Shown here piece after piece: positions 1 through 64,000 of a stretch of 64,000 nucleotides of DNA (position 1 is its first letter; every line of letters starts with the position of its first letter). The notes beneath the pieces were generated by a model. The model searched no databases. It was not told the DNA's origin and was given only the letters and a program-made list of their open reading frames with translations. Made by a program: the position numbers and the translations under genes. Source of the stretch: an uncultured archaeon (GTDB lineage Archaea > Thermoproteota > Nitrososphaeria_A > Caldarchaeales > Wolframiiraptoraceae); assembly GCA_938083505.1 (NCBI GenBank), contig CALKCF010000002.1, positions 143,065 through 207,064 on the forward strand. Reading direction: 5' to 3'.

Positions 1-352
1 GTATTGGGCGATTATATAAACTCTGTCCTAATAAGAAGAAACAAGCGCGCCCAAGTCGCTGGTAACCTAAAGTGGATCATTATACCCCTACAGGCAACAT
101 TGAGCAGCGTTCTAGCACTCATTAAAGCCCTAACTTGAATCTTTAGGAAACTTATGCAAATGGTCTCTCACCATACGTTTCTATAATACAGGTTCCACTT
201 GAACTTACGGTAAACATATACTTCTTCTCAGTAATACTTGCCGTTACTATCAGTAGTAGCCTCACAATATACTTCGTTGAGGGAGAGTCGCGCTTTACGC
301 TACTTACGTACATTGGTCTGCTTATGATAATCTCAGCAGCATCGTTCTTGAT
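1..352 (+). pseudogene. Remnant of a FlaJ/T2SF-like type IV pilus/archaellum membrane protein (C-terminal part), interrupted
   Basis: Frame 1 reads VLGDYINSVLIRRNKRAQVAGNLKWIIIPLQATLSSVLALIKALT* (1-138); another frame reads ETYANGLSPYVSIIQVPLELTVNIYFFSVILAVTISSSLTIYFVEGESRFTLLTYIGLLMIISAASFLMV* up to ~352. Pattern resembles FlaJ/TadC C-termini. Confidence 0.4.
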
Positions 353-794
353 GGTATAGTTCTCCGTCGGGTCACTTTTCCGTACGATGTTTAATATAGA
401 AGAGTTGAGCAATCTTGTAAGATGGGTTAGATGCAGGATTTATCTGATATCGAGTTGATGTTTGCACTTTTTGTTTTTTAGTAATATTTTACATTACATT
501 ATGTGTAGTCTTATTATATGTAAAGATCAGGACACCTAAGGCATTGTCCAACACCCCAAGACACGTTCTGGCAGGATATACATCCAGCCAAGCCGAGCAT
601 GTCAGATATGACGAATCTCATTACCATAATACTCTTAAAAATGAGGGCAGGGCCATAGTGCAGACAATACAAACATCGTATCAGCAAAAGCTGTTTTAAA
701 CTCTGAGCCTTCTTTACAGTCACAGCAACCTCAATTAACTAAGAGCGAAAGTGTCATTAACCTTAACGAAGGTTCAGATGAAGTTGAAAAGTTC

Positions 795-1025
795 ATGGAA
801 TTAATAGAAAGTTCGGTGAAGAATTTACAAATAAGTAAAGGAGTCAGAGGTGCGTCAGACGAAGGTGTAGACGTCACAAGCCAAGATCAGGTTAAAATCT
901 TATTAGATAATTATGGTAGATCAGATCACCAAGGCATCTCCGAAGACTTTGTTAAGAACCTAAAATATCTAAAAGATGCGATCGATGAACTTAAGAGACG
1001 CACAACCAATGACACTATTTCTTAA
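795..1025 (+). CDS. Hypothetical protein; open frame extends upstream of the ATG to ~650 without an obvious start
   Basis: ORF track; in-frame upstream reading ...LNSEPSLQSQQPQLTKSESVINLNEGSDEVEKF. Confidence 0.35.
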   Translation: MELIESSVKNLQISKGVRGASDEGVDVTSQDQVKILLDNYGRSDHQGISEDFVKNLKYLKDAIDELKRRTTNDTIS

Positions 1026-1068
1026 ACATAATAATTTAAATAGAAGAGCATTAAATTAATTTATTGAA

Positions 1069-2442
1069 ATGGTAACACTAACCACATCAGGCTCTGTTTT
1101 GAGTTACACCCCAAGTTTTGAACTTTTAAATAGGTGGGTAATCGAAAAGCAAATTTGTTGTTATTGTGGCACATGTGCAGGTGTATGCCCCAGGATAGTA
1201 TTGAATGGAAAAGTTCCAAGACTCATAGATTACTGTTCCGAGTGTGGAAATTGTTATAAATACTGTCCCCAGACCTACACACCTGTTAATGAATTTGAGA
1301 GAAAAATATTCCCTGGCACAAATAAGGAAGAATATTTAGGATACTACGAAAAATGCATATTTGCACAAAGTACCGATAAAAGCATACTTTCCGTAGCGCA
1401 AAACGGAGGTTTAGTGAGTGCATTATTAATTCATGCATTGGAGACCGGGCTAATAGATGGCGCCATTCTGACAATAACTGACAAAAATTGGATGCCTAAG
1501 CCCATGCTTGCTAGAACCCCTGAAGAAATAAAGAGGGCGGCTGGCTCAAAATATGTTATGTCCCCAAATATGTTGATTTATCGCGAAGTAATTAATGATC
1601 CGACGATTAAAAAGGTCGCTGTCGTAGGACTTCCATGCCAAATTAGGGCTGCAAGGAAGTTACAAATGGAGCCTATAATCCCTGTTGAGAATGGAAAGAT
1701 CGAGTTTATAATCGGATTATTCTGCCACAGGAATTTTTCCTATGAGGGTCTATTGGAGACGGTTAAAAAGATTCTAAACATCGATCTCTACGAGGTAAAG
1801 AAGTTCGATATACGGAAGGGAAAGTTCACGATCCTCACCCAGGAGGGTAAACAAGTAGAGTTACCTGTAAAAGAGCTCAGCAAACATTCTTGGTCGTCGT
1901 GCGCTTCCTGTACTGACTTCACGGGAAGGTTGGCGGATATATCTGTCGGCAATGTTGGCATCATAGACGTCGATTGGAGCTTGGCTATAGTCAGGTCTAA
2001 GAAAGCCATGGAGCTCCTAGATAGTGCAGTGAAAGCTGGAAAGCTGAGAATAGCCGAGGGTAAAGATGCTATAGAAGTAATATTAAAAGAGGCACAAAAG
2101 AAGGCAGAGAGGCGGGAAAAGGTTAGTGAGCTACTGTACCAATACTTCTCTGAGCTTGGCATACCTTCAGACGAGGTGCGTGCATACTTTACTCTGCTGA
2201 CACTAGGAGGTGCCAGTTCTGAAGAGCTCTCAAAAGCACTCAACATTGGTGGGGCAGAATTAGATGCAATTCTTGCGAGGCTCTGTGAAAAAGGATGGAC
2301 AGTTAAGCATGAAGACCGTTATATACCTACTAGACCGTCTCTCGTTCTACGAATTGAAGTGACAAAGTTCCACAATTTAATCAAGAAGGTTTTAGAGAAA
2401 GAGTCTGAGTTGGAGGGCATATACGCAAGGAAGTTTGGCTAG
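1069..2442 (+). CDS. FrhB/FpoF-like coenzyme F420 hydrogenase/dehydrogenase beta-subunit family protein with N-terminal 2x[4Fe-4S] and C-terminal winged-helix-like extension
   Basis: CCYCGTCAGVCP and CSECGNCYKYCP motifs followed by FrhB-family body (AQNGGLVSALLIHALETGLIDGAI; VVGLPCQIRAARKL; GLFCHRNFSYEGL). Confidence 0.85.
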   Translation: MVTLTTSGSVLSYTPSFELLNRWVIEKQICCYCGTCAGVCPRIVLNGKVPRLIDYCSECGNCYKYCPQTYTPVNEFERKIFPGTNKEEYLGYYEKCIFAQSTDKSILSVAQNGGLVSALLIHALETGLIDGAILTITDKNWMPKPMLARTPEEIKRAAGSKYVMSPNMLIYREVINDPTIKKVAVVGLPCQIRAARKLQMEPIIPVENGKIEFIIGLFCHRNFSYEGLLETVKKILNIDLYEVKKFDIRKGKFTILTQEGKQVELPVKELSKHSWSSCASCTDFTGRLADISVGNVGIIDVDWSLAIVRSKKAMELLDSAVKAGKLRIAEGKDAIEVILKEAQKKAERREKVSELLYQYFSELGIPSDEVRAYFTLLTLGGASSEELSKALNIGGAELDAILARLCEKGWTVKHEDRYIPTRPSLVLRIEVTKFHNLIKKVLEKESELEGIYARKFG

Positions 2443-2620
2443 TCGCATCTACGCTATTTTTCATTGTTGAACGTCGCTTGCTCACATTATCAACTATTCC
2501 GTAATTGGTAGAGAATATAGAATATACTACGACATAATAAGGTTCACGCGCAGACTCTTCCATCAGCATCCTTAATGATATTAATAACTACCTCAACCCG
2601 GCCCCGGGTTCAAAAAATCT

Positions 2621-2727
2621 TGGCGCCCTTCGGCGGGTGGGGTTTTCAACCCTCCCATGGCCGGGATTTGAACCCGGGTCCGGCGGGCGACAGCCGCCGA
2701 TACTAGACCGGACTATACTACCAGGGC
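2621..2727 (-). tRNA. tRNA-Asp(GTC) with CCA encoded and a ~29-nt intron in the 3' acceptor strand (after position 68)
   Basis: Acceptor GCCCTGG, D arm, anticodon arm CGGCGG-CTGTCGC-CCGCCG (GTC), T arm CCGGG-TTCAAAT-CCCGG, then CCA[29 nt]GGGC-G-CCA. Removing the insert restores CCAGGGC pairing to GCCCTGG. BHB: CGGC/GCCG central helix with CAT and AAG bulges. Confidence 0.88.
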
Positions 2728-2831
2728 TCCATCTGAATATGGTAAAAAGAACCTCTATAAAGCAATTCTTAAAGTTTTCTAGAAAATTAAGGTAGCAAGG
2801 ATTTTATCCCAGCATAAAAGGTTTTGGCTAC

Positions 2832-3368
2832 ATGGAGCCAAGGGAGCTTTTAGGTATAATAAAGGGAAGGAGATCTGTGAGAAGGTTCTTGGAGAAGAGG
2901 ATTCCTGACGAGTGTCTGAAGCTCATAATGGAGGCGGGCATATGGGCTCCAAGCGGGAGCAACATACAGCCATGGCAGTTCATTCTCGTAAGAGACCCCA
3001 TATTGATAAAGAAGATAAAGCTCATATCTCCAGGCCTATTTGGTAACCCTGATGCACTGATCGTAGCGTGTGTGGACAAGAATAGGTACGAGAAGGCTGG
3101 TAAGATAGGCTACACGCTGTCGCTCATGGACATATCCATGGCAACCCAGAACATGATGCTAATGGCGTACAGCCTCGGCATAGGGTCATGTCCGATAGCA
3201 TCTTTCAACAAGCTAGCCGTGAGTGAAATTCTCGAGCTCCCGGATAGCTTTGAACCTGTCTTGATGATCAGTTTAGGGTATCCTGAAGAGTGGCCTCGTC
3301 CTCCAGAAAGGAGGCCTCTTAGTGAGGTGGTTTATGTAGATGGTTATGGAAAGCATTATAGAGGATGA
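2832..3368 (+). CDS. Nitroreductase family protein
   Basis: RRSVRRFLEKRIPDECLKLIMEAGIWAPSGSNIQPWQFILV motif and overall length. Confidence 0.88.
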   Translation: MEPRELLGIIKGRRSVRRFLEKRIPDECLKLIMEAGIWAPSGSNIQPWQFILVRDPILIKKIKLISPGLFGNPDALIVACVDKNRYEKAGKIGYTLSLMDISMATQNMMLMAYSLGIGSCPIASFNKLAVSEILELPDSFEPVLMISLGYPEEWPRPPERRPLSEVVYVDGYGKHYRG

Positions 3369-3645
3369 GCACTTCAAGCTCCTAACTTTTCTCATAGTTA
3401 GTGCAAGAGGTTGTGTTGATGAACCTTCGCTCTATGGACCGCTCAGGCTAATAGATGCTGCAGAGAGGTTAATAGGCCTGATGGACAAAATGGGAAAAGC
3501 TGACAAAAGGTTAATAGAAATAATGGAAACCATACGTGAAAGAAAGTTCAGCGTCATGAGTAATGAGGCGGAGTTTATCAAGTTGTTGGACGAACTTGTC
3601 TTAAGAATTTCAAGAATAATTAAAGAAACACAACTTACAAGGTGA
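3340..3645 (+). CDS. Small archaeal conserved protein (DUF6092-like)
   Basis: Overlaps the nitroreductase 3' end; sequence resembles DUF6092 proteins. Confidence 0.55.
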   Translation: MVMESIIEDEHFKLLTFLIVSARGCVDEPSLYGPLRLIDAAERLIGLMDKMGKADKRLIEIMETIRERKFSVMSNEAEFIKLLDELVLRISRIIKETQLTR

Positions 3646-3780
3646 TCTCATCCCTACTAATCTCGAAAAACCTATCGTAGCATTTGCTCAGGGTTGAAAG
3701 TTCTTTTTAAAAACCTCTAATCTTTGTGAACTAACCTTCAGCGGACTTAAAAGGGTATCAGACATAAAAATGAAATTATA

Positions 3781-3855
3781 TAGCGGGGGATGGATTTGAA
3801 CCATCGATCTCCGGGTTATGAGCCCGGCGGGTTATCCTGGCTACCCTACCCCGCT
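3781..3855 (-). tRNA. Initiator tRNA-Met(CAT)
   Basis: AGCGGGG acceptor, GGGCTCATAACCC anticodon arm with three G-C pairs, T arm GATGG-TTCAAAT-CCATC, 3' CCCCGCT-A; no intron, CCA not encoded. Confidence 0.92.
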
Positions 3856-3959
3856 TCGGCACTAAGAATAACTTCGCCTAAATAAATACGTTAACGCACT
3901 AACTTTATATTTAATAATAAATAATATTTATTAATGTAAAAAAGACATTAATTAAAATC

Positions 3960-5807
3960 ATGGTGTTGGGTTACAACAAGCTTCTGTATTTAGACTTGAA
4001 CTCGGGTAAAGTTGAGGAGAAGGATGTTGACGAGGAGCTGGCATATGGTTTCATAGGTGGCCGTGGATGGGCAGCTTACATTGTGTTTAAGGAGCTTGAT
4101 AACATAATTGACGGTCTTCATCCTTCTAACGTGCTTGTTGTTGCAACCGGACCGTTAACCGCCATACCATTTCAAAGTGGTGGAAAGGCAACGTTCGCAA
4201 GTATAAGCCCACAGACTGGCATATACGGCGATAGCAACGTAGGCGGCTTCTTTGGTTATAGGATGAGGAGGGCTGGAGTAGATGCATTAGTGATTAAAGG
4301 CGCATCTCCACACCCCGTCTACTTACTTGTGGCCGATGGCAAGGTAGAGATTCATGATGCGGAGAAGCTTTGGGGCCTTAACTCGCAGGAGACCGATGTA
4401 AAGTTAGTGAATGAATACGGTGATTGTTCCGTCGCCTCAATAGGCACAGCTGGCGAGAAGTTGGTGAAGTTCGCTTGTATTAACGTAGACTGGTCGAGGA
4501 AAAGAATGCGGCATGCTCAAGCAGGAAGGACAGGGGTAGGCGCTGTCATGGGTTCGAAGAGGTTGAAGGCGATAGTTGCGATGGGTGACAAAGAGGTTAA
4601 GGTTGCAGATGAAGAGAGGTTGAGGGAGGCTGCAAAGAAGCTTCAGAAAATGGTGATGGAGAGTCCAAATTACGAAGCCTGGAGAAAGTATGGAACACTG
4701 GCTACGATCGAATGGTCGAACAAGGCAGAATGTCTGCCGACGTATAATTTCCAAAAAACGGTTTTTGAGTACGCGGATAATATAGGCGGCGACGCCATGG
4801 ATAGGGTGAGAGTATCTACGAGGAGTTGCTCCAACTGCATAATTCCATGCGAGCATGTTGTTCCGTTTAAGTTGAACGGAAAAGGTGAAGTTGGCATCGA
4901 ATATGAGACGGCAGCAATGTTGGGTTCAAACCTCGGGCTGAAGAGTATTGAAGAAGTTGCAAAAGCAAACTACCTGTGCGATTATTACGGACTGGACACT
5001 ATCAGCACAGGCTCGGTGCTTGCATTCGTCATAGAGTGCTACAAGAGGGGGTTGATCACGGAGAAGGAGTTAGGCCTTGTGCCGGATTGGGGCGATATAA
5101 ATGCCATATGCAAGATGATAATAATGATCGCAAATAGGGAGGGCTTTGGTGATGTAATGGCAGAAGGCGTAAAGGCTCTAGCTGAGCGTATAGGCAAGGG
5201 CTCGGAAACTTTCGCCATGCACGTGAAGGGTTTAGAGATCAGTGCTTATGATCACAGAGCCGCGACCGCCATGGCCCTAAGTTACGCAACTTGTGACATA
5301 GGTGCGCATCATAACAGGTCTTGGGCGATAACCTATGACCTCGAGGTTGGTAGGGACAAGTACACAGAGGACAAGGTCAAGAAAGTCATCTACCTTCAGC
5401 ACATAAGACCGTTATTTGACATTTTAGGAGTTTGTAGGTTTTACTGGGTGGAGCTTGGTATCGACCCTAATGTTTATGCGGATGCGTACTCTGCAGTTAC
5501 CGGAAAGGAATTTACACTAGACGACCTCTTGTTTAGGTCGGAAAGGGTTTGGAATTTAACTAGGGCCATTGCAGTCATTCGCAAAGGTATAAGCATGAAG
5601 GACGACTTATTGCCGGAAAGGGACTTCTCGGATCCCGTTCCAGAAGGGCGTACGAAGGGTGCAAAGCTGGATAAGGGTAAGTTCATAGAGATGCTGAAGA
5701 TGTATTACACTCTCAGGGGCTGGGATGAACTCGGCAGACCGACCTATGAGAAACTCATGAAGATCGGTTTGGAAGAAGTTGCCAAAAAGCTTTACGGAAA
5801 ATCTTAA
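3960..5807 (+). CDS. aor: Aldehyde:ferredoxin oxidoreductase (tungsten cofactor family)
   Basis: MVLGYNKLLYLDLNSGKVEEKDV...GGRGWAAYIVFKEL; FASISPQTGIYGDSNVGGFFGYRMRRAG; CxxC..C cluster motif (CSNCIIPCEH). Confidence 0.92.
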   Translation: MVLGYNKLLYLDLNSGKVEEKDVDEELAYGFIGGRGWAAYIVFKELDNIIDGLHPSNVLVVATGPLTAIPFQSGGKATFASISPQTGIYGDSNVGGFFGYRMRRAGVDALVIKGASPHPVYLLVADGKVEIHDAEKLWGLNSQETDVKLVNEYGDCSVASIGTAGEKLVKFACINVDWSRKRMRHAQAGRTGVGAVMGSKRLKAIVAMGDKEVKVADEERLREAAKKLQKMVMESPNYEAWRKYGTLATIEWSNKAECLPTYNFQKTVFEYADNIGGDAMDRVRVSTRSCSNCIIPCEHVVPFKLNGKGEVGIEYETAAMLGSNLGLKSIEEVAKANYLCDYYGLDTISTGSVLAFVIECYKRGLITEKELGLVPDWGDINAICKMIIMIANREGFGDVMAEGVKALAERIGKGSETFAMHVKGLEISAYDHRAATAMALSYATCDIGAHHNRSWAITYDLEVGRDKYTEDKVKKVIYLQHIRPLFDILGVCRFYWVELGIDPNVYADAYSAVTGKEFTLDDLLFRSERVWNLTRAIAVIRKGISMKDDLLPERDFSDPVPEGRTKGAKLDKGKFIEMLKMYYTLRGWDELGRPTYEKLMKIGLEEVAKKLYGKS

Positions 5808-5907
5808 AACAGAGGAAAGTCTTTTACGAATGCTAGTAAGCACATCCTTAAATTCATGTCAACGTACAATAACTATTTGTGCCAACGTTGATGCTGAGGG
5901 GAAGAGT

Positions 5908-6297
5908 ATGAGTAAACCGACTGATATGGGCTCTCTGAAAGTCGGACACAACGTCATAATAGATGGTGAACCTTGTAGGATAGTCGAACTGGAGAAGAGT
6001 AAGCCGGGTAAGCACGGTTCGGCTAAAGTCAGACTGGTCGCCATTGGGATCTTTGATGGTGTTAAAAGGAGCATAGTAGGACCTGCAGATAGCAAAGTTG
6101 AGGTTCCAATAATAGAAAAGAGGTCCGGTCAAGTTGTGTCGATAGGCGACGTGGTCAGCGTCATGGACTCCGAAAGTCTCCAAATAGTCGAGGTGCCGCT
6201 ACCGCAAGACGAGTCTTTGAGGAACAAGATAGAGCCAGGCGTTACTGTCGAGTACTGGACAATCATGAACAGACACTTATTAGTGGGTGTTAAGTAG
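5908..6297 (+). CDS. eif5A: Translation initiation factor 5A (eIF5A/aIF5A)
   Basis: KVGHNVIIDGEPCRIVELEKSKPGKHGSAKVRLVAIGIFDG; the hypusination loop KPGKHGSAK is present. Start taken as the in-frame ATG at 5908. Confidence 0.95.
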   Translation: MSKPTDMGSLKVGHNVIIDGEPCRIVELEKSKPGKHGSAKVRLVAIGIFDGVKRSIVGPADSKVEVPIIEKRSGQVVSIGDVVSVMDSESLQIVEVPLPQDESLRNKIEPGVTVEYWTIMNRHLLVGVK

Positions 6298-6884
6298 CCC
6301 GTTTAATAATCTTATATAGCCCTGGCCCTATCACTTATGCCTGGAATTATTCAGGTAATTTAACTGACTATATCCAATTAGAGCATTAGTCGCCTATAAC
6401 TCACAGAAGCAACGTGTAGAAGAACATAAAGAGGGGCAGAGAGTTCGTCGAAACGTTAGAGTGGCAACTCCACAGTATACAAGACGCTGAGACAACTCAT
6501 GAAAAAGATGATTGAAAGACCCACATAGAAAAGATGGACGAGAAGGTTAGGAAGGTAGCAAATATATAGATGAAACCTATTGATAGGATGCATGACCTTT
6601 ACTAAACTAACTACAGGCTGGAGTTAAAAAATTAATATGTAGCTCCATATGCATTACAGCATAATGCCTACTATGCAAAGATACTGGATTGTTGTGAGGT
6701 ACCTCAAAATTGGTAGATCGTCTTAGCTTTTGGGAGGGCCTAGTAGAAAAGTTAACAATAGTCAGAAAGTGAGAGAAAATCCAATATTATGAGACCAGTG
6801 GAAGGTGCAGTTAGATATGACATCATACGTACAAAGTTTAAGCGGACAAGCCGCTTTGACCTAAGGAAGTTAAGGAGAATAGAG

Positions 6885-7165
6885 TTATCTGGCCTTACAG
6901 ATAAGCATCCTCCTGTGAAATTCCGTCATCTTTAAGGTCCATTCTTTTGCCAGCTCGATTGCATAGCCCTGTAGCTTCCTATTTATTCCATGCTTTTCCC
7001 ATTCCCTTCTCTTCTCCTCTATTTTTCTCCCTGAACTCCTCGTCCAGCTGTTCGGTGCTGAACACCTGGGTTTTGACACCCCTGGACTCAAGGAATCTGC
7101 GCACCAGGGGTCTTTTTGACAGAGCCCTCAGTACCGGGTACTCTTCAGAACCATTATTATAATCT
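6885..7165 (-). pseudogene. Decayed coding remnant (reads ...RALSKRPLVRRFLESRGVKTQVFSTEQLDEEFREK...)
   Basis: Protein-like reading on the minus strand in a frame different from the listed ORF; region lacks an intact ORF. Confidence 0.3.
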
Positions 7166-7173
7166 TCTGAGGA

Positions 7174-8239
7174 ATGTTTGTGCTGAGCGATCGCGTTATA
7201 GCCAGTATTAGTAATTTTCTTCCGGGCTTCAGAAAATATTTAGCGACGGATGAGTGTAAGGAGTTTCTGAAGGAGAGGAGGGAAAGAGAACATGAGTTCA
7301 GGAATCTGCTGGGCAAGGACACTATCGAGCAACTTTCAGAGCCAGACTTCAAGCGTATAATTTCTTCGCTATGGGCTTATAAGATATGGACTAAAAAAGA
7401 TTACGTTGTCGATATGGTCTTGAAAAGTATCGACTTCAACACTCTGAGATCGGAGCTTAAGAACCTGCTTTATGGTGATATCCCTCTGGCTAAACGCTAT
7501 GATAGGTTTTTCGAGGCCGTCAGGGGTATTGGTCCCTGCAGGCGTTACGGAGATCCTCGCTTTCGTTGACCCATCACAGTATGGTATCTGGAATGATAAG
7601 AGTAGAAAAGCCCTCGATATTCTGGGACTGGGAGAGATGGTGCCAACCAAAAAGTATAAGATAAGCGGCTCGGAATATGAGAAATTCCTTGAAGCATTGA
7701 AATACATCTCCAAGATCGTTGAGCCAAATAAAACAGAGACAGACTTACTTTACGTGCACCTATTTCTGTACTTCATAACCACTAAAAATGTGGGAGAGTA
7801 TGGAGTCGCTACTGAAGAAGATTATTATTTTGACCATGATGAGATTGTTGAGAAGCTTGTTGAGTTAGGTAGCGGGCTGGGCTTCGAAGCCAGCAGTGAG
7901 GTACCGATAGCCAGAGGAGCCAGAGTGGACGTTCTCTGGCAGGCTAAAATAGCTAACCTCGGGGTCGTTAGTTATGTCTTCGAAGTTCAAAGAGGTGGGA
8001 GTATAGATTCTCTCATACTTAACCTACAAAAGGCCAAAAATAATCCCACAGTCCAGAAACTTATTGTGGTGGCCAACGCAAAGGACTTGAGGAAAGTGAG
8101 GGACGAAGTTGAGTCTCTGGGTGAAGAGTTTAGGAAATCGATAGTGTACATTGAGGTTAAAGATGTGTTAAGAACCTCAGAGCTACTGGGCGAGCTAAAC
8201 ATGATAATAAGCAAGCTCGAATTGGTGAAAAGTTTCTAG
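7174..8239 (+). pseudogene. PD-(D/E)XK-nuclease-like protein, split by a one-base frameshift near 7530-7540
   Basis: ORFs 7174..7569 and 7472..8239 join as ...FFEAVRGIG/PAGVTEILAFVDPSQYGIWND...; deleting one base from the CCC at ggtccctgca restores one frame. C-terminus RVDVLW...VSYVFEVQRGG resembles a D...ExQ PD-(D/E)XK core. Confidence 0.6.
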
Positions 8240-8375
8240 AACAACATTGCATTTTAAAAAGAGCAAAGGAAAAAAGAAGATTAACGATTTGCAGGCCTAT
8301 ATTTTCTTAACTCGACCTGAACCTCTAAAATTTTATATAATTTTTACAGACAAGGTACATCGGTGGGTTTTATTG

Positions 8376-9977
8376 ATGGATAAGAAGGATTTGTTAAACC
8401 TGCTGATGCTGATAGCCGCATCATATGCTTTGACGTTTCTAATACCTCCAATGGACTTTCCGCTGTCTGATGACTATGTATACTACAGCGAAGTTAAGAC
8501 ATTCCTTAAAAATGGTGAGATAAAGATGTATCCATCCACGATGGCAACGTCTGTTGTTCAAATAATCGTAGGCAGTGCATCATCATCTATACTTGGTCTA
8601 ACTCATAGAACGTTGATGTTAACGACAATGCTCATAAGCATCGTTCCAATAATCTTCACGTACCTTTGGTTAAGATTATGGGCTGATAGGTTTGCATCTT
8701 TCCTTGGATCCATTGTTATGCTTTTAAATCCTGTGTACTATTATCATAGTCACACATTCATGACGGATGTGTATTCTATGTCATTCATGGTGCCGTCGCT
8801 CTATTTCCTTTATACTGGTATTGTTAAGGGAAGCGATAGACGCATGGTGATCGGGGTTATAGTGTCCTTGCTAGGCTTTTGGGTCAGACAGTATGCCATA
8901 CTCACAGTTGGCGGCCCGATACTATTCTATGTTTATAGATTGTTGAAGTATAAGAAAAACGATTTTACTCTTAGGCGCATCTTTATTCTGGTGACGATCC
9001 CGGTAATTAACGTCTTAATATGGTGGGTGTTATTCCCGACACTTCATGACTTGGAACATGCATGTGTGTACGTCATCGGCATAGGTGGATGGGTTCCTAA
9101 GAATTTGCTTCAGTTCATACTTTTCTCAGGCTTTTTTGTCTTCCCAATGGGGTTTGTGTATTTATTAGGCGTAAAAAGGCTTGTAGAGGAATTTAATGGT
9201 TTGAACAAGTACTTCAAAATCCTTTTGGTTATGCTTTTTGTTACACTAATTGTATTTATGGTTTTAAGGACCCTCTACGGTCTCGGGAACAAATTTGTTC
9301 CAGCTATGCCCTTTGAGTATGCGACCGCAAACCCTAGAAGTGTTGGACCGGTACCCATATCGGGTTACAAGGATTATTTGTTTCCGTTGGAGCTCTGGTG
9401 GACTATCTCTGCGCTTTCTGTCGTGACTGCCTTCGGGACGCTTGTAGCTGGACTAAAAAGGCTTAATGAGGGGAGGTTTATACTGCTGTTTGCATTCATA
9501 GTGTCCTCAATGGTTCCCCAGACTTTTTACGGAAACTTCTTTGATAGATACTACATGTTAATGATTCCGTTGATGTTTCCAGTAATCTTTAGTTTTGTTC
9601 AGAATCGACGAATTCTAATACTGTGTCTTACTGTTACGGCCTTCATCATAGGCCTATGGTCGTATTACGGTGTGCATGATCACTTCTCGTGGAACTCTGC
9701 AAGGTGGGAAGGCATTAACTATCTTCTGAGCAACGGGGTTTCTGAACAAGAGATAGATGGCGGATTGGAGTACAATTCAAGGTTCTTCCAAGGATGCCAA
9801 AACATAAACGTAACGCCCGTGAGATGGTACGGATGGGGATACAGTATAAGCGATAGCTACATAATTTCCTTGAACAGCATATTGGATGGTTACGAGGTAC
9901 TTAAGGAGATACCTTATTATAACGTCTTTGGCACCGAAGTCGGAAAGATTTATGTCTTAAAGAAGTCTGTTTCTTAA
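8376..9977 (+). CDS. Polytopic membrane glycosyltransferase (PMT/GT39-like, dolichyl-phosphate-mannose mannosyltransferase fold)
   Basis: Many TM segments; N-terminal FPLSDDYVYYSEVKTFLKNGEI acidic motif typical of GT-C enzymes. Start taken as the in-frame ATG. Confidence 0.6.
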   Translation: MDKKDLLNLLMLIAASYALTFLIPPMDFPLSDDYVYYSEVKTFLKNGEIKMYPSTMATSVVQIIVGSASSSILGLTHRTLMLTTMLISIVPIIFTYLWLRLWADRFASFLGSIVMLLNPVYYYHSHTFMTDVYSMSFMVPSLYFLYTGIVKGSDRRMVIGVIVSLLGFWVRQYAILTVGGPILFYVYRLLKYKKNDFTLRRIFILVTIPVINVLIWWVLFPTLHDLEHACVYVIGIGGWVPKNLLQFILFSGFFVFPMGFVYLLGVKRLVEEFNGLNKYFKILLVMLFVTLIVFMVLRTLYGLGNKFVPAMPFEYATANPRSVGPVPISGYKDYLFPLELWWTISALSVVTAFGTLVAGLKRLNEGRFILLFAFIVSSMVPQTFYGNFFDRYYMLMIPLMFPVIFSFVQNRRILILCLTVTAFIIGLWSYYGVHDHFSWNSARWEGINYLLSNGVSEQEIDGGLEYNSRFFQGCQNINVTPVRWYGWGYSISDSYIISLNSILDGYEVLKEIPYYNVFGTEVGKIYVLKKSVS

Positions 9978-10187
9978 CCTTCAGAACGTTATGTACGATA
10001 GCTATTATAAAGGCCGTGTAAGGTGTGAGTTACGCTCCTCAACACGATGCCGGAACTCCTGATGCATCTTTTTTACTTTTGGTTACGTTCCAATGGACTC
10101 GCCACAGAGCGGTTCATGTTCGTTGTTAAAAATGCTTTGATGCTGTTGGCGTACCTATACTTAAAATCTCCGTTTTCTAAGGTTTCA

Positions 10188-10690
10188 TCATGAAAAGTTT
10201 CTGGGCATCACTTTATATGCTTTACCTCTTTGATTATCCTTCGAGACATACCACCGGAGTACGTTTCGACCCTTTTGTCCTTGAACGGTGTCAAGCTCTA
10301 CAAGCTCAAGTAGCTCAATGGCTCGCCTTTTAGCAACATCTTTAGATATACCATAAAGGTCTGCGCATAACATTATGTTCTCATGGCCGGTCAGGTCTTC
10401 GTCTGCTGTGCACTCTTGCGGCATGACACCTATGACTCTTCTGACTATACTCACCTGCCTGATGATATCGTAGCCGAGTATTGAAGCTCTACTCTCCGTT
10501 GGCTTCAAAACAGTTATCAACATATTCATGGTAGTCGTTTTACCTGACCGTTAGTCCAAGAAAGTCGAAGATTTCTCCTTCTTCCACGCTAAAGCTCATG
10601 TAGTCTACGGCCACGAAACCTTTGTTAAAGACCTTTGTCAACCCTTCGACCTCTATAACCTTTTGACTATTCTTACACCCTCCCCCTTAA
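10188..10690 (-). pseudogene. DrrA-type ABC transporter ATPase, degraded
   Basis: Pieces in different frames: KVIEVEGLTKVFNKGFVAVDYMSFSVEEGEIFDFLG; damaged Walker A (GKTTTMNMLI); GVMPQECTADEDLTGHENIMLCADLYGIS; VETYSGGMSRRIIKE. Confidence 0.8.
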
Positions 10691-10930
10691 CTTCTTATCT
10701 ATTTCATCTAACTTCTGGGCAGCACCATTCAAAACGTCTAGCGCCTCTTTCATAGCTGACTCTGAGAATTTCTCCTCCAAACTCATGCGAAGGTTGAATA
10801 TAGCCCTGAAGAACCTCTAGTGGTAAGTGTGTAATACTTTATTCCGCTTTCCTGTGCAGGTACCTCTTCGATGTACCTGTTGTCCTGCAGCCATGCAAGC
10901 AGAGGATAGAGCGATCAGGGTTACACAGTA
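10690..10930 (-). pseudogene. PadR-family transcriptional regulator remnant
   Basis: Minus-strand reading LYPLLAWLQDNRYIEEVPAQESGIKYYTLTTRG, then frame disruption, directly upstream of the ATPase remnant. Confidence 0.55.
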
Positions 10931-11065
10931 ACCGAAGCTATCGCTCACAAAACCTACGTTGAACAAGGTTTATCTGGAATATACTGGAAGATCTATGCGG
11001 GATGTTGAAGAATCTAGGGAAGCATTCATATCGCATAGGATAGCTTTGAGGAGGGCTAGGTCAAG

Positions 11066-11978
11066 ATGAGCGAGTACCATCCTAGTGTGCTTCGTAGGTT
11101 ATTGGCACTAACCATCCGTGAGCTGAAGAAGTGGATAAAGGAGCCCATAATACTTTTTGTGTCCATACTGCAACCGGTAATATGGATGGTGCTTCTCGGA
11201 AAGGCAAGGCCATGAACCTCAACGCGATTTTTTCGATGGATAGCTTGAGCAACATAAACATACCTGACATAAAAATACCTGAGTACGGCATAGTCATTCC
11301 GGATTCGCTGATCAGGCAAAAGATGTTGGAGACGTTTGATAATGTAGGCACTAATATAATGCAAAACGTTTTCGGAGTTACAGATTACTTCAGCTACATG
11401 TCCGTGGGCATGATATCCATGATAGTCATGTTTACAATAATGTTCAGCGGTATGTCGATAGTTTAGGATAGACGCCTAGGTTTTTGGATAAAGTCTTAAG
11501 CACACCTGTTCCGAGGTCGGCAATAATCTTTTCAAAAGTCCTTAATGCTGCTCTGAGGTTAATATTCCAAGCAACAATAATATTAGCGCTGGCAATAATC
11601 TTTGGTCTGAAAATTAGCGCGACGTTCAGTTCGCTGAACCTTATGGGAATCTACGCGTCTATATTCCTTCTATCTGTGGAGGCTTTCTTCGTTGTTTTTG
11701 GCATTAGCGTTGAGATCGACGCGTCATGAGATGCGATGGCAGTCGTGAACCTGATAAGCATGCCACTAATGTTCGCGAGCAACGTATTTTTTTCTATATC
11801 CATGATGCCTAAGTGGTTGCAGAGCATAGCAAACGTGAACCCCGTTAGCTACCTGACAGATGCGATAGAACAACTAACGGTATTGCCGCTCAACACATCA
11901 GCACTAGTTATGGATTTCGTGTATTTAGGTATGTTCGCGGCAGCATTATCTGCGAAACGCTTTCGTGGAAATACTTAA
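11066..11978 (+). pseudogene. DrrB-like ABC-2 type permease, degraded
   Basis: Fragments RRLLALTIRELKKWIKEPIILFVSILQPVIWMVLLGKA / FGVTDYFSYMSVGMISMIVMFTIMFSGMSIV* / DKVLSTPVPRSAIIFSKVLNAALR... / AVVNLISMPLMFASNVFFSISMMPKWLQSIANVNPVSYLTDAI, in two frames and interrupted by TAG and TGA. Confidence 0.82.
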
Positions 11979-11989
11979 CGAAGTAACGA

Positions 11990-12667
11990 CTACACCTTAC
12001 TCACGTAATCTAGGCTGAGTATTTCGTAAACGCCTCCACTGCCGAACCACTTCTTGATCGCTTCCTTCACCCTAAGCTTTTTCTTAAATAGCGGACAGTC
12101 TAGGACAAAGGTTTCGCCCTCACCACCTTCGAAGCATATGTTTATTCCAAATCTTTCGCTTAATCGACATAGCTCCTCTATAGCAGCCAGGTCTAACTTC
12201 CTACCTAGCCAACTTTTATCAAGACCCTCGGCTGAGACAGACGTCACTATAATCTCAAAACCTAAAGCACATTGTTCTCGAAGTAGCCTTTCTGGTTCCA
12301 TTCCCCAGAGCGGCATGATGCACTTAAGACCAAGTTCGTTGCAAATCTTCTCGATTCTACTTTTTTGGTAACGGCTTGCGATAACACCCGAAACCAGACC
12401 ATCTATACCACTCAATCCCTCAAGCGCATTCTTCAGGTCCTCTACCTCTTCCTCCTTGATTCCCATACTAGGCACCATTACTTGTTTTATACCAACAACA
12501 TCTGCCTGGTGTCGTGTCATCTCGACGTTTATCCTGTGAAACATCCAAGAATCCGGATTGTGCGTTATGACAGTCACCAAATATTCTACGGAGTTACCTT
12601 CGAGTAGTGTCTTATATATAGCATATGTGCTGTCCTTTCCTCCGCTAAAAAGGGCTGCAACCCTCAA
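11990..12667 (-). CDS. dph6: Diphthine--ammonia ligase (Dph6 family, PP-loop ATPase)
   Basis: MRVAALFSGGKDSTYAIYKTL; LVTVITHNPDSWMFHRINVEMTRHQADVVGI; FEGGEGETFVLDCPLFKKKL. Confidence 0.92.
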   Translation of the reverse strand: MRVAALFSGGKDSTYAIYKTLLEGNSVEYLVTVITHNPDSWMFHRINVEMTRHQADVVGIKQVMVPSMGIKEEEVEDLKNALEGLSGIDGLVSGVIASRYQKSRIEKICNELGLKCIMPLWGMEPERLLREQCALGFEIIVTSVSAEGLDKSWLGRKLDLAAIEELCRLSERFGINICFEGGEGETFVLDCPLFKKKLRVKEAIKKWFGSGGVYEILSLDYVSKV

Positions 12668-12807
12668 AGCCTATTTTTCTCCATTCGACTAAGCAGATTT
12701 CAGGAATATTAACCTATACTTACCGGCGATATTCTCCAAAATTATGTCATTTTCAGTTACCTCTATAATTTAATTCTAGGCACTTCTTTCCATATGATGA
12801 GGAATTG

Positions 12808-13980
12808 ATGAGGATATTCAAGGATGAGGGGAAGCTGTCGCTGGAATACGTTCCGCCTGTCCTTCCGCATAGGGAAGGAGAATTACGCCTTCTAAAAGCC
12901 TTCTTCAGCGGTCTCCTAAAATCCAAACAATGTATCTCAGTTAAGACCATAATATCTGGCTCCGCAGGTACGGGTAAAACCGCCATAGCGAAGCTTTTTG
13001 GCAGACAGATGGAGGCCGAAGCTAAGAGCAAACAAATGAACCTCAGATACATTCACGTAAACTGTCGTGTGAACAGAACACTCTTCATGATACTTAAGAG
13101 AGTTGTGGAGCATCTAAAGATACCACTACCTTCAAGGGGATATTCAACTGAGGAGCTGATGCATGGTTTCCTAGACTATCTTGCAGAGAGCGATCTCTAC
13201 ATTATTCTAGCACTTGACGATTTAGAGGTTCTGATAAAGGAGGAAGGATTAGACCCGTTCTACTTTTTAATGAAGGTTGGTGAAGATAGGGACGATAGGA
13301 TGTCCAGACTTTCTTTCCTATTCATAGTAAGGAATCCAGAGATATTGAACATATTGGAGAGTGGTGTAAGGGTCGGAATGCTTAATAATATGGTGCACCT
13401 TTCAGAGTATAACGCTATTCAACTTTACGATATACTGAGCTATAGGGCCTCTGAAGCCTTCTTCGATAACGTCATCTTAGAAGAATCAATAAGGTTAATA
13501 GCAGATCTGGCCAGTGAAAGGGGCGATGCTAGGTATGCCATCGAGACCCTTTGGAGGAGTGGGAAGTACGCCGAGGCCGAGGGGAGCAATGTCGTAACAC
13601 CCGAACATGTAAGAAAAGCCGCGGCCAGCATATACCCTGCTATAAAGAAGGAAAACTTGACGTACCTTTCATTACATGAAAAGTTAATACTCTTAGCCAT
13701 AACTAGGGCCCTAGCCTCGAACGATAAGGCATACACCACCTCTTCCGAGCTGAACGAACTCTACAGGCTTGTGTGTGAAGAATATAAGGTCCAGCCTAAG
13801 GCATACACACGCTTCTGGGAATACCTCCAAAAGCTCGAGGATCAAGGCATAATAAGGATAAAGGTGTCCAGCGAAGGGGTAAGGGGGCGCAGGTCGTACA
13901 TAACATTGCCTGAGATACCAGTTTCAATACTTCAACATGAGCTAACAAGGTTGCTAGAGAGCGGGAGCAGAGAGCTTTGA
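12808..13980 (+). CDS. cdc6: Orc1/Cdc6 replication initiator
   Basis: Walker A GSAGTGKTAIAKLF, YIHVNCRVNRT, LALDDLEVLI, C-terminal WH domain with TSSELNELYRLVCEEY. Confidence 0.9.
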   Translation: MRIFKDEGKLSLEYVPPVLPHREGELRLLKAFFSGLLKSKQCISVKTIISGSAGTGKTAIAKLFGRQMEAEAKSKQMNLRYIHVNCRVNRTLFMILKRVVEHLKIPLPSRGYSTEELMHGFLDYLAESDLYIILALDDLEVLIKEEGLDPFYFLMKVGEDRDDRMSRLSFLFIVRNPEILNILESGVRVGMLNNMVHLSEYNAIQLYDILSYRASEAFFDNVILEESIRLIADLASERGDARYAIETLWRSGKYAEAEGSNVVTPEHVRKAAASIYPAIKKENLTYLSLHEKLILLAITRALASNDKAYTTSSELNELYRLVCEEYKVQPKAYTRFWEYLQKLEDQGIIRIKVSSEGVRGRRSYITLPEIPVSILQHELTRLLESGSREL

Positions 13981-14249
13981 GTAGTTGCGTGAAAAGATTG
14001 ACGATCATCTCAAAAGGAAGGAGGAAGGTGTTGGAGGTTCTGGCGAAGTTTGGTGAGGTGAATATATCGAAGATAATAAGGCACACATCGCTTAACCATA
14101 AAGTTGTGAATGCCTACCTGAAAGAGATGGAATCGTTAGGTTTAGTGAAGGAAAGGAAGTTCGGTAGGGTTAGGATGTTCAGGCTTTCTGATCCCAGGAT
14201 AATCACGCAGATTTTCCAGAACGCTTTCGAGCCGAAGACGTTCTCTTAG
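13977..14249 (+). CDS. Winged-helix (ArsR-like) DNA-binding protein
   Basis: RRKVLEVLAKFGEVNISKIIRHTSLNHKVVNAYLKEMESLGLVKERKFGRVRMFRL. Confidence 0.7.
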   Translation: MSSCVKRLTIISKGRRKVLEVLAKFGEVNISKIIRHTSLNHKVVNAYLKEMESLGLVKERKFGRVRMFRLSDPRIITQIFQNAFEPKTFS

Positions 14250-15543
14250 GCTTTGTTGCTTTAACCTCTACCTCTTCAATCTCCTCTGGCTTACCTGATA
14301 AGTAAGATAACTCGGATCCTGATAGTTCGAAAAATCTTGCAAGAGCTTTTGCAACATTACCATCTTTCTTGGATATGAAGCTCAGGAAAGGAAGCATCTC
14401 GATGTTTGCCTTATATGAAGACATGCGACATTTTGAGGCTATCTTGCTAGCTATACCGTTCCTTAGTTCCCTTTCATGTTTCGTGGCCTGAAGCATCTTA
14501 ATTCTTTGTGGGAATGAGAATTTGACAAAACCTTTCGATGTTTTCTTCTTGGAGATTGCAATACCACCGGTCATTATGGGCACTGCATATCTAAGCAGAT
14601 TCCATCTTTGCATTTTCTTTATTTTTGTGAAGTATAGGTCGGCCCTTGCAAGGAAGTCCATAGCACGCTCAAGATCCTCGGGGTCTGTCAGCTGTTGCGG
14701 AACATTGTCTAAGACCCAGTCGAAAAAGGTATCAATATCCACATCTATGTTTTCTGTTGATGCCCATGCTTCTTTGATAGTTTTTGCATGAAATACTTGA
14801 ACCAATGCCGAGAATATCTCCTTGACCCTATCTCTATAACCTAACGCTACCAACGTAGAGCCGTTTATTTTTGGCCCTACCATCGCTAATGCTTGAAGGT
14901 CGTTTATCGCGGACCTTACATCGCCGTTTGACCTTTCTGCTATTGCCTTCAGCACACCGTCGCTACATTCCAATTTCTCTAGTATACATATCTTTCTCAA
15001 ATGGGAGATTATGAGTTGCTTATGTACATGTTTGAATTCTATCATTTCACACATTTCCCTTATTGTGGCTAACCTCTGGTCCCACGGGTCGTTTGCAACG
15101 AGTACAATAGGCACCTTAGTTTTCTCTATCGCCTCTTTTATGGCTGGTATCCCTCCAGTATCCTCATGACCTGCTATACCATCTACTTCGTCAACCAAAA
15201 TTATTCTCTTCCTCATACCGTCGAGTGTTGCAAACTCGCATGCAGAGCCTACGATCATCCTAACCTTCTCAGCAGTTCTCCAGTCGCTAGCATTTACCTC
15301 AACTAGGTCGTATCCTTTTTCCGTGGCGTATGCTATAACCAACGATGTCTTACCTACACCAGCGGGCCCATATAGGAACGCTGCCTTCTTTGATGGTTTT
15401 CCCTTTTCCCAAGACGTCATCCAATTAAGGAATGCTTCTATTGCTTCTTTGTTACCGATCACTTCTGAGACTCTTTTCGGCCTGTACTTCTCTACCCAAA
15501 TAGTAGGGCGTTCCTTATCCGCTGTTATTGCCATCACTAACAA
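14203..15543 (-). CDS. rfcL: Replication factor C large subunit
   Basis: WVEKYRPKRVSEVIGNKEAIEAFLNWM, GPAGVGKTSLV, DEVDGIAG. Confidence 0.95.
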   Translation of the reverse strand: MLVMAITADKERPTIWVEKYRPKRVSEVIGNKEAIEAFLNWMTSWEKGKPSKKAAFLYGPAGVGKTSLVIAYATEKGYDLVEVNASDWRTAEKVRMIVGSACEFATLDGMRKRIILVDEVDGIAGHEDTGGIPAIKEAIEKTKVPIVLVANDPWDQRLATIREMCEMIEFKHVHKQLIISHLRKICILEKLECSDGVLKAIAERSNGDVRSAINDLQALAMVGPKINGSTLVALGYRDRVKEIFSALVQVFHAKTIKEAWASTENIDVDIDTFFDWVLDNVPQQLTDPEDLERAMDFLARADLYFTKIKKMQRWNLLRYAVPIMTGGIAISKKKTSKGFVKFSFPQRIKMLQATKHERELRNGIASKIASKCRMSSYKANIEMLPFLSFISKKDGNVAKALARFFELSGSELSYLSGKPEEIEEVEVKATKPKRTSSARKRSGKSA

Positions 15544-15653
15544 ATTTTATTCCAAGCTAATATAAGTTTCACTGAGCCTAATAACTCGCAGACCTATACA
15601 AGTTGTTTGTAAATGAATTTTCAGACATTGGTCAAGTGGTTAAATCCCATCAC

Positions 15654-16658
15654 TTATTTTTTGGTAATTGTGGCTAATTTGGCAAGGAAACTCATAATCT
15701 GTACTTCTTCTGATGCACCTTCTGCTATTCTGTAGTCAATCTCGCCCAAGACATCGAGTAGCTCGACCTTTGATTCCTCCGGAATGTTTAGCGCAAAAAT
15801 CTCCCTGTAAATTGCCGAGATGAGGTCCCTACCGGCTATTCCTTGCAAATATAGAATAGCCCTGAGCGCGTCCCTTGCTTCTATAAACTTACCAGACATC
15901 GCGTATTCTAGTATCCTCCTGACGTCGCCTCTACTCACATACCCTATGACAGTATAAACAGCCTTCTCATCCACAGTCTTTCCGAGTGTAGAAGCTGCCT
16001 GTAGGATATTTATGCATTTTCTCATATCTCCTTGTGCGAAGTCGTATATTGCATCGATGGCCTCATCATCTATCTCCAAACCTTCTGCCTTTGCTATCTT
16101 CTTTAAATGGGATGCTACATCGGCCTTGGTTAGGGGTTTAAACCTAAAGATTGCGCACCTTGACTGTATTGGCTCGATTATCCTGTTGCTGTAGTTGGCT
16201 ACGAGTATGAACCTACATGTCAAGGAGAATTGCTCCATCACACGTCTGAAGGCATGCTGAGCATCGTCAGTGAGCTGGTCACTTTCATCCAAGAGAAGTA
16301 TTCTGAAGCCAACATTACTGAACGGAATAGACCTCGCGTACATCTTAACCTTTTCACGGATGGTTGCTATACCGCGCTCGTCGGACGCATTGATTTCCAC
16401 GAATAGTCCGTCTTTTATATAACCATCGCCATACAGATCTCTTGCAAATGCATGCGCTGTCGCGGTCTTTCCCGTACCAGGTGGTCCAGTGAATAGCATA
16501 TGCGGGACTGCCTTTGTCTTGAGAATGTTTTTTAGACTAGAAACTACTTCATGCTGGTTCACTATCTCATCGAGTGCCGCGGGTCTATACTTCTCAATCC
16601 AGGGCAGCATACTTACCGCAGACAACTCACGGTCAGCTTGAGTAACATCCTTAGGCAT
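15654..16658 (-). CDS. rfcS: Replication factor C small subunit
   Basis: WIEKYRPAALDEIVNQHEVVSSLKN, GPPGTGKTATAHA, EINASDERGI, LLDESDQLTDDAQHAFRRVME. Confidence 0.97.
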   Translation of the reverse strand: MPKDVTQADRELSAVSMLPWIEKYRPAALDEIVNQHEVVSSLKNILKTKAVPHMLFTGPPGTGKTATAHAFARDLYGDGYIKDGLFVEINASDERGIATIREKVKMYARSIPFSNVGFRILLLDESDQLTDDAQHAFRRVMEQFSLTCRFILVANYSNRIIEPIQSRCAIFRFKPLTKADVASHLKKIAKAEGLEIDDEAIDAIYDFAQGDMRKCINILQAASTLGKTVDEKAVYTVIGYVSRGDVRRILEYAMSGKFIEARDALRAILYLQGIAGRDLISAIYREIFALNIPEESKVELLDVLGEIDYRIAEGASEEVQIMSFLAKLATITKK

Positions 16659-16750
16659 AATAAAGATTACTTCGGAACTCTGTAGAAATTTACTTCTATA
16701 CTGTTCGAGCTCACATTTTTATATCCCATTTATATTGATAACTTTAAGAT

Positions 16751-17053
16751 ATGGTGATGGGAAAGAACTTATCTTGCATTTGTGGTGCACCTATCGATAT
16801 CTCGTCACTTATCATAGAAAAAATTGGAGAAGAAAATTACAAAATAATATGTCCATCATCAAGATGTCCTTTACGTGAGTTAGGATTCGTAAAAGTAATT
16901 CACCACTCGAATCCAAAGTTTGAGGTCAAGTTTTCAAGAATGTTCAAGGACTGGAATGTATTGCTCGTCGGTAGAGAAAGTTGCGACAAGCTCCTACGTG
17001 AACTGCTGAAGCAAATCTCTTTGAGGCTCAAAAAGTTTTTATTTAACGTTTAA
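16751..17053 (+). CDS. Hypothetical Cys-containing protein
   Basis: ORF with CICGAPID...CPSSRCPL putative metal site. Confidence 0.5.
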   Translation: MVMGKNLSCICGAPIDISSLIIEKIGEENYKIICPSSRCPLRELGFVKVIHHSNPKFEVKFSRMFKDWNVLLVGRESCDKLLRELLKQISLRLKKFLFNV

Positions 17054-17131
17054 ATAACGGCGTTAATCTATTTTGAAACTGTACAGCTTATATTCAAGAA
17101 CACTTATGGGTTCTGTAATCAAAATAGTCTA

Positions 17132-17381
17132 ATGGACGACATTAAGTGTGTTCTCACAAATTACGGTGTCTCCATAAAAAACGTGGAGAAGATGCGGAGA
17201 ACACGTCTGGAAGATAATCGCGGAGAAAGAGAATGTAGGTATCCTCGTCAATATCTCCTGCAAAAGTGTGCCGATAAAGGAGCTGCCCGCATTCCACTCA
17301 AGTGATCTTTCTAGGAACATCTCAATCTGCGAGGTTGAATTGTACAGCAGTGGTAACGATAGTTTTAATGAGTCAATTTAA
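17132..17381 (+). pseudogene. Small hypothetical gene interrupted by a one-base frameshift
   Basis: Reads MDDIKCVLTNYGVSIKNVEKMRRTRLE / KIIAEKENVGILVNISCKSVPIKELPAFHSSDLSRNISICEVELYSSGNDSFNESI* if one base near 17210-17216 is skipped. Confidence 0.35.
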
Positions 17382-17610
17382 GAGAAGGTTCGAATTAGGA
17401 CTGTTTAGAGCTGGGGGAGTTTAATTAATAATTCTGCGGTTCATAACACTGGGACCTAAACGGTGCTTAATCTCATGTTTGAGAGTCTTTGTTTGATCCT
17501 TCTACGCAGATAACCTACTTGGGCGTCTTCATTAATTTCGACCATAAATGAGTTTGGATGCATTCGAAGTTTTGCGCCCATAGAAGTACAACATAGAGGT
17601 AGAAGACTCG

Positions 17611-17655
17611 ATGGGCTTTTCAGCCCTTTCCACTTCCTAGGGGGCGTTCTCCAGG
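17611..17655 (-). other. 3' half of pre-16S processing stem
   Basis: + strand segments atgggcttttcagccc (17611-17626), ttcctaggg (17634-17642), ggcg, ttctccagg are complementary in order to the 5' flank at 19206-19256. Confidence 0.8.
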
Positions 17656-17677
17656 CAGGGGAAGCATGTTAAACGAT

Positions 17678-19202
<1,525 letters not shown>

Positions 19203-19205
19203 AGG

Positions 19206-19256
19206 CCTGGAGAAGTACGCCGCATCCCTAGGAATTTATGGGGGCTGAAAGCCCAT
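19206..19256 (-). other. 5' half of pre-16S processing stem
   Basis: + strand cctggagaa, cgcc, ccctaggaa, gggctgaaagcccat match the 3' flank in antiparallel order. Confidence 0.8.
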
Positions 19257-19549
19257 GATTAGACCTTAAGCCATCCAATGCTTAGGGTCCTCATTTTGTT
19301 CCACGGCCAGGAGGCCGCCCTTACATCTAATGGGCTCCCACACCCTACGTGTTTGAGGGCGGTACCGCCGTCGAGCCGTGGAGTTCTGCACATTATTGTA
19401 ATCGCTGCCTGTTTATATAGTTTACATAGATTATGTTTAAAAGGCTTTTTTAGGGTTAAAGGGCTCCTTATACTCCTCAGGTTCTTAAGATACTAAAAAG
19501 TCAGACAACCCATGTATTTTTATCTCTTCGACGGCTATTTTTTAGTGAA

Positions 19550-19644
19550 GGCCGCGGCTGGGATTCGAACCCAGGCAGCCGGCTCCACAGGCCGGAAGGC
19601 TAAACCGCTACCTCTGCGTCCACATTATAGTGGCCACCGCGGCC
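19550..19644 (-). tRNA. tRNA-His(GTG) with a ~21-nt intron after position 8/9
   Basis: G-1:C73, acceptor GCCGCGG/CCGCGGC, anticodon arm CCGGC-CTGTGGA-GCCGG, T arm CTGGG-TTCGAAT-CCCAG. Extra ~21 nt (GGCCACTATAATGTGGACGCA) between T8 and G9 contains CCAC-TATAAT-GTGG hairpin; removal gives D stem AGGT/GCCT. Confidence 0.85.
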
Positions 19645-19722
19645 AACCGCGGCCGCTTATTCATTAGAACGAGCTTATCCTTAAGTGTTTCAGTCAGACT
19701 TAAAAAATTAAAGCATTGTAAT

Positions 19723-20115
19723 TTATTTCCCCTCTTTGCCTCTGTGCAGCGCGCCCTTAGGGTCTTTAATGAATAATATTATTTCCCAGACCGTTAACGC
19801 AGATAGTAGGAGGATGAAGCCGAGGACTGTAGCTTCAACAGACATCTCTATGAACTCACTACCTTCCATGAGGTAACCCATGAGTCGGTCGATGAAGGCC
19901 ATTATGGTCGCGCCCCAAAATATCAGGCTCAGCAGCTTAAACATGTAGACGTCGTTTTCAGCTTTGGAGTACCATATCGCGCTCGATAGTACCGCGGCCA
20001 TCGCTAATATTATGAGCCACACGGTTCTTAATGAAAATGTTACCTTTATATAGGTGTTACTCTTCTTAAAATTAGTATTACGGAGGGTATAAAATGGCGT
20101 GCTTCTTAGTTCCAA
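19723..20115 (-). CDS. Small integral membrane protein (start uncertain, probably downstream of ORF start)
   Basis: Three or more hydrophobic segments (WLIILAMAAVLSSAIWY; LLSLIFWGATIMAFI; VLGFILLLSALTVWEIILFI). Confidence 0.5.
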   Translation of the reverse strand: MELRSTPFYTLRNTNFKKSNTYIKVTFSLRTVWLIILAMAAVLSSAIWYSKAENDVYMFKLLSLIFWGATIMAFIDRLMGYLMEGSEFIEMSVEATVLGFILLLSALTVWEIILFIKDPKGALHRGKEGK

Positions 20116-20459
20116 TGGTGCTGGCGATTATAATATCGCTCGTCCAAAAGATTGTGCGAAATCTTGCTGAAAAAATTAAACTCTGGATTCTCAACGCACT
20201 GCTTTGGGGTGGAGTAATACTGCTAGCGATTGAACACGTCTGGCATGGTGAAGTCGTTCCTTGGCCACCGTTCTTGACAGCCATGACAAACCCACTTAAC
20301 ATATCGACAATGTTACATGAAATGCTCACAGTAGGCATAATGATGTCCGTCGTAACGTTAGCGACATGGGGAGTGATGCTCGTGGTGTCTGATTATATGC
20401 AGAAGATAGCAGTGCTGAGGGGTTTTGCGCATGCAAAAAAACCAACTACCACACGTTAA
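20094..20459 (+). CDS. Small integral membrane protein
   Basis: GGAGGG ahead of ATG; hydrophobic segments. Confidence 0.55.
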   Translation: MACFLVPMVLAIIISLVQKIVRNLAEKIKLWILNALLWGGVILLAIEHVWHGEVVPWPPFLTAMTNPLNISTMLHEMLTVGIMMSVVTLATWGVMLVVSDYMQKIAVLRGFAHAKKPTTTR

Positions 20460-20583
20460 ACCTCCCCTTTTATTTGGTGCAAATAGAATACCTTTTAACT
20501 TCACGAAGATTTTTGAGAAATCCAGCTTCCTTATTTCCTTTAAGGAACTTTTGTGAGTATCTTATTCTACCAATGAGCTGAAA

Positions 20584-20661
20584 TGGCGGGCCCGGTGGGA
20601 TTCGAACCCACGACCTACGGCTTAGGAGGCCGCCGCCCTATCCATTCTAGGCCACGGGCCC
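20584..20661 (-). tRNA. tRNA-Arg(CCT), CCA encoded
   Basis: GGGCCCG acceptor, anticodon arm GCGGC-CTCCTAA-GCCGT, T arm GTGGG-TTCGAAT-CCCAC, CGGGCCC-G-CCA. Confidence 0.92.
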
Positions 20662-20714
20662 AAAAATTTTAAAATGACGATACATATTTAAACGTAAACC
20701 AAAGGTTAAGAGCG

Positions 20715-21458
20715 ATGTTCATCGATGTGCACTGCCACCTGACAGATGAAGCCATAAGGGCAAACCTAACGAAATTAATAGAGGACGCTAAGAATTCCGG
20801 GATAGGTATAATTGTAACGTCAGGGCTTGGTTATGAAGATTGTTTAAAGGCTTTAGAGATATCCGATTACAAGATGATCTTCCCATCATTAGGGATAATG
20901 TCATATGAGCTTGAGGGTTATGAAAGTGTGTTAAATTTGATAGAGAAGAATGCTAAGAAGATCGTTGCCATAGGAGAGGTCGGACTTGATTTTCATATAA
21001 GCGTCAAGTCAGATAAAGAATTGCAAAAAAGAGTTTTCAAAGAATTCATAACACTGTCCTCGGACTTAGACCTTCCATTGATAGTACACTCCAGAAGTGC
21101 TGGAAGGCATGCGTTAAAGATTTTAATAGAGTGTAACGCGAAGAACGTAATAATGCATGCATTCGATGGTTCGTCGTCCCATTCGCTAATTGGTATCGAA
21201 AAAGGTTATTTCTTTAGCATACCACCTTCTGTCGTTAGGAGCGTCCAGAAACAAAAGCTCGTAAGCAAGCTACCTTTGGACAACATCTTGCTAGAATCCG
21301 ACGCTCCCGCTCTGTCTCCAGTTCCTGGTAGCACAAATGTTCCATCTAATGTGAGAATATCAGCAGAAGTTGTGAGTAAAATAAAGGGAATTTCGTTGAA
21401 GAAGGTAGAAGAGATCACAACAGAAAATGCTATGAGGATACTTAGGATACGAGCTTAG
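20715..21458 (+). CDS. TatD-family metal-dependent hydrolase
   Basis: MFIDVHCHLTDE, IGEVGLDF, PLIVHSRSAG, LLESDAPAL motifs. Confidence 0.92.
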   Translation: MFIDVHCHLTDEAIRANLTKLIEDAKNSGIGIIVTSGLGYEDCLKALEISDYKMIFPSLGIMSYELEGYESVLNLIEKNAKKIVAIGEVGLDFHISVKSDKELQKRVFKEFITLSSDLDLPLIVHSRSAGRHALKILIECNAKNVIMHAFDGSSSHSLIGIEKGYFFSIPPSVVRSVQKQKLVSKLPLDNILLESDAPALSPVPGSTNVPSNVRISAEVVSKIKGISLKKVEEITTENAMRILRIRA

Positions 21459-21462
21459 AAAT

Positions 21463-22680
21463 TTAAGGACCTATATAGCCGAGAGATGTTTGACAGATCA
21501 CTGTCTTAAGTCCAATACCCTTTAAAGTCTTCCAAACGTTTAACATCTCCGTATAGCTAGGCCTGGAGATCGTAACATTCCTAAACTCTGGCCTATAGTC
21601 AAGGACGCAAATCTGTACGCTCTCGTCTATCTTTGCAACCCTCTCGCCGATCATTATCATCTCATCCATGCTGATAAGCGCCTTGTTGTATGGTATGCCA
21701 ACACCGATGAATAACCTTTCTTTGTAATTGTCTACTAGGTACCTAAACGCATCCCAAGACGTTTTTAGATACTTCTCGGCGAGCTCGCGGTCTTTTATAC
21801 CGGTTATTCTCATGAAAGTTTCAACTTTCAATCCCTTGAGGTCAGGCCCTATGTCTGTCATTCCTACATCAACAAGTTCGTCTATATAATCTCTCGTGAG
21901 TATCGTCGCATTTGTATCTATATGTATCCTTACATCGCTGTCTTGGTTAAGTTCCTTTAACGTTTTAACATAACTTAAGAGCCATTTTCTATTGAGTGTG
22001 CTTTCGCCTCCTGATATGGCCATCCTGTTCACTCGATACCTCTTTCTCATGTAAGTTGTTATTCTCGCCGCCTCGGAAGGTGATATGGGTCTACCTTTAC
22101 CGCAATAAGTCGTTGTCCAATTTTGGCATTGTGGACACCTTAGGTTGCATCCGCATGAAAAGCATGCAATCTCTATGTATTTATCACATTTTAGCCACCA
22201 AGGTGTTCCCACACCACCAACCGGATGGTCCGTCCAATCGTGCAGTATCCTCTTCGGAACATAGTTTTCTGGAAGTTCTGTTGATATTTCCATACCTTCT
22301 TTGACGCTGGTGATACAGCTCAGCATCAGTTCACCGTTCATTAGCACTACACAAGAGTAACAACCTCCGACAGAACATGGGGCGAATATACTGTCCTTCT
22401 CTGGAAAGCTTGAGAATCTATACCCGATTGGTTCTAAAGCTACCTTTACGGTACTCCTTTCTGGTACCCAGAACTATTCAGCATTTACTTTAATCTTGAT
22501 ATCCTTTGTTTTTGTCCTCTCGAACATACTAATAGCATTCCCTGGGCACGCTAGTTGGCATGCGCCACAACCGATGCACAGATCTTCCAAGAATAGCTTT
22601 CCGGCAGGGCATGCTACTATCTCCTCGCATGCGCCACATCCCAAGCACCTATCTGGTATTCTTTTAGTAAATCTTAACAT
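21463..22680 (-). CDS. Fe-S/radical SAM protein: N-terminal 2x[4Fe-4S] ferredoxin domain + 2Fe-2S-like domain + radical SAM domain, one reading frame interrupted by a single TAG at 22474-22476
   Basis: ORFs 22474..22680 (CLGCGACEEIVACPAG, CIGCGACQLACPG) and 21463..22347 (CGCNLRCPQCQNW, ISGGESTLNRKWLL) are in the same frame; the intervening codons read VNAE*FWVPERSTVKVALEPIGYRFSSFPEKDSIFAPCSVGGCYSCVVLMNGELMLSC with only one stop. Confidence 0.8.
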
Positions 22681-22839
22681 TCAAGCAAAAATTATTTTTG
22701 TGCCAGTTAAGGTTAATCCTAAACCTGAAAAATTTAAGCATAAAGGCTTGTAGGTAACTGTATTTAAACGTGAGCCTAAACTGTTATAAAACAACACTTA
22801 ATAGCACCTCTAAGCCCTTTACCAAAAGGGTAAGCCGCC

Positions 22840-23229
22840 TTGGGAGGCCCTAAGAAACCCACGTTGTCCCAGATTGAAAAGAAGCAAAGGAAGACACAAC
22901 AAAAGCCTTCCGAGAAGAAGGAGTCAGCGCCGCAGAAGTACATAGGCAGCATAGCCTTACCAGATGAGAGGGACGTCGTAAACTACATCAAGAGCATGAA
23001 GTATGCTACGCCATACCTAATTTCTGAGAAATACGGAATCAGGCTGTCCGTTGCAAAGAACCTATTGAATAGTCTGGCATCAAAGGGATTGCTCGTGCCA
23101 ATAGTCGGCGATAACAGGTTAAGGATATTTGCGCCAGCGCATGCCATAGCAGAGCCCGTAAAAACTCTGGAGGTAGTAAAAAAATCCGAGCCTACGGAGA
23201 CAAAATCCAAGTCAAAAAAGAAGAAATAA
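22840..23229 (+). CDS. rps25e: Ribosomal protein S25e (TTG start)
   Basis: GGPKKPTLSQIEKKQRK...LISEKYGIRLSVAKNLLNSLASKGLLVPIVGDNRLRIF. Confidence 0.9.
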   Translation: MGGPKKPTLSQIEKKQRKTQQKPSEKKESAPQKYIGSIALPDERDVVNYIKSMKYATPYLISEKYGIRLSVAKNLLNSLASKGLLVPIVGDNRLRIFAPAHAIAEPVKTLEVVKKSEPTETKSKSKKKK

Positions 23230-23233
23230 GTTT

Positions 23234-23623
23234 TTAACTTTTGATGACCCTTATTCTGACTCCGGGCCTCGTCTTTGCGAGTACAGTTAAATCACCAGAT
23301 AATTTTCCGACTTTCACTGTCTGAGCATAAGGCTTAGCTTTCTTGAAGACGAAACCCAGGGCGCCGGTTGGAGGCCAGAAGATCATGTCACCGTGCTCCA
23401 CTTCTTCTACTGACCTTTCAGCACCTCTCACTACATGAGTTTCTATGTAAACCGCATAATCCCAAAGCCCAGCCATACCTTCTATCGGCAAGAGCCTTAC
23501 GAGTTCTGTCACCGTCGCTGGTGCTAAAAATTTTATCAGCTCGGCCTCATATTCGCCCACATTCTCGATCCAAACTTTCACCGGAACCCTTATCGGAACT
23601 GACATACCCAGCTTACTCACCAT
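23234..23623 (-). CDS. Cyclophilin-like fold protein (COG2164/DUF369-type)
   Basis: GDMIFWPPTGALGFVFKKAKP pattern. Confidence 0.65.
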   Translation of the reverse strand: MVSKLGMSVPIRVPVKVWIENVGEYEAELIKFLAPATVTELVRLLPIEGMAGLWDYAVYIETHVVRGAERSVEEVEHGDMIFWPPTGALGFVFKKAKPYAQTVKVGKLSGDLTVLAKTRPGVRIRVIKS

Positions 23624-24860
23624 ACATTGGAACTTTACCTAGGTAATTCATAATTATTGACATAAGTTCAACCCCTCTTATTCTACCGAGTGTGCCTACT
23701 GCGCAAGATATTTCGTCAAACTTCTTAACATTCCCATACCTTGCACCCGGCGCGTACAAAGCCACAGGAACTGGGTCACCAGTGTGTTCTCCAACCTCCG
23801 ATGGTGTTGTGTGGTCGCTCGTTATAACTATGCATGTTTCTTCTAAGTTTACCTCTGATATTATTGTGGAGAATGCTGCATCTATTTTTGATATTATTTC
23901 GACCTTCTTTGTTGGATTTTTATCATGGCTTACGATATCTGTCGCTTTAATGTGCACGAGTACAACATCATAAACCTTAATGGCGTTTATTGCCGCCCTC
24001 ATCTTAGCATCCAAGTTCGTGTCCACCGTACCTGTTGCACCTTTCACTTCGAGAACGTCAAAACCTACCGCCTTGCATACGCCCTTATAAACGGCACCAC
24101 CTGCTATGACTACGGCCTTAACGCCGAATTTCATCGGAAACTTCTCTATCACCGGCAGGGTTCCAGCACCCCTTGGCAATACTATATTGGCCGGGGGTTG
24201 ACCACGCTTTGTCCTACGTTTATTAACCTCGTGTTCTGTGAGCACCTTTCTCGAAATTTCAACGAACTCGTTCAAAGCGTCTGCTGTCTTTTTCGCAGCA
24301 GAGGAATCCGTTAATGGTTTGGAGTGTAAGAACTTCACACCTGTTTTGTGAGGGTCGACGTCGGAAACGAATCTTGATAAACCCTCGTCCCTTAATATTA
24401 ACACGCCCCTGTGCTCTACCGTGTGCTTAAAAAGAACTTCGACATCCGAGCTTCTTGTGAGTCTTATACCATTTAAGCTTTCTGATAAAATTTTGGCATC
24501 TTCGTTAGATATCCTTCCTGCCCTTCTGTCAATCACTGTACCATCATCGCTTACGGTAGCAAAGTTACACCTGAAGGCTACGTCATTAGGTTCGAGCTCT
24601 ATACCAGCACCCAAGGCCTCGAAGGCACCCCTACCTGTATAATACTTATAGGGCTCATAACCAAGCATAGCCAGATGAGCTACGTCGCTACCAGGCGGCA
24701 CTCCCGGCGATATCACATCCATCAAACCGCACTCACCTCTCGACGCTACCCAGTCAAAGGACTTTGGCCTTGTCACTTGAAGTGGTGTGAGTCCTCCAAG
24801 CGTTGAGCATCGTCTATCCGCCATGCCGTCGCACACTAAGATGATGGCTTTGGATATCAC
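23613..24860 (-). CDS. apgM: 2,3-bisphosphoglycerate-independent phosphoglycerate mutase (archaeal type)
   Basis: IILVCDGMADR, GVPPGSDVAHLAMLGYEPYKYYTGRGAFEALGAGIEL, VVITSDHTTPSEVGEHTGDPVPV. Confidence 0.95.
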   Translation of the reverse strand: MISKAIILVCDGMADRRCSTLGGLTPLQVTRPKSFDWVASRGECGLMDVISPGVPPGSDVAHLAMLGYEPYKYYTGRGAFEALGAGIELEPNDVAFRCNFATVSDDGTVIDRRAGRISNEDAKILSESLNGIRLTRSSDVEVLFKHTVEHRGVLILRDEGLSRFVSDVDPHKTGVKFLHSKPLTDSSAAKKTADALNEFVEISRKVLTEHEVNKRRTKRGQPPANIVLPRGAGTLPVIEKFPMKFGVKAVVIAGGAVYKGVCKAVGFDVLEVKGATGTVDTNLDAKMRAAINAIKVYDVVLVHIKATDIVSHDKNPTKKVEIISKIDAAFSTIISEVNLEETCIVITSDHTTPSEVGEHTGDPVPVALYAPGARYGNVKKFDEISCAVGTLGRIRGVELMSIIMNYLGKVPMYGE

Positions 24861-24961
24861 GTAGAACTACGCATTATACTAATGTTTAAGTTTTGTCTGA
24901 CTTTGTTTTTACTTAGAGTCATCTGAAATAGCGCATATTTTGCTAGCGTTTAAATATCTCG

Positions 24962-25987
24962 TTGAAAACTGTTGATAAGGGAATGGGTCAGAAGGAAAAA
25001 GTGAAAGAGAAGGAGAAAAAGACGTTTGTGGATATAGAGGATTTGCCGTCAGTCGGTCAGGCCACAGCAGAAAAGCTCAGGGAGATAGGGTATAGTACAA
25101 TAGAGGCATTAGCGACTGCGACGGTATCAGAGCTGGTTGCTGCTGGTATCGGAGAGAAAAAGGCAGCTGAGATAATAGCCGCAGCTAGACAAGCGATAGA
25201 GATCTCATGGGTGACAGCAAAGGACCTAGCATCGCTTAGGATGAATGTTGGTAGGATAACGACAGGTGTCAAACAGTTAGATGCTTTAATAGGTGGCGGT
25301 GTAGAGACGCAAAGCATAACTGAGTTCTATGGTGAGTTTGGTAGCGGAAAGTCTCAACTATGCCACCAATTGGCCGTATGCGTACAACTGCCTCCTGAAA
25401 GGGGTGGTTTGAACGGTGCGGCGCTTTACATAGATACGGAGAATACGTTCAGGATCGAGAGGGTTGAAAACATTGCAAAGCGCTTCGGGCTAGATTTTGA
25501 AGAAGTATCCAAAAGGATAATATACGCTGAAGCATATACGAGTGACCATCAGATGCTACTTCTTGAAAAATCCGATAGAGTGATAAAGGAAAACAACGTG
25601 AGATTAATAATAATTGATTCGTTGACGTCCCACTTCAGAAGCGAATACATCGGCAGACAGACACTGGCTGAGAGGCAACAAAAACTTAACAAGCACCTCC
25701 ATAAACTGATAAGGCTTGCGAGAGCTTTCAACGCGGCTGCTGTGGTGACCAACCAAGTTATGGCAAGGCCGGATGAGTTCTTCTCACCGGCAGCCGTTTC
25801 ACCAGTAGGTGGACATATAGTCGGTCATACGAGTCACACCAGGGTATTCCTTCGCAAATCTGTTGGTAGAAACATAAGAATAGCGAGGCTTGTCTCGAGC
25901 CCCTATTTACCCGAAGGAGAGGCTGTGTTTAAGATAACCGAGAATGGTTTAGAAGATGTAGAAGAGGATGAGCTTAAGTCTAGGTGA
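24962..25987 (+). CDS. radA: DNA repair and recombination protein RadA
   Basis: HhH N-terminus, [66 protein letters not shown]. Confidence 0.97.
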
Positions 25988-26394
25988 TTCACATGCCACA
26001 ACTCAACAAAATGATAAAGACTTTCTACATCACACTGTTTAGTGGTAAAATTTCAGAAGCTGAGAAGGTTCTGGAGAAAATTAAGAAAAACTTGAGCGAT
26101 GAAAACGACACAGGTTATTATAATGCACTCTACGGCATATACTATGCTTATATAAATGATGATTTTGAATCCTTCGTGTATAAGATTTGGGTGGATGAGA
26201 GATTAAAGAAGCATAGGAGGAAGCTGGCAGAAGAATTTGAGAAGAAAGCTAAGCTACCATTTACAACAAACCCAGGTTTTTACAGGGCATGGTCAGATTT
26301 CCTCAACATGCTTCACGAGTTACCAGTTCCTCATAAAATCCCGCGAGGAGAGTCATCCAAAGAGTATGTTATAAAAGAGTATCCAACTCACTAA
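25984..26394 (+). CDS. Hypothetical protein following radA
   Basis: ORF overlapping radA stop; helical, charged. Confidence 0.55.
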
Positions 26395-26628
26395 CCAAAT
26401 GAGGAAATATGCTGCTAGACCTGTTATGTATGGTTTCTTAGTTTTCAAATAATCCCTCTGCGCCCTGAAGACAAATGGTGATAACACACTATACACCACG
26501 TAAATAAACACGGCGACCATTATGGCGATCATGGATGTGGGTTCGTGTAACCTTAAAAAAGCTGAGAAGAAGCCTACAAAGATTCCTAAGAAGACTTTAG
26601 ACCAGTATAACTTATCTTCGAGCTTCAT
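26353..26628 (-). CDS. Small membrane protein (possibly Rab5ip/EMC6-like)
   Basis: Three hydrophobic segments; family suggestion is by pattern only. Confidence 0.5.
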   Translation of the reverse strand: MKLEDKLYWSKVFLGIFVGFFSAFLRLHEPTSMIAIMVAVFIYVVYSVLSPFVFRAQRDYLKTKKPYITGLAAYFLIWLVSWILFYNILFG

Positions 26629-26642
26629 CGCCTCAAACCTCG

Positions 26643-28583
26643 GTGGGTTTTATGGAAATATCAGCTCTTGAACTTTCCGTTCTGCTTAATGAGATATCGA
26701 ATACCCTGCTTGGGTATATAGTGGATAACGTGTATCAGCTTGATGATGGGAGTATCATTATTAAGCTAAGGGGTAAAGAAGGTAATTATGAGCTTAGGTT
26801 ATCAGCTGGCAAGTGTCTGTACTTCACACCCCATACATATCCAAAACCGAAGACACCAACAAGTCTCAGCATGAAGCTCAGAAGGTTCCTAAACGGGAGT
26901 CGACTCAAGTATTTGGAGCAGATAGACAATGAAAGGATTGCCGTCCTAGGTTTTGAGCGGAACTGTAGTTTAAAGCTGATTGTAGAACTCTTACCCAAGG
27001 GAAACTTAGTGCTCACTGATGAAACGAATAAGATTCTCGTCACACTCTTTCATATTAAGACAAAGGATAGAGAGATAGTAACAGGAAAAAATTACACACC
27101 ACCACCGCCTAGGTTCTCGCTGACAGCTCGTGTTGATGTAAGAGGAGTCGTGATGAACGCTAGCTCCAAAAAGAAGCTGGTATCATGGTTGGCATCCGAT
27201 TTGGGCCTAGGCGGCAAATATGCTGAGGAGGTGGTTGCAGTAGCTAACGTTGACAAGAACGCACCTGTAGATACACTTGACGAAAATGGAAGACGTAGAG
27301 TTGCTGAAGCTATTGAGCGCGTACTTATTGCATTCAAAGAACCGAAACCCCACGTAGCTAGGCGTGACGCAAACGTCAGGGCTGTCCCCTTTATCCTGAA
27401 GAGTCTAGAACGAGAAGGCTACTCTTTTGAATCAGTTAATTCATTTAACGAAGCAGTTGCAATAGAGTATGAGGCATTCTTAGTAAGTGAATATGAAAAT
27501 AGGATTATGAGGAATCTCAAGCAGAAGTTAAAGGAAATGCAGGAAAGTTTGGAAGCGAAAAGGGGCGCGATTAAAGAATTGGAGGCAAATATCGAACGCA
27601 TTAAAGGCGTTGCGGAGAGACTCTTTCTAGTATTGCACCGAGCGGAAAGTTTTAGGCAATCAATTAAAGAAGGGAGGACCGAATCTACGCCTGCTCTAAA
27701 AATCATCAAAGTAGATAGGGCGAGAGACATGGCAGTGATTTCTGTTAACGGCATAGAGTTTGAGCTTTTGTTAAGCGAGCCTGTTTCTAGACAGATAGAA
27801 AAGATGTTTGAGAAAGTGAAGAGGTTGAAGTTGGCAAAGGAGAGATTATTGAACGAGATAAGCAAGTTGGAGTCTGAGATTTCAAAGACAATGAGCGAGC
27901 TTGAATTAAGAAAACTCTCAGGGATTGAACATGTCAAACATAAAGTAGGTGAAAAGAAAACATGGCTTGAAAAATTCAGATGGTTTGAGACGTCAGAGGG
28001 TTTCTTGACAGTTGCTGGCAAGGATTCGTCTTCCAACATCGCATTGCTTAAAAAGTACCTACAACCTGGCGACCTAGTCTTTCATGCAGAAATAATCGGC
28101 GCTCCTGTCGTCATATTAAAAGGAGGTAGTAAGGCTAGTGAGCGCTCGATAGAAGAAGCTGCCCAGTTTGCCGCATCTTATAGTAAAGCATGGCGTGAAG
28201 GATTATCGTCTATTAACGTCTATTACGTTAAACCTGAGCAGGTGTCTTTCTCAGCACCATCTGGAGAATATCTTCCAAAGGGCTCTTTTATGGTTACGGG
28301 TAAGAGGAATTACGTTAAGACGGAACTGGCCGTTGCCTTCGGTCTTCGTAAAAGCGACGGAGTTTACGAATTAATACATGGCCCACCTTCTGCAGTAGCC
28401 GCTAAGTCTAAATCCCTTGTTAAAGTAATACCAGGTAATGAGGCGGCGGGTAGCTTAGCGCTAAAAATAGTTAGTTCGCTGTGCCGGCAGATAGAATGTG
28501 AACTGAGTAATGAGGAAAGACGTTCCTTAGCCGCATTAATAGCCCAGTTAATACCTTACGGAAAAGGCACCTTACAGAGATGA
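26643..28583 (+). CDS. rqcH: NFACT-family protein (archaeal RqcH/Rqc2-like)
   Basis: NFACT-N start, central coiled coil, C-terminal NFACT-R WLEKFRWFETSEGFLTVAGKDSSSNIALLKKYLQPGDLVFHAE. Confidence 0.93.
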   Translation: MGFMEISALELSVLLNEISNTLLGYIVDNVYQLDDGSIIIKLRGKEGNYELRLSAGKCLYFTPHTYPKPKTPTSLSMKLRRFLNGSRLKYLEQIDNERIAVLGFERNCSLKLIVELLPKGNLVLTDETNKILVTLFHIKTKDREIVTGKNYTPPPPRFSLTARVDVRGVVMNASSKKKLVSWLASDLGLGGKYAEEVVAVANVDKNAPVDTLDENGRRRVAEAIERVLIAFKEPKPHVARRDANVRAVPFILKSLEREGYSFESVNSFNEAVAIEYEAFLVSEYENRIMRNLKQKLKEMQESLEAKRGAIKELEANIERIKGVAERLFLVLHRAESFRQSIKEGRTESTPALKIIKVDRARDMAVISVNGIEFELLLSEPVSRQIEKMFEKVKRLKLAKERLLNEISKLESEISKTMSELELRKLSGIEHVKHKVGEKKTWLEKFRWFETSEGFLTVAGKDSSSNIALLKKYLQPGDLVFHAEIIGAPVVILKGGSKASERSIEEAAQFAASYSKAWREGLSSINVYYVKPEQVSFSAPSGEYLPKGSFMVTGKRNYVKTELAVAFGLRKSDGVYELIHGPPSAVAAKSKSLVKVIPGNEAAGSLALKIVSSLCRQIECELSNEERRSLAALIAQLIPYGKGTLQR

Positions 28584-28630
28584 CAACAAATTTAATATCT
28601 AACACCAATCACTAATCATGCAGAGGTCGG

Positions 28631-29218
28631 ATGGTTAAGCCAATTTCTCTTGCGGAAGAATTAAGGGTAAAGGACATAATGAGTAGCCCTGTGATTGATG
28701 CTGATGTTGAAGAGACCGCGGAGGATGTTGCGAACAAGATGGTACGTTACGACATAGGTAGCGTGGTAGTAACCGAGAAGGGCTTTCCAATCGGGATAAT
28801 AACGAAAAGAGACTTGGTATATAAAGTCGTTGCGAAAAACCTGAAACCGAGTGAGGTTAAGGCCAAAGATATAATGAGTAGTCCCATACACGTCGCGAAC
28901 CCAGACGACCTAATAGACAACGCATTAAGGGAGATGAATAAGTTGAAGATTGACCATCTCGCGGTCGTTCATAAGGATAAACTTGTGGGCATAATTAGCA
29001 CAACCGATATCTTGCAGGTAACACCGGAAATACTAGACATTGTTAGAGAAAAGATGAGGATGAGTAATGTGAAAGCTGGTAGTGAGACCTACACAGAAGG
29101 ATTTTGTGACGCTTGTGGTGAATGGTCAGACATGCTACTTAGAGTTGACGACCAATACCTATGTGAAGATTGTAGAATGGAACTAGAAAGAAGGGGTGGA
29201 AGAGAGTCGGAGGGTTGA
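28631..29218 (+). CDS. CBS-domain pair protein with C-terminal zinc ribbon
   Basis: VKDIMSSPVIDADVEETAEDVANKMV; AKDIMSSPIHVANPDDLIDNAL; CDACGEWSD...CEDCR. Confidence 0.9.
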   Translation: MVKPISLAEELRVKDIMSSPVIDADVEETAEDVANKMVRYDIGSVVVTEKGFPIGIITKRDLVYKVVAKNLKPSEVKAKDIMSSPIHVANPDDLIDNALREMNKLKIDHLAVVHKDKLVGIISTTDILQVTPEILDIVREKMRMSNVKAGSETYTEGFCDACGEWSDMLLRVDDQYLCEDCRMELERRGGRESEG

Positions 29219-29655
29219 TTCAAGAGAAGAGGTTTTTGGTTAACTCTATGTTAGGAAGTCTTGTAACTTGGCTTAGAATTCTGGGCTACGATACAAAATA
29301 CTGGAAAGGGGATGATAAGGAGATGATCGAGATAGCGAAGAAGGAAGGAAGGATAATTCTAACAAAGGACAAGGGTGTTGTAAGGTCTGCTGAGAGGGGC
29401 GGTATACCTGTGCTAAATTTATCGAACTCGAACATACCAGAAGCTCTAGCGAAAATTGCTGAAACTTTTGAAATAGATTTGGAATTTGACGGGAATAGAA
29501 CGCGTTGCCCTATATGTAACACACCGTTAAAGAGTTACGATTCCCGTTGGCTTTGCGGTAGGTGTGGAAAGGAGTATTGGATAGGAAGTCACTGGGCTGA
29601 TATAAGCAAGAAGTTATCAGAGGCAAGAAAGATATATTTAAGAAGTAAAAGTTAA
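29215..29655 (+). CDS. Mut7-C RNase-domain (DUF82) protein
   Basis: FLVNSMLGSLVTWLRILGYDTKYWKGDDKEMIEIAKKEGRIILTKDKGV and CPICNTPL...CGRCGKEYW. Confidence 0.9.
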   Translation: MIQEKRFLVNSMLGSLVTWLRILGYDTKYWKGDDKEMIEIAKKEGRIILTKDKGVVRSAERGGIPVLNLSNSNIPEALAKIAETFEIDLEFDGNRTRCPICNTPLKSYDSRWLCGRCGKEYWIGSHWADISKKLSEARKIYLRSKS

Positions 29656-29705
29656 TGATAACCATGTACTAAAACAAATAATAACAAGCTCTTTAACATT
29701 ATGTT

Positions 29706-30329
29706 TTGATGAGTTTGCTGAGTTTGGATGAGGGTGTAAAGCTCGTAAAGCTTGCAAGGACCGCGATACAAGGATATTTAAAACATGGTAAAATACACAT
29801 GGTAGCTGACGAAGGTGGAATTCCGACAAAGAAAACAGGGGTGTTCGTCTCGCTTTACACATACCCCGAATGTGAGCTTAGGGGCTGTATAGGCTTTCCT
29901 TTACCGGTGATGAGTCTTCCAGAGGCCACGGTGAAGGCTGCGATCGCCGCGGCGACTGAAGACCCCAGATTTCCACCCGTAGAGCCCGCCGAGATTGATA
30001 GAATTGTAATAGAGGTGAGCGTGCTAAGCGTTCCGGAGAAGATAGAATTTACGGATCCAAAAGAGTTGCCGTCTAAGATTATCATAGGAAGGGACGGTTT
30101 GATGATAAAGAGCAGTCGAGGTTCTGGATTACTTCTTCCCCAAGTGCCAGTGGAATATGGATGGGATTCTGAAGAGTTTCTGTGTCACCTTTGCATGAAG
30201 GCAGGTCTGCCAGCTACTTATTGGCTGACCGGAAAGTTTGATATTTATAGATTCACTGCCGAGATATTCGCTGAAGAGAGTCCAGGAGGGAAAGTTATCA
30301 AGAAAGAGCTGAAGGGTTGTGAAGTTTGA
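29706..30329 (+). CDS. AMMECR1 family protein
   Basis: GVFVSLYTYPECELRGCIGFPLPVMSLPEATVKAAIAAATEDPRFPPV. Confidence 0.92.
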   Translation: MMSLLSLDEGVKLVKLARTAIQGYLKHGKIHMVADEGGIPTKKTGVFVSLYTYPECELRGCIGFPLPVMSLPEATVKAAIAAATEDPRFPPVEPAEIDRIVIEVSVLSVPEKIEFTDPKELPSKIIIGRDGLMIKSSRGSGLLLPQVPVEYGWDSEEFLCHLCMKAGLPATYWLTGKFDIYRFTAEIFAEESPGGKVIKKELKGCEV

Positions 30330-31489
30330 GGGCGTACTTTGGTGTCTGCGGAATTGGCATGGGTCATGCAGCCAGGAGCTCGCTTCTCATTAGATCGTTA
30401 GTTAAAAATAGATGGGAAGTTGCAGTTTCGTGCTACGGCGACGGTGTAGAATACTTCGAGGCTCTTGGCATCCCTGTTAATAAGATCAACCCAGTATCTT
30501 ATGGTGTCCTTCCGGATGGTAAAGTCAGCATAAAGATGACTATATTTAAAAATCTTAACCTTCCGCTCAAGGTATCATTCCAGACTGCAAGAGAAGTTTC
30601 CAACATATCTTGTTTTAATCCTTCCGTTGTTATATCCGACACTAGGATATCAACAATCATAGCTGCAAAGTTGTTGGGCTACCCTGTCATGCTTATACTC
30701 AACCAATTTAATGTATTGGTGGAATACCACAAGTATAAAACACTAGTTGAACTCGTCGAAGGTGGTGCGCAAATCGTCACCAAGTTTTGGGAGATGGCAG
30801 ACAGGATCGTGATATCGGATTTTCCACCACCTTACACTATATCGCGAGCTAACCTTCTGCTGAGTGATGTCGCAAAGTCGAAGAGTACATTCATAGGTCC
30901 GTTATTCGATACATCGGGGCAAAACCTGTTAACGAAAGAAGAGGTCTGTAAGAAATACAGAATTCCACCGGAGAAGCCGTTGATTTTTGCACATATTAGT
31001 GGACCGGTACTTGAGAAGCTCACACTTGCTGAAAAACTTGTTAAAATTGTTAGAAAACTTGACAAATACTTCTTTGTCATAACACTCGCAGAGCCAAAGG
31101 CATCTAACGTAAAAAGAGAGAAAAACATTCTACTCATGAATTGGGTCGAAAATCCTGACGAACTTTACAATGTATCCGATGTGGTCATATCGAGATCAGG
31201 GCATGGAAGCATTACGAAGGCGCTAGCGTTCGGAAAGCCCATGGTATTAATACCCATAAGGGCTCATGGTGAGCAGAAGTCAAACGCCGAATCGGTTGCA
31301 AAACATGGTGCTGGTATATTAATTGATGAAGATGAATTAGACGAGAGTGTCCTTGAAAGTGCATTAGATAGAATTCTTAACGAGGATGCGTACTTAAAGA
31401 TTGCCCTTTCTTTCAAGAGGTTGATGGAAAGGCTGGACCCCGTAAACGTCACAATCTCGATGATTGAGAAATTAGCGCATAAACCTTAA
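30326..31489 (+). CDS. GT1/MurG-like glycosyltransferase
   Basis: CGIGMGHAARSSLLIRSL; SRSGHGSITKALAFGKPMVLIPI. Confidence 0.85.
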   Translation: MRAYFGVCGIGMGHAARSSLLIRSLVKNRWEVAVSCYGDGVEYFEALGIPVNKINPVSYGVLPDGKVSIKMTIFKNLNLPLKVSFQTAREVSNISCFNPSVVISDTRISTIIAAKLLGYPVMLILNQFNVLVEYHKYKTLVELVEGGAQIVTKFWEMADRIVISDFPPPYTISRANLLLSDVAKSKSTFIGPLFDTSGQNLLTKEEVCKKYRIPPEKPLIFAHISGPVLEKLTLAEKLVKIVRKLDKYFFVITLAEPKASNVKREKNILLMNWVENPDELYNVSDVVISRSGHGSITKALAFGKPMVLIPIRAHGEQKSNAESVAKHGAGILIDEDELDESVLESALDRILNEDAYLKIALSFKRLMERLDPVNVTISMIEKLAHKP

Positions 31490-32032
31490 CCACTCAACAA
31501 GCAGTCTGAGAGATTTCCCTCTATGTGATACTGCGTTCTTCTCTTCAGTAGTCATCTCGGCGAAGGTCTTCCCATAACCTTCTTCTGGCACAAATATAGG
31601 GTCAAAGCCGAAACCACTCGACCCTTTAGGTTCATGAGAAATTTTTCCAATGCATACACCGCTGAAAAGTGAAGGGGGTTCTCCGGATATCTTGCATGCT
31701 ATGCATGACTTAAAGAACGCTGCCCTATTTTCTTTTTCCTCCATCAGCTTCAGTATGCCGGTGACACCTATCGTTCTATAGACGTAAGACGAGTAAGGTC
31801 CCGGGAAACCGTTTAGGCATTCAATGAAAAGACCGGCGTCCTCAACGAACACCGGCTTCTTTAAAACCCCATAAGCCTCTTCGCAGCTCCTCATCGCTAT
31901 TTCCTCAAGATTGTCGGATTGTATCTCGGTAAGCTTTATTGCACACACATCTATCTCAATACCAAAAGTTTTCAGCAGGTTCCTGACCTCATTAGCCTTC
32001 CCTCTGTTTGTTGTCACGAAGGTTAACCTCAA
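31472..32032 (-). CDS. XTP/dITP diphosphatase (Ham1/RdgB)
   Basis: FVTTNRGKANEVRNLL; FVEDAGLFIECLNGFPGPYSSYV; GFGFDPIFVPEEGYGKTFAEM. Confidence 0.93.
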   Translation of the reverse strand: MRLTFVTTNRGKANEVRNLLKTFGIEIDVCAIKLTEIQSDNLEEIAMRSCEEAYGVLKKPVFVEDAGLFIECLNGFPGPYSSYVYRTIGVTGILKLMEEKENRAAFFKSCIACKISGEPPSLFSGVCIGKISHEPKGSSGFGFDPIFVPEEGYGKTFAEMTTEEKNAVSHRGKSLRLLVEWLRFMR

Positions 32033-32709
32033 CGCTTCCTCGTCCCCCTCTCCACGTATCTTCCTCTCGATTTTATTTCCTTAACTTTTTCCAAGACTTC
32101 GTGTATCATGTCACCTAAAACTGTCTTGTAACCTTCTAAGAAATGCTGCATGAACCTATCCCTTACGCCGTAATGGGTGCTTTGAAGAGACCTGTCAAGT
32201 AGGTGGATGTCGACGGCAAACTCCTCGATGTCCTTAGTGAAAGTGGCCAAGCCGAAGTCAATGAGGTAGGGATTCATTTGCTCGTCAACTATCACATTAG
32301 AGAGCGTTAGGTCACCATGTGCTATACCACCGTTGTGCAGCATACCTGTAAGAACGCCAACTTGTCTTGCAAGCAGCGATAGAGCTTCTTGGTTTAAGTT
32401 CCCTATGATGTTCCTCGCCTCTACGCCGCGTATCCTTTGCATGTATATCGTCGCGTCTTCTAGATCCACGAGGATTACCACCGGACATGCCACACCATGC
32501 TTTTTGGCCTCGGAGATTATTCTTGCCTCGGAGGCTGTCCTTTGCATCCTTATCTCTTTGTCAAGTAATGGGTGCCTGTAAATTTTGGGTATCCTCCTCT
32601 TAGCCACGAGTTCTATACCGTTCCAGTTCAACGTATATATCGTTGCCTCAGCACCAAGTCTTATAATCGCCGTAGGTTCCCCTAATCTCAACAACCCAGC
32701 ATCACTCAA
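32029..32709 (-). CDS. bud32: KEOPS-associated kinase Bud32
   Basis: RIPKIYRHPLLDKEIRMQRTASEARII; NGGIAHGDLTLSNVIVDEQMNPYLIDFGLA. Confidence 0.93.
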   Translation of the reverse strand: MSDAGLLRLGEPTAIIRLGAEATIYTLNWNGIELVAKRRIPKIYRHPLLDKEIRMQRTASEARIISEAKKHGVACPVVILVDLEDATIYMQRIRGVEARNIIGNLNQEALSLLARQVGVLTGMLHNGGIAHGDLTLSNVIVDEQMNPYLIDFGLATFTKDIEEFAVDIHLLDRSLQSTHYGVRDRFMQHFLEGYKTVLGDMIHEVLEKVKEIKSRGRYVERGTRKR

Positions 32710-33745
32710 ACCATCTGACTTCTATCTCATCTATCCTTATCCTAGGCTTAATCCTGCTGTCCTCAACGTCAACCGTCATGCCAGACATGAGTTGCAGGAC
32801 ACCGTTCCAAGCTATCATCGCACCGTTATCTCCGGCATACTCATCGGATATTGTGTAAACTTTGGCTCCGCGTTCCTTTGCCATGATCTCGAGCATACTC
32901 TTTAGTCTTTTGCTCCTTGCAAGACCACCGACCACAAGTATCTCATTTTTTGCAGTATAGGCAACGGCCCTCTCGGTCACCTCGGTCAGCATGCTGTACA
33001 CAGTTTCTGTCAAACCATAGCACACGTCTTCCAGCGCGACTCCTTGCTTAAGCTTCAAAAGGGCAGCAGTCAGCAGACCTGAGAAGGATACATCCATACC
33101 CTTAACAGTGTAGGGAAGTTGGACGAACGACTTTGCTCTTTCAGCTACAAGTTCTGGTATCGGCATGGGCCCTATGCCTGCTTTTATGCCGAAAGTGTCG
33201 AGACAGTTACCAGCCGCTATGTCCAACGTTTCACCGAATATCCTGTACCTTCCCGCGTTAAATGCAGCTATCAACGTGTTACCACCGGCCACGTAAAGGA
33301 CCACTGGATCTCTGCAACCTGTGACCAATCTTCCAATCTCAATATGGGCAACGCCGTGATTCACCGCTATGAGAGGCTTATTAAGGCTAAGGGCAAGCGT
33401 CCTGGCAATTGTTGCGCCGGTCCTTAAGCAAGGGCCGAGACCGGGACCGACAGAGAACGCTATGCCGTCTAACTCACCAAGAGAGATCCCTGCTTTTGAT
33501 ATACCAGCTCTAAGGGTCTCAGGAGCTACGCGTGTGTGGTGCTGCGCCGCCTCCCTCGGATGTATGCCACCTTTGGAAGGCCTATAGACCCTATTCTCGT
33601 TAGCCAATATCCGGCCGTCTGACGAGGCTATACCAACGCCGAAAGTGTGTGCTGTAGATTCTATACCTAGGACTATTTTCTTGTCGCCCTTCAACCCACT
33701 TCTGGGAGAGATAATGGCTAAGATGTTTATCATCCTTATGAGCAT
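32702..33745 (-). CDS. kae1: KEOPS subunit Kae1 (tRNA t6A synthesis); start placed well inside the 500-aa ORF
   Basis: VLGIESTAHTFGVGIASSDGRILAN...GIHPREAAQHH; VNHGVAHIEIGR; upstream part of the ORF is antisense to infB. Confidence 0.92.
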   Translation of the reverse strand: MLIRMINILAIISPRSGLKGDKKIVLGIESTAHTFGVGIASSDGRILANENRVYRPSKGGIHPREAAQHHTRVAPETLRAGISKAGISLGELDGIAFSVGPGLGPCLRTGATIARTLALSLNKPLIAVNHGVAHIEIGRLVTGCRDPVVLYVAGGNTLIAAFNAGRYRIFGETLDIAAGNCLDTFGIKAGIGPMPIPELVAERAKSFVQLPYTVKGMDVSFSGLLTAALLKLKQGVALEDVCYGLTETVYSMLTEVTERAVAYTAKNEILVVGGLARSKRLKSMLEIMAKERGAKVYTISDEYAGDNGAMIAWNGVLQLMSGMTVDVEDSRIKPRIRIDEIEVRWFE

Positions 33746-33812
33746 CCAAACGACCAAAAGGGCAAAAAGACCCATTAAATGGTAGACAGGGATAAATCGT
33801 TGTAGACAGGAC

Positions 33813-35588
33813 ATGCGGCTGAGGCAGCCGATAGTAGTTGTGTTGGGACACGTTGACCATGGTAAGACAAGTCTACTTGATAAAATGAGGGGCACGCTGG
33901 TGGCGGCAAGGGAGGCTGGCGGGATAACACAACACATAGGCGCAAGCCTCTTTCCGCTCGACGCGATAATTTCGACGTGTAAAGCGCTACTCGGAGAGAT
34001 TAAGGTACAGCTGAAGGTTCCGGGCTTGCTCTTCGTTGACACACCAGGCCATGCGGCCTTTGCCAACTTGAGGAAAAGGGGGGGTTCAATAGCCGACTTA
34101 GCAATACTAGTCGTGGACGTGATGAAGGGAATACAGGAGCAGACACTTGAAAGTTTGGAACTGCTCAAGGTGAGGAAGACACCATTCGTCGTGGCCGTGA
34201 ACAAGATCGACTTGATACCAGGCTGGAAGTCTGTCGAGTACGAGCCCTTCCCTAAAGCATTCCAGAGACAGGGTCAAGCCGTGAAGGACGAGCTCGAACG
34301 AAGGCTCTACATGATGATCGGCGAGTTTGCAAGTCTTGGCTTTAGGGCGGACGTCTACACTAGGATTACATCATTCGCTACCACAGTCGCTATGGTCCCG
34401 GTGAGTGCTAAGAGCGGCGAGGGTACACCGGACTTACTTCTCGTACTTTTAGGACTTGCTCAAGCGTTCATGAAAGACCAGCTTATCCTCCATGAGGATG
34501 CACCAGCAGAGGGGGTTGTGTTAGAGATAACAGAAGAGGAGGGGCTCGGTACAACAGTCAATGCAATAATATACGATGGTGTACTGAAGGTTGGTGACAG
34601 AATAGCTCTGCTCGGTCCAGCCGGTGCATTTACAACAAAAGTAAAAGCCATATTGATGCCGAAACCTCTCGATGAAATGCGAGACCCGAAGGATAGGTTC
34701 AAACCGATAGAGCGCGTCTTAGCCGCCGCTGGTTTAAAACTTGTGGCTGAGAAGTTGGACAAAACGTACCCGGGCTCGCCCATATATGCGATCGGTCGGA
34801 ATGAAAAAGAGATACTTGAAAGAATTACAAAAGAAGTGAGTGAGTTTAAGCTCTTTACAGACAAAGTGGGCATCGTGCTCAAGGCTGACACGCTTGGCTC
34901 ACTTGAAGCGGCTGTTAACTTTCTCCATGAAAGAGGAGTGCAGATAAGAGTTGCTGACATAGGTGAGTTATCAAAAAGGGATATAGTCGAAGCGGAAGTT
35001 GTCAGGACTAAGGATGAGCTATGCGGTGTTATTTTAGCGTTTAACGTTAAGGTCGACCCGGATCTTGAGCGTGAAGCCAACAGTAGAGGTATCAGAATCT
35101 TCAAATCAAATGTTCTCTTTAGACTTGTGGAAGAATATATGAATTGGGTGAGACAGGAGAAAGATAGGAGAGAGGCCATACAGTTCGAGTCTATCACGAA
35201 GCCTGGTAAGATAAGGATACTTCCGGGCTATGTGTTCAGGAGAAGCAACCCGGCCATAGTGGGTGTGGAAGTCTTAGGTGGAAGGATTAGACCAAAATAT
35301 GCGTTAATGAATTCTGATGGCAAGCACGTTGCTACGATATCACAAATACAGGACAGGGGTCAGAGCATACCTGAGGCCACAGTTGGCATGAGTGTCGCCA
35401 TCTCTATGAAGGAACCTACCGTTGGAAGACATGTGAAAGAAGGGGAGATACTTTACACAGTAATACCGGAAAACGAGGCGCGATTGCTCTTCAAGTCTTT
35501 TGCCAGTAGATTAACAGAAGACGAGAGGGCAGTACTCGACGAGATAGCCCAGATAATCAGGAAGAGCAACCCCCTTTGGGCCAGATAG
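33813..35588 (+). CDS. infB: Translation initiation factor aIF5B/IF2
   Basis: VVVLGHVDHGKTSLLDKMRGT; LLFVDTPGHAAFANLRKRGGSIADLAILVVD. Confidence 0.97.
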   Translation: MRLRQPIVVVLGHVDHGKTSLLDKMRGTLVAAREAGGITQHIGASLFPLDAIISTCKALLGEIKVQLKVPGLLFVDTPGHAAFANLRKRGGSIADLAILVVDVMKGIQEQTLESLELLKVRKTPFVVAVNKIDLIPGWKSVEYEPFPKAFQRQGQAVKDELERRLYMMIGEFASLGFRADVYTRITSFATTVAMVPVSAKSGEGTPDLLLVLLGLAQAFMKDQLILHEDAPAEGVVLEITEEEGLGTTVNAIIYDGVLKVGDRIALLGPAGAFTTKVKAILMPKPLDEMRDPKDRFKPIERVLAAAGLKLVAEKLDKTYPGSPIYAIGRNEKEILERITKEVSEFKLFTDKVGIVLKADTLGSLEAAVNFLHERGVQIRVADIGELSKRDIVEAEVVRTKDELCGVILAFNVKVDPDLEREANSRGIRIFKSNVLFRLVEEYMNWVRQEKDRREAIQFESITKPGKIRILPGYVFRRSNPAIVGVEVLGGRIRPKYALMNSDGKHVATISQIQDRGQSIPEATVGMSVAISMKEPTVGRHVKEGEILYTVIPENEARLLFKSFASRLTEDERAVLDEIAQIIRKSNPLWAR

Positions 35589-35642
35589 TTGAGACTTATT
35601 AAGAACCTATTAATTAACGAGTATAAACCTGGAGGTGCTTCA

Positions 35643-36053
35643 TTGTCGGAGAAGAAAGCCGGTCCTAGGCTCGTCCTGTCCGACCCGTCTACGGGTAAGG
35701 CGCAAACGCTTCAACTAATGCCGCAACAGTTTTCGCTATTCATAGGGAAGAAAATAGGCGATGAGTTAGATGGCTCGATACTTGGAAAGTCCGGCTTCAA
35801 AATCAGGATAACAGGCGGTACGGACGTAGACGGCTTTCCTATGAGACCGGATGTGAGCGGCCCGAGAAAAGTGAGGCTGCTCCTTTCTGGAGGAGTTGGC
35901 TTCCATCCAAGGGAAAAGCCGCCTTCTAAAAAGAAGAAGAAAAGGAATAGAAGGAAGAAGGGGGGGCTTAGAAAAAGGGTGACGGTGAGGGGGAACATGA
36001 TAAGCGATGCAATCGCACAAATAAACGCCGTCTTAATACCTGCAAGTGGGTGA
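35643..36053 (+). CDS. rps6e: Ribosomal protein S6e
   Basis: LVLSDPSTGKAQTLQL...FIGKKIGDELDGSILGKSGFKIRITGGTDVDGFPMRPDVSGPRKVRLLLSGGVGF; TTG start assumed. Confidence 0.95.
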   Translation: MSEKKAGPRLVLSDPSTGKAQTLQLMPQQFSLFIGKKIGDELDGSILGKSGFKIRITGGTDVDGFPMRPDVSGPRKVRLLLSGGVGFHPREKPPSKKKKKRNRRKKGGLRKRVTVRGNMISDAIAQINAVLIPASG

Positions 36054-36358
36054 TTCTCGTGATTAAGTTATCAATAGTTTCAGAATTTTACAACAAGTTG
36101 CTCCACCGGAAGGACATCAAGATGTTAGTAGATTATGATGGAGCAACACCTAAGAAGACTGAGTTGTTGAAGCTCATAGCTGATCACCTTAAAATACCGG
36201 ATGACAGGATAGCAATCGTTAAAATGGAGAACCTTTTTGGACAGCACAGGCTTGCAGTGCACTGTCACATCTACGACACGGCAGAAGACATGAAAAAGTA
36301 TGAGAGGGAGTATGTTTTAAAAAGGCAGGAGGTGGAAGTTTCTGGGAAGACAGGCTAA
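36050..36358 (+). CDS. rps24e: Ribosomal protein S24e
   Basis: YNKLLHRKDIKMLVDYDGATPKKTELLKLIADHLKIPDDRIAIVKMENLFGQHRLAVHCHIYDTAEDMKKYE. Confidence 0.93.
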   Translation: MILVIKLSIVSEFYNKLLHRKDIKMLVDYDGATPKKTELLKLIADHLKIPDDRIAIVKMENLFGQHRLAVHCHIYDTAEDMKKYEREYVLKRQEVEVSGKTG

Positions 36359-36395
36359 GCTCTGGGCAAAGTACAAAATTGATGGTGGTAATCTG

Positions 36396-36524
36396 ATGAG
36401 GAACATCTTATTCTGTCCAAGGTGCGGAATAGGTTACATCATGGCAGAGCATGCTGATAGGTACACCTGCGGTAATTGTCACTATACGGAGTTTAAGAGC
36501 AAGGACGAGGCGAAGAAAGCCTAA
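36396..36524 (+). CDS. rps27ae: Ribosomal protein S27ae (short; absent from ORF track; N-terminus may extend upstream)
   Basis: MRNILFCPRCGIGYIMAEHADRYTCGNCHYTEFKSKDEAKKA; upstream frame reads AKLWAKYKIDGGNL. Confidence 0.9.
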   Translation: MRNILFCPRCGIGYIMAEHADRYTCGNCHYTEFKSKDEAKKA

Positions 36525-37066
36525 ACCTGCTCTTTCGCTTTTATGCTTTTTAGTATTGCGTATATTTCCTGCTTCTTATCTCTTGTGACGTTAACTGATA
36601 CCACGCCAACATTTGGTTGACCGTATATGACAATCGAGCCCAGTGGGGCTAGCAATATAGTAGGAAGTGTCAGCAAATCTTCTTCACCATCAACATAGAT
36701 TATGACCCTTCTCCCAGAATGAATTGCCTCCTTCAAAGCATTCACTGCCTTCGTAGATATCGTCCCTGCAGGATTCTCAGTAAAAATCTGCAAAGCAGCC
36801 TCATCGGTAAACCTATCTGAGGTCTTTCTCTCGACCTTCCCATCAACCACGTAAACGTCAGCGTAGATTCCAAACTTGCTCAGCTCCTTTGCGGAGAAGT
36901 CGCCGACTACTATTAACATCGTAGGTTTTCTTTCCTGTATATGTCTAACAAGCCTTTCCGTCGTTTCTGGTGGTTTGCCCTCAAAAAGCTTGCCTAAGGG
37001 TTTTCTAACCTTCTTCTTATCCTCGTCGCTGAAAATTATTTCCTCATTGAATTGATAGTTTGACAT
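36521..37066 (-). CDS. GTP-dependent dephospho-CoA kinase (DUF359 family)
   Basis: VGDFSAKELSKFGIYADVYVVDGKVERK; NPAGTISTKAVNALKEAI; VDGEEDLLTLPTILLAPLGSIVIYGQPNVGVV. Confidence 0.9.
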   Translation of the reverse strand: MSNYQFNEEIIFSDEDKKKVRKPLGKLFEGKPPETTERLVRHIQERKPTMLIVVGDFSAKELSKFGIYADVYVVDGKVERKTSDRFTDEAALQIFTENPAGTISTKAVNALKEAIHSGRRVIIYVDGEEDLLTLPTILLAPLGSIVIYGQPNVGVVSVNVTRDKKQEIYAILKSIKAKEQV

Positions 37067-37096
37067 TTACTCACAAACACCAACTGGCATGCACTA

Positions 37097-37642
37097 TTAG
37101 ATTGTCATACTTTCTTTAGCGTGTCTAACACCTTCCATGAAAGCCCTCTCGTTAAGCTCTAAAGCTTTCGGAAATTTCCTCCCTATCACTTTAAGTAAGG
37201 ATTCACGCTTCACGATACCAGTAATTTCTGAGAACGCTCCGAGCATCACTATATTGGCAACTATCCTAATTCCGAGTTGCTCGGCTATCTTGGTGGCAGG
37301 TATGCCCACCATCTTTATTTCTTTAACCCTAGATACATTCACAAGCTCACTGTCATAGATGAGTAGCTTTTTAGGCTCTCTGTATTCCTTCCAACTTCTG
37401 TCTAATCCCTCCTGTGACATGACGATCAGTATATCGGGCTTTGTAATTAGTGGAAAATCTATCGGCTCATCCGACATCACAACATCTGCCCTCGACCACC
37501 CACCGACCTGTTCAGGCCCATAGGCTATGGTTAACACAGCGTCTTTCCCCTCCTCCAAGACCGCGGCCTCTCCGAGTATCTGTCCGCCCCTGATTATGCC
37601 TTGACCGCCAGAGCCGAATAAACTTATGTTCCACCTAACCAT
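37097..37642 (-). CDS. korC: 2-oxoacid:ferredoxin oxidoreductase gamma subunit (Kor-type)
   Basis: LFGSGGQGIIRGGQILGEAAVLEEGKDAVLTIAYGPEQVGGWSRADVVMSDEPIDFP. Confidence 0.88.
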   Translation of the reverse strand: MVRWNISLFGSGGQGIIRGGQILGEAAVLEEGKDAVLTIAYGPEQVGGWSRADVVMSDEPIDFPLITKPDILIVMSQEGLDRSWKEYREPKKLLIYDSELVNVSRVKEIKMVGIPATKIAEQLGIRIVANIVMLGAFSEITGIVKRESLLKVIGRKFPKALELNERAFMEGVRHAKESMTI

Positions 37643-38495
37643 GCGACTTCATCTCCTTCATGATACCCTCTATCAATTTCCTCTCCATATCGTTGTATGA
37701 TGGTTTTTCCTTGTGAATGAAGTTTCCTATGATTATAGGCTTACCGGATTTCAAGTCTATATCAACTGTCCTAAGATCTGCTTCATGATTTATAACGCAC
37801 ATCTTCTTAAAGTATCTCATCATGTCGAGGCCTGTTGGAAAACTGTTATCTTTACCGTACTGCGTCGGGCACGGTGATAAAACTTCTATGAATGCTAAAC
37901 CATTTACTTTCATGGCCTTGAGCATTGCATCAGTTAGTTGACGTACGTGGAACGTCGTCCATCTCGCAACAAAAGGAGCGCCAAGCGATGCTGCTAAGAG
38001 CGGTATGTTGAACGGGTTGTCTATCGTACCATACGGTGCGGACGATGTCTTTGAACCGATAGGTGTTGTGGCCCCATGCTGCCCACCAGTCATACCATAA
38101 ATAAAGTTGTTAATCAGCACAACGTTGATGTCGTGATTCCTCCTGATAGCGTGTATGAAATGGTTCCCACCTATAGTAATTAAGTCACCGTCACCAGCTA
38201 TCACTGTTATTTCAAGCTCGGGTTTTACGATGTTCATACCTATCGCAAAAGGTATCGCCCTACCATGCGTAGTGTGGTATGAATCTATGTTTACGTAACC
38301 TGGAAGCCTCGAGGAGCAACCTATGCCGGACACGACCACGTGCCTTTCGGGCGGTATGCCGCTCTCTTTTATTGCTTTGATGTAACATTTCATCACGATA
38401 CCTATTCCGCAACCAGGACACCATATATGTGGCATCCTGTCAACCCTTATCAGGTCGTCATCAGGGTGCTTTTTCGCTAAAATTTCCTTAGGCAT
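37635..38495 (-). CDS. korB: 2-oxoacid:ferredoxin oxidoreductase beta subunit (Kor-type)
   Basis: WCPGCGIGIVMKC; GIGCSSRLPGYVNIDSYHTTHGRAIPFAIGMNIVKPELEITVIAGDGDLITIGGNHFIHA. Confidence 0.92.
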   Translation of the reverse strand: MPKEILAKKHPDDDLIRVDRMPHIWCPGCGIGIVMKCYIKAIKESGIPPERHVVVSGIGCSSRLPGYVNIDSYHTTHGRAIPFAIGMNIVKPELEITVIAGDGDLITIGGNHFIHAIRRNHDINVVLINNFIYGMTGGQHGATTPIGSKTSSAPYGTIDNPFNIPLLAASLGAPFVARWTTFHVRQLTDAMLKAMKVNGLAFIEVLSPCPTQYGKDNSFPTGLDMMRYFKKMCVINHEADLRTVDIDLKSGKPIIIGNFIHKEKPSYNDMERKLIEGIMKEMKSHG

Positions 38496-38499
38496 GTCA

Positions 38500-39687
38500 T
38501 CACCTCGACACGGACCTGATCATATCGAGTATGATGTCCGGTGTTGGTACCGCGCCAGGAGCCCAACTTAAACCGACAACAATACATTCAGCGACCTCCT
38601 TTACTGGATGAATCATCTGACCCATGTTTATCTCAGGAACTACGAGTACCTTAGCTTGTTCACTTACCTTCTTTACGATCTCATCTGGAAAGGGCCATAA
38701 TGTTATTAACCTTAACATACCAGCCTTGATGCCTTCGGACCTTGCCATCTTAACCGCTTGATACGACGGTCTGGATGTTATACCGTAAGTTATCACAACA
38801 ATGTCAGCACCTTCCAACATGAAACGCTCCACTTCCCATATTTTCTTGGCGTTGTTCCTGACTTTCGACACCAGATGCTGCACACACCATGTTGAGACCT
38901 CATGTGTATAATGTGGGTAGCCCCTCTCATCGTGTGTCAGTCCAGTGACGTGTACCCTATAACCCATGCCGGCCAGCGCCATTGGCGGCACTTCGTATCT
39001 CGCATCAAACGGTTTGAAGTCTGGAATGCTTGGTGGAACACATGGTAGCTTCCTGTTCACTATCTTTATCTCCTCGTACGGAGGTATAACTAACGGGCCG
39101 TACATATGGCTGACGACTTGGTCGGCCAGCAAAATAACTGGCTGTCTGTACTCTTCTGATGCATTAAAGGCCTTTATTGTAAGATCAAACATCTCTTGAA
39201 CGCTATTTGGAACATACACTATAGCTTCGTAATCTCCGTGCGAGCCCCATTTGGCCTGCATCACGTCACCTTGCCCAACCAGCGTCGGTATACCAGTACT
39301 CGGACCACCTCTCTGAACGTTCACGACGACGCATGGTGTTTCTGTCATCATACCGAACCCTATACCCTCTTGCATCAATGAGAAGCCGGGACCAGAAGTA
39401 GCCGTCATGGATTTTATGCCAGCGTTCGACGCGCCTAGGACCGCCATGATGCTAGCTATTTCGTCCTCCATTTGTATGAAGTAACCACCTACTTGTGGAA
39501 GTCTGTAGCTCATCCACTCTAAAATCTCACTGGACGGTGTTATTGGGTATCCAGCGAAAAACCTGCAACCGGCTATCAGGGCAGCTTCAGCGCAAGCGAT
39601 GTTTCCTTGTATAAAATACTTCCCTGGAGGGAGCAGACGTTCCGTCATGTATCCACCTCCTTTATAAATATTGCAAAATCTGGACAA
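38500..39687 (-). CDS. korA: 2-oxoacid:ferredoxin oxidoreductase alpha subunit (Kor-type); start likely at the MTERLLPPGK methionine
   Basis: GKYFIQGNIACAEAALIAGCRFFAGYPITPSSEILEWMS; VNVQRGGPSTGIPTLVGQGDVMQAKWGSHGD. Confidence 0.92.
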   Translation of the reverse strand: MSRFCNIYKGGGYMTERLLPPGKYFIQGNIACAEAALIAGCRFFAGYPITPSSEILEWMSYRLPQVGGYFIQMEDEIASIMAVLGASNAGIKSMTATSGPGFSLMQEGIGFGMMTETPCVVVNVQRGGPSTGIPTLVGQGDVMQAKWGSHGDYEAIVYVPNSVQEMFDLTIKAFNASEEYRQPVILLADQVVSHMYGPLVIPPYEEIKIVNRKLPCVPPSIPDFKPFDARYEVPPMALAGMGYRVHVTGLTHDERGYPHYTHEVSTWCVQHLVSKVRNNAKKIWEVERFMLEGADIVVITYGITSRPSYQAVKMARSEGIKAGMLRLITLWPFPDEIVKKVSEQAKVLVVPEINMGQMIHPVKEVAECIVVGLSWAPGAVPTPDIILDMIRSVSR

Positions 39688-39932
39688 AGTAGCTCACATA
39701 TTCTGCAAGCTACGCATGAATCCTCCTTACCAGGCTTGACTCTTGGATAATGAAAACCTTTGTAGTTTATATTCTCCGATTTTTGTAAGACGGAATACGG
39801 ACAGAATTCTATACAATACATACACTCTTTACACCTATCCGGTATAATATAGATAATACCCTTCGGGCGCTTGGGGGCCTTGTTGCTTAGGACCTTCTGT
39901 TCCAAAACCGGAATCTCTTGATGTTCTTCCAA
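39645..39932 (-). CDS. korD: 2-oxoacid:ferredoxin oxidoreductase delta (2x[4Fe-4S]) subunit
   Basis: CKECMYCIEFCP...CVACRICELLCP. Confidence 0.9.
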   Translation of the reverse strand: MEEHQEIPVLEQKVLSNKAPKRPKGIIYIIPDRCKECMYCIEFCPYSVLQKSENINYKGFHYPRVKPGKEDSCVACRICELLCPDFAIFIKEVDT

Positions 39933-40003
39933 GGTATTTGCCCAAGAATAACTACCGTGCCCAAATGTAAAAAATTTACTTTCTCATAAACATAATTATG
40001 GTT

Positions 40004-40030
40004 TATATTGTACAATATACAATATTGTAT
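40004..40030. promoter_or_regulatory. Overlapping AT-rich palindromes: candidate operator
   Basis: TATATTGTACAATATA (40004-40019) and ATACAATATTGTAT (40017-40030), both perfect inverted repeats, in the divergent gap between korD and the HTH-like gene. Confidence 0.5.
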
Positions 40031-41045
40031 TGAAGTTAGATTGGGAAAGAATAGCGTAGTTAGAGGACTCATTGCCCTTTTTGAAAACTTCTGTCCCCTT
40101 GAATGTAACGAAAATACATATACCTACAATCCGCCTTTCATGTTATTCAAAGCGAGTAATTCAATAATCCTTAGCGTGGACCCTTTTTGTGACCCAGTAG
40201 TAGAGCATGCGCTAAGTAGTGCTGGTGTGAAAATAACTCAAGGCAACTCTTACTTCTTATTAGCACCCCCTGCCCAAAAAACCCTTACGATGTTTGATTG
40301 GTTTGTGAGGCGTAGCTGGCATAAGGCAGAATATGCCGTAACTTGGTCTATACTGAATTTGTTAAAGGGAGCACCAGAGTGTCACTTAAACATTGAACAA
40401 GTATGCGAGCGGAGCGGGCTCGACCGAACAACATGCATAGGAGTTCTCAGCTCGCTCGGCATTAAGATAGAAAACGGCGGCTCTATCATTGCGTCGAGAG
40501 AGAAAATCATATCACTTATCGAAGAATTGGTGCGCAGACTACCAAGCTGGATAGAAGAGGGGGTCATGGATCTAATATGCTCCAACGTAAATGTTTCTGC
40601 CGCAGATGTAAATTCGTACTTGTCTTACTATGGCCTAAGCCCAAGTATGACGTATAAGATATTAAGAAAGCTAAAGTCAGAAGGTTGGATTAAGGTAATG
40701 AGGCATGTAAGAGTAAAGCCAAGGGGGCCGATGCGCGAGTTAATGTCTTCTGATTGTAGAAACTGCTTCTTTGGTTACTCATCCTCCGTTAATTGCTTTA
40801 AGGCAAGTTTCTACCAGCTTGAGAAGTTGGTAGAAAGGTTGATAGGCAGACCTATGAAGATGCACGAGGTTGAGGAACTATATCAAGAAATCAGTAAGCT
40901 ACCTTTTAGTGAAAGAACGTTAAGGTCTGTCAACAAGGCACTGGTTCTCGCACTACAATTTTCAGAAATGTCAAAAGAAAAGGGTGTCGCGACAGTACTT
41001 CGTAAACTGAGCGAGACTTTAAACTTTAAAATACTCGGCACATAG
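40008..41045 (+). CDS. HTH-like protein with C-terminal Cys cluster; candidate regulator (TTG starts; true start may be near 40044)
   Basis: NIEQVCERSGLDRTTCIGVLSSLGIKI and SYYGLSPSMTYKILRKLKSEGWIKVMRHVRV resemble winged helices; SSDCRNCFFGYSSSVNCF Cys cluster. Confidence 0.55.
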   Translation: MYNIQYCIEVRLGKNSVVRGLIALFENFCPLECNENTYTYNPPFMLFKASNSIILSVDPFCDPVVEHALSSAGVKITQGNSYFLLAPPAQKTLTMFDWFVRRSWHKAEYAVTWSILNLLKGAPECHLNIEQVCERSGLDRTTCIGVLSSLGIKIENGGSIIASREKIISLIEELVRRLPSWIEEGVMDLICSNVNVSAADVNSYLSYYGLSPSMTYKILRKLKSEGWIKVMRHVRVKPRGPMRELMSSDCRNCFFGYSSSVNCFKASFYQLEKLVERLIGRPMKMHEVEELYQEISKLPFSERTLRSVNKALVLALQFSEMSKEKGVATVLRKLSETLNFKILGT

Positions 41046-41106
41046 TCTTGGAATGTTTAAGCACGTATCAAAAATCTTTTTAAGGTAACGTTCGTATAGT
41101 TAATTA

Positions 41107-41415
41107 TTGATGAATGCTTTAAGTAAATGTTGCAAAGATTGCAACTACTGGTCGCCTCTTGATGTCCTATCGACGCTTGGGGAATGTCGTAATATAAAAA
41201 GAAAGAAGTTTGGTAAAGTTGCCTTTTATGATGATGCTTCTTGTAAAGATTTCGAAGAGAGATGTTTCATCGAGTCAGAGTTCTACTGGTGCAAGGACTG
41301 CCGAACAACATTTTACCGCGAAGAGTTAAAAATGCACGAGGGGCACAAAGTATTTATTGACATCTCGACATTACCAGTTGAGGATATAATAGAGCATACG
41401 TTTGCAGGCGATTGA
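41107..41415 (+). CDS. Small Cys/His-rich (B-box-like zinc-binding) protein
   Basis: CCKDCNYWSPL...CRNI...CKDF and FYWCKDCRTTFYREELKMHEGHKVF. Confidence 0.6.
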   Translation: MMNALSKCCKDCNYWSPLDVLSTLGECRNIKRKKFGKVAFYDDASCKDFEERCFIESEFYWCKDCRTTFYREELKMHEGHKVFIDISTLPVEDIIEHTFAGD

Positions 41416-41980
41416 ATTGAAAAAGTTAGTTGAAGTAAGATTCCATGGAAGAGGCGGCCAAGGTGTTGTCACGGCCGCAAGATTATTGGCTGAAGCTTGT
41501 CTTTTAGAAAACAAGTATTCGCTCTCGTTCCCTGAATTTGGTCCCGAACGTTCCGGCGCTCCAGTGAGGGCGTACGTTAGGATATCCGATGAACCCATAG
41601 ACATTAGGTCTTTAGTCTATGACCCGGAAGTTGTTGTGTCAATAGACCCGAAAATATCCTCTTCTGTTGAAATAATTGCTGGGCTGGATGACGAAGGAGT
41701 CGTTGTCATAAACTCGAAGAACGTCAACAACGCTCTATTGGAGGCCCTATCTTCCAAACCGCAGGCAAAGTTGTTTTATGTGGATGCAAGGGGCATAGCT
41801 CTTTCCCTAGGTGATGTGAGGTTCGAAAACTCAGCGATTTTGGGAGCCCTAGCTAAGGCGACAGGAATCGTATCCTTAGCCTCGTTGGAATCCGTCCTAA
41901 GAACAAGGTTCAAAGGAGCCATTCTTGAGAATAACCTTAAAGCGATGCAGTTAGGATATGAGAAGGTGGGACAGGCCTAA
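41402..41980 (+). CDS. porC: Pyruvate:ferredoxin oxidoreductase gamma subunit
   Basis: VRFHGRGGQGVVTAARLLAEACLLENKYSLSFPEFGPERSGAPVRAYVRIS. Confidence 0.93.
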   Translation: MQAIELKKLVEVRFHGRGGQGVVTAARLLAEACLLENKYSLSFPEFGPERSGAPVRAYVRISDEPIDIRSLVYDPEVVVSIDPKISSSVEIIAGLDDEGVVVINSKNVNNALLEALSSKPQAKLFYVDARGIALSLGDVRFENSAILGALAKATGIVSLASLESVLRTRFKGAILENNLKAMQLGYEKVGQA

Positions 41981-42252
41981 TGGCAAGTGTTAAAACAACT
42001 ACACTCCCCGGCGGCATTATAAACAGGCCGGGCTCCACTATTGATTATAAAACAGGAACCTGGAGGGTTAAAAGACCGGTAGTTAACTTAGATAAATGCA
42101 TAGGCTGTCTTATATGCTGGATATACTGCCCTGAACCGGCAATTATAAAAAGAGATGACGGAAAGATCGATTTCGATTACGACTATTGTAAAGGTTGCGG
42201 CATATGTTCTCTCGAGTGTCCAACTAAGGCTATAAGGATTGTGGAGGAGTGA
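41980..42252 (+). CDS. porD: Pyruvate:ferredoxin oxidoreductase delta subunit
   Basis: CIGCLICWIYCPEPAI...CKGCGICSLECPTKAI. Confidence 0.93.
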   Translation: MASVKTTTLPGGIINRPGSTIDYKTGTWRVKRPVVNLDKCIGCLICWIYCPEPAIIKRDDGKIDFDYDYCKGCGICSLECPTKAIRIVEE

Positions 42253-42291
42253 GAGGAGACGTCACTTCTTCAACCCAAGACCCTTAAGCCG

Positions 42292-43455
42292 ATGTCGACT
42301 TCAGAGGCGATTGCGTATGCTGTTAAACAGGCAAATGTTGACGTCATAGCTGCCTATCCGATCACACCGCAGACGATAATAGTTGAGCGGCTTAGCGAGT
42401 ATGTTCATAACGGTGAGCTCGATGCTGAATATATTGCCGTAGAGTCGGAACATTCAGCAATGTCTGCGTGTGTGGCAGCAAGCCTCACCGGTGCTAGGGT
42501 TTTCACGTCAACCGCCAGTCAAGGACTTGCACTTATGCATGAAGTCCTCTATCTAGCTTCTAGCTTAAGGTGTCCGATAGTCATGGCCATTGCAAACAGG
42601 GCACTATCCGCTCCTATAAACATACACTGCGACCACTCCGACATGATGGGCTCGAGGGATGCCGGATGGGTGCAAATATTTGCAGAAAACGGTCAGCAGG
42701 CGTACGATAGAATCTTCCAAGCGTTCAAGCTCGCGGAGGATGAGGACATACTCCTACCAGTTGGAGTGAACATCGACGGTTTCTTCCTCTCACATGCCGT
42801 AGAGGGCATTGCGACGATATCAGACAGTGAGGCGGCAACGTTCCTTCCACCCAGAAAAGCGAAGTATTACCTTGATTACTCGATGCCCATGACGTTTGGT
42901 GCCTTCGCACTGCCAGATTGGTACTTTGAGATAAAACACCAAGTAGTAGAGGCGATGGATAGAGTCCCGAAGAAGCTGGCAGAAATAGAGGAGACCTATT
43001 ATAAGATGACCGGTAGAAAATACGATCATGTTGGTGTCTATAAGACAGAGGATGCTGAAGTTTGCTTAGTATGCGCAGGTTCGTCGGCTGCTACAGCAAA
43101 GTTTGCCATAACGAGGTTGAGGGAGAAGGGAATTAAGGCAGGACTTCTGAGCATCAGGCTTTTCAGACCCTTCCCCGTTGAGAGTATACTCCTACATGTG
43201 AAGGATGTGAAGGCCTTAATTGTAATGGACAGGGCAATGAGTCCGGGTGCACCATCCGCACCGATAGCCCAAGATATAAAAGCCACGCTGTATGATGCTG
43301 GTCTCAACATACCAGTCGCAAACTTTGTTTACGGGCTTGGAGGTAGGGACATATCGGCCGCAGAGTTTGAGAGCATAATCATGAAGATTGTAGAAAGTTT
43401 GAAGGCAGGAAGGCCTATAGAAAAAGGCGTAATGTATTGGGGGTTAAGGGCCTAA
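42292..43455 (+). CDS. porA: Pyruvate:ferredoxin oxidoreductase alpha subunit
   Basis: MSTSEAIAYAVKQANVDVIAAYPITPQTIIVERLSEYV; TSTASQGLALMHEVLYLASSLRCPIVMAIANRALSAPINIHCDHSD. Confidence 0.94.
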   Translation: MSTSEAIAYAVKQANVDVIAAYPITPQTIIVERLSEYVHNGELDAEYIAVESEHSAMSACVAASLTGARVFTSTASQGLALMHEVLYLASSLRCPIVMAIANRALSAPINIHCDHSDMMGSRDAGWVQIFAENGQQAYDRIFQAFKLAEDEDILLPVGVNIDGFFLSHAVEGIATISDSEAATFLPPRKAKYYLDYSMPMTFGAFALPDWYFEIKHQVVEAMDRVPKKLAEIEETYYKMTGRKYDHVGVYKTEDAEVCLVCAGSSAATAKFAITRLREKGIKAGLLSIRLFRPFPVESILLHVKDVKALIVMDRAMSPGAPSAPIAQDIKATLYDAGLNIPVANFVYGLGGRDISAAEFESIIMKIVESLKAGRPIEKGVMYWGLRA

Positions 43456-44390
43456 TGTTAGTGGGTGAGATTAAAACTATAAAGGAACTTTATGGCTTAG
43501 ACCTAATAGCTCCAGGTCATAGAGCCTGCGCTGGCTGTGGTGCCCTCATAGCCGTGAGACAAATACTGATGGCTTCTAAGAGGCCTCTTATTGTGGTGAG
43601 TGCTACGAGTTGTCTAGAAGTGACCAGCACACCATACCCGCAGACGATGTGGAAGACTCCTTGGGTCCATCTATTATTCGAGAACGCGGCCACCGCGGCA
43701 TCTGGCATAGAGGCCGCACTTAAAGTCCTTTCCAGAAAATACAACCGCCAGGAGCACTACATCATAGCCTTTGGCGGCGATGGTGGTACGTTCGATATAG
43801 GCATACAGGCACTTTCTGGAGCCCTCGAAAGGGGTCATAGGTTCATTTATGTGTGTTATGACAACGAAGCCTACATGAACACAGGTATACAGAGGTCTGG
43901 CGCTACACCATTAGGAGCTGCTACAACGACGTCGCCGGTAGGTACAAAAATTGTGGGAAAGACTCAGCAAAAGAAAGACTTAATGGAGATCGTCGTGGCA
44001 CATAGGATACCATACGCTGCTACGGCTTCACCATCGCACTGGAAAGACCTTGTAAACAAAGTGAGGAAAGCACAGAGCTACGACGGACCGTCCTTCATAC
44101 ACGTCATAGCACCATGCACAAGAGGGTGGTACTTCGACACAAGCGAGACGATAAAGGTAGCAAGACTGGCAGTCGAGACAAGGTACTGGCCACTCTACGA
44201 AGTGGAGAACGGAAGGTACAGGATAACCCACCCGGTTCCGAATCCTAAACCTTTGGAGGAATTCTTAAAAGTGCAGAGGAGACTTAGCCACTTACTATTA
44301 CCAGAGAACGCCGAAATACTTGAGAGTTTAAAGGCTTACGTAAACGAAAGATGGGAAAGGCTCCAGAAACTCTCTGCCTGCTTCGCCTAA
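43455..44390 (+). CDS. porB: Pyruvate:ferredoxin oxidoreductase beta subunit
   Basis: GHRACAGCGALIAVRQIL; FGGDGGTFDIGIQALSGALERGHRFIYVCYDNEAYMNTGIQRSGATPLGA. Confidence 0.94.
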   Translation: MLVGEIKTIKELYGLDLIAPGHRACAGCGALIAVRQILMASKRPLIVVSATSCLEVTSTPYPQTMWKTPWVHLLFENAATAASGIEAALKVLSRKYNRQEHYIIAFGGDGGTFDIGIQALSGALERGHRFIYVCYDNEAYMNTGIQRSGATPLGAATTTSPVGTKIVGKTQQKKDLMEIVVAHRIPYAATASPSHWKDLVNKVRKAQSYDGPSFIHVIAPCTRGWYFDTSETIKVARLAVETRYWPLYEVENGRYRITHPVPNPKPLEEFLKVQRRLSHLLLPENAEILESLKAYVNERWERLQKLSACFA

Positions 44391-44524
44391 CGTTCCAAAG
44401 ACACCAGAGGCATCAAAAGTCAGGTTATCTTTAGTGTTAAGTTTAATATTTTTATGTATGGAGTTTACTAATTCCATTGTTGCATCTTTAGGAAAGCGAG
44501 GAAGGTGTGCACTTTACATTGTTT

Positions 44525-45526
44525 TTATATTAACTTGCCCCAATCTGACTTTTTCGTAGGACGTCCCATCAGCTGCTGTATGTAGTTATAAGCTGAGAGG
44601 GCTGCGATGGCGCCCTGAGCCGCTGCTATCACCGTCTGTTTATAGAGCATATCGGTAACGTCACCTGCTGCAAAGACCCCTGGCCTGCTCGTCATTCCAA
44701 GTTTGTCTGTGATTATCTCGCCGTTCTCGTTCAGCTGAACGAAATCCCTCACCCAATCCGTTTTTGTCGTGTAACCCATCTCGACAAATACACCGTCAAC
44801 TTCTAGCTCGTCCTCTTCATTTGTCTTAACGTTCTTCAGCCTTATCGCCCTAACCTTCGTGTCACCTTTTATCTCCAAAACGGTAGTGTTCGGTATGTAA
44901 ATTATGTTCATCTCCTTGGAGTCCTTTATCAGCTCTTCATCCGTGAGCTTGGCCTCGCTTTTATGGATTATGTAGACTTTGTTGTCGTAAGCACGTAAAA
45001 GCTTCACAGCTCTAAAGGCATGATCGCCCCAACCCACTACTGCGACCTTTTTACCCCTGAACAAAGGAGCATCGCATATCGCGCAATAAGACACTCCCTT
45101 GCCGACAAACTTATCCTCTCCTGGAACGTCAAGCGACTTTGGAGTCTTTCCGAATGCAAGTATGACCGTGAGGGCCTCATAATCTCCGCTAACCTTCGTT
45201 GATACTCGGAAAGTGTTGTTTATTTGGGATATAGCGATAGCCTCGTCATAGACGAACTCTGCTCCGAATTCTTCTGCCTGTTCTTTTATTGATTGAACAA
45301 GTTCCAGACCGGCCACGACCTTTATTCCAGGATAATTCTCGATTTGTGGGGCGAGAAGCAACTGCCCTCCGATGTCCTTTGTCACGACCAAGACTTTCAA
45401 GCCCTGTCTCGCCGCATAGAGTGCAGCACTCAGCCCAGCTGCGCTTCCACCCACGATTATTGTGTCGTATATTCCTCTGCTCATACAGCCACCGTAGTCG
45501 AGGTGCATGTTAGGAAATATAAACAC
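44525..45526 (-). CDS. trxB: Thioredoxin-disulfide reductase-like FAD/NAD(P) oxidoreductase
   Basis: IIVGGSAAGLSAALYAARQGLKVLVV; GVSYCAICDAPLFRGKKVAVVGWGD (CxxC); GVFAAGDVTDMLYKQTVIAAAQGAIAALSAY. Confidence 0.9.
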   Translation of the reverse strand: MFIFPNMHLDYGGCMSRGIYDTIIVGGSAAGLSAALYAARQGLKVLVVTKDIGGQLLLAPQIENYPGIKVVAGLELVQSIKEQAEEFGAEFVYDEAIAISQINNTFRVSTKVSGDYEALTVILAFGKTPKSLDVPGEDKFVGKGVSYCAICDAPLFRGKKVAVVGWGDHAFRAVKLLRAYDNKVYIIHKSEAKLTDEELIKDSKEMNIIYIPNTTVLEIKGDTKVRAIRLKNVKTNEEDELEVDGVFVEMGYTTKTDWVRDFVQLNENGEIITDKLGMTSRPGVFAAGDVTDMLYKQTVIAAAQGAIAALSAYNYIQQLMGRPTKKSDWGKLI

Positions 45527-45602
45527 TCGCCTGACCTAGGAAAGCCCGGCACAACCTTAAATCCATTCTGACGATATAAACCTCTGACGTTGGTGGTCAA
45601 AA

Positions 45603-46034
45603 TTGGGTGAGAGCGGTAGAAGGTTCTTGGAACACATGTCCGACGTTTACGTGGAGGCATACGGAGAGACTATGGAAGATGCCTTTAAGGAGGCGGGCAT
45701 GGCTGTGTTTGATATCATATCAGACACAAGGAGTGTCAAGCCCGAGATAGAGAAAGAGGTCTCTGCGGAAGGTTTTGATATGTATTCCCTTCTCTACAAT
45801 TGGCTGGAGCAATTGCTACTCCTGTTTGAACTGGAAGGTTTCTTAGCATCTAACATCGAAGTGCATGCCATAGAGAGGTCTGGTGATGTATTCAGGATTA
45901 AGGCGACGGCAAAGGGCGAGAGGTTTGATCCAACGAGGCACAAACACGGAATAGGGATAAAATCCGTGACGTATGCCCTCATGGAGGTCGTAGAGAACGA
46001 GGTGAAGAAAGTTAGGTTCGTCTTGGACATATAG
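45603..46034 (+). CDS. Archease
   Basis: RFLEHMSDVYVEAYGETMEDAFKEAGMAVFDIISD; KHGIGIKSVTYALMEV. Confidence 0.93.
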   Translation: MGESGRRFLEHMSDVYVEAYGETMEDAFKEAGMAVFDIISDTRSVKPEIEKEVSAEGFDMYSLLYNWLEQLLLLFELEGFLASNIEVHAIERSGDVFRIKATAKGERFDPTRHKHGIGIKSVTYALMEVVENEVKKVRFVLDI

Positions 46035-46049
46035 CGAAGGAGAGGTTAT

Positions 46050-46898
46050 ATGTCAACGAGGTTTGAGGAGGTGCCGAGAAGGAGATGTAGGCTCGACGTT
46101 CTACTTCCGTCGAGTCTGACGGCTGAGACGCCACACCTGAGGGAGAAGACCTTTAGGATTGGGCTTGTCGCAAGATTCCTTGCGACGTTCAGGGTCGACA
46201 ACCTGATAATTTATTACGAAGACCTTGAGCCGGACAAGAACGCAGAACTCATAAAGGACATCATGGACTACTTGAACACCGCGCCGTACCTTAGGCGGAG
46301 GTTGTTTCCAATCAAGCCATCATTGAGATATGCGAGCTTGCTTCCACCCCTAAATATACCGACGCATCCCGAGGTAGGCTCCGAAGGTACGTTCCACTAC
46401 AGAGAAGGTGTTGTGGCCTCGCCCGGCAGAGTAGACGCAGGTTTAGGAAGGCTTATCAAAACAAAGGAGCGCTTGAAGAAGGGAACGAAGGTCATAGTTG
46501 TTGTGAAACCAGAATCCGGCAAATTCAAGCTAATCTCTAGGAAAAAGTCACCAGTATACACCGGTTTTAAAACTACCATAGTACCGGAAAGGTTGGACGA
46601 GATAGTGGCGCGTTATGATGTTAAGATTGCGACTTCTAGGCTTGGCAAACCATTCCACGAGCTGGTTCAACCACTAGCATCAAGGCTTTCGACCGCCAAG
46701 AATATCTGCATAGCTTTCGGCTCGGCCAAAAGAGGTCTGTACGATATAGCCAAGCTTCAAAACTTCAATTTGGACGAGGTCTTCGAATTCGTGATTAACT
46801 TGGTCCCGGAGCAAGGTGTACGGACCATAAGGACCGAGGAGGCGGTCTGCATAACCCTTACGACGATCTCAGCGCTGGAGCTTCTCTTCGGGCGCTAG
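46050..46898 (+). CDS. SPOUT-fold RNA methyltransferase (DUF171-like)
   Basis: RRRCRLDVLLPSSLTAETPHLREKTFRIGLVARFLATFRVDNLIIYYED; IAFGSAKRGLYDI. Confidence 0.8.
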   Translation: MSTRFEEVPRRRCRLDVLLPSSLTAETPHLREKTFRIGLVARFLATFRVDNLIIYYEDLEPDKNAELIKDIMDYLNTAPYLRRRLFPIKPSLRYASLLPPLNIPTHPEVGSEGTFHYREGVVASPGRVDAGLGRLIKTKERLKKGTKVIVVVKPESGKFKLISRKKSPVYTGFKTTIVPERLDEIVARYDVKIATSRLGKPFHELVQPLASRLSTAKNICIAFGSAKRGLYDIAKLQNFNLDEVFEFVINLVPEQGVRTIRTEEAVCITLTTISALELLFGR

Positions 46899-46943
46899 CG
46901 TCAGTTTATATTTAACCGCTCATAGCTTAACCTCTGAAGGCGC

Positions 46944-48161
46944 TTGTCGGACGAGAAGCAGAAGGTTTTCGAGTTCAAGGTTCCGTTCATAATCGTTAGA
47001 TCTAGGAGGGTTACCGAGCTATTTGCTTGGGCAGCAAGGGGAAAATTCCTCGGTCCGTTGGGCTGGCTCATGGTAGCGCTCCTTCCAATATCCTCAGCCG
47101 TTGGACTATTCTTGATAGTAAATTCTGTCTCCTCCATCCTGATCTCGCCGGAGATAAGGGAATTAGGGAGGCAGATGGGCGCTCAGGCCTATCTCTTGAT
47201 ACCCGGTATAAACCCTTACCTACCGATAGTTTATGGCTGGATAGGAATAGTCGTGGCGATAATCATCCACGAGTTCTCGCATGGGATAATGGCAAGCCGG
47301 CTCGGCTTTAAGGTGAAGTCAAGTGGCATCCTACTGCTCATCGGCATCCCGATAGGTGCTTTTGTCGAAGTTGACGAACAACAGCTCAAGGATGCGAGCT
47401 TGAGAAAATCCGCAAGGGTTCTTGCAGCAGGCCCCGGCACAAATATATCCTTCGCCGTCGTATGCCTCGTCGCACTGCTCGTACTGGTTTCCGGCCTATC
47501 GCCTTCTTTAGATGGCCTCTACGTTTTAAGGGCCGAGGAAGGGATGCCGGCCCGACTGGCAGGAATATCTGAAGGCGATGTCATAGTATCCGTGAACGGT
47601 AAGCAGGCGTTTACTGTGGACGTCTTGAAGCAGGCCTTGGAGAACCCACCTCCTGATGGCACGCTATTATTGGAAATCAGAAAGGGAGAAGGCTGGAAGG
47701 AAAGCATAACGCTCAAGTTGGTACCGGTTGAGACGTCAGAAGGTTTGAAAATAGGTGTGCACATCGTGGAGCTCAGGACAACGTCCATCCTTGAGAATTA
47801 CAAGAGGCTGGCCTACTCTTCGCCGCTCCTATATTTTATCCCTCCGACCATGGGCGGCGCTCAAGGTTTTGTTCCTTTCTCTGACACGCTACATATCTTC
47901 TACCAGCACCCCATCGGGCCGAGCTATTACTATGTGGCCAACCTACTTTTCTGGCTTTGGTTCATCAACGTGAACGTCGGGATCTTCAACTCACTTCCGA
48001 TCTACCCACTTGACGGAGGCCAAGTATTCATGAGTAGCCTAAGGGTCTTTGCCAAAGGCAGGTTGAAGGAGTCCGTCATTAGAGGTATAACGGGAGCTAT
48101 CTCAGCTGCACTTGCGATGCTTGTCGTTTCTATGGTCGTGCTACCTTTCCTGATCAGGTGA
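46944..48161 (+). CDS. Site-2 protease (M50) with PDZ domain
   Basis: IIHEFSHGIMASRLG (HExxH), PDZ ARLAGISEGDVIVSVNGK, NSLPIYPLDGGQV. Confidence 0.93.
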   Translation: MSDEKQKVFEFKVPFIIVRSRRVTELFAWAARGKFLGPLGWLMVALLPISSAVGLFLIVNSVSSILISPEIRELGRQMGAQAYLLIPGINPYLPIVYGWIGIVVAIIIHEFSHGIMASRLGFKVKSSGILLLIGIPIGAFVEVDEQQLKDASLRKSARVLAAGPGTNISFAVVCLVALLVLVSGLSPSLDGLYVLRAEEGMPARLAGISEGDVIVSVNGKQAFTVDVLKQALENPPPDGTLLLEIRKGEGWKESITLKLVPVETSEGLKIGVHIVELRTTSILENYKRLAYSSPLLYFIPPTMGGAQGFVPFSDTLHIFYQHPIGPSYYYVANLLFWLWFINVNVGIFNSLPIYPLDGGQVFMSSLRVFAKGRLKESVIRGITGAISAALAMLVVSMVVLPFLIR

Positions 48162-48205
48162 AGCTAAATAAATGGAGCGTACAATCCAAAATCGTTAGGG
48201 TTGAT

Positions 48206-48293
48206 GCCGGGGTAGCCTAGCTGGTAAGGCGCAGGCCTGGAGAGCCTGTGGCCCCTTCGGGCCTCGTGGGTTCGAATCCCACCCCCGGCGCCA
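48206..48293 (+). tRNA. tRNA-Ser(GGA), CCA encoded
   Basis: GCCGGGG acceptor, anticodon arm CAGGC-CTGGAGA-GCCTG, long variable arm, T arm GTGGG-TTCGAAT-CCCAC, CCCCGGC-G-CCA. Confidence 0.95.
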
Positions 48294-48543
48294 ATGTTTT
48301 GGGGTCCAAAACCCTTTCTTTCTGCCTTTTAAGTCCACACACCTTTTCTACCGAAAAGATGCAGGAATGGACGGCATATACGACTTTGACGAGGAGAATG
48401 AAGCATTATTGTTCGGATCATCGCTAGATTGAGGCGGATTGTTAAACCAACAAATATAAGTAAATTAGAGAAAGTAGCGTTTGAAGTAACTTTTAAGCAA
48501 TACATTTATATAACACTGTTATACAATTATATTTGGTGATGTA

Positions 48544-48954
48544 ATGCCAAAAATATCCATAATAGTGTCCTCAGAAAAACTGGATAAGCTATTTCCGGCG
48601 GTGACGCTGGCTACAACAGCGGCAGTTATGGGCTGGGAATCAGAGATTTTCTTTACATTCTGGGGACTATTAGCTCTAAAAAAGGATTATGAAGCGAAGG
48701 ATGTTAGTTCGGATTATAAAGTTTATGAAGACGGTCTAAGAAGGGCTGTTAACTCAGGAGCCATGCCAAGCTGGTTAGAAATATTAGAACAGGGGAAGAA
48801 GACTGGAAGGTTGAAGGTTTACGCTTGCTCCACAACAATGAGTTTTCTCGGTGTGAAGGCTGAAGACTTATTAGAATATGTTGATGAAATTGTTGGCGCC
48901 GCATCCTTTTTAGGTAAAGCGAAAGATTCAGATATTAATCTCTTCATATCCTAA
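48544..48954 (+). CDS. DsrE/DsrF-like sulfur relay protein
   Basis: KISIIVSSEKLDKLFPAVTLATTAAVMGWESEIFFTFWGLLAL; KVYACSTTMSFLGVK. Confidence 0.82.
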   Translation: MPKISIIVSSEKLDKLFPAVTLATTAAVMGWESEIFFTFWGLLALKKDYEAKDVSSDYKVYEDGLRRAVNSGAMPSWLEILEQGKKTGRLKVYACSTTMSFLGVKAEDLLEYVDEIVGAASFLGKAKDSDINLFIS

Positions 48955-48966
48955 TGGTGTCAACTT

Positions 48967-49197
48967 TTGAAAGTCGATATAGTTGTTGATGCGCGATACA
49001 AGTCGTGTCCAGGTCCGCTTTTAGCATTAGCTGAAGCGGTTAAGAAGGCCGGTCCGGGTCATATAATCATGCTCCTAGCAACTGACCCAAGCGCCCCTCA
49101 AGATATCAGGGAGTGGGCTTCGAGCGTAGGTCATAAGGTTCTAAATGTTGAAAAGGTGGACGAAACATATCAGATATACGTGGAGGTTTTGGGTTGA
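48967..49197 (+). CDS. TusA/SirA-like sulfurtransferase
   Basis: VDARYKSCPGPLLALAEAVKKAGPGHIIMLLATDPSAPQDIREWASSVGHKVL (CPxP-type motif variant CPGP). Confidence 0.88.
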   Translation: MKVDIVVDARYKSCPGPLLALAEAVKKAGPGHIIMLLATDPSAPQDIREWASSVGHKVLNVEKVDETYQIYVEVLG

Positions 49198-50435
49198 CAT
49201 ATAGTGACCTATCGAGACCGATAGATGAGTTAATTAAGTCGCACGGTTTACCAGAGAGGGAGGTTTATTTAGATCATGAGAACTCCGGCCTAATATTCCC
49301 GGAAGTCCTAGAAATTATGGATAACACTTACAGGTTAAGTGGTAAAGGACACCCATCTATAACACATTTAATGGGTTGGATAAGCTATCAGGCTCTTTAT
49401 GAAGCCACCACAAATATTGCTTCGGCGATAAATTGTAGCCCAGAGGAGATAGTTTACACTCATAGCGGGACTGAAGCGAATAACTTAGCAATAATGGGCT
49501 CGTCCGGGCTCTCCTCAAATAGAAAGAAGGTGCTCGTGTCACGAATAGAACATTTAAGCGTGATTTTTCCAGCTGAGAAGCTGGAAAAATATGGGTTCAA
49601 GGTTATAAAGATACCTGTTGATGAAGAAGGCTTCGTAAACCTAGATTTCTTATCGGAGCACGTTGACAAAGAGACCTTGATAGTGAGCGTGGCAGCTATA
49701 AATCATGAGATAGGTACTATACAAGACATAAAAGCCATAAGAGATATCGTCAGAGATAAAGACGAAGGAGTTCTGATTCACACAGATGCCTGCGATGCCC
49801 TTGGAAGAATTCCGCTGGACATGAAAAAACTTGATGTTGATCTAGCATCTTTCAGTAGCCATAAAGTATACGGACCTAAAGGCGTGGGTGCATTATATGT
49901 TAAGGAGGGGGTTAAGCTTGAGCCAATCATCCATGGGCAGCTTAGCACACAAAAGCTCTGGCCAGGTGTTGAGAACGTACCCGGTATAGTCGGCTTCTCT
50001 AAGGCTGTTGAGATTATGCATAGAAATTTTAGAGAGAACGTGTTAAAGATGACCGATCTTAGAGAGCGCTTAATTAGCAGCATTTTAAATAATATTGAGC
50101 ATACTTTATTAAATGGTCCTTTTGGTGATAAGCGTGCTCCTGACAACGTGAATATTAGCTTCCTTTATTGTGAGGGAGAGGCTTTAACAGTTGAGTTAAG
50201 CATGAAAGGTATTTATGTTTCTAGCGGAAGCGCTTGCACAAGTCGTGTCTTAGAGCCTAGCCATGTGCTCCTAGCTATTGGGCGAAAACATGAGGAGGCG
50301 CATGGGAGCTTACTGATGAAAGTCTCACCGTTTCATACAACCTCAGACATAGAGTACGTTTTAGAAATTCTGCCTGACACCGTTAGAAGAATTAGATCCT
50401 TAAGTCCGATTAAACCCTTAAGGAAGGTGATATAA
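49194..50435 (+). CDS. Cysteine desulfurase (NifS/IscS-like, class V PLP)
   Basis: EIVYTHSGTEANNLAIMGS; IHTDACDALGRIPLDMKKLDVDLASFSSHKVYGPKGVGALYV; SGSACTSR catalytic Cys loop. Confidence 0.9.
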   Translation: MTYSDLSRPIDELIKSHGLPEREVYLDHENSGLIFPEVLEIMDNTYRLSGKGHPSITHLMGWISYQALYEATTNIASAINCSPEEIVYTHSGTEANNLAIMGSSGLSSNRKKVLVSRIEHLSVIFPAEKLEKYGFKVIKIPVDEEGFVNLDFLSEHVDKETLIVSVAAINHEIGTIQDIKAIRDIVRDKDEGVLIHTDACDALGRIPLDMKKLDVDLASFSSHKVYGPKGVGALYVKEGVKLEPIIHGQLSTQKLWPGVENVPGIVGFSKAVEIMHRNFRENVLKMTDLRERLISSILNNIEHTLLNGPFGDKRAPDNVNISFLYCEGEALTVELSMKGIYVSSGSACTSRVLEPSHVLLAIGRKHEEAHGSLLMKVSPFHTTSDIEYVLEILPDTVRRIRSLSPIKPLRKVI

Positions 50436-50437
50436 AT

Positions 50438-50938
50438 TTGTCGAGTCGAGTGCCTTTAACATATGGAAAGAAGGTTCTTGAGTTATTTAGAAACCCGAAG
50501 AACCTTGGTAGAATAGAAGATGCCAATGCTGAAGCGATTGCCGGTAGCCTAGCATGCGGAGATATGATAGCAATATACTTGAAAATTGATGAATCGACTG
50601 AAAAAATTGTTGATGCGAAATTTGAAAGCTATGGTTGCGCTGCAAATATAGCAGCAGCGAGCATACTAACTGAAATGGTTAAGGGAAAAACCCTTCAAGA
50701 TTCTTGGAAGATCTCATGGAAAGATGTGTCTAATGAACTTGGTGGGCTGCCATCCGTTAAATATCATTGCGGTGTACTTGCAGTTGGATCGCTTAGAAGA
50801 GCTATAAGAGCCTACTACACAAATAGAGCTAAGCCAGATTGGCTTAGCGATGAGTTAACACAAGAAGAGAAACATGCCCTAGAGGAAGAAAAGCTAATGG
50901 AGGTTCTTGCCAAAAAAGCAAAAAGAGCAATGCTTTAA
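50438..50938 (+). CDS. IscU/NifU-like Fe-S scaffold
   Basis: GSLACGDMIAIYLKI, ESYGCAANIAAASILTEMVKGK, VKYHCGVLAVGSLRRAI. Confidence 0.9.
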   Translation: MSSRVPLTYGKKVLELFRNPKNLGRIEDANAEAIAGSLACGDMIAIYLKIDESTEKIVDAKFESYGCAANIAAASILTEMVKGKTLQDSWKISWKDVSNELGGLPSVKYHCGVLAVGSLRRAIRAYYTNRAKPDWLSDELTQEEKHALEEEKLMEVLAKKAKRAML

Positions 50939-51130
50939 CAAGCCGAGGTGTTGATTAGTTAACAATCAATACTTACTTAATTTATATTTTTAATAAACCT
51001 TCATAAGATTTGGCACTTCAAGCGAAGCGAAAAATGCAGCTCCTATATCATGAGGTTGGAATACTAAAATCTATTTTCGCTATGAAAATTTATTTATAAG
51101 CACGTTATATTAATTATTAATGGAAGTAAT

Positions 51131-51457
51131 ATGTATTTGCGATGTGAGTCTATCGGGCATCGTTTTCTTCCAATCCTAAGATGCCATGTAGCTAAAGAGC
51201 TCATCGAAAAATATGGTCTAACGCAAATCGAAGTAGCTAAGAAACTCGGAACAACTCAGGCGGCCATAAGCCAATATTTACACTTAAAGCGCGGAGCTAC
51301 AAGTCTGAAAAAATTTAAGGAGACCTTACCTATAATCCAATCGGCTGCAAGCGAAATAGCTAGTGAAATAGCTTCAGGAAAAATTGATGTAGAGAAGATC
51401 GCATTAAGATTCTGTGAAGTATGTACATCTATACAGAAGACTGTAAGTCGTAAATAA
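51131..51457 (+). CDS. XRE-type HTH transcriptional regulator with C-terminal CxxC
   Basis: AKELIEKYGLTQIEVAKKLGTTQAAISQYLHLKRG; FCEVC. Confidence 0.8.
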   Translation: MYLRCESIGHRFLPILRCHVAKELIEKYGLTQIEVAKKLGTTQAAISQYLHLKRGATSLKKFKETLPIIQSAASEIASEIASGKIDVEKIALRFCEVCTSIQKTVSRK

Positions 51458-51601
51458 AGCGATTGTTTACCTTATCAAACATTAGTAGGTAAAAAGGTAT
51501 CGAATAACGATTATGGTATAAGTTTAATCTCAAAGCGGTGGAGCCCACCAACAGTGCCATATACTTAGAAGTTGAAGAGTTCCTTTGACCTTATCCAAAG
51601 A

Positions 51602-52474
51602 TCAAGAACGCTCATCGCTTTCCGGCTCTATGTGTATTACGATGTCGATATCGCTCAGTTTCTGCTTCAACTTTCTTTCCACTTCGTCGCATATTTTGTG
51701 GGCTTTCTCAATCGTCAGATCCTTTTCGACTTCTAGGTGCACGTCAGCGAAGATCTTTTTTCCAGCCTGCCTGATGCGGAGGTTGTGAATCCCTCTCACA
51801 CCAACCGTACCTACGAGCGTACTTTCAAGTTTCTTCCTTACCTCAGCCGGGGGACTTTCAGCGATGATGGAAGCTCTCAACTCTCGTAATGTCTGGATGA
51901 CGAAGAAAGCGATCAACGCTATTAGGGCGAATGCTACCGCGACATCGTACATTGCCGATAGGTAAACCCCTAGCAAGACACCAGAAAGCGTCAACAAGCC
52001 CTCTACCATATCGAGACTTACATGTCGCGCCTCGACTCTAGTTATTGTGCTCTCCCGTCCAAAGGTCCTGAGAAGGGTAACCATGCTCACGTTAAGTACT
52101 AAAGAGGCGATTGCGAAGGGTATGCCTACTGGGTCGACGCGCTCTACGAAGCCGCGTGCAAGCCTATCGATCGCTATGAAGGTGACAAATGATAGTGTGA
52201 AAGTCATCAGTATGAGTATCAGCAAGGAGCCGTAGACCTCGAGAAGCGAATGTCCATAATGGTGCTTAGAATCTGGTGGCTTCTCCGCTTTAGACTTAAA
52301 CATGTATGCTATGCTACCGCTCGCGACGTTAAGCAAAGAGTCGCTGCCGTCGGCAAGCAATGCTGTGCTTCCGGATAGTACACCACCGGCGATCTTTAAC
52401 CCGCAAAGAGCGGCATTGCTGAAGATCGACAGCAGCATGAGCTTAAGAATAGTGCTTAGTTTCGTCATCTTCAC
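51602..52474 (-). CDS. Cation diffusion facilitator family transporter
   Basis: LLADGSDSLLNVASGSIAYM; HHYGHSLLEVYGSL; C-terminal VHLEVEKDLTIEKAHKICDEVERKL. Confidence 0.9.
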   Translation of the reverse strand: MKMTKLSTILKLMLLSIFSNAALCGLKIAGGVLSGSTALLADGSDSLLNVASGSIAYMFKSKAEKPPDSKHHYGHSLLEVYGSLLILILMTFTLSFVTFIAIDRLARGFVERVDPVGIPFAIASLVLNVSMVTLLRTFGRESTITRVEARHVSLDMVEGLLTLSGVLLGVYLSAMYDVAVAFALIALIAFFVIQTLRELRASIIAESPPAEVRKKLESTLVGTVGVRGIHNLRIRQAGKKIFADVHLEVEKDLTIEKAHKICDEVERKLKQKLSDIDIVIHIEPESDERS

Positions 52475-52632
52475 GTAGACGTCGTTAGGACGTATGAGGA
52501 CAATATAGGTCTTTCTTTATTATTCGTCTTTCACGTTTAGAAGTCTTGCCTATTTAATAACATCCTGTTAAGTTTTGTGGCTTTCGTGGTGAATAGTTCA
52601 TTCATGTTGTTAGGTCCTGCTGGCGGCTGTGG

Positions 52633-54066
52633 ATGCTTGGCACGTCAACCAAAAAATTTTATACGGTAAAGGAGACAGTTTATGCGGCCATGTCACTCAA
52701 AATTTTTAACGTATTTCTCGGCAGCCAAGCTAGAAAGGGCTGGCCTTGCCCGTATTACAACGTAGATGTCAGAGCTAAAGAATGGATTGTATGTTTGGAG
52801 GGGCTAAAGTCCAAACTTGGATTTGATGTAGAGTTCGTAGGTAACGAAGTAATATTCTCGATGTCTCAGGTGAACGATTTAGAAAGGAGCATAGACGAAG
52901 ATGTTGATGCGATCTTCACTTACATACTAACCTCAGAAAGTACCCGTTTCACTTATTTAGCCTCTCGAAAAATAGCCGATTTTGGTTACGACTACATACA
53001 TGAATATGGCGGATATGAGGTACCCACAATTTTCGTGATAGACCTGTATGGCGGTGACATTTCAGGGCTTCCTTTAGTAAAGTATTTGAGGGAGAAAAAT
53101 AGAAAATCTTTGATCATCTCCTCAAGTAGCCTTAACGAAGTTGCGAAAGCGCTTCGTTATGTTTATGTAATTAAAATGCTGAGGAAATCTAAAGCAGTAG
53201 TCATTACGCGAAGGGAGGCCAACCCGGCTAAATACGTCAGTCCACATTATTTAAGTAGAATACAGGAGAAGTTAGGAGTAGTTATCAATTACGTAGATTA
53301 TGAAGACGTTAAGAATCTTTACGATAAGGCCGATGAGGTACATGCCAAACAAATTGCGGAGGAAATAATTAAAAACGCTAAGGAGGTCAGGGAGCCCCCG
53401 AAAGAGGATATAATCAAGGCTGCTAAGATTTACCTAGCGCTAAGAGAATTAATCGAAAGAGAAGGGGCAAACGCTATTGCCATCGACTGTTTAGGCTGGC
53501 TCGAATATGGTAAGATTTTAATGCCCACGACTCCGTGTCTGGCACTATCACTTCTCAACAGCGAGGGAGTGGTGTCCGCTTGTGAGGCCGACCTACATTC
53601 GATGCTAACCATGTTGATTTTCAGATACTTGGATGATAAGCCTTCATTCATTTCCGACCCAGTTGTCGACATGCATACGAACTCTGTGATCCACTGTCAT
53701 TGTACTGCACCTTTAGCGATGGACAAGGTTGGAGGAAAAAGAGAACAATATATCCTAAGGACGCACGCAGATAGCGGCACGGGCGTAGGGGTACAAGTAC
53801 TTATGGAGAAAGGGCGGAAAGTAACTGTTGCTAAATTTGTTAAAGGATTGGACAAGATGGTTGCGGCAAGAGGTGAAATCGTAGAAAACGTGGACATCGA
53901 TAGGGGGTGCAGAACGAAGGTGAAGGTCACCATAGTAGACGCGAACAAATACCTCTACGAATATAGCGGTGGGCTGCATAGAGTTTTAGCCTATGGAGAC
54001 CATATCGACGATTTGGTAAAGCTTGGCAAACTTTTAGGTTTTGATGTCGAATTAGAAGGAGAGTAA
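52633..54066 (+). CDS. L-fucose/L-arabinose isomerase-fold protein
   Basis: CLGWLEYGKILMPTTPCLALSLLNSEGVVSACEADLHSMLTMLIFRYLDDKPSFISDPVVD...HCTAP pattern. Confidence 0.7.
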   Translation: MLGTSTKKFYTVKETVYAAMSLKIFNVFLGSQARKGWPCPYYNVDVRAKEWIVCLEGLKSKLGFDVEFVGNEVIFSMSQVNDLERSIDEDVDAIFTYILTSESTRFTYLASRKIADFGYDYIHEYGGYEVPTIFVIDLYGGDISGLPLVKYLREKNRKSLIISSSSLNEVAKALRYVYVIKMLRKSKAVVITRREANPAKYVSPHYLSRIQEKLGVVINYVDYEDVKNLYDKADEVHAKQIAEEIIKNAKEVREPPKEDIIKAAKIYLALRELIEREGANAIAIDCLGWLEYGKILMPTTPCLALSLLNSEGVVSACEADLHSMLTMLIFRYLDDKPSFISDPVVDMHTNSVIHCHCTAPLAMDKVGGKREQYILRTHADSGTGVGVQVLMEKGRKVTVAKFVKGLDKMVAARGEIVENVDIDRGCRTKVKVTIVDANKYLYEYSGGLHRVLAYGDHIDDLVKLGKLLGFDVELEGE

Positions 54067-54129
54067 AGCGACGTTTCATGGCAAAAACCACGTCCATGCA
54101 AGATATATTCTATCAGGGTTCGTAATCGG

Positions 54130-55632
54130 TCATCTTGTTTGAGAGAACTTGTTTCCTACATACTTAATGCCAGCCGCAACCAACTCTTTCGTTTCTTTAT
54201 CTATCAAGAACAGCAGAGAGAAGTAAACACATCCGCCCATCAGAGCTTCGGCTATTGTATTGAGCGACCCAACGGCTGGGTACAAATAGAACATGATCAC
54301 CATCGGCAAACTGGCAACGATATTCTTGAGAAGGCTTCGTGTTGGGAAGTAGAACTTTAAGATTTTCTTCAACATGCTGTAAAGATATAAGAGCGTGAAT
54401 GTGTTGAGGATGAGTAACCCAATGCTCGCGTAAAACGGTATTGCAATGTAAACGTTCTCTGCCTTATACGATAAAAGAATTCGCGCTATGATTGTGAGCG
54501 AAGCTAGGTATGCAGACGATGTAATTATACCTATAGAAGGGACCAAGAAGAGCTTGCTCTTTAGGAGTTTGCGGAACGATAGCTGACCTTCTTTGTCCAC
54601 ACTCTCAAGACCCGATATTGCCCCGCTAAAGATGTTTATGATTGCCGAAGTCAGCGCGACAAAACTCCCGACCCTTACTATATCCGATGCCGCAGCGTAC
54701 TCGGCTTTTAGTATTGCCAGCAATGGTTTTGCCAGGACGAATGCGCCGATTACCATAGGGACGGTGAACGTCAAGACGAGCTTTAATGCTGTTTCCACAT
54801 CCTTACTTCCACCGCCAGAGAGAAGTTTAGGGTAAAGAGCGGATGCCAAGTACGTCGAGTAACCTATTATGCCGAGTATAACCTGCGCAGCCTTCCAGTA
54901 TGCGATCGGCTCCGTGGAACCGCTAAGAATCGTGACCAAAAATGCATCAAAGCCAGATAACGTGCTTGGTATCATGCCATAGGCCGGAAGCCAGCTCGAT
55001 TTTATCCATCGGGATACGACGCTCCAATCGAACGCTCCCTTTAGAAAATCTAACTGCATAATTGCTAGAAATGTTGCTTGGACTGCATAGGCCAGTATTA
55101 CGGAGATCAAAACACCATGGAAGCCCATCCTTAGCAGCAAAACGAAGAACACACCGAGCGCTATCTTCGATACCTCAAACACCATGAAGCCGTATTGCGG
55201 CAGATCTGGACGGTGCCCATAAGCCAAGGCTTCCAAAGCCTGGGATAAGTAAAGAAACGGTAAAGTTAGGCTTGCCAAGAAGAATACGCTGACGTCGGCC
55301 GTCAGCTCCCTCGAGCCCCAAACGGATATCGCTAAGAATGCAAGGAGCGCGGCAAATGAGAAGGATGCGGAGAGACATATATGTGTCTTTCCGACGCTAT
55401 AGCCCCTTGCCGTGAAGCGCGTTGACCAGTAGTTTATTAGGCCGTTAGGAAACAGCAGGTAGCTGCACAGAATCGATATGTACTGCCATAACCCGAAGTC
55501 TGATACGGAAAGGTTCCTAGTGACTAAGACTGTGAAGGCAAGACCGGTGAATACGCTACCGATACGCATTAGGAAGGCTACAAGACCCGTATAGCGCAGC
55601 CTTATGGCCCTGCTCAAGTACCTGTCGCCCAA
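54130..55632 (-). CDS. Polysaccharide flippase (MOP superfamily, Wzx/RfbX-like)
   Basis: GSVFTGLAFTVLVTRNLSVSDFGLWQYISILCSYLLFPNGLINYWSTRFTARG; 12-14 TM. Confidence 0.85.
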   Translation of the reverse strand: MGDRYLSRAIRLRYTGLVAFLMRIGSVFTGLAFTVLVTRNLSVSDFGLWQYISILCSYLLFPNGLINYWSTRFTARGYSVGKTHICLSASFSFAALLAFLAISVWGSRELTADVSVFFLASLTLPFLYLSQALEALAYGHRPDLPQYGFMVFEVSKIALGVFFVLLLRMGFHGVLISVILAYAVQATFLAIMQLDFLKGAFDWSVVSRWIKSSWLPAYGMIPSTLSGFDAFLVTILSGSTEPIAYWKAAQVILGIIGYSTYLASALYPKLLSGGGSKDVETALKLVLTFTVPMVIGAFVLAKPLLAILKAEYAAASDIVRVGSFVALTSAIINIFSGAISGLESVDKEGQLSFRKLLKSKLFLVPSIGIITSSAYLASLTIIARILLSYKAENVYIAIPFYASIGLLILNTFTLLYLYSMLKKILKFYFPTRSLLKNIVASLPMVIMFYLYPAVGSLNTIAEALMGGCVYFSLLFLIDKETKELVAAGIKYVGNKFSQTR

Positions 55633-55774
55633 AATTTTTGAGGTTAATATCGTCGTGGGATAGGCCTATTAAAAAGCGTTATCAAACCTCTCTCGGTAAA
55701 AGTTCAGCATGCCGGAAAAATTTTCTGCGATGCTGAACTAATCGGCCGGTACGAGACCGTAGGCCGCTCGTCGG

Positions 55775-56785
55775 CTAATATCCATAATACCCACCGTACC
55801 AACCTTCGGCCGAGGCGGTCCTCCTTCTTAGGAATAGAGCCACGACAGTCATCCCCGCTATGACGGCGACCGAGATCATTATCAGCTGCCTTGCCATCTC
55901 TTTGTCCACCAAGTTTATCTGCACTCCCGGCTCCGGCTTTGTCACAGTTAGGTTGAAAACGCCGATGCTTACCGAATACCTTCCGCCACCACCGTGACCG
56001 TCCATGTTGGAGACCTTAAGGTAGAAGCTCTTGTTGCCAGCTATGTCTCCCTTAAGCGTTAGCGTAAAGCCCTTGCCCGGCGATGCGGAGCTGTTTCGAA
56101 CGACTGTGAAGCCGTCAGGAAGGTGAAGGGATGCCTCCAAGGACATGTCGGCATCGGGCAGCACAGTAACCCTGATCGCCTCCATCTTCCTCAAAATTGT
56201 GTCGAAGACATAGAAATCCGTAAAGTCATCACCAGCGCCCGACGCTGCGAGGTAGCCAGAAAACGAAATCTTAGAATCATAGGATGCCAAGCCTACGTAG
56301 ATCGCGCCCTCGATGCCCGAGCCAGCCTCCTTCTTTCCCGCATCCCTCTTATCCAAGAGCGTTGCTGAAACGTTATACTCGTAGCTTCCTCCGACCGCGC
56401 TCAACTTAAGGTAAAAGTCGCCTCCCTTCTCCGTCAACCATCTTAGGGATATAGCTCTAAGCTCATCGCCCCTTAGGACAAACTTCTCGTCGAGTACTTT
56501 TGCTTTCTTCTCCGTAAAGAGCGATACCATCACCATTCCTCCCTCTATGGCGTGCATGCTTATGTTTAGGAAAAGCTCGTGTCCATCGCTCGAACCAGAT
56601 AACCTATAATAGTGATCCTCCAACTGCGATAGAGTATTATCAAGCACCGCAGTCTTTCCAACTTCCAAGCGCACCTCGCCCGCACTCTCAAAAGAGCCTC
56701 CTGGTATAGGCTGGGAGCTGGCCGTCAATAACGACATCACGAAGAAGAGAATAACTAAAGGTAGAAGGACGCTCTTTCTCCACAT
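55775..56785 (-). CDS. Secreted, C-terminally membrane-anchored protein
   Basis: N-terminal signal-like VLLPLVILFFVMSLLTASSQ and C-terminal TM LIMISVAVIAGMTVVALFLRRR. Confidence 0.65.
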   Translation of the reverse strand: MWRKSVLLPLVILFFVMSLLTASSQPIPGGSFESAGEVRLEVGKTAVLDNTLSQLEDHYYRLSGSSDGHELFLNISMHAIEGGMVMVSLFTEKKAKVLDEKFVLRGDELRAISLRWLTEKGGDFYLKLSAVGGSYEYNVSATLLDKRDAGKKEAGSGIEGAIYVGLASYDSKISFSGYLAASGAGDDFTDFYVFDTILRKMEAIRVTVLPDADMSLEASLHLPDGFTVVRNSSASPGKGFTLTLKGDIAGNKSFYLKVSNMDGHGGGGRYSVSIGVFNLTVTKPEPGVQINLVDKEMARQLIMISVAVIAGMTVVALFLRRRTASAEGWYGGYYGY

Positions 56786-56964
56786 CTTATTGCGTCATAA
56801 TTCTTTAATATTGGTCATAGAAATACGTTTCCTAATGAGTTTGAGATGCAGAAGTCTAGACGTTATACCCTGATAGGGTTTACACAAAAAGCTCGCAGAA
56901 ATAACACTGGTGCACGAACTTTACAATAAAAAAGGAGAAAGTTGTAGGAGTACCGTGTAGGCTC

Positions 56965-59900
56965 CTACTTCTTTGGCGGCGGGGGCGGGAATATTCCCAC
57001 CCTTCTACCGCGCCAGCGCACGTACTCGAACAGTATGACGACGACCACTATTACAAGTAGTATTATGCCGATTATCAGTGCTAGGAACGTGGCGAACGTT
57101 AGAGGCATGCCAGCTATCTCTACGTATGGCGGCAGTGTTATCTCAGCCCTCTTGCCAGCCATCAGATCTGCCTTCGATACCTTTGCTGTGCCCGTGTATC
57201 CCTTGTAGGTTGCCTCAACCTCGTAGTCTGCGGCCACCAGCTTTGGTATCGTCACCGAACCTCCCTCGTCCGTCGTGAAGTGTCCTACCACTACACCTGC
57301 CTTCTTCAAAGTTACTGTCGCGAACGGCAGGCCTTGGCCTGCGGCACCCTTTACCAACACGCTAAGGTCGAACAACTCGCCTATGACAGTTAGCGACGTC
57401 ATAGCTGTCGATAATTTCACGGTATCCTTGTAGACCTCCTCGCCCTCGCGTAATACGGTTAGCTGGTAGGTTATGCCCTCGCCCTCACGCTCGAGCGGCA
57501 CACCCTCGAAGACCGCCTTTCCTGCTGCATCCGTCTTAGCCTTTACTTTTCCTAGCACTACTTCAGCTCCTGATACCGGCCTTCCCTTACCGTCCACGAC
57601 GTTGATCGTGACGACACCTACTGGCAGCACTATCTCCCTCTTAGCGTTGATTCCGTCAACTGTGTCGATTATTGAGACCTTTGCTTCTGTGCCGAAGCTG
57701 GGCGAAACCCAAGATATGCTTAGGCTGTACCTTATGTTCGTCGGTATCGGTAGCTTCGTCACGAAGACAGCGCCTACTGCCTTCAAAGTCTTAGCATCCT
57801 CCTCGCTCGCAAGCTTGTACTTTGCTAGTATCTCCGGTGGTACCATCAGCACCTTCTCAATGCCCTCGAACTTCGCCTCAGCGTCTGTTAGTATTCTTCC
57901 GGTCATGTCCTTAACGGCGACGCTTATTTCGCCTACTGCAACTCTAAGCTCACCAGCGACCGTACCGACGTTGGCCGCGCTAAGGTCGAAGCTCTTCCTT
58001 CCAACGACGACGCCAAGCCACTCCGCTACCTCATCGTAGGTACCCCTGTTCAGCCTCTTGACCTCTATGATCTCCTTTGCCTTAAACTCAACAGTTCCTC
58101 CAGGCTTGTCCGGGAACTCCCTGTAGAACTTTGCGTCTACCTCTATTGGCTTTGCCTCTTCGTAGTAGTGCCTTACCCTGATGTCGAAGATCTTAGCTGT
58201 TATGTCCCAGTGGGCGCCTGGCCTTATCCTCCATACTCCATGGTACTGGTGAGCTAGCGTCGTTACCTTAACCCTCTTAGCAAGCTCTCCGAATATTCCA
58301 GGTCCTGGCTGAGTCTCGTCAGCGTCGCTGTAGTAGCTTACCGGCCACTTTCCGAACGCGTTGAACGGCCATGCTGGGTGTCCTTCAGCATCCCTGCCGA
58401 GGTAGTGGACCCTCAGCAACAGGGTCCACTCAGGCTTCCTCAGGTAGACGGGCTCGGTAACGCCGTCCTTTCCTGCGTAGGACCAGCCTGCGGTCTTGCC
58501 CGTTACCGAGTCTACCATCCAGAAGAATGCGCCAGGCAATGGTCTGCCGTTGAAGTCCGTTATCTTAGCGGTTACCGGCATGTACTGGAATACGGGCGTG
58601 TATGGCACGTGCTGCGAGGTCTCCGGGTCGTTAGGCCACACGTTTATCCTTGCGTACCATGCACCGCCTATCCTTGCCCATCCGCTGCTACCTCCGAGGC
58701 CTATTCCGAAGTACGAAGGCAGCCATAGGCCTGCACCCCACTCATTCCTGACAGTCATATATACTGGGAGGCCATACAGGTTGTATATTGTGCTGTATCC
58801 TAAATTGAATGGCTCGCTGACCCATAGCGAAGGCTCAGGTAACCATGAGAAGTATCCTTCTGGCGTTAGGTCTATGCCGACCATAGCAGCCGGGTCCTGC
58901 GCTCCCTCGAAGACTTCAAGGTTGTGCGCCTCAGCTCCAGGCTTCACGACTTTGTTCAGCCAGTACGGGTCCTTCTCGTTCAGCATGTAGGCAGGCGGGC
59001 TTACGACCAACCATGAGGCTTCCTTCGTCATTCCAGCCTTTATCCTGCTCGCGTTCCATATGACCGTCTCCGGCGTGCTACCGCTCCTAATCCATGCGGT
59101 TCCAGTCTCGTCGGTTACTCCACTGAATGTAACCCTCCATGTCCTCCACAAAGCCTCCCTCTCCGCATCCGTCAAGTACTCTGCTGGCGGCACGAACGTC
59201 AGCTTAACGTTCCAGCCTACCAGCGGGCCTGTCACGTAGGTAGCCGTTGCGTTCTCTCCCTGCTGCCATACTACCCTGACTGCTATGTCCGTAGCGTTCA
59301 GCTTAAGAGCGACATGCTTCACGGTCCTGGTTGCTTCGATTACTTCAACAGTCTTGGCAGGCTCTAGGTAGTCGATGAGCTTTATCACATCCTCAACATC
59401 TGGTGTGTACCTGCCGACCTTTCCATAGTTAGTATCCACAGCGTAGCCGCTTATTACGTCGCCGCTATCCCTCGTCCACCTGTAGGTCGTGTGGTCGAAC
59501 GGAGCAGCACCTATTATAACCCAGACGGCTGAGTTGACCGGTGACTCGTCGGTGCCGCTTCCGAACATCAGCTGCTTGTAGCTCTTGCCATTATACTGCA
59601 CCGGACCTTTCTCGAGGCCTGTGTACCATGCGGCGACCCTCCACAGGTGGCTTACGTTCCACTCGACGTACTTGTTAAGGAAGTAGTCGAATACCCTGAA
59701 CTTCATGGCAGTGGGTACCAAATTGAGCTCAAGCTTTCCGTCGGTCCATGGTGCCTTACCCATGGCAGCATCGAGAGGCTTCAGAGTCCAGGTCTTCGCC
59801 GTGTCGTTGACCACGAGTATGCCTGGGTGCACGTACTCATCAGGCTTCGTCACGTTTATCCATGCCAAGTCTGCGTACAATCCCTTTACAACCCTATCGA

Positions 59901-62900
59901 AGTCCGTGCATATCGTGTGGTGCAGCACAACATCGGACACAGCTACTCTGTCAACCTTCCATCCCATCTTCGTCAGGTTGAAGTATGCCTCGTAGACGAC
60001 GCTGCTGTTCAGGTACCAATAGACCGTTATGTTGAACGTCTTGAGCAGGTATTCCCCTTCTTTCTTCAAAGTGTAGTTCAAGAAGCCAGCCGTAGGTGCC
60101 GTTATCTCGGCCTTGCCCTCGGCATCCACCTTTCCTGCCCACTGTGCCTTCTCTCCCTTAAGACTGTATACTGAGAATCTTTCATCATCTATGTGCGCAG
60201 TTATGTTGACGAATGCATACTTCAGCGGCCTGACGCCGCCCTGGTCCTTCAGCTCGAGCGTTATGATGCCGACTGGTAGCGGAACCTTCAGCAACTCCTT
60301 GTCGTATATGTACGGTATGTAGTACGTCGTCTCAACATCCTCAGTATCTCCTATGTCTATGTAAACCGTCACGGTAGATTTCCTTGTCTCCCAAGCATTC
60401 TTCAAGTTTATGTTCGGCGTCAGGTAGAACGTGTAGTTCCCGGCCACGAAGTCAGGCCATGGTGCTATGTTCGTCGGCCATATGCCGCCGGGTCTGTACC
60501 ATGTGAACATGTTGACGGTAACTCCCATGTCCGTCTTGAACGTCAAGTCAGCGGCGTAGTATCCGCTTCCTATGCCTTCCCTCACCCAAGGCGTGGAGCT
60601 GTTCCACCATATCTTGGATAGCGGCAGGTTGTCCCTGTCGACCTTCGACCTTAGCTTTATAGGAGCTGTGGCGTTCGTCTTGATTATGTCCATCATCATG
60701 TTAACGTCGTTGTATATCGCAAACTCTGCATCACCAAGCCACCTCTCGCCGTTTATCGCAACCACGTCAAAGCCCATCGCCCAGAGCGGCAGGTCTATCG
60801 ATATCCTCTGGCAGAACGTCAGCTCCTTGAAGCTCAGCGCTGTGAGTATATCAGGATAGTAGACGTCTGGCTTGAGCGCCTTAGGCAGTACCCTTAGGAC
60901 TGTCCTGTTGTGTGCTTCATTTTCAGAAGTAGTGGGGTTGTCCCACAGCGCGAAGCCGGGCGTACTCAGCTCGGCATTGAAATTGTATGGAACGTACTCA
61001 GCATCCCACTTCCATCCCCACGTCGTTGTCGTCACGTTTATGCATGGCATGTTGACCTCCTCGTCGAGGGCTGGCATCTGGTGGAATACCACCTTAGCCT
61101 CGCTCATGTAGTAGGTTATCCTGTACCTGAAGAATTGTGCGACTATCTTCGATGTGTTGTATGGCTGCTGGTCGAAGTCCAGCTCCCAAGGCCTTCCGTC
61201 GTTGCCGTCCATCGTCTCTACGAACTCGACCATCTTACCGGTCGTTATGTTAAGTCCCCACCAGCTCATCGTTATGTTAACGTTTGGTATCTTCTCGACC
61301 TTCTGGAAGTCCCATGTGTAGAATATAATGTCTGTTATCTTAGCCCTGACGATTATCGGCACGGCAGCGGCCTTTGTTACGTTTATCGCAACGCTGCCGT
61401 CTGGCCGGGCATCATCCGTCGTTCCGTCTGGGTACTTCACGGCATTCTTATCCAAGAATGTTACCAAGACACCCTTCCAGTATACAGCCTTGATTACCCA
61501 CGTCGGTGATGGCGCTCCTACCTGTACCGGTATCTTCGCAAAGTCTATCGTGCCATCGTCAGCAGTGTTTGTCCATACATCTCCGTAGGCTGTGTGTACG
61601 TACTTGACGGGTGTGTACGGTAGCCCTTCGTCGTGTGCGTCAGTTATCTTCACCAGCAGTTTGTAGACCGATGTCTTCAGCGTAAAGTTCTCGGTCCTTA
61701 CAAGCTTTCCTATGAGCGTCAGGTTCTCGTACACGAGCACGTTCTGGTAGTAAACCCTCACGCCGTAAGGTCCAATCTCTCCCGGCAGCTGATATATGAG
61801 CAGCGTTCCGTTAGTGCTTATCCATCCATAAAACACAATAGTTACCAACTTATCCTCAGGAACGTATATCGTATGCTCCGTCGGATAGCCAGCAAACTCT
61901 ACTGGAGGGCCGTTCGGCCTTAACAGCACAACCCTCGTGTGGGTTGGCTCCAGCGGCGAACCAAGCTGGTCGACTATCTGCAGCATTAGGTCGAATACGT
62001 TGCATTCCAGCCATAGTACACCGTCAACAGCAAACACCCTATCAATAATAACAGTAAGACCATACTCCGACGCATCCTTGACATCTAGCCTTTTATCGTT
62101 TGGTGTCTCTGATGGTTTAACCCAAGATACTGGCTTTAGCGCTACGTAGTATGGGTTGGCGATGTATGTCGAGTTTACGGTTACAAGAGAACCACCGTAT
62201 GCCTCAGCAGGACCTCCTCCCCACCTGACCTGGACGGATATGCCCTTGAAATCGCCCCACCTGTCCCTGTCGTCGTCAAGCGTTATGGTGTTGAGCTCCT
62301 TGATGTTCACTATCCTCTCGCACGGTCTCGCTAACGCCTCTGCCAAGTTTCTAGCATCCCTCGGGTCGTAGACCGTTGCGCTTACTATCGAGCCGTTCGG
62401 GAACCTCATGTAACCCATTTTCTTAAAATCGCTCAGCGCACCCACCATCGCTGGGCCTTCCACGCTCGCCGTAAGGCCCCACCACTCCTGCTTATGATAA
62501 CCTGTGAGGGCTATCTCGTTCATGTCAAAGTACACCTGGGGGCTCGTCTGGCCGGCCTTCTGTCTCGTCAGCTTTATAATAACCTGGGCCTTTACAAGCG
62601 CATCCTCAAATGTTGGATGCTGTACCCTGGGATCCATGTCTTTTGCGCCGAATACTGCGTAGAATACGGTGCAGTTCATGTCTATGGTAGTTCCGTTAAA
62701 CCCGTAGTTCAAAGCGAGGAAACCTGTCTGATTTACAAGTACCGTCTCCCACCAGACCCTAAGGGTTGTGTTCAGGTGCGGAGCAGTATTTAACCCAGTC
62801 CACAGCTGGGAGAACGGTAGCCTAACGCTCAGGTTATGGGTCTGGAGAGGTATCGGAACCCATGTGCTCAGCCCTTCCTCACCCAGCGTCACCGCAGCAC

Positions 62901-63813
62901 CGACCAAGGTTGCCTCGCTGGTATCAGGTACGCCATGCCTGGTGTGGTTCAGGTCGTATACCCTTACCTGGGCATAAGAGATGTTATCTTTTTTGTCGTA
63001 CCATGTATGCGTGTGGAACTTAGTCCATATTACGGCGCAGGGTATGACGAATGCAGAAGAGGGTTCCGAGAACGCGGCTGCGAAGTGTGATAGCGTGGAG
63101 TTTAAGATCGCTACCGGACCAGAAGTCATCATACTATAACTATTATTGTAAAAGTAGAAAGAATTACCATGATCAAGGATAGTACCATCTATTAATATTG
63201 TATAGTTGCGGTTGTACGGCTTCCCGGGAAGAACTCTATCAAACTCAGACTTTGTCAGGTTTACTTTTATCATCGCAAGTATGATTCCGTCGTACAGCTT
63301 GCTGTGAGTGTACAGCCTGCTGGAAGCCATCGTTATGTTCTCTCCGTACCAGCTCTTCGCCTTAACAACTATCGTAACGTTATCCCACGTCTTAGGCCAT
63401 GAAACGCTAACGAAACCCGTGCCGTTGGGCTTGAACGTCTTATATGGCGTCGGGTTTGGATTGGACTGTGTCTGCCAGTATACCATCACTTCGACGTTCG
63501 GCTCTAGCGTCGGCTCGCCCTTGGAATCGATCTTCGTCAGGTTGTACCTCTCAATCCAAGTTGATGGATACGCTGGAAATACTGGCGGTGTTTCAATATT
63601 ATAGATATAACCTGGCCAGCTTCCACTTACAGTATTATTTCCTTTCCATGCTGGCGTAACTACCTTCAGCCATACTGTATATTCTGGTGTTGTTTCCGCT
63701 TGGACTACGTAGTAAATAGCGCTGGGTAGCACTACTGCAGCAACTAGAGCTAATAGCAGAGCTAGCGCGGTTATTTTTGCAGCTTTACTTCTATTACTCA
63801 TTTTTCTTATCAC
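56965..63813 (-). CDS. Giant (2282 aa) secreted surface protein with C-terminal TM anchor; S-layer candidate (start GTG 63813 or ATG 63800)
   Basis: Signal ITALALLLALVAAVVLPSAIYYVVQA; many NxS/T sequons; carboxypeptidase-regulatory-like repeats near C-terminus; FATFLALIIGIILLVIVVVVILFEYVRWRGRR anchor. Confidence 0.8.
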   Translation of the reverse strand: MIRKMSNRSKAAKITALALLLALVAAVVLPSAIYYVVQAETTPEYTVWLKVVTPAWKGNNTVSGSWPGYIYNIETPPVFPAYPSTWIERYNLTKIDSKGEPTLEPNVEVMVYWQTQSNPNPTPYKTFKPNGTGFVSVSWPKTWDNVTIVVKAKSWYGENITMASSRLYTHSKLYDGIILAMIKVNLTKSEFDRVLPGKPYNRNYTILIDGTILDHGNSFYFYNNSYSMMTSGPVAILNSTLSHFAAAFSEPSSAFVIPCAVIWTKFHTHTWYDKKDNISYAQVRVYDLNHTRHGVPDTSEATLVGAAVTLGEEGLSTWVPIPLQTHNLSVRLPFSQLWTGLNTAPHLNTTLRVWWETVLVNQTGFLALNYGFNGTTIDMNCTVFYAVFGAKDMDPRVQHPTFEDALVKAQVIIKLTRQKAGQTSPQVYFDMNEIALTGYHKQEWWGLTASVEGPAMVGALSDFKKMGYMRFPNGSIVSATVYDPRDARNLAEALARPCERIVNIKELNTITLDDDRDRWGDFKGISVQVRWGGGPAEAYGGSLVTVNSTYIANPYYVALKPVSWVKPSETPNDKRLDVKDASEYGLTVIIDRVFAVDGVLWLECNVFDLMLQIVDQLGSPLEPTHTRVVLLRPNGPPVEFAGYPTEHTIYVPEDKLVTIVFYGWISTNGTLLIYQLPGEIGPYGVRVYYQNVLVYENLTLIGKLVRTENFTLKTSVYKLLVKITDAHDEGLPYTPVKYVHTAYGDVWTNTADDGTIDFAKIPVQVGAPSPTWVIKAVYWKGVLVTFLDKNAVKYPDGTTDDARPDGSVAINVTKAAAVPIIVRAKITDIIFYTWDFQKVEKIPNVNITMSWWGLNITTGKMVEFVETMDGNDGRPWELDFDQQPYNTSKIVAQFFRYRITYYMSEAKVVFHQMPALDEEVNMPCINVTTTTWGWKWDAEYVPYNFNAELSTPGFALWDNPTTSENEAHNRTVLRVLPKALKPDVYYPDILTALSFKELTFCQRISIDLPLWAMGFDVVAINGERWLGDAEFAIYNDVNMMMDIIKTNATAPIKLRSKVDRDNLPLSKIWWNSSTPWVREGIGSGYYAADLTFKTDMGVTVNMFTWYRPGGIWPTNIAPWPDFVAGNYTFYLTPNINLKNAWETRKSTVTVYIDIGDTEDVETTYYIPYIYDKELLKVPLPVGIITLELKDQGGVRPLKYAFVNITAHIDDERFSVYSLKGEKAQWAGKVDAEGKAEITAPTAGFLNYTLKKEGEYLLKTFNITVYWYLNSSVVYEAYFNLTKMGWKVDRVAVSDVVLHHTICTDFDRVVKGLYADLAWINVTKPDEYVHPGILVVNDTAKTWTLKPLDAAMGKAPWTDGKLELNLVPTAMKFRVFDYFLNKYVEWNVSHLWRVAAWYTGLEKGPVQYNGKSYKQLMFGSGTDESPVNSAVWVIIGAAPFDHTTYRWTRDSGDVISGYAVDTNYGKVGRYTPDVEDVIKLIDYLEPAKTVEVIEATRTVKHVALKLNATDIAVRVVWQQGENATATYVTGPLVGWNVKLTFVPPAEYLTDAEREALWRTWRVTFSGVTDETGTAWIRSGSTPETVIWNASRIKAGMTKEASWLVVSPPAYMLNEKDPYWLNKVVKPGAEAHNLEVFEGAQDPAAMVGIDLTPEGYFSWLPEPSLWVSEPFNLGYSTIYNLYGLPVYMTVRNEWGAGLWLPSYFGIGLGGSSGWARIGGAWYARINVWPNDPETSQHVPYTPVFQYMPVTAKITDFNGRPLPGAFFWMVDSVTGKTAGWSYAGKDGVTEPVYLRKPEWTLLLRVHYLGRDAEGHPAWPFNAFGKWPVSYYSDADETQPGPGIFGELAKRVKVTTLAHQYHGVWRIRPGAHWDITAKIFDIRVRHYYEEAKPIEVDAKFYREFPDKPGGTVEFKAKEIIEVKRLNRGTYDEVAEWLGVVVGRKSFDLSAANVGTVAGELRVAVGEISVAVKDMTGRILTDAEAKFEGIEKVLMVPPEILAKYKLASEEDAKTLKAVGAVFVTKLPIPTNIRYSLSISWVSPSFGTEAKVSIIDTVDGINAKREIVLPVGVVTINVVDGKGRPVSGAEVVLGKVKAKTDAAGKAVFEGVPLEREGEGITYQLTVLREGEEVYKDTVKLSTAMTSLTVIGELFDLSVLVKGAAGQGLPFATVTLKKAGVVVGHFTTDEGGSVTIPKLVAADYEVEATYKGYTGTAKVSKADLMAGKRAEITLPPYVEIAGMPLTFATFLALIIGIILLVIVVVVILFEYVRWRGRRVGIFPPPPPKK

Positions 63814-63814
63814 A

Positions 63815-63830
63815 CTCGCAAGTTTGCGAG
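63815..63830 (-). promoter_or_regulatory. Perfect inverted repeat just upstream of the giant surface-protein start
   Basis: CTCGCAA-GT-TTGCGAG, with TTAAATAA-like TATA element further upstream (~63847-63857, minus strand). Confidence 0.45.
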
Positions 63831-64000
63831 CAAATGCTTGAACTCCTCTTATTTAACCAGCTCGTTTCTAGAGGCATTCTACTGATTAGAACCCATGAAA
63901 TTCCAAGAAATTAAAGCGCAGAAATCAGAAATTTGAAATGCATGACCAGAAGCACCCTTGAGAATTTCAGGGTATTACATGCGAAATCTTCTAAGGAACA

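Follow-up and report, generated by a model that had tools for sequence, protein, structure and literature searches.

Non-canonical bulge-helix-bulge (BHB) introns of archaeal tRNA genes have been reviewed for the Thermoproteales and for Caldiarchaeum (PMC4090602, PMC4033280, PMC12397907) and are associated with a two-subunit splicing endonuclease, EndA (PMC4033280, PMC12397907). The acceptor stem is mentioned among their sites, with 3/4 described as the extreme position (PMC4090602; PMC12397907). In Caldiarchaeum subterraneum, the tRNA-Thr(GGU) gene is disrupted by an integrated element (PMC3293823). The link between tRNA introns and integrating elements has long been debated.

The window analyzed here, a stretch of 64,000 nucleotides, comes from a hot-spring archaeon of the genus Ca. 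Terraquivivens (family Ca. Wolframiiraptoraceae) and carries, at 2727-2621 on the minus strand, a tRNA-Asp(GTC) gene broken by a 29-nt intron in the 3' strand of the acceptor stem. This intron is like the known non-canonical introns in its BHB motif, its short length, the number found per gene (one to three) and the presence of a two-subunit EndA, and unlike them in its location at position 68/69 of the acceptor 3' strand. Non-canonical archaeal introns are thus already known, but this position appears to be new with respect to the intron-position lists of the reviews, which the comparison covered; a literature search returned no report of a 68/69 intron, nor of any tRNA in Terraquivivens. A first, sequence-only reading had described acceptor-stem introns as known mainly from Thermoproteales-like and some other TACK genomes; the lineage here is of the Aigarchaeota type and does not belong to the Thermoproteales. 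The known split tRNAs include the same isoacceptor, disrupted at 37/38 into separately transcribed halves, whereas the Terraquivivens exons are contiguous but for a 29-nt spacer. They lie on one strand and not at separate loci with separate promoters, as trans-spliced genes would, and the 5' and 3' halves stand in the normal order, not in that of a permuted tRNA. Nor does the 68/69 intron itself show an integration scar of the Caldiarchaeum tRNA-Thr type.

Anatomy of the tRNA-Asp(GTC) gene

Exon 1 (nt 1-68, from GCCCTGG to CCCGGCCA; 2658-2727, supported by ARAGORN and by reading of the sequence) is followed by the intron, TGGGAGGGTTGAAAACCCCACCCGCCGAA (2629-2657), and by exon 2 (nt 69-76; 2621-2628), which comprises GGGC of the acceptor 3' strand, the discriminator G73 and an encoded CCA, all on the minus strand. 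The junction folds as a strict BHB, in which the exon strand CGGC (nt 63-66; 2660-2663) pairs with the intron strand GCCG (2631-2634) in a 4-bp central helix supported by the BHB test and by covariation. This helix is flanked by two 3-nt bulges, CA^T at the 5' splice site (2657-2659) and AA^G at the 3' splice site (2628-2630), each with its predicted cut after the second base. The inner GGG:CCC helix belongs to an intron hairpin (2635-2656; GGG A GGGTT GAA AACCC CA CCC) supported by folding and by covariation of the inner helix, and the outer helix has only 2 bp. The combination of exon 2 and BHB occurred in 62 of 400,000 random 70-mers drawn from the window. Removal of the intron gives GCCCTGG:CCAGGGC with 7/7 acceptor pairs and restores a standard tRNA that is accepted by ARAGORN. 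The coordinates, the 29-nt length, the excision product CCAGGGC complementary to GCCCTGG and every detail of the BHB had been proposed by the sequence-only reading and were all recovered here, the minus strand being added. Upstream of the gene, a TATA-like box (TTTAAG, 2768-2773, minus strand), recognized by eye and present in most congeners, may act as promoter.

The same locus could be taken for a tRNA-Asp that has no intron but a mismatched acceptor stem (CCATGGG), downstream of which GGGCGCCA would occur by chance. Indeed, ARAGORN reports on the unspliced gene a tRNA-Asp(gtc) at 2653-2727, extending into the intron, and the Rfam tRNA model also accepts this form (41 bits). However, 2/7 acceptor positions then fail, with a C4-T69 mismatch and a G1-G72 apposition, and the discriminator is A, as against the perfect 7-bp stem obtained after splicing at the predicted junction CCAGGGCGCCA. 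Furthermore, intron length and sequence differ from species to species, whereas the sequence of exon 2 and the BHB strands are constant, and the unspliced reading mostly fails altogether in the genes of another class described below. The intron-less form was rejected on these grounds, and we consider it very improbable. Many such genes are mis-ended or missed by default tRNA callers.

Covariation was analyzed on 15 sequences from 15 genomes, all of which form the BHB, G446 with 3/4 central pairs. Standard pairs occupied 94.4% of the BHB cells, the corresponding values being 80.7% for shuffles and 36-56% for slid controls, and the covariation score was 0.448 against 0.185 for shuffled data, with 0/500 shuffles reaching 0.448, these figures being inflated by the relatedness of the sequences. 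In the four sequences with a T-stem beginning GC rather than CC, the exon-intron pair at columns 18:49 has changed from G-C to C-G; such a switch is what a real BHB would predict. Excision of the 68/69 intron in the cell is a prediction that is well supported by comparison.

The only tRNA-Asp gene found and its proposed processing

The genome (1.15 Mb, 98.5% complete, 10 contigs) yielded 41 tRNA-model hits. The sequence-only reading had asked whether another tRNA-Asp was present elsewhere, and none was found among these hits. A draft assembly in 10 contigs at 98.5% completeness leaves some room for a degenerate or pseudo-tRNA locus, the real tRNA-Asp having been missed. Against this, none of the remaining tRNA hits is Asp, the exon sequence is conserved in congeners and the intron-bearing gene is the best match in all six Terraquivivens genomes. 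We consider a pseudogene very improbable. We conclude, with a probability of about 0.95, that this Ca. Terraquivivens archaeon has here its one functional gene for tRNA-Asp(GUC), whose 68/69 intron would be cut out by EndA and whose exons would be joined by the ligase RtcB.

Both the splicing endonuclease and RtcB are encoded in the genome. One EndA subunit (L068, 189 aa) aligns to an EndA subunit of Aeropyrum pernix (E = 2e-50) and keeps the catalytic-histidine motif (GPGIDHAPF). A second, divergent EndA-type protein (L069, 183 aa) is without histidine at the catalytic motif, which is as expected for a putative structural beta subunit. In the proposed pathway, the 3' side of the acceptor stem is interrupted in the transcript by the 29-nt intron, which follows nt 68 and precedes nt 69. 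The two-subunit EndA would recognize the BHB formed by nt 63-66 and the intron strand and would cut at CA^T and AA^G, after which RtcB would presumably ligate the exons and complete the acceptor stem. End processing and charging could then follow. As the acceptor stem is incomplete until splicing, charging with aspartate must wait.

When the precursor is folded freely, its minimum-energy structure contains the T-arm but no BHB. For Terraquivivens precursors, the penalty for enforcing the BHB is 7.6 kcal/mol at 37 °C and 2.9 kcal/mol at 75 °C, because nt 63-65 are shared with the T-stem. Since the T-arm prevails in the free fold, splicing would have to compete with T-arm folding or precede it, or else EndA would have to remodel the T-arm. 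The BHB borrows bases of the T-stem, and the 68/69 intron thus tests how far the two-subunit EndA reaches into the tRNA.

Distribution and origin of the 68/69 intron

The 68/69 intron is present in 6/6 Terraquivivens genomes, among them the four named congeners Ca. Terraquivivens yellowstonensis, ruidianensis, tikiterensis and tengchongensis, with a length of 29-31 nt and a variable loop sequence. The tRNA-Asp genes of two sister-genus genomes (L055 and L059), which adjoin the same nitroreductase gene and the same gene of 101 aa, are uninterrupted, as are at 68/69 the tRNA-Asp genes seen in other families of the order. Since the intron occurs in all six congeners and is absent from the syntenic locus of the sister genera, the simplest reading is that it was gained, or converted in, on the Terraquivivens branch, which we regard as most likely.

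Across 400 genomes of the phylum, a pattern search returned the six Terraquivivens cases and one further true case (G229), which belongs to a class distinct from that of the window; a match in G128 was dropped, its gene being uninterrupted at the site (CCAGAGC-A-CCA). A second survey, confined to the class of G229, found the 68/69 intron in the tRNA-Asp of at least 9/151 genomes, from seven genera and seven families; the counts of these surveys are minima, since parts of the exons and of the 3' splice site are prescribed by the pattern. The introns of this class differ in sequence from those of Terraquivivens and have the same BHB, with compensatory exon-intron changes included. Several of these genes are interrupted more than once: at 6/7, 15/16 and 68/69 in G229; at 5/6, in the variable/T region and at 68/69 in G421; and in the anticodon loop, in the T-arm and at 68/69 in G430. 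An insert in the D-arm of G418 and G419 gave no strict BHB on testing.

The sequence-only reading had also suggested an evolutionary intermediate towards a split or permuted tRNA-Asp. The present data do not support this suggestion: the exons lie 29 nt apart, and the 68/69 intron is maintained throughout the genus and found again in another class. In T. tikiterensis the tRNA-Asp gene has undergone a split-like rearrangement (see below), but in the D-arm and not in the acceptor stem.

The two groups could owe the 68/69 intron to common ancestry or to transfer of the tRNA-Asp gene rather than to independent gain. The same tRNA, position and BHB register are found in the at least nine genomes of seven families, and introns on the 5' side, at 5/6 or 6/7 and at 15/16, are likewise seen in both groups. 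On the other hand, the intron sequences have no resemblance beyond the BHB, and the sister genera are intron-less at the syntenic locus. We keep a shared origin as a tentative proposal, plausible but somewhat short of being favored.

Additional introns and a possible role of integrating elements

The tRNA-Asp gene of T. ruidianensis carries, besides the 68/69 intron, another at 5/6 that forms a strict BHB (TGCC:GGCA, CT^A and AG^G), so that its acceptor stem is broken on both strands. The 5/6 intron was taken as 18 nt long, beginning at the second GCCCT copy; the alternative of 33 nt, beginning at the first copy, was rejected for want of an inner helix (1 bp versus 5). In T. tikiterensis, the additional intron lies at 15/16 (BHB GTAT:GTAT, AG^A and AG^T), and the first 23 nt of the tRNA-Asp are in addition found alone on contig C31 (58956-58978). 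The native upstream nitroreductase gene is about 100 nt away from this lone fragment, and a tyrosine integrase gene (PF00589) comes after it. On the extracted locus (L065), the lone 5' half and the integrase span 1957-3319, of which the integrase occupies 2033-3319; a neurotoxin helical domain in this protein is a weak Pfam match far below the cut-off and was taken as spurious. The complete tRNA-Asp is on contig C34, where the native downstream gene lies beyond a set of electron-transfer genes, and GTATAGTCCGGTCT is present at both junctions.

The simplest reading of this arrangement, proposed also for the Caldiarchaeum tRNA-Thr, is that an element inserted itself into the D-arm, with the native 5' half staying behind and a new one, already bearing an intron, coming from the element; the integration is inferred, since contigs C31 and C34 are unjoined. 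The case is like that of the Caldiarchaeum tRNA-Thr in its separated 5' fragment beside the native upstream gene, its adjacent recombinase gene and its rebuilt tRNA with an extra intron, and unlike it in the tRNA concerned (tRNA-Asp), the position (15/16) and the genus. With the same position used in two classes, this apparently element-borne intron of a congener offers a second natural case for the link between introns and elements. The 3' end of a tRNA gene serves many integrases as target, and the 68/69 intron would break it up.

The heptamer GCCCTGG of the 5' acceptor strand is repeated exactly 10-29 nt upstream of the gene in 6/6 tRNA-Asp genes with an interrupted 5' half (leaders of L035, L036, L100, L101, L102 and L103), and no such copy was seen in roughly two dozen checked tRNA-Asp genes with an intact 5' half. 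A broader view would make tRNA-Asp a recurrent target of integrating elements whose attachment sites are tRNA halves with introns, the 5/6, 15/16 and 68/69 introns, and perhaps the GCCCTGG leader copies, being scars of successive integrations spread between classes on such elements; we regard this scenario as rather unlikely.

Other tRNA genes gave minor observations. One tRNA gene is present at the ends of two contigs of the window's genome (C1, 11-106, and C3, 221444-221539), probably through assembly overlap. The tRNA-His(GTG) gene of the window (19644-19550, minus strand) has a 21-nt intron at 9/10 (19634-19614), with a near-canonical BHB of 3/4 central pairs; this intron occurs in 5/6 Terraquivivens genomes and is absent in T. 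tengchongensis and in two sister genera. The leader of the gene (19654-19647) holds a copy of its own 5' strand (GGCCGCGG, which contains a palindrome), a feature found in none of the other tRNAs of this genome. The copy is kept, with one mismatch, in the intron-less gene of T. tengchongensis.
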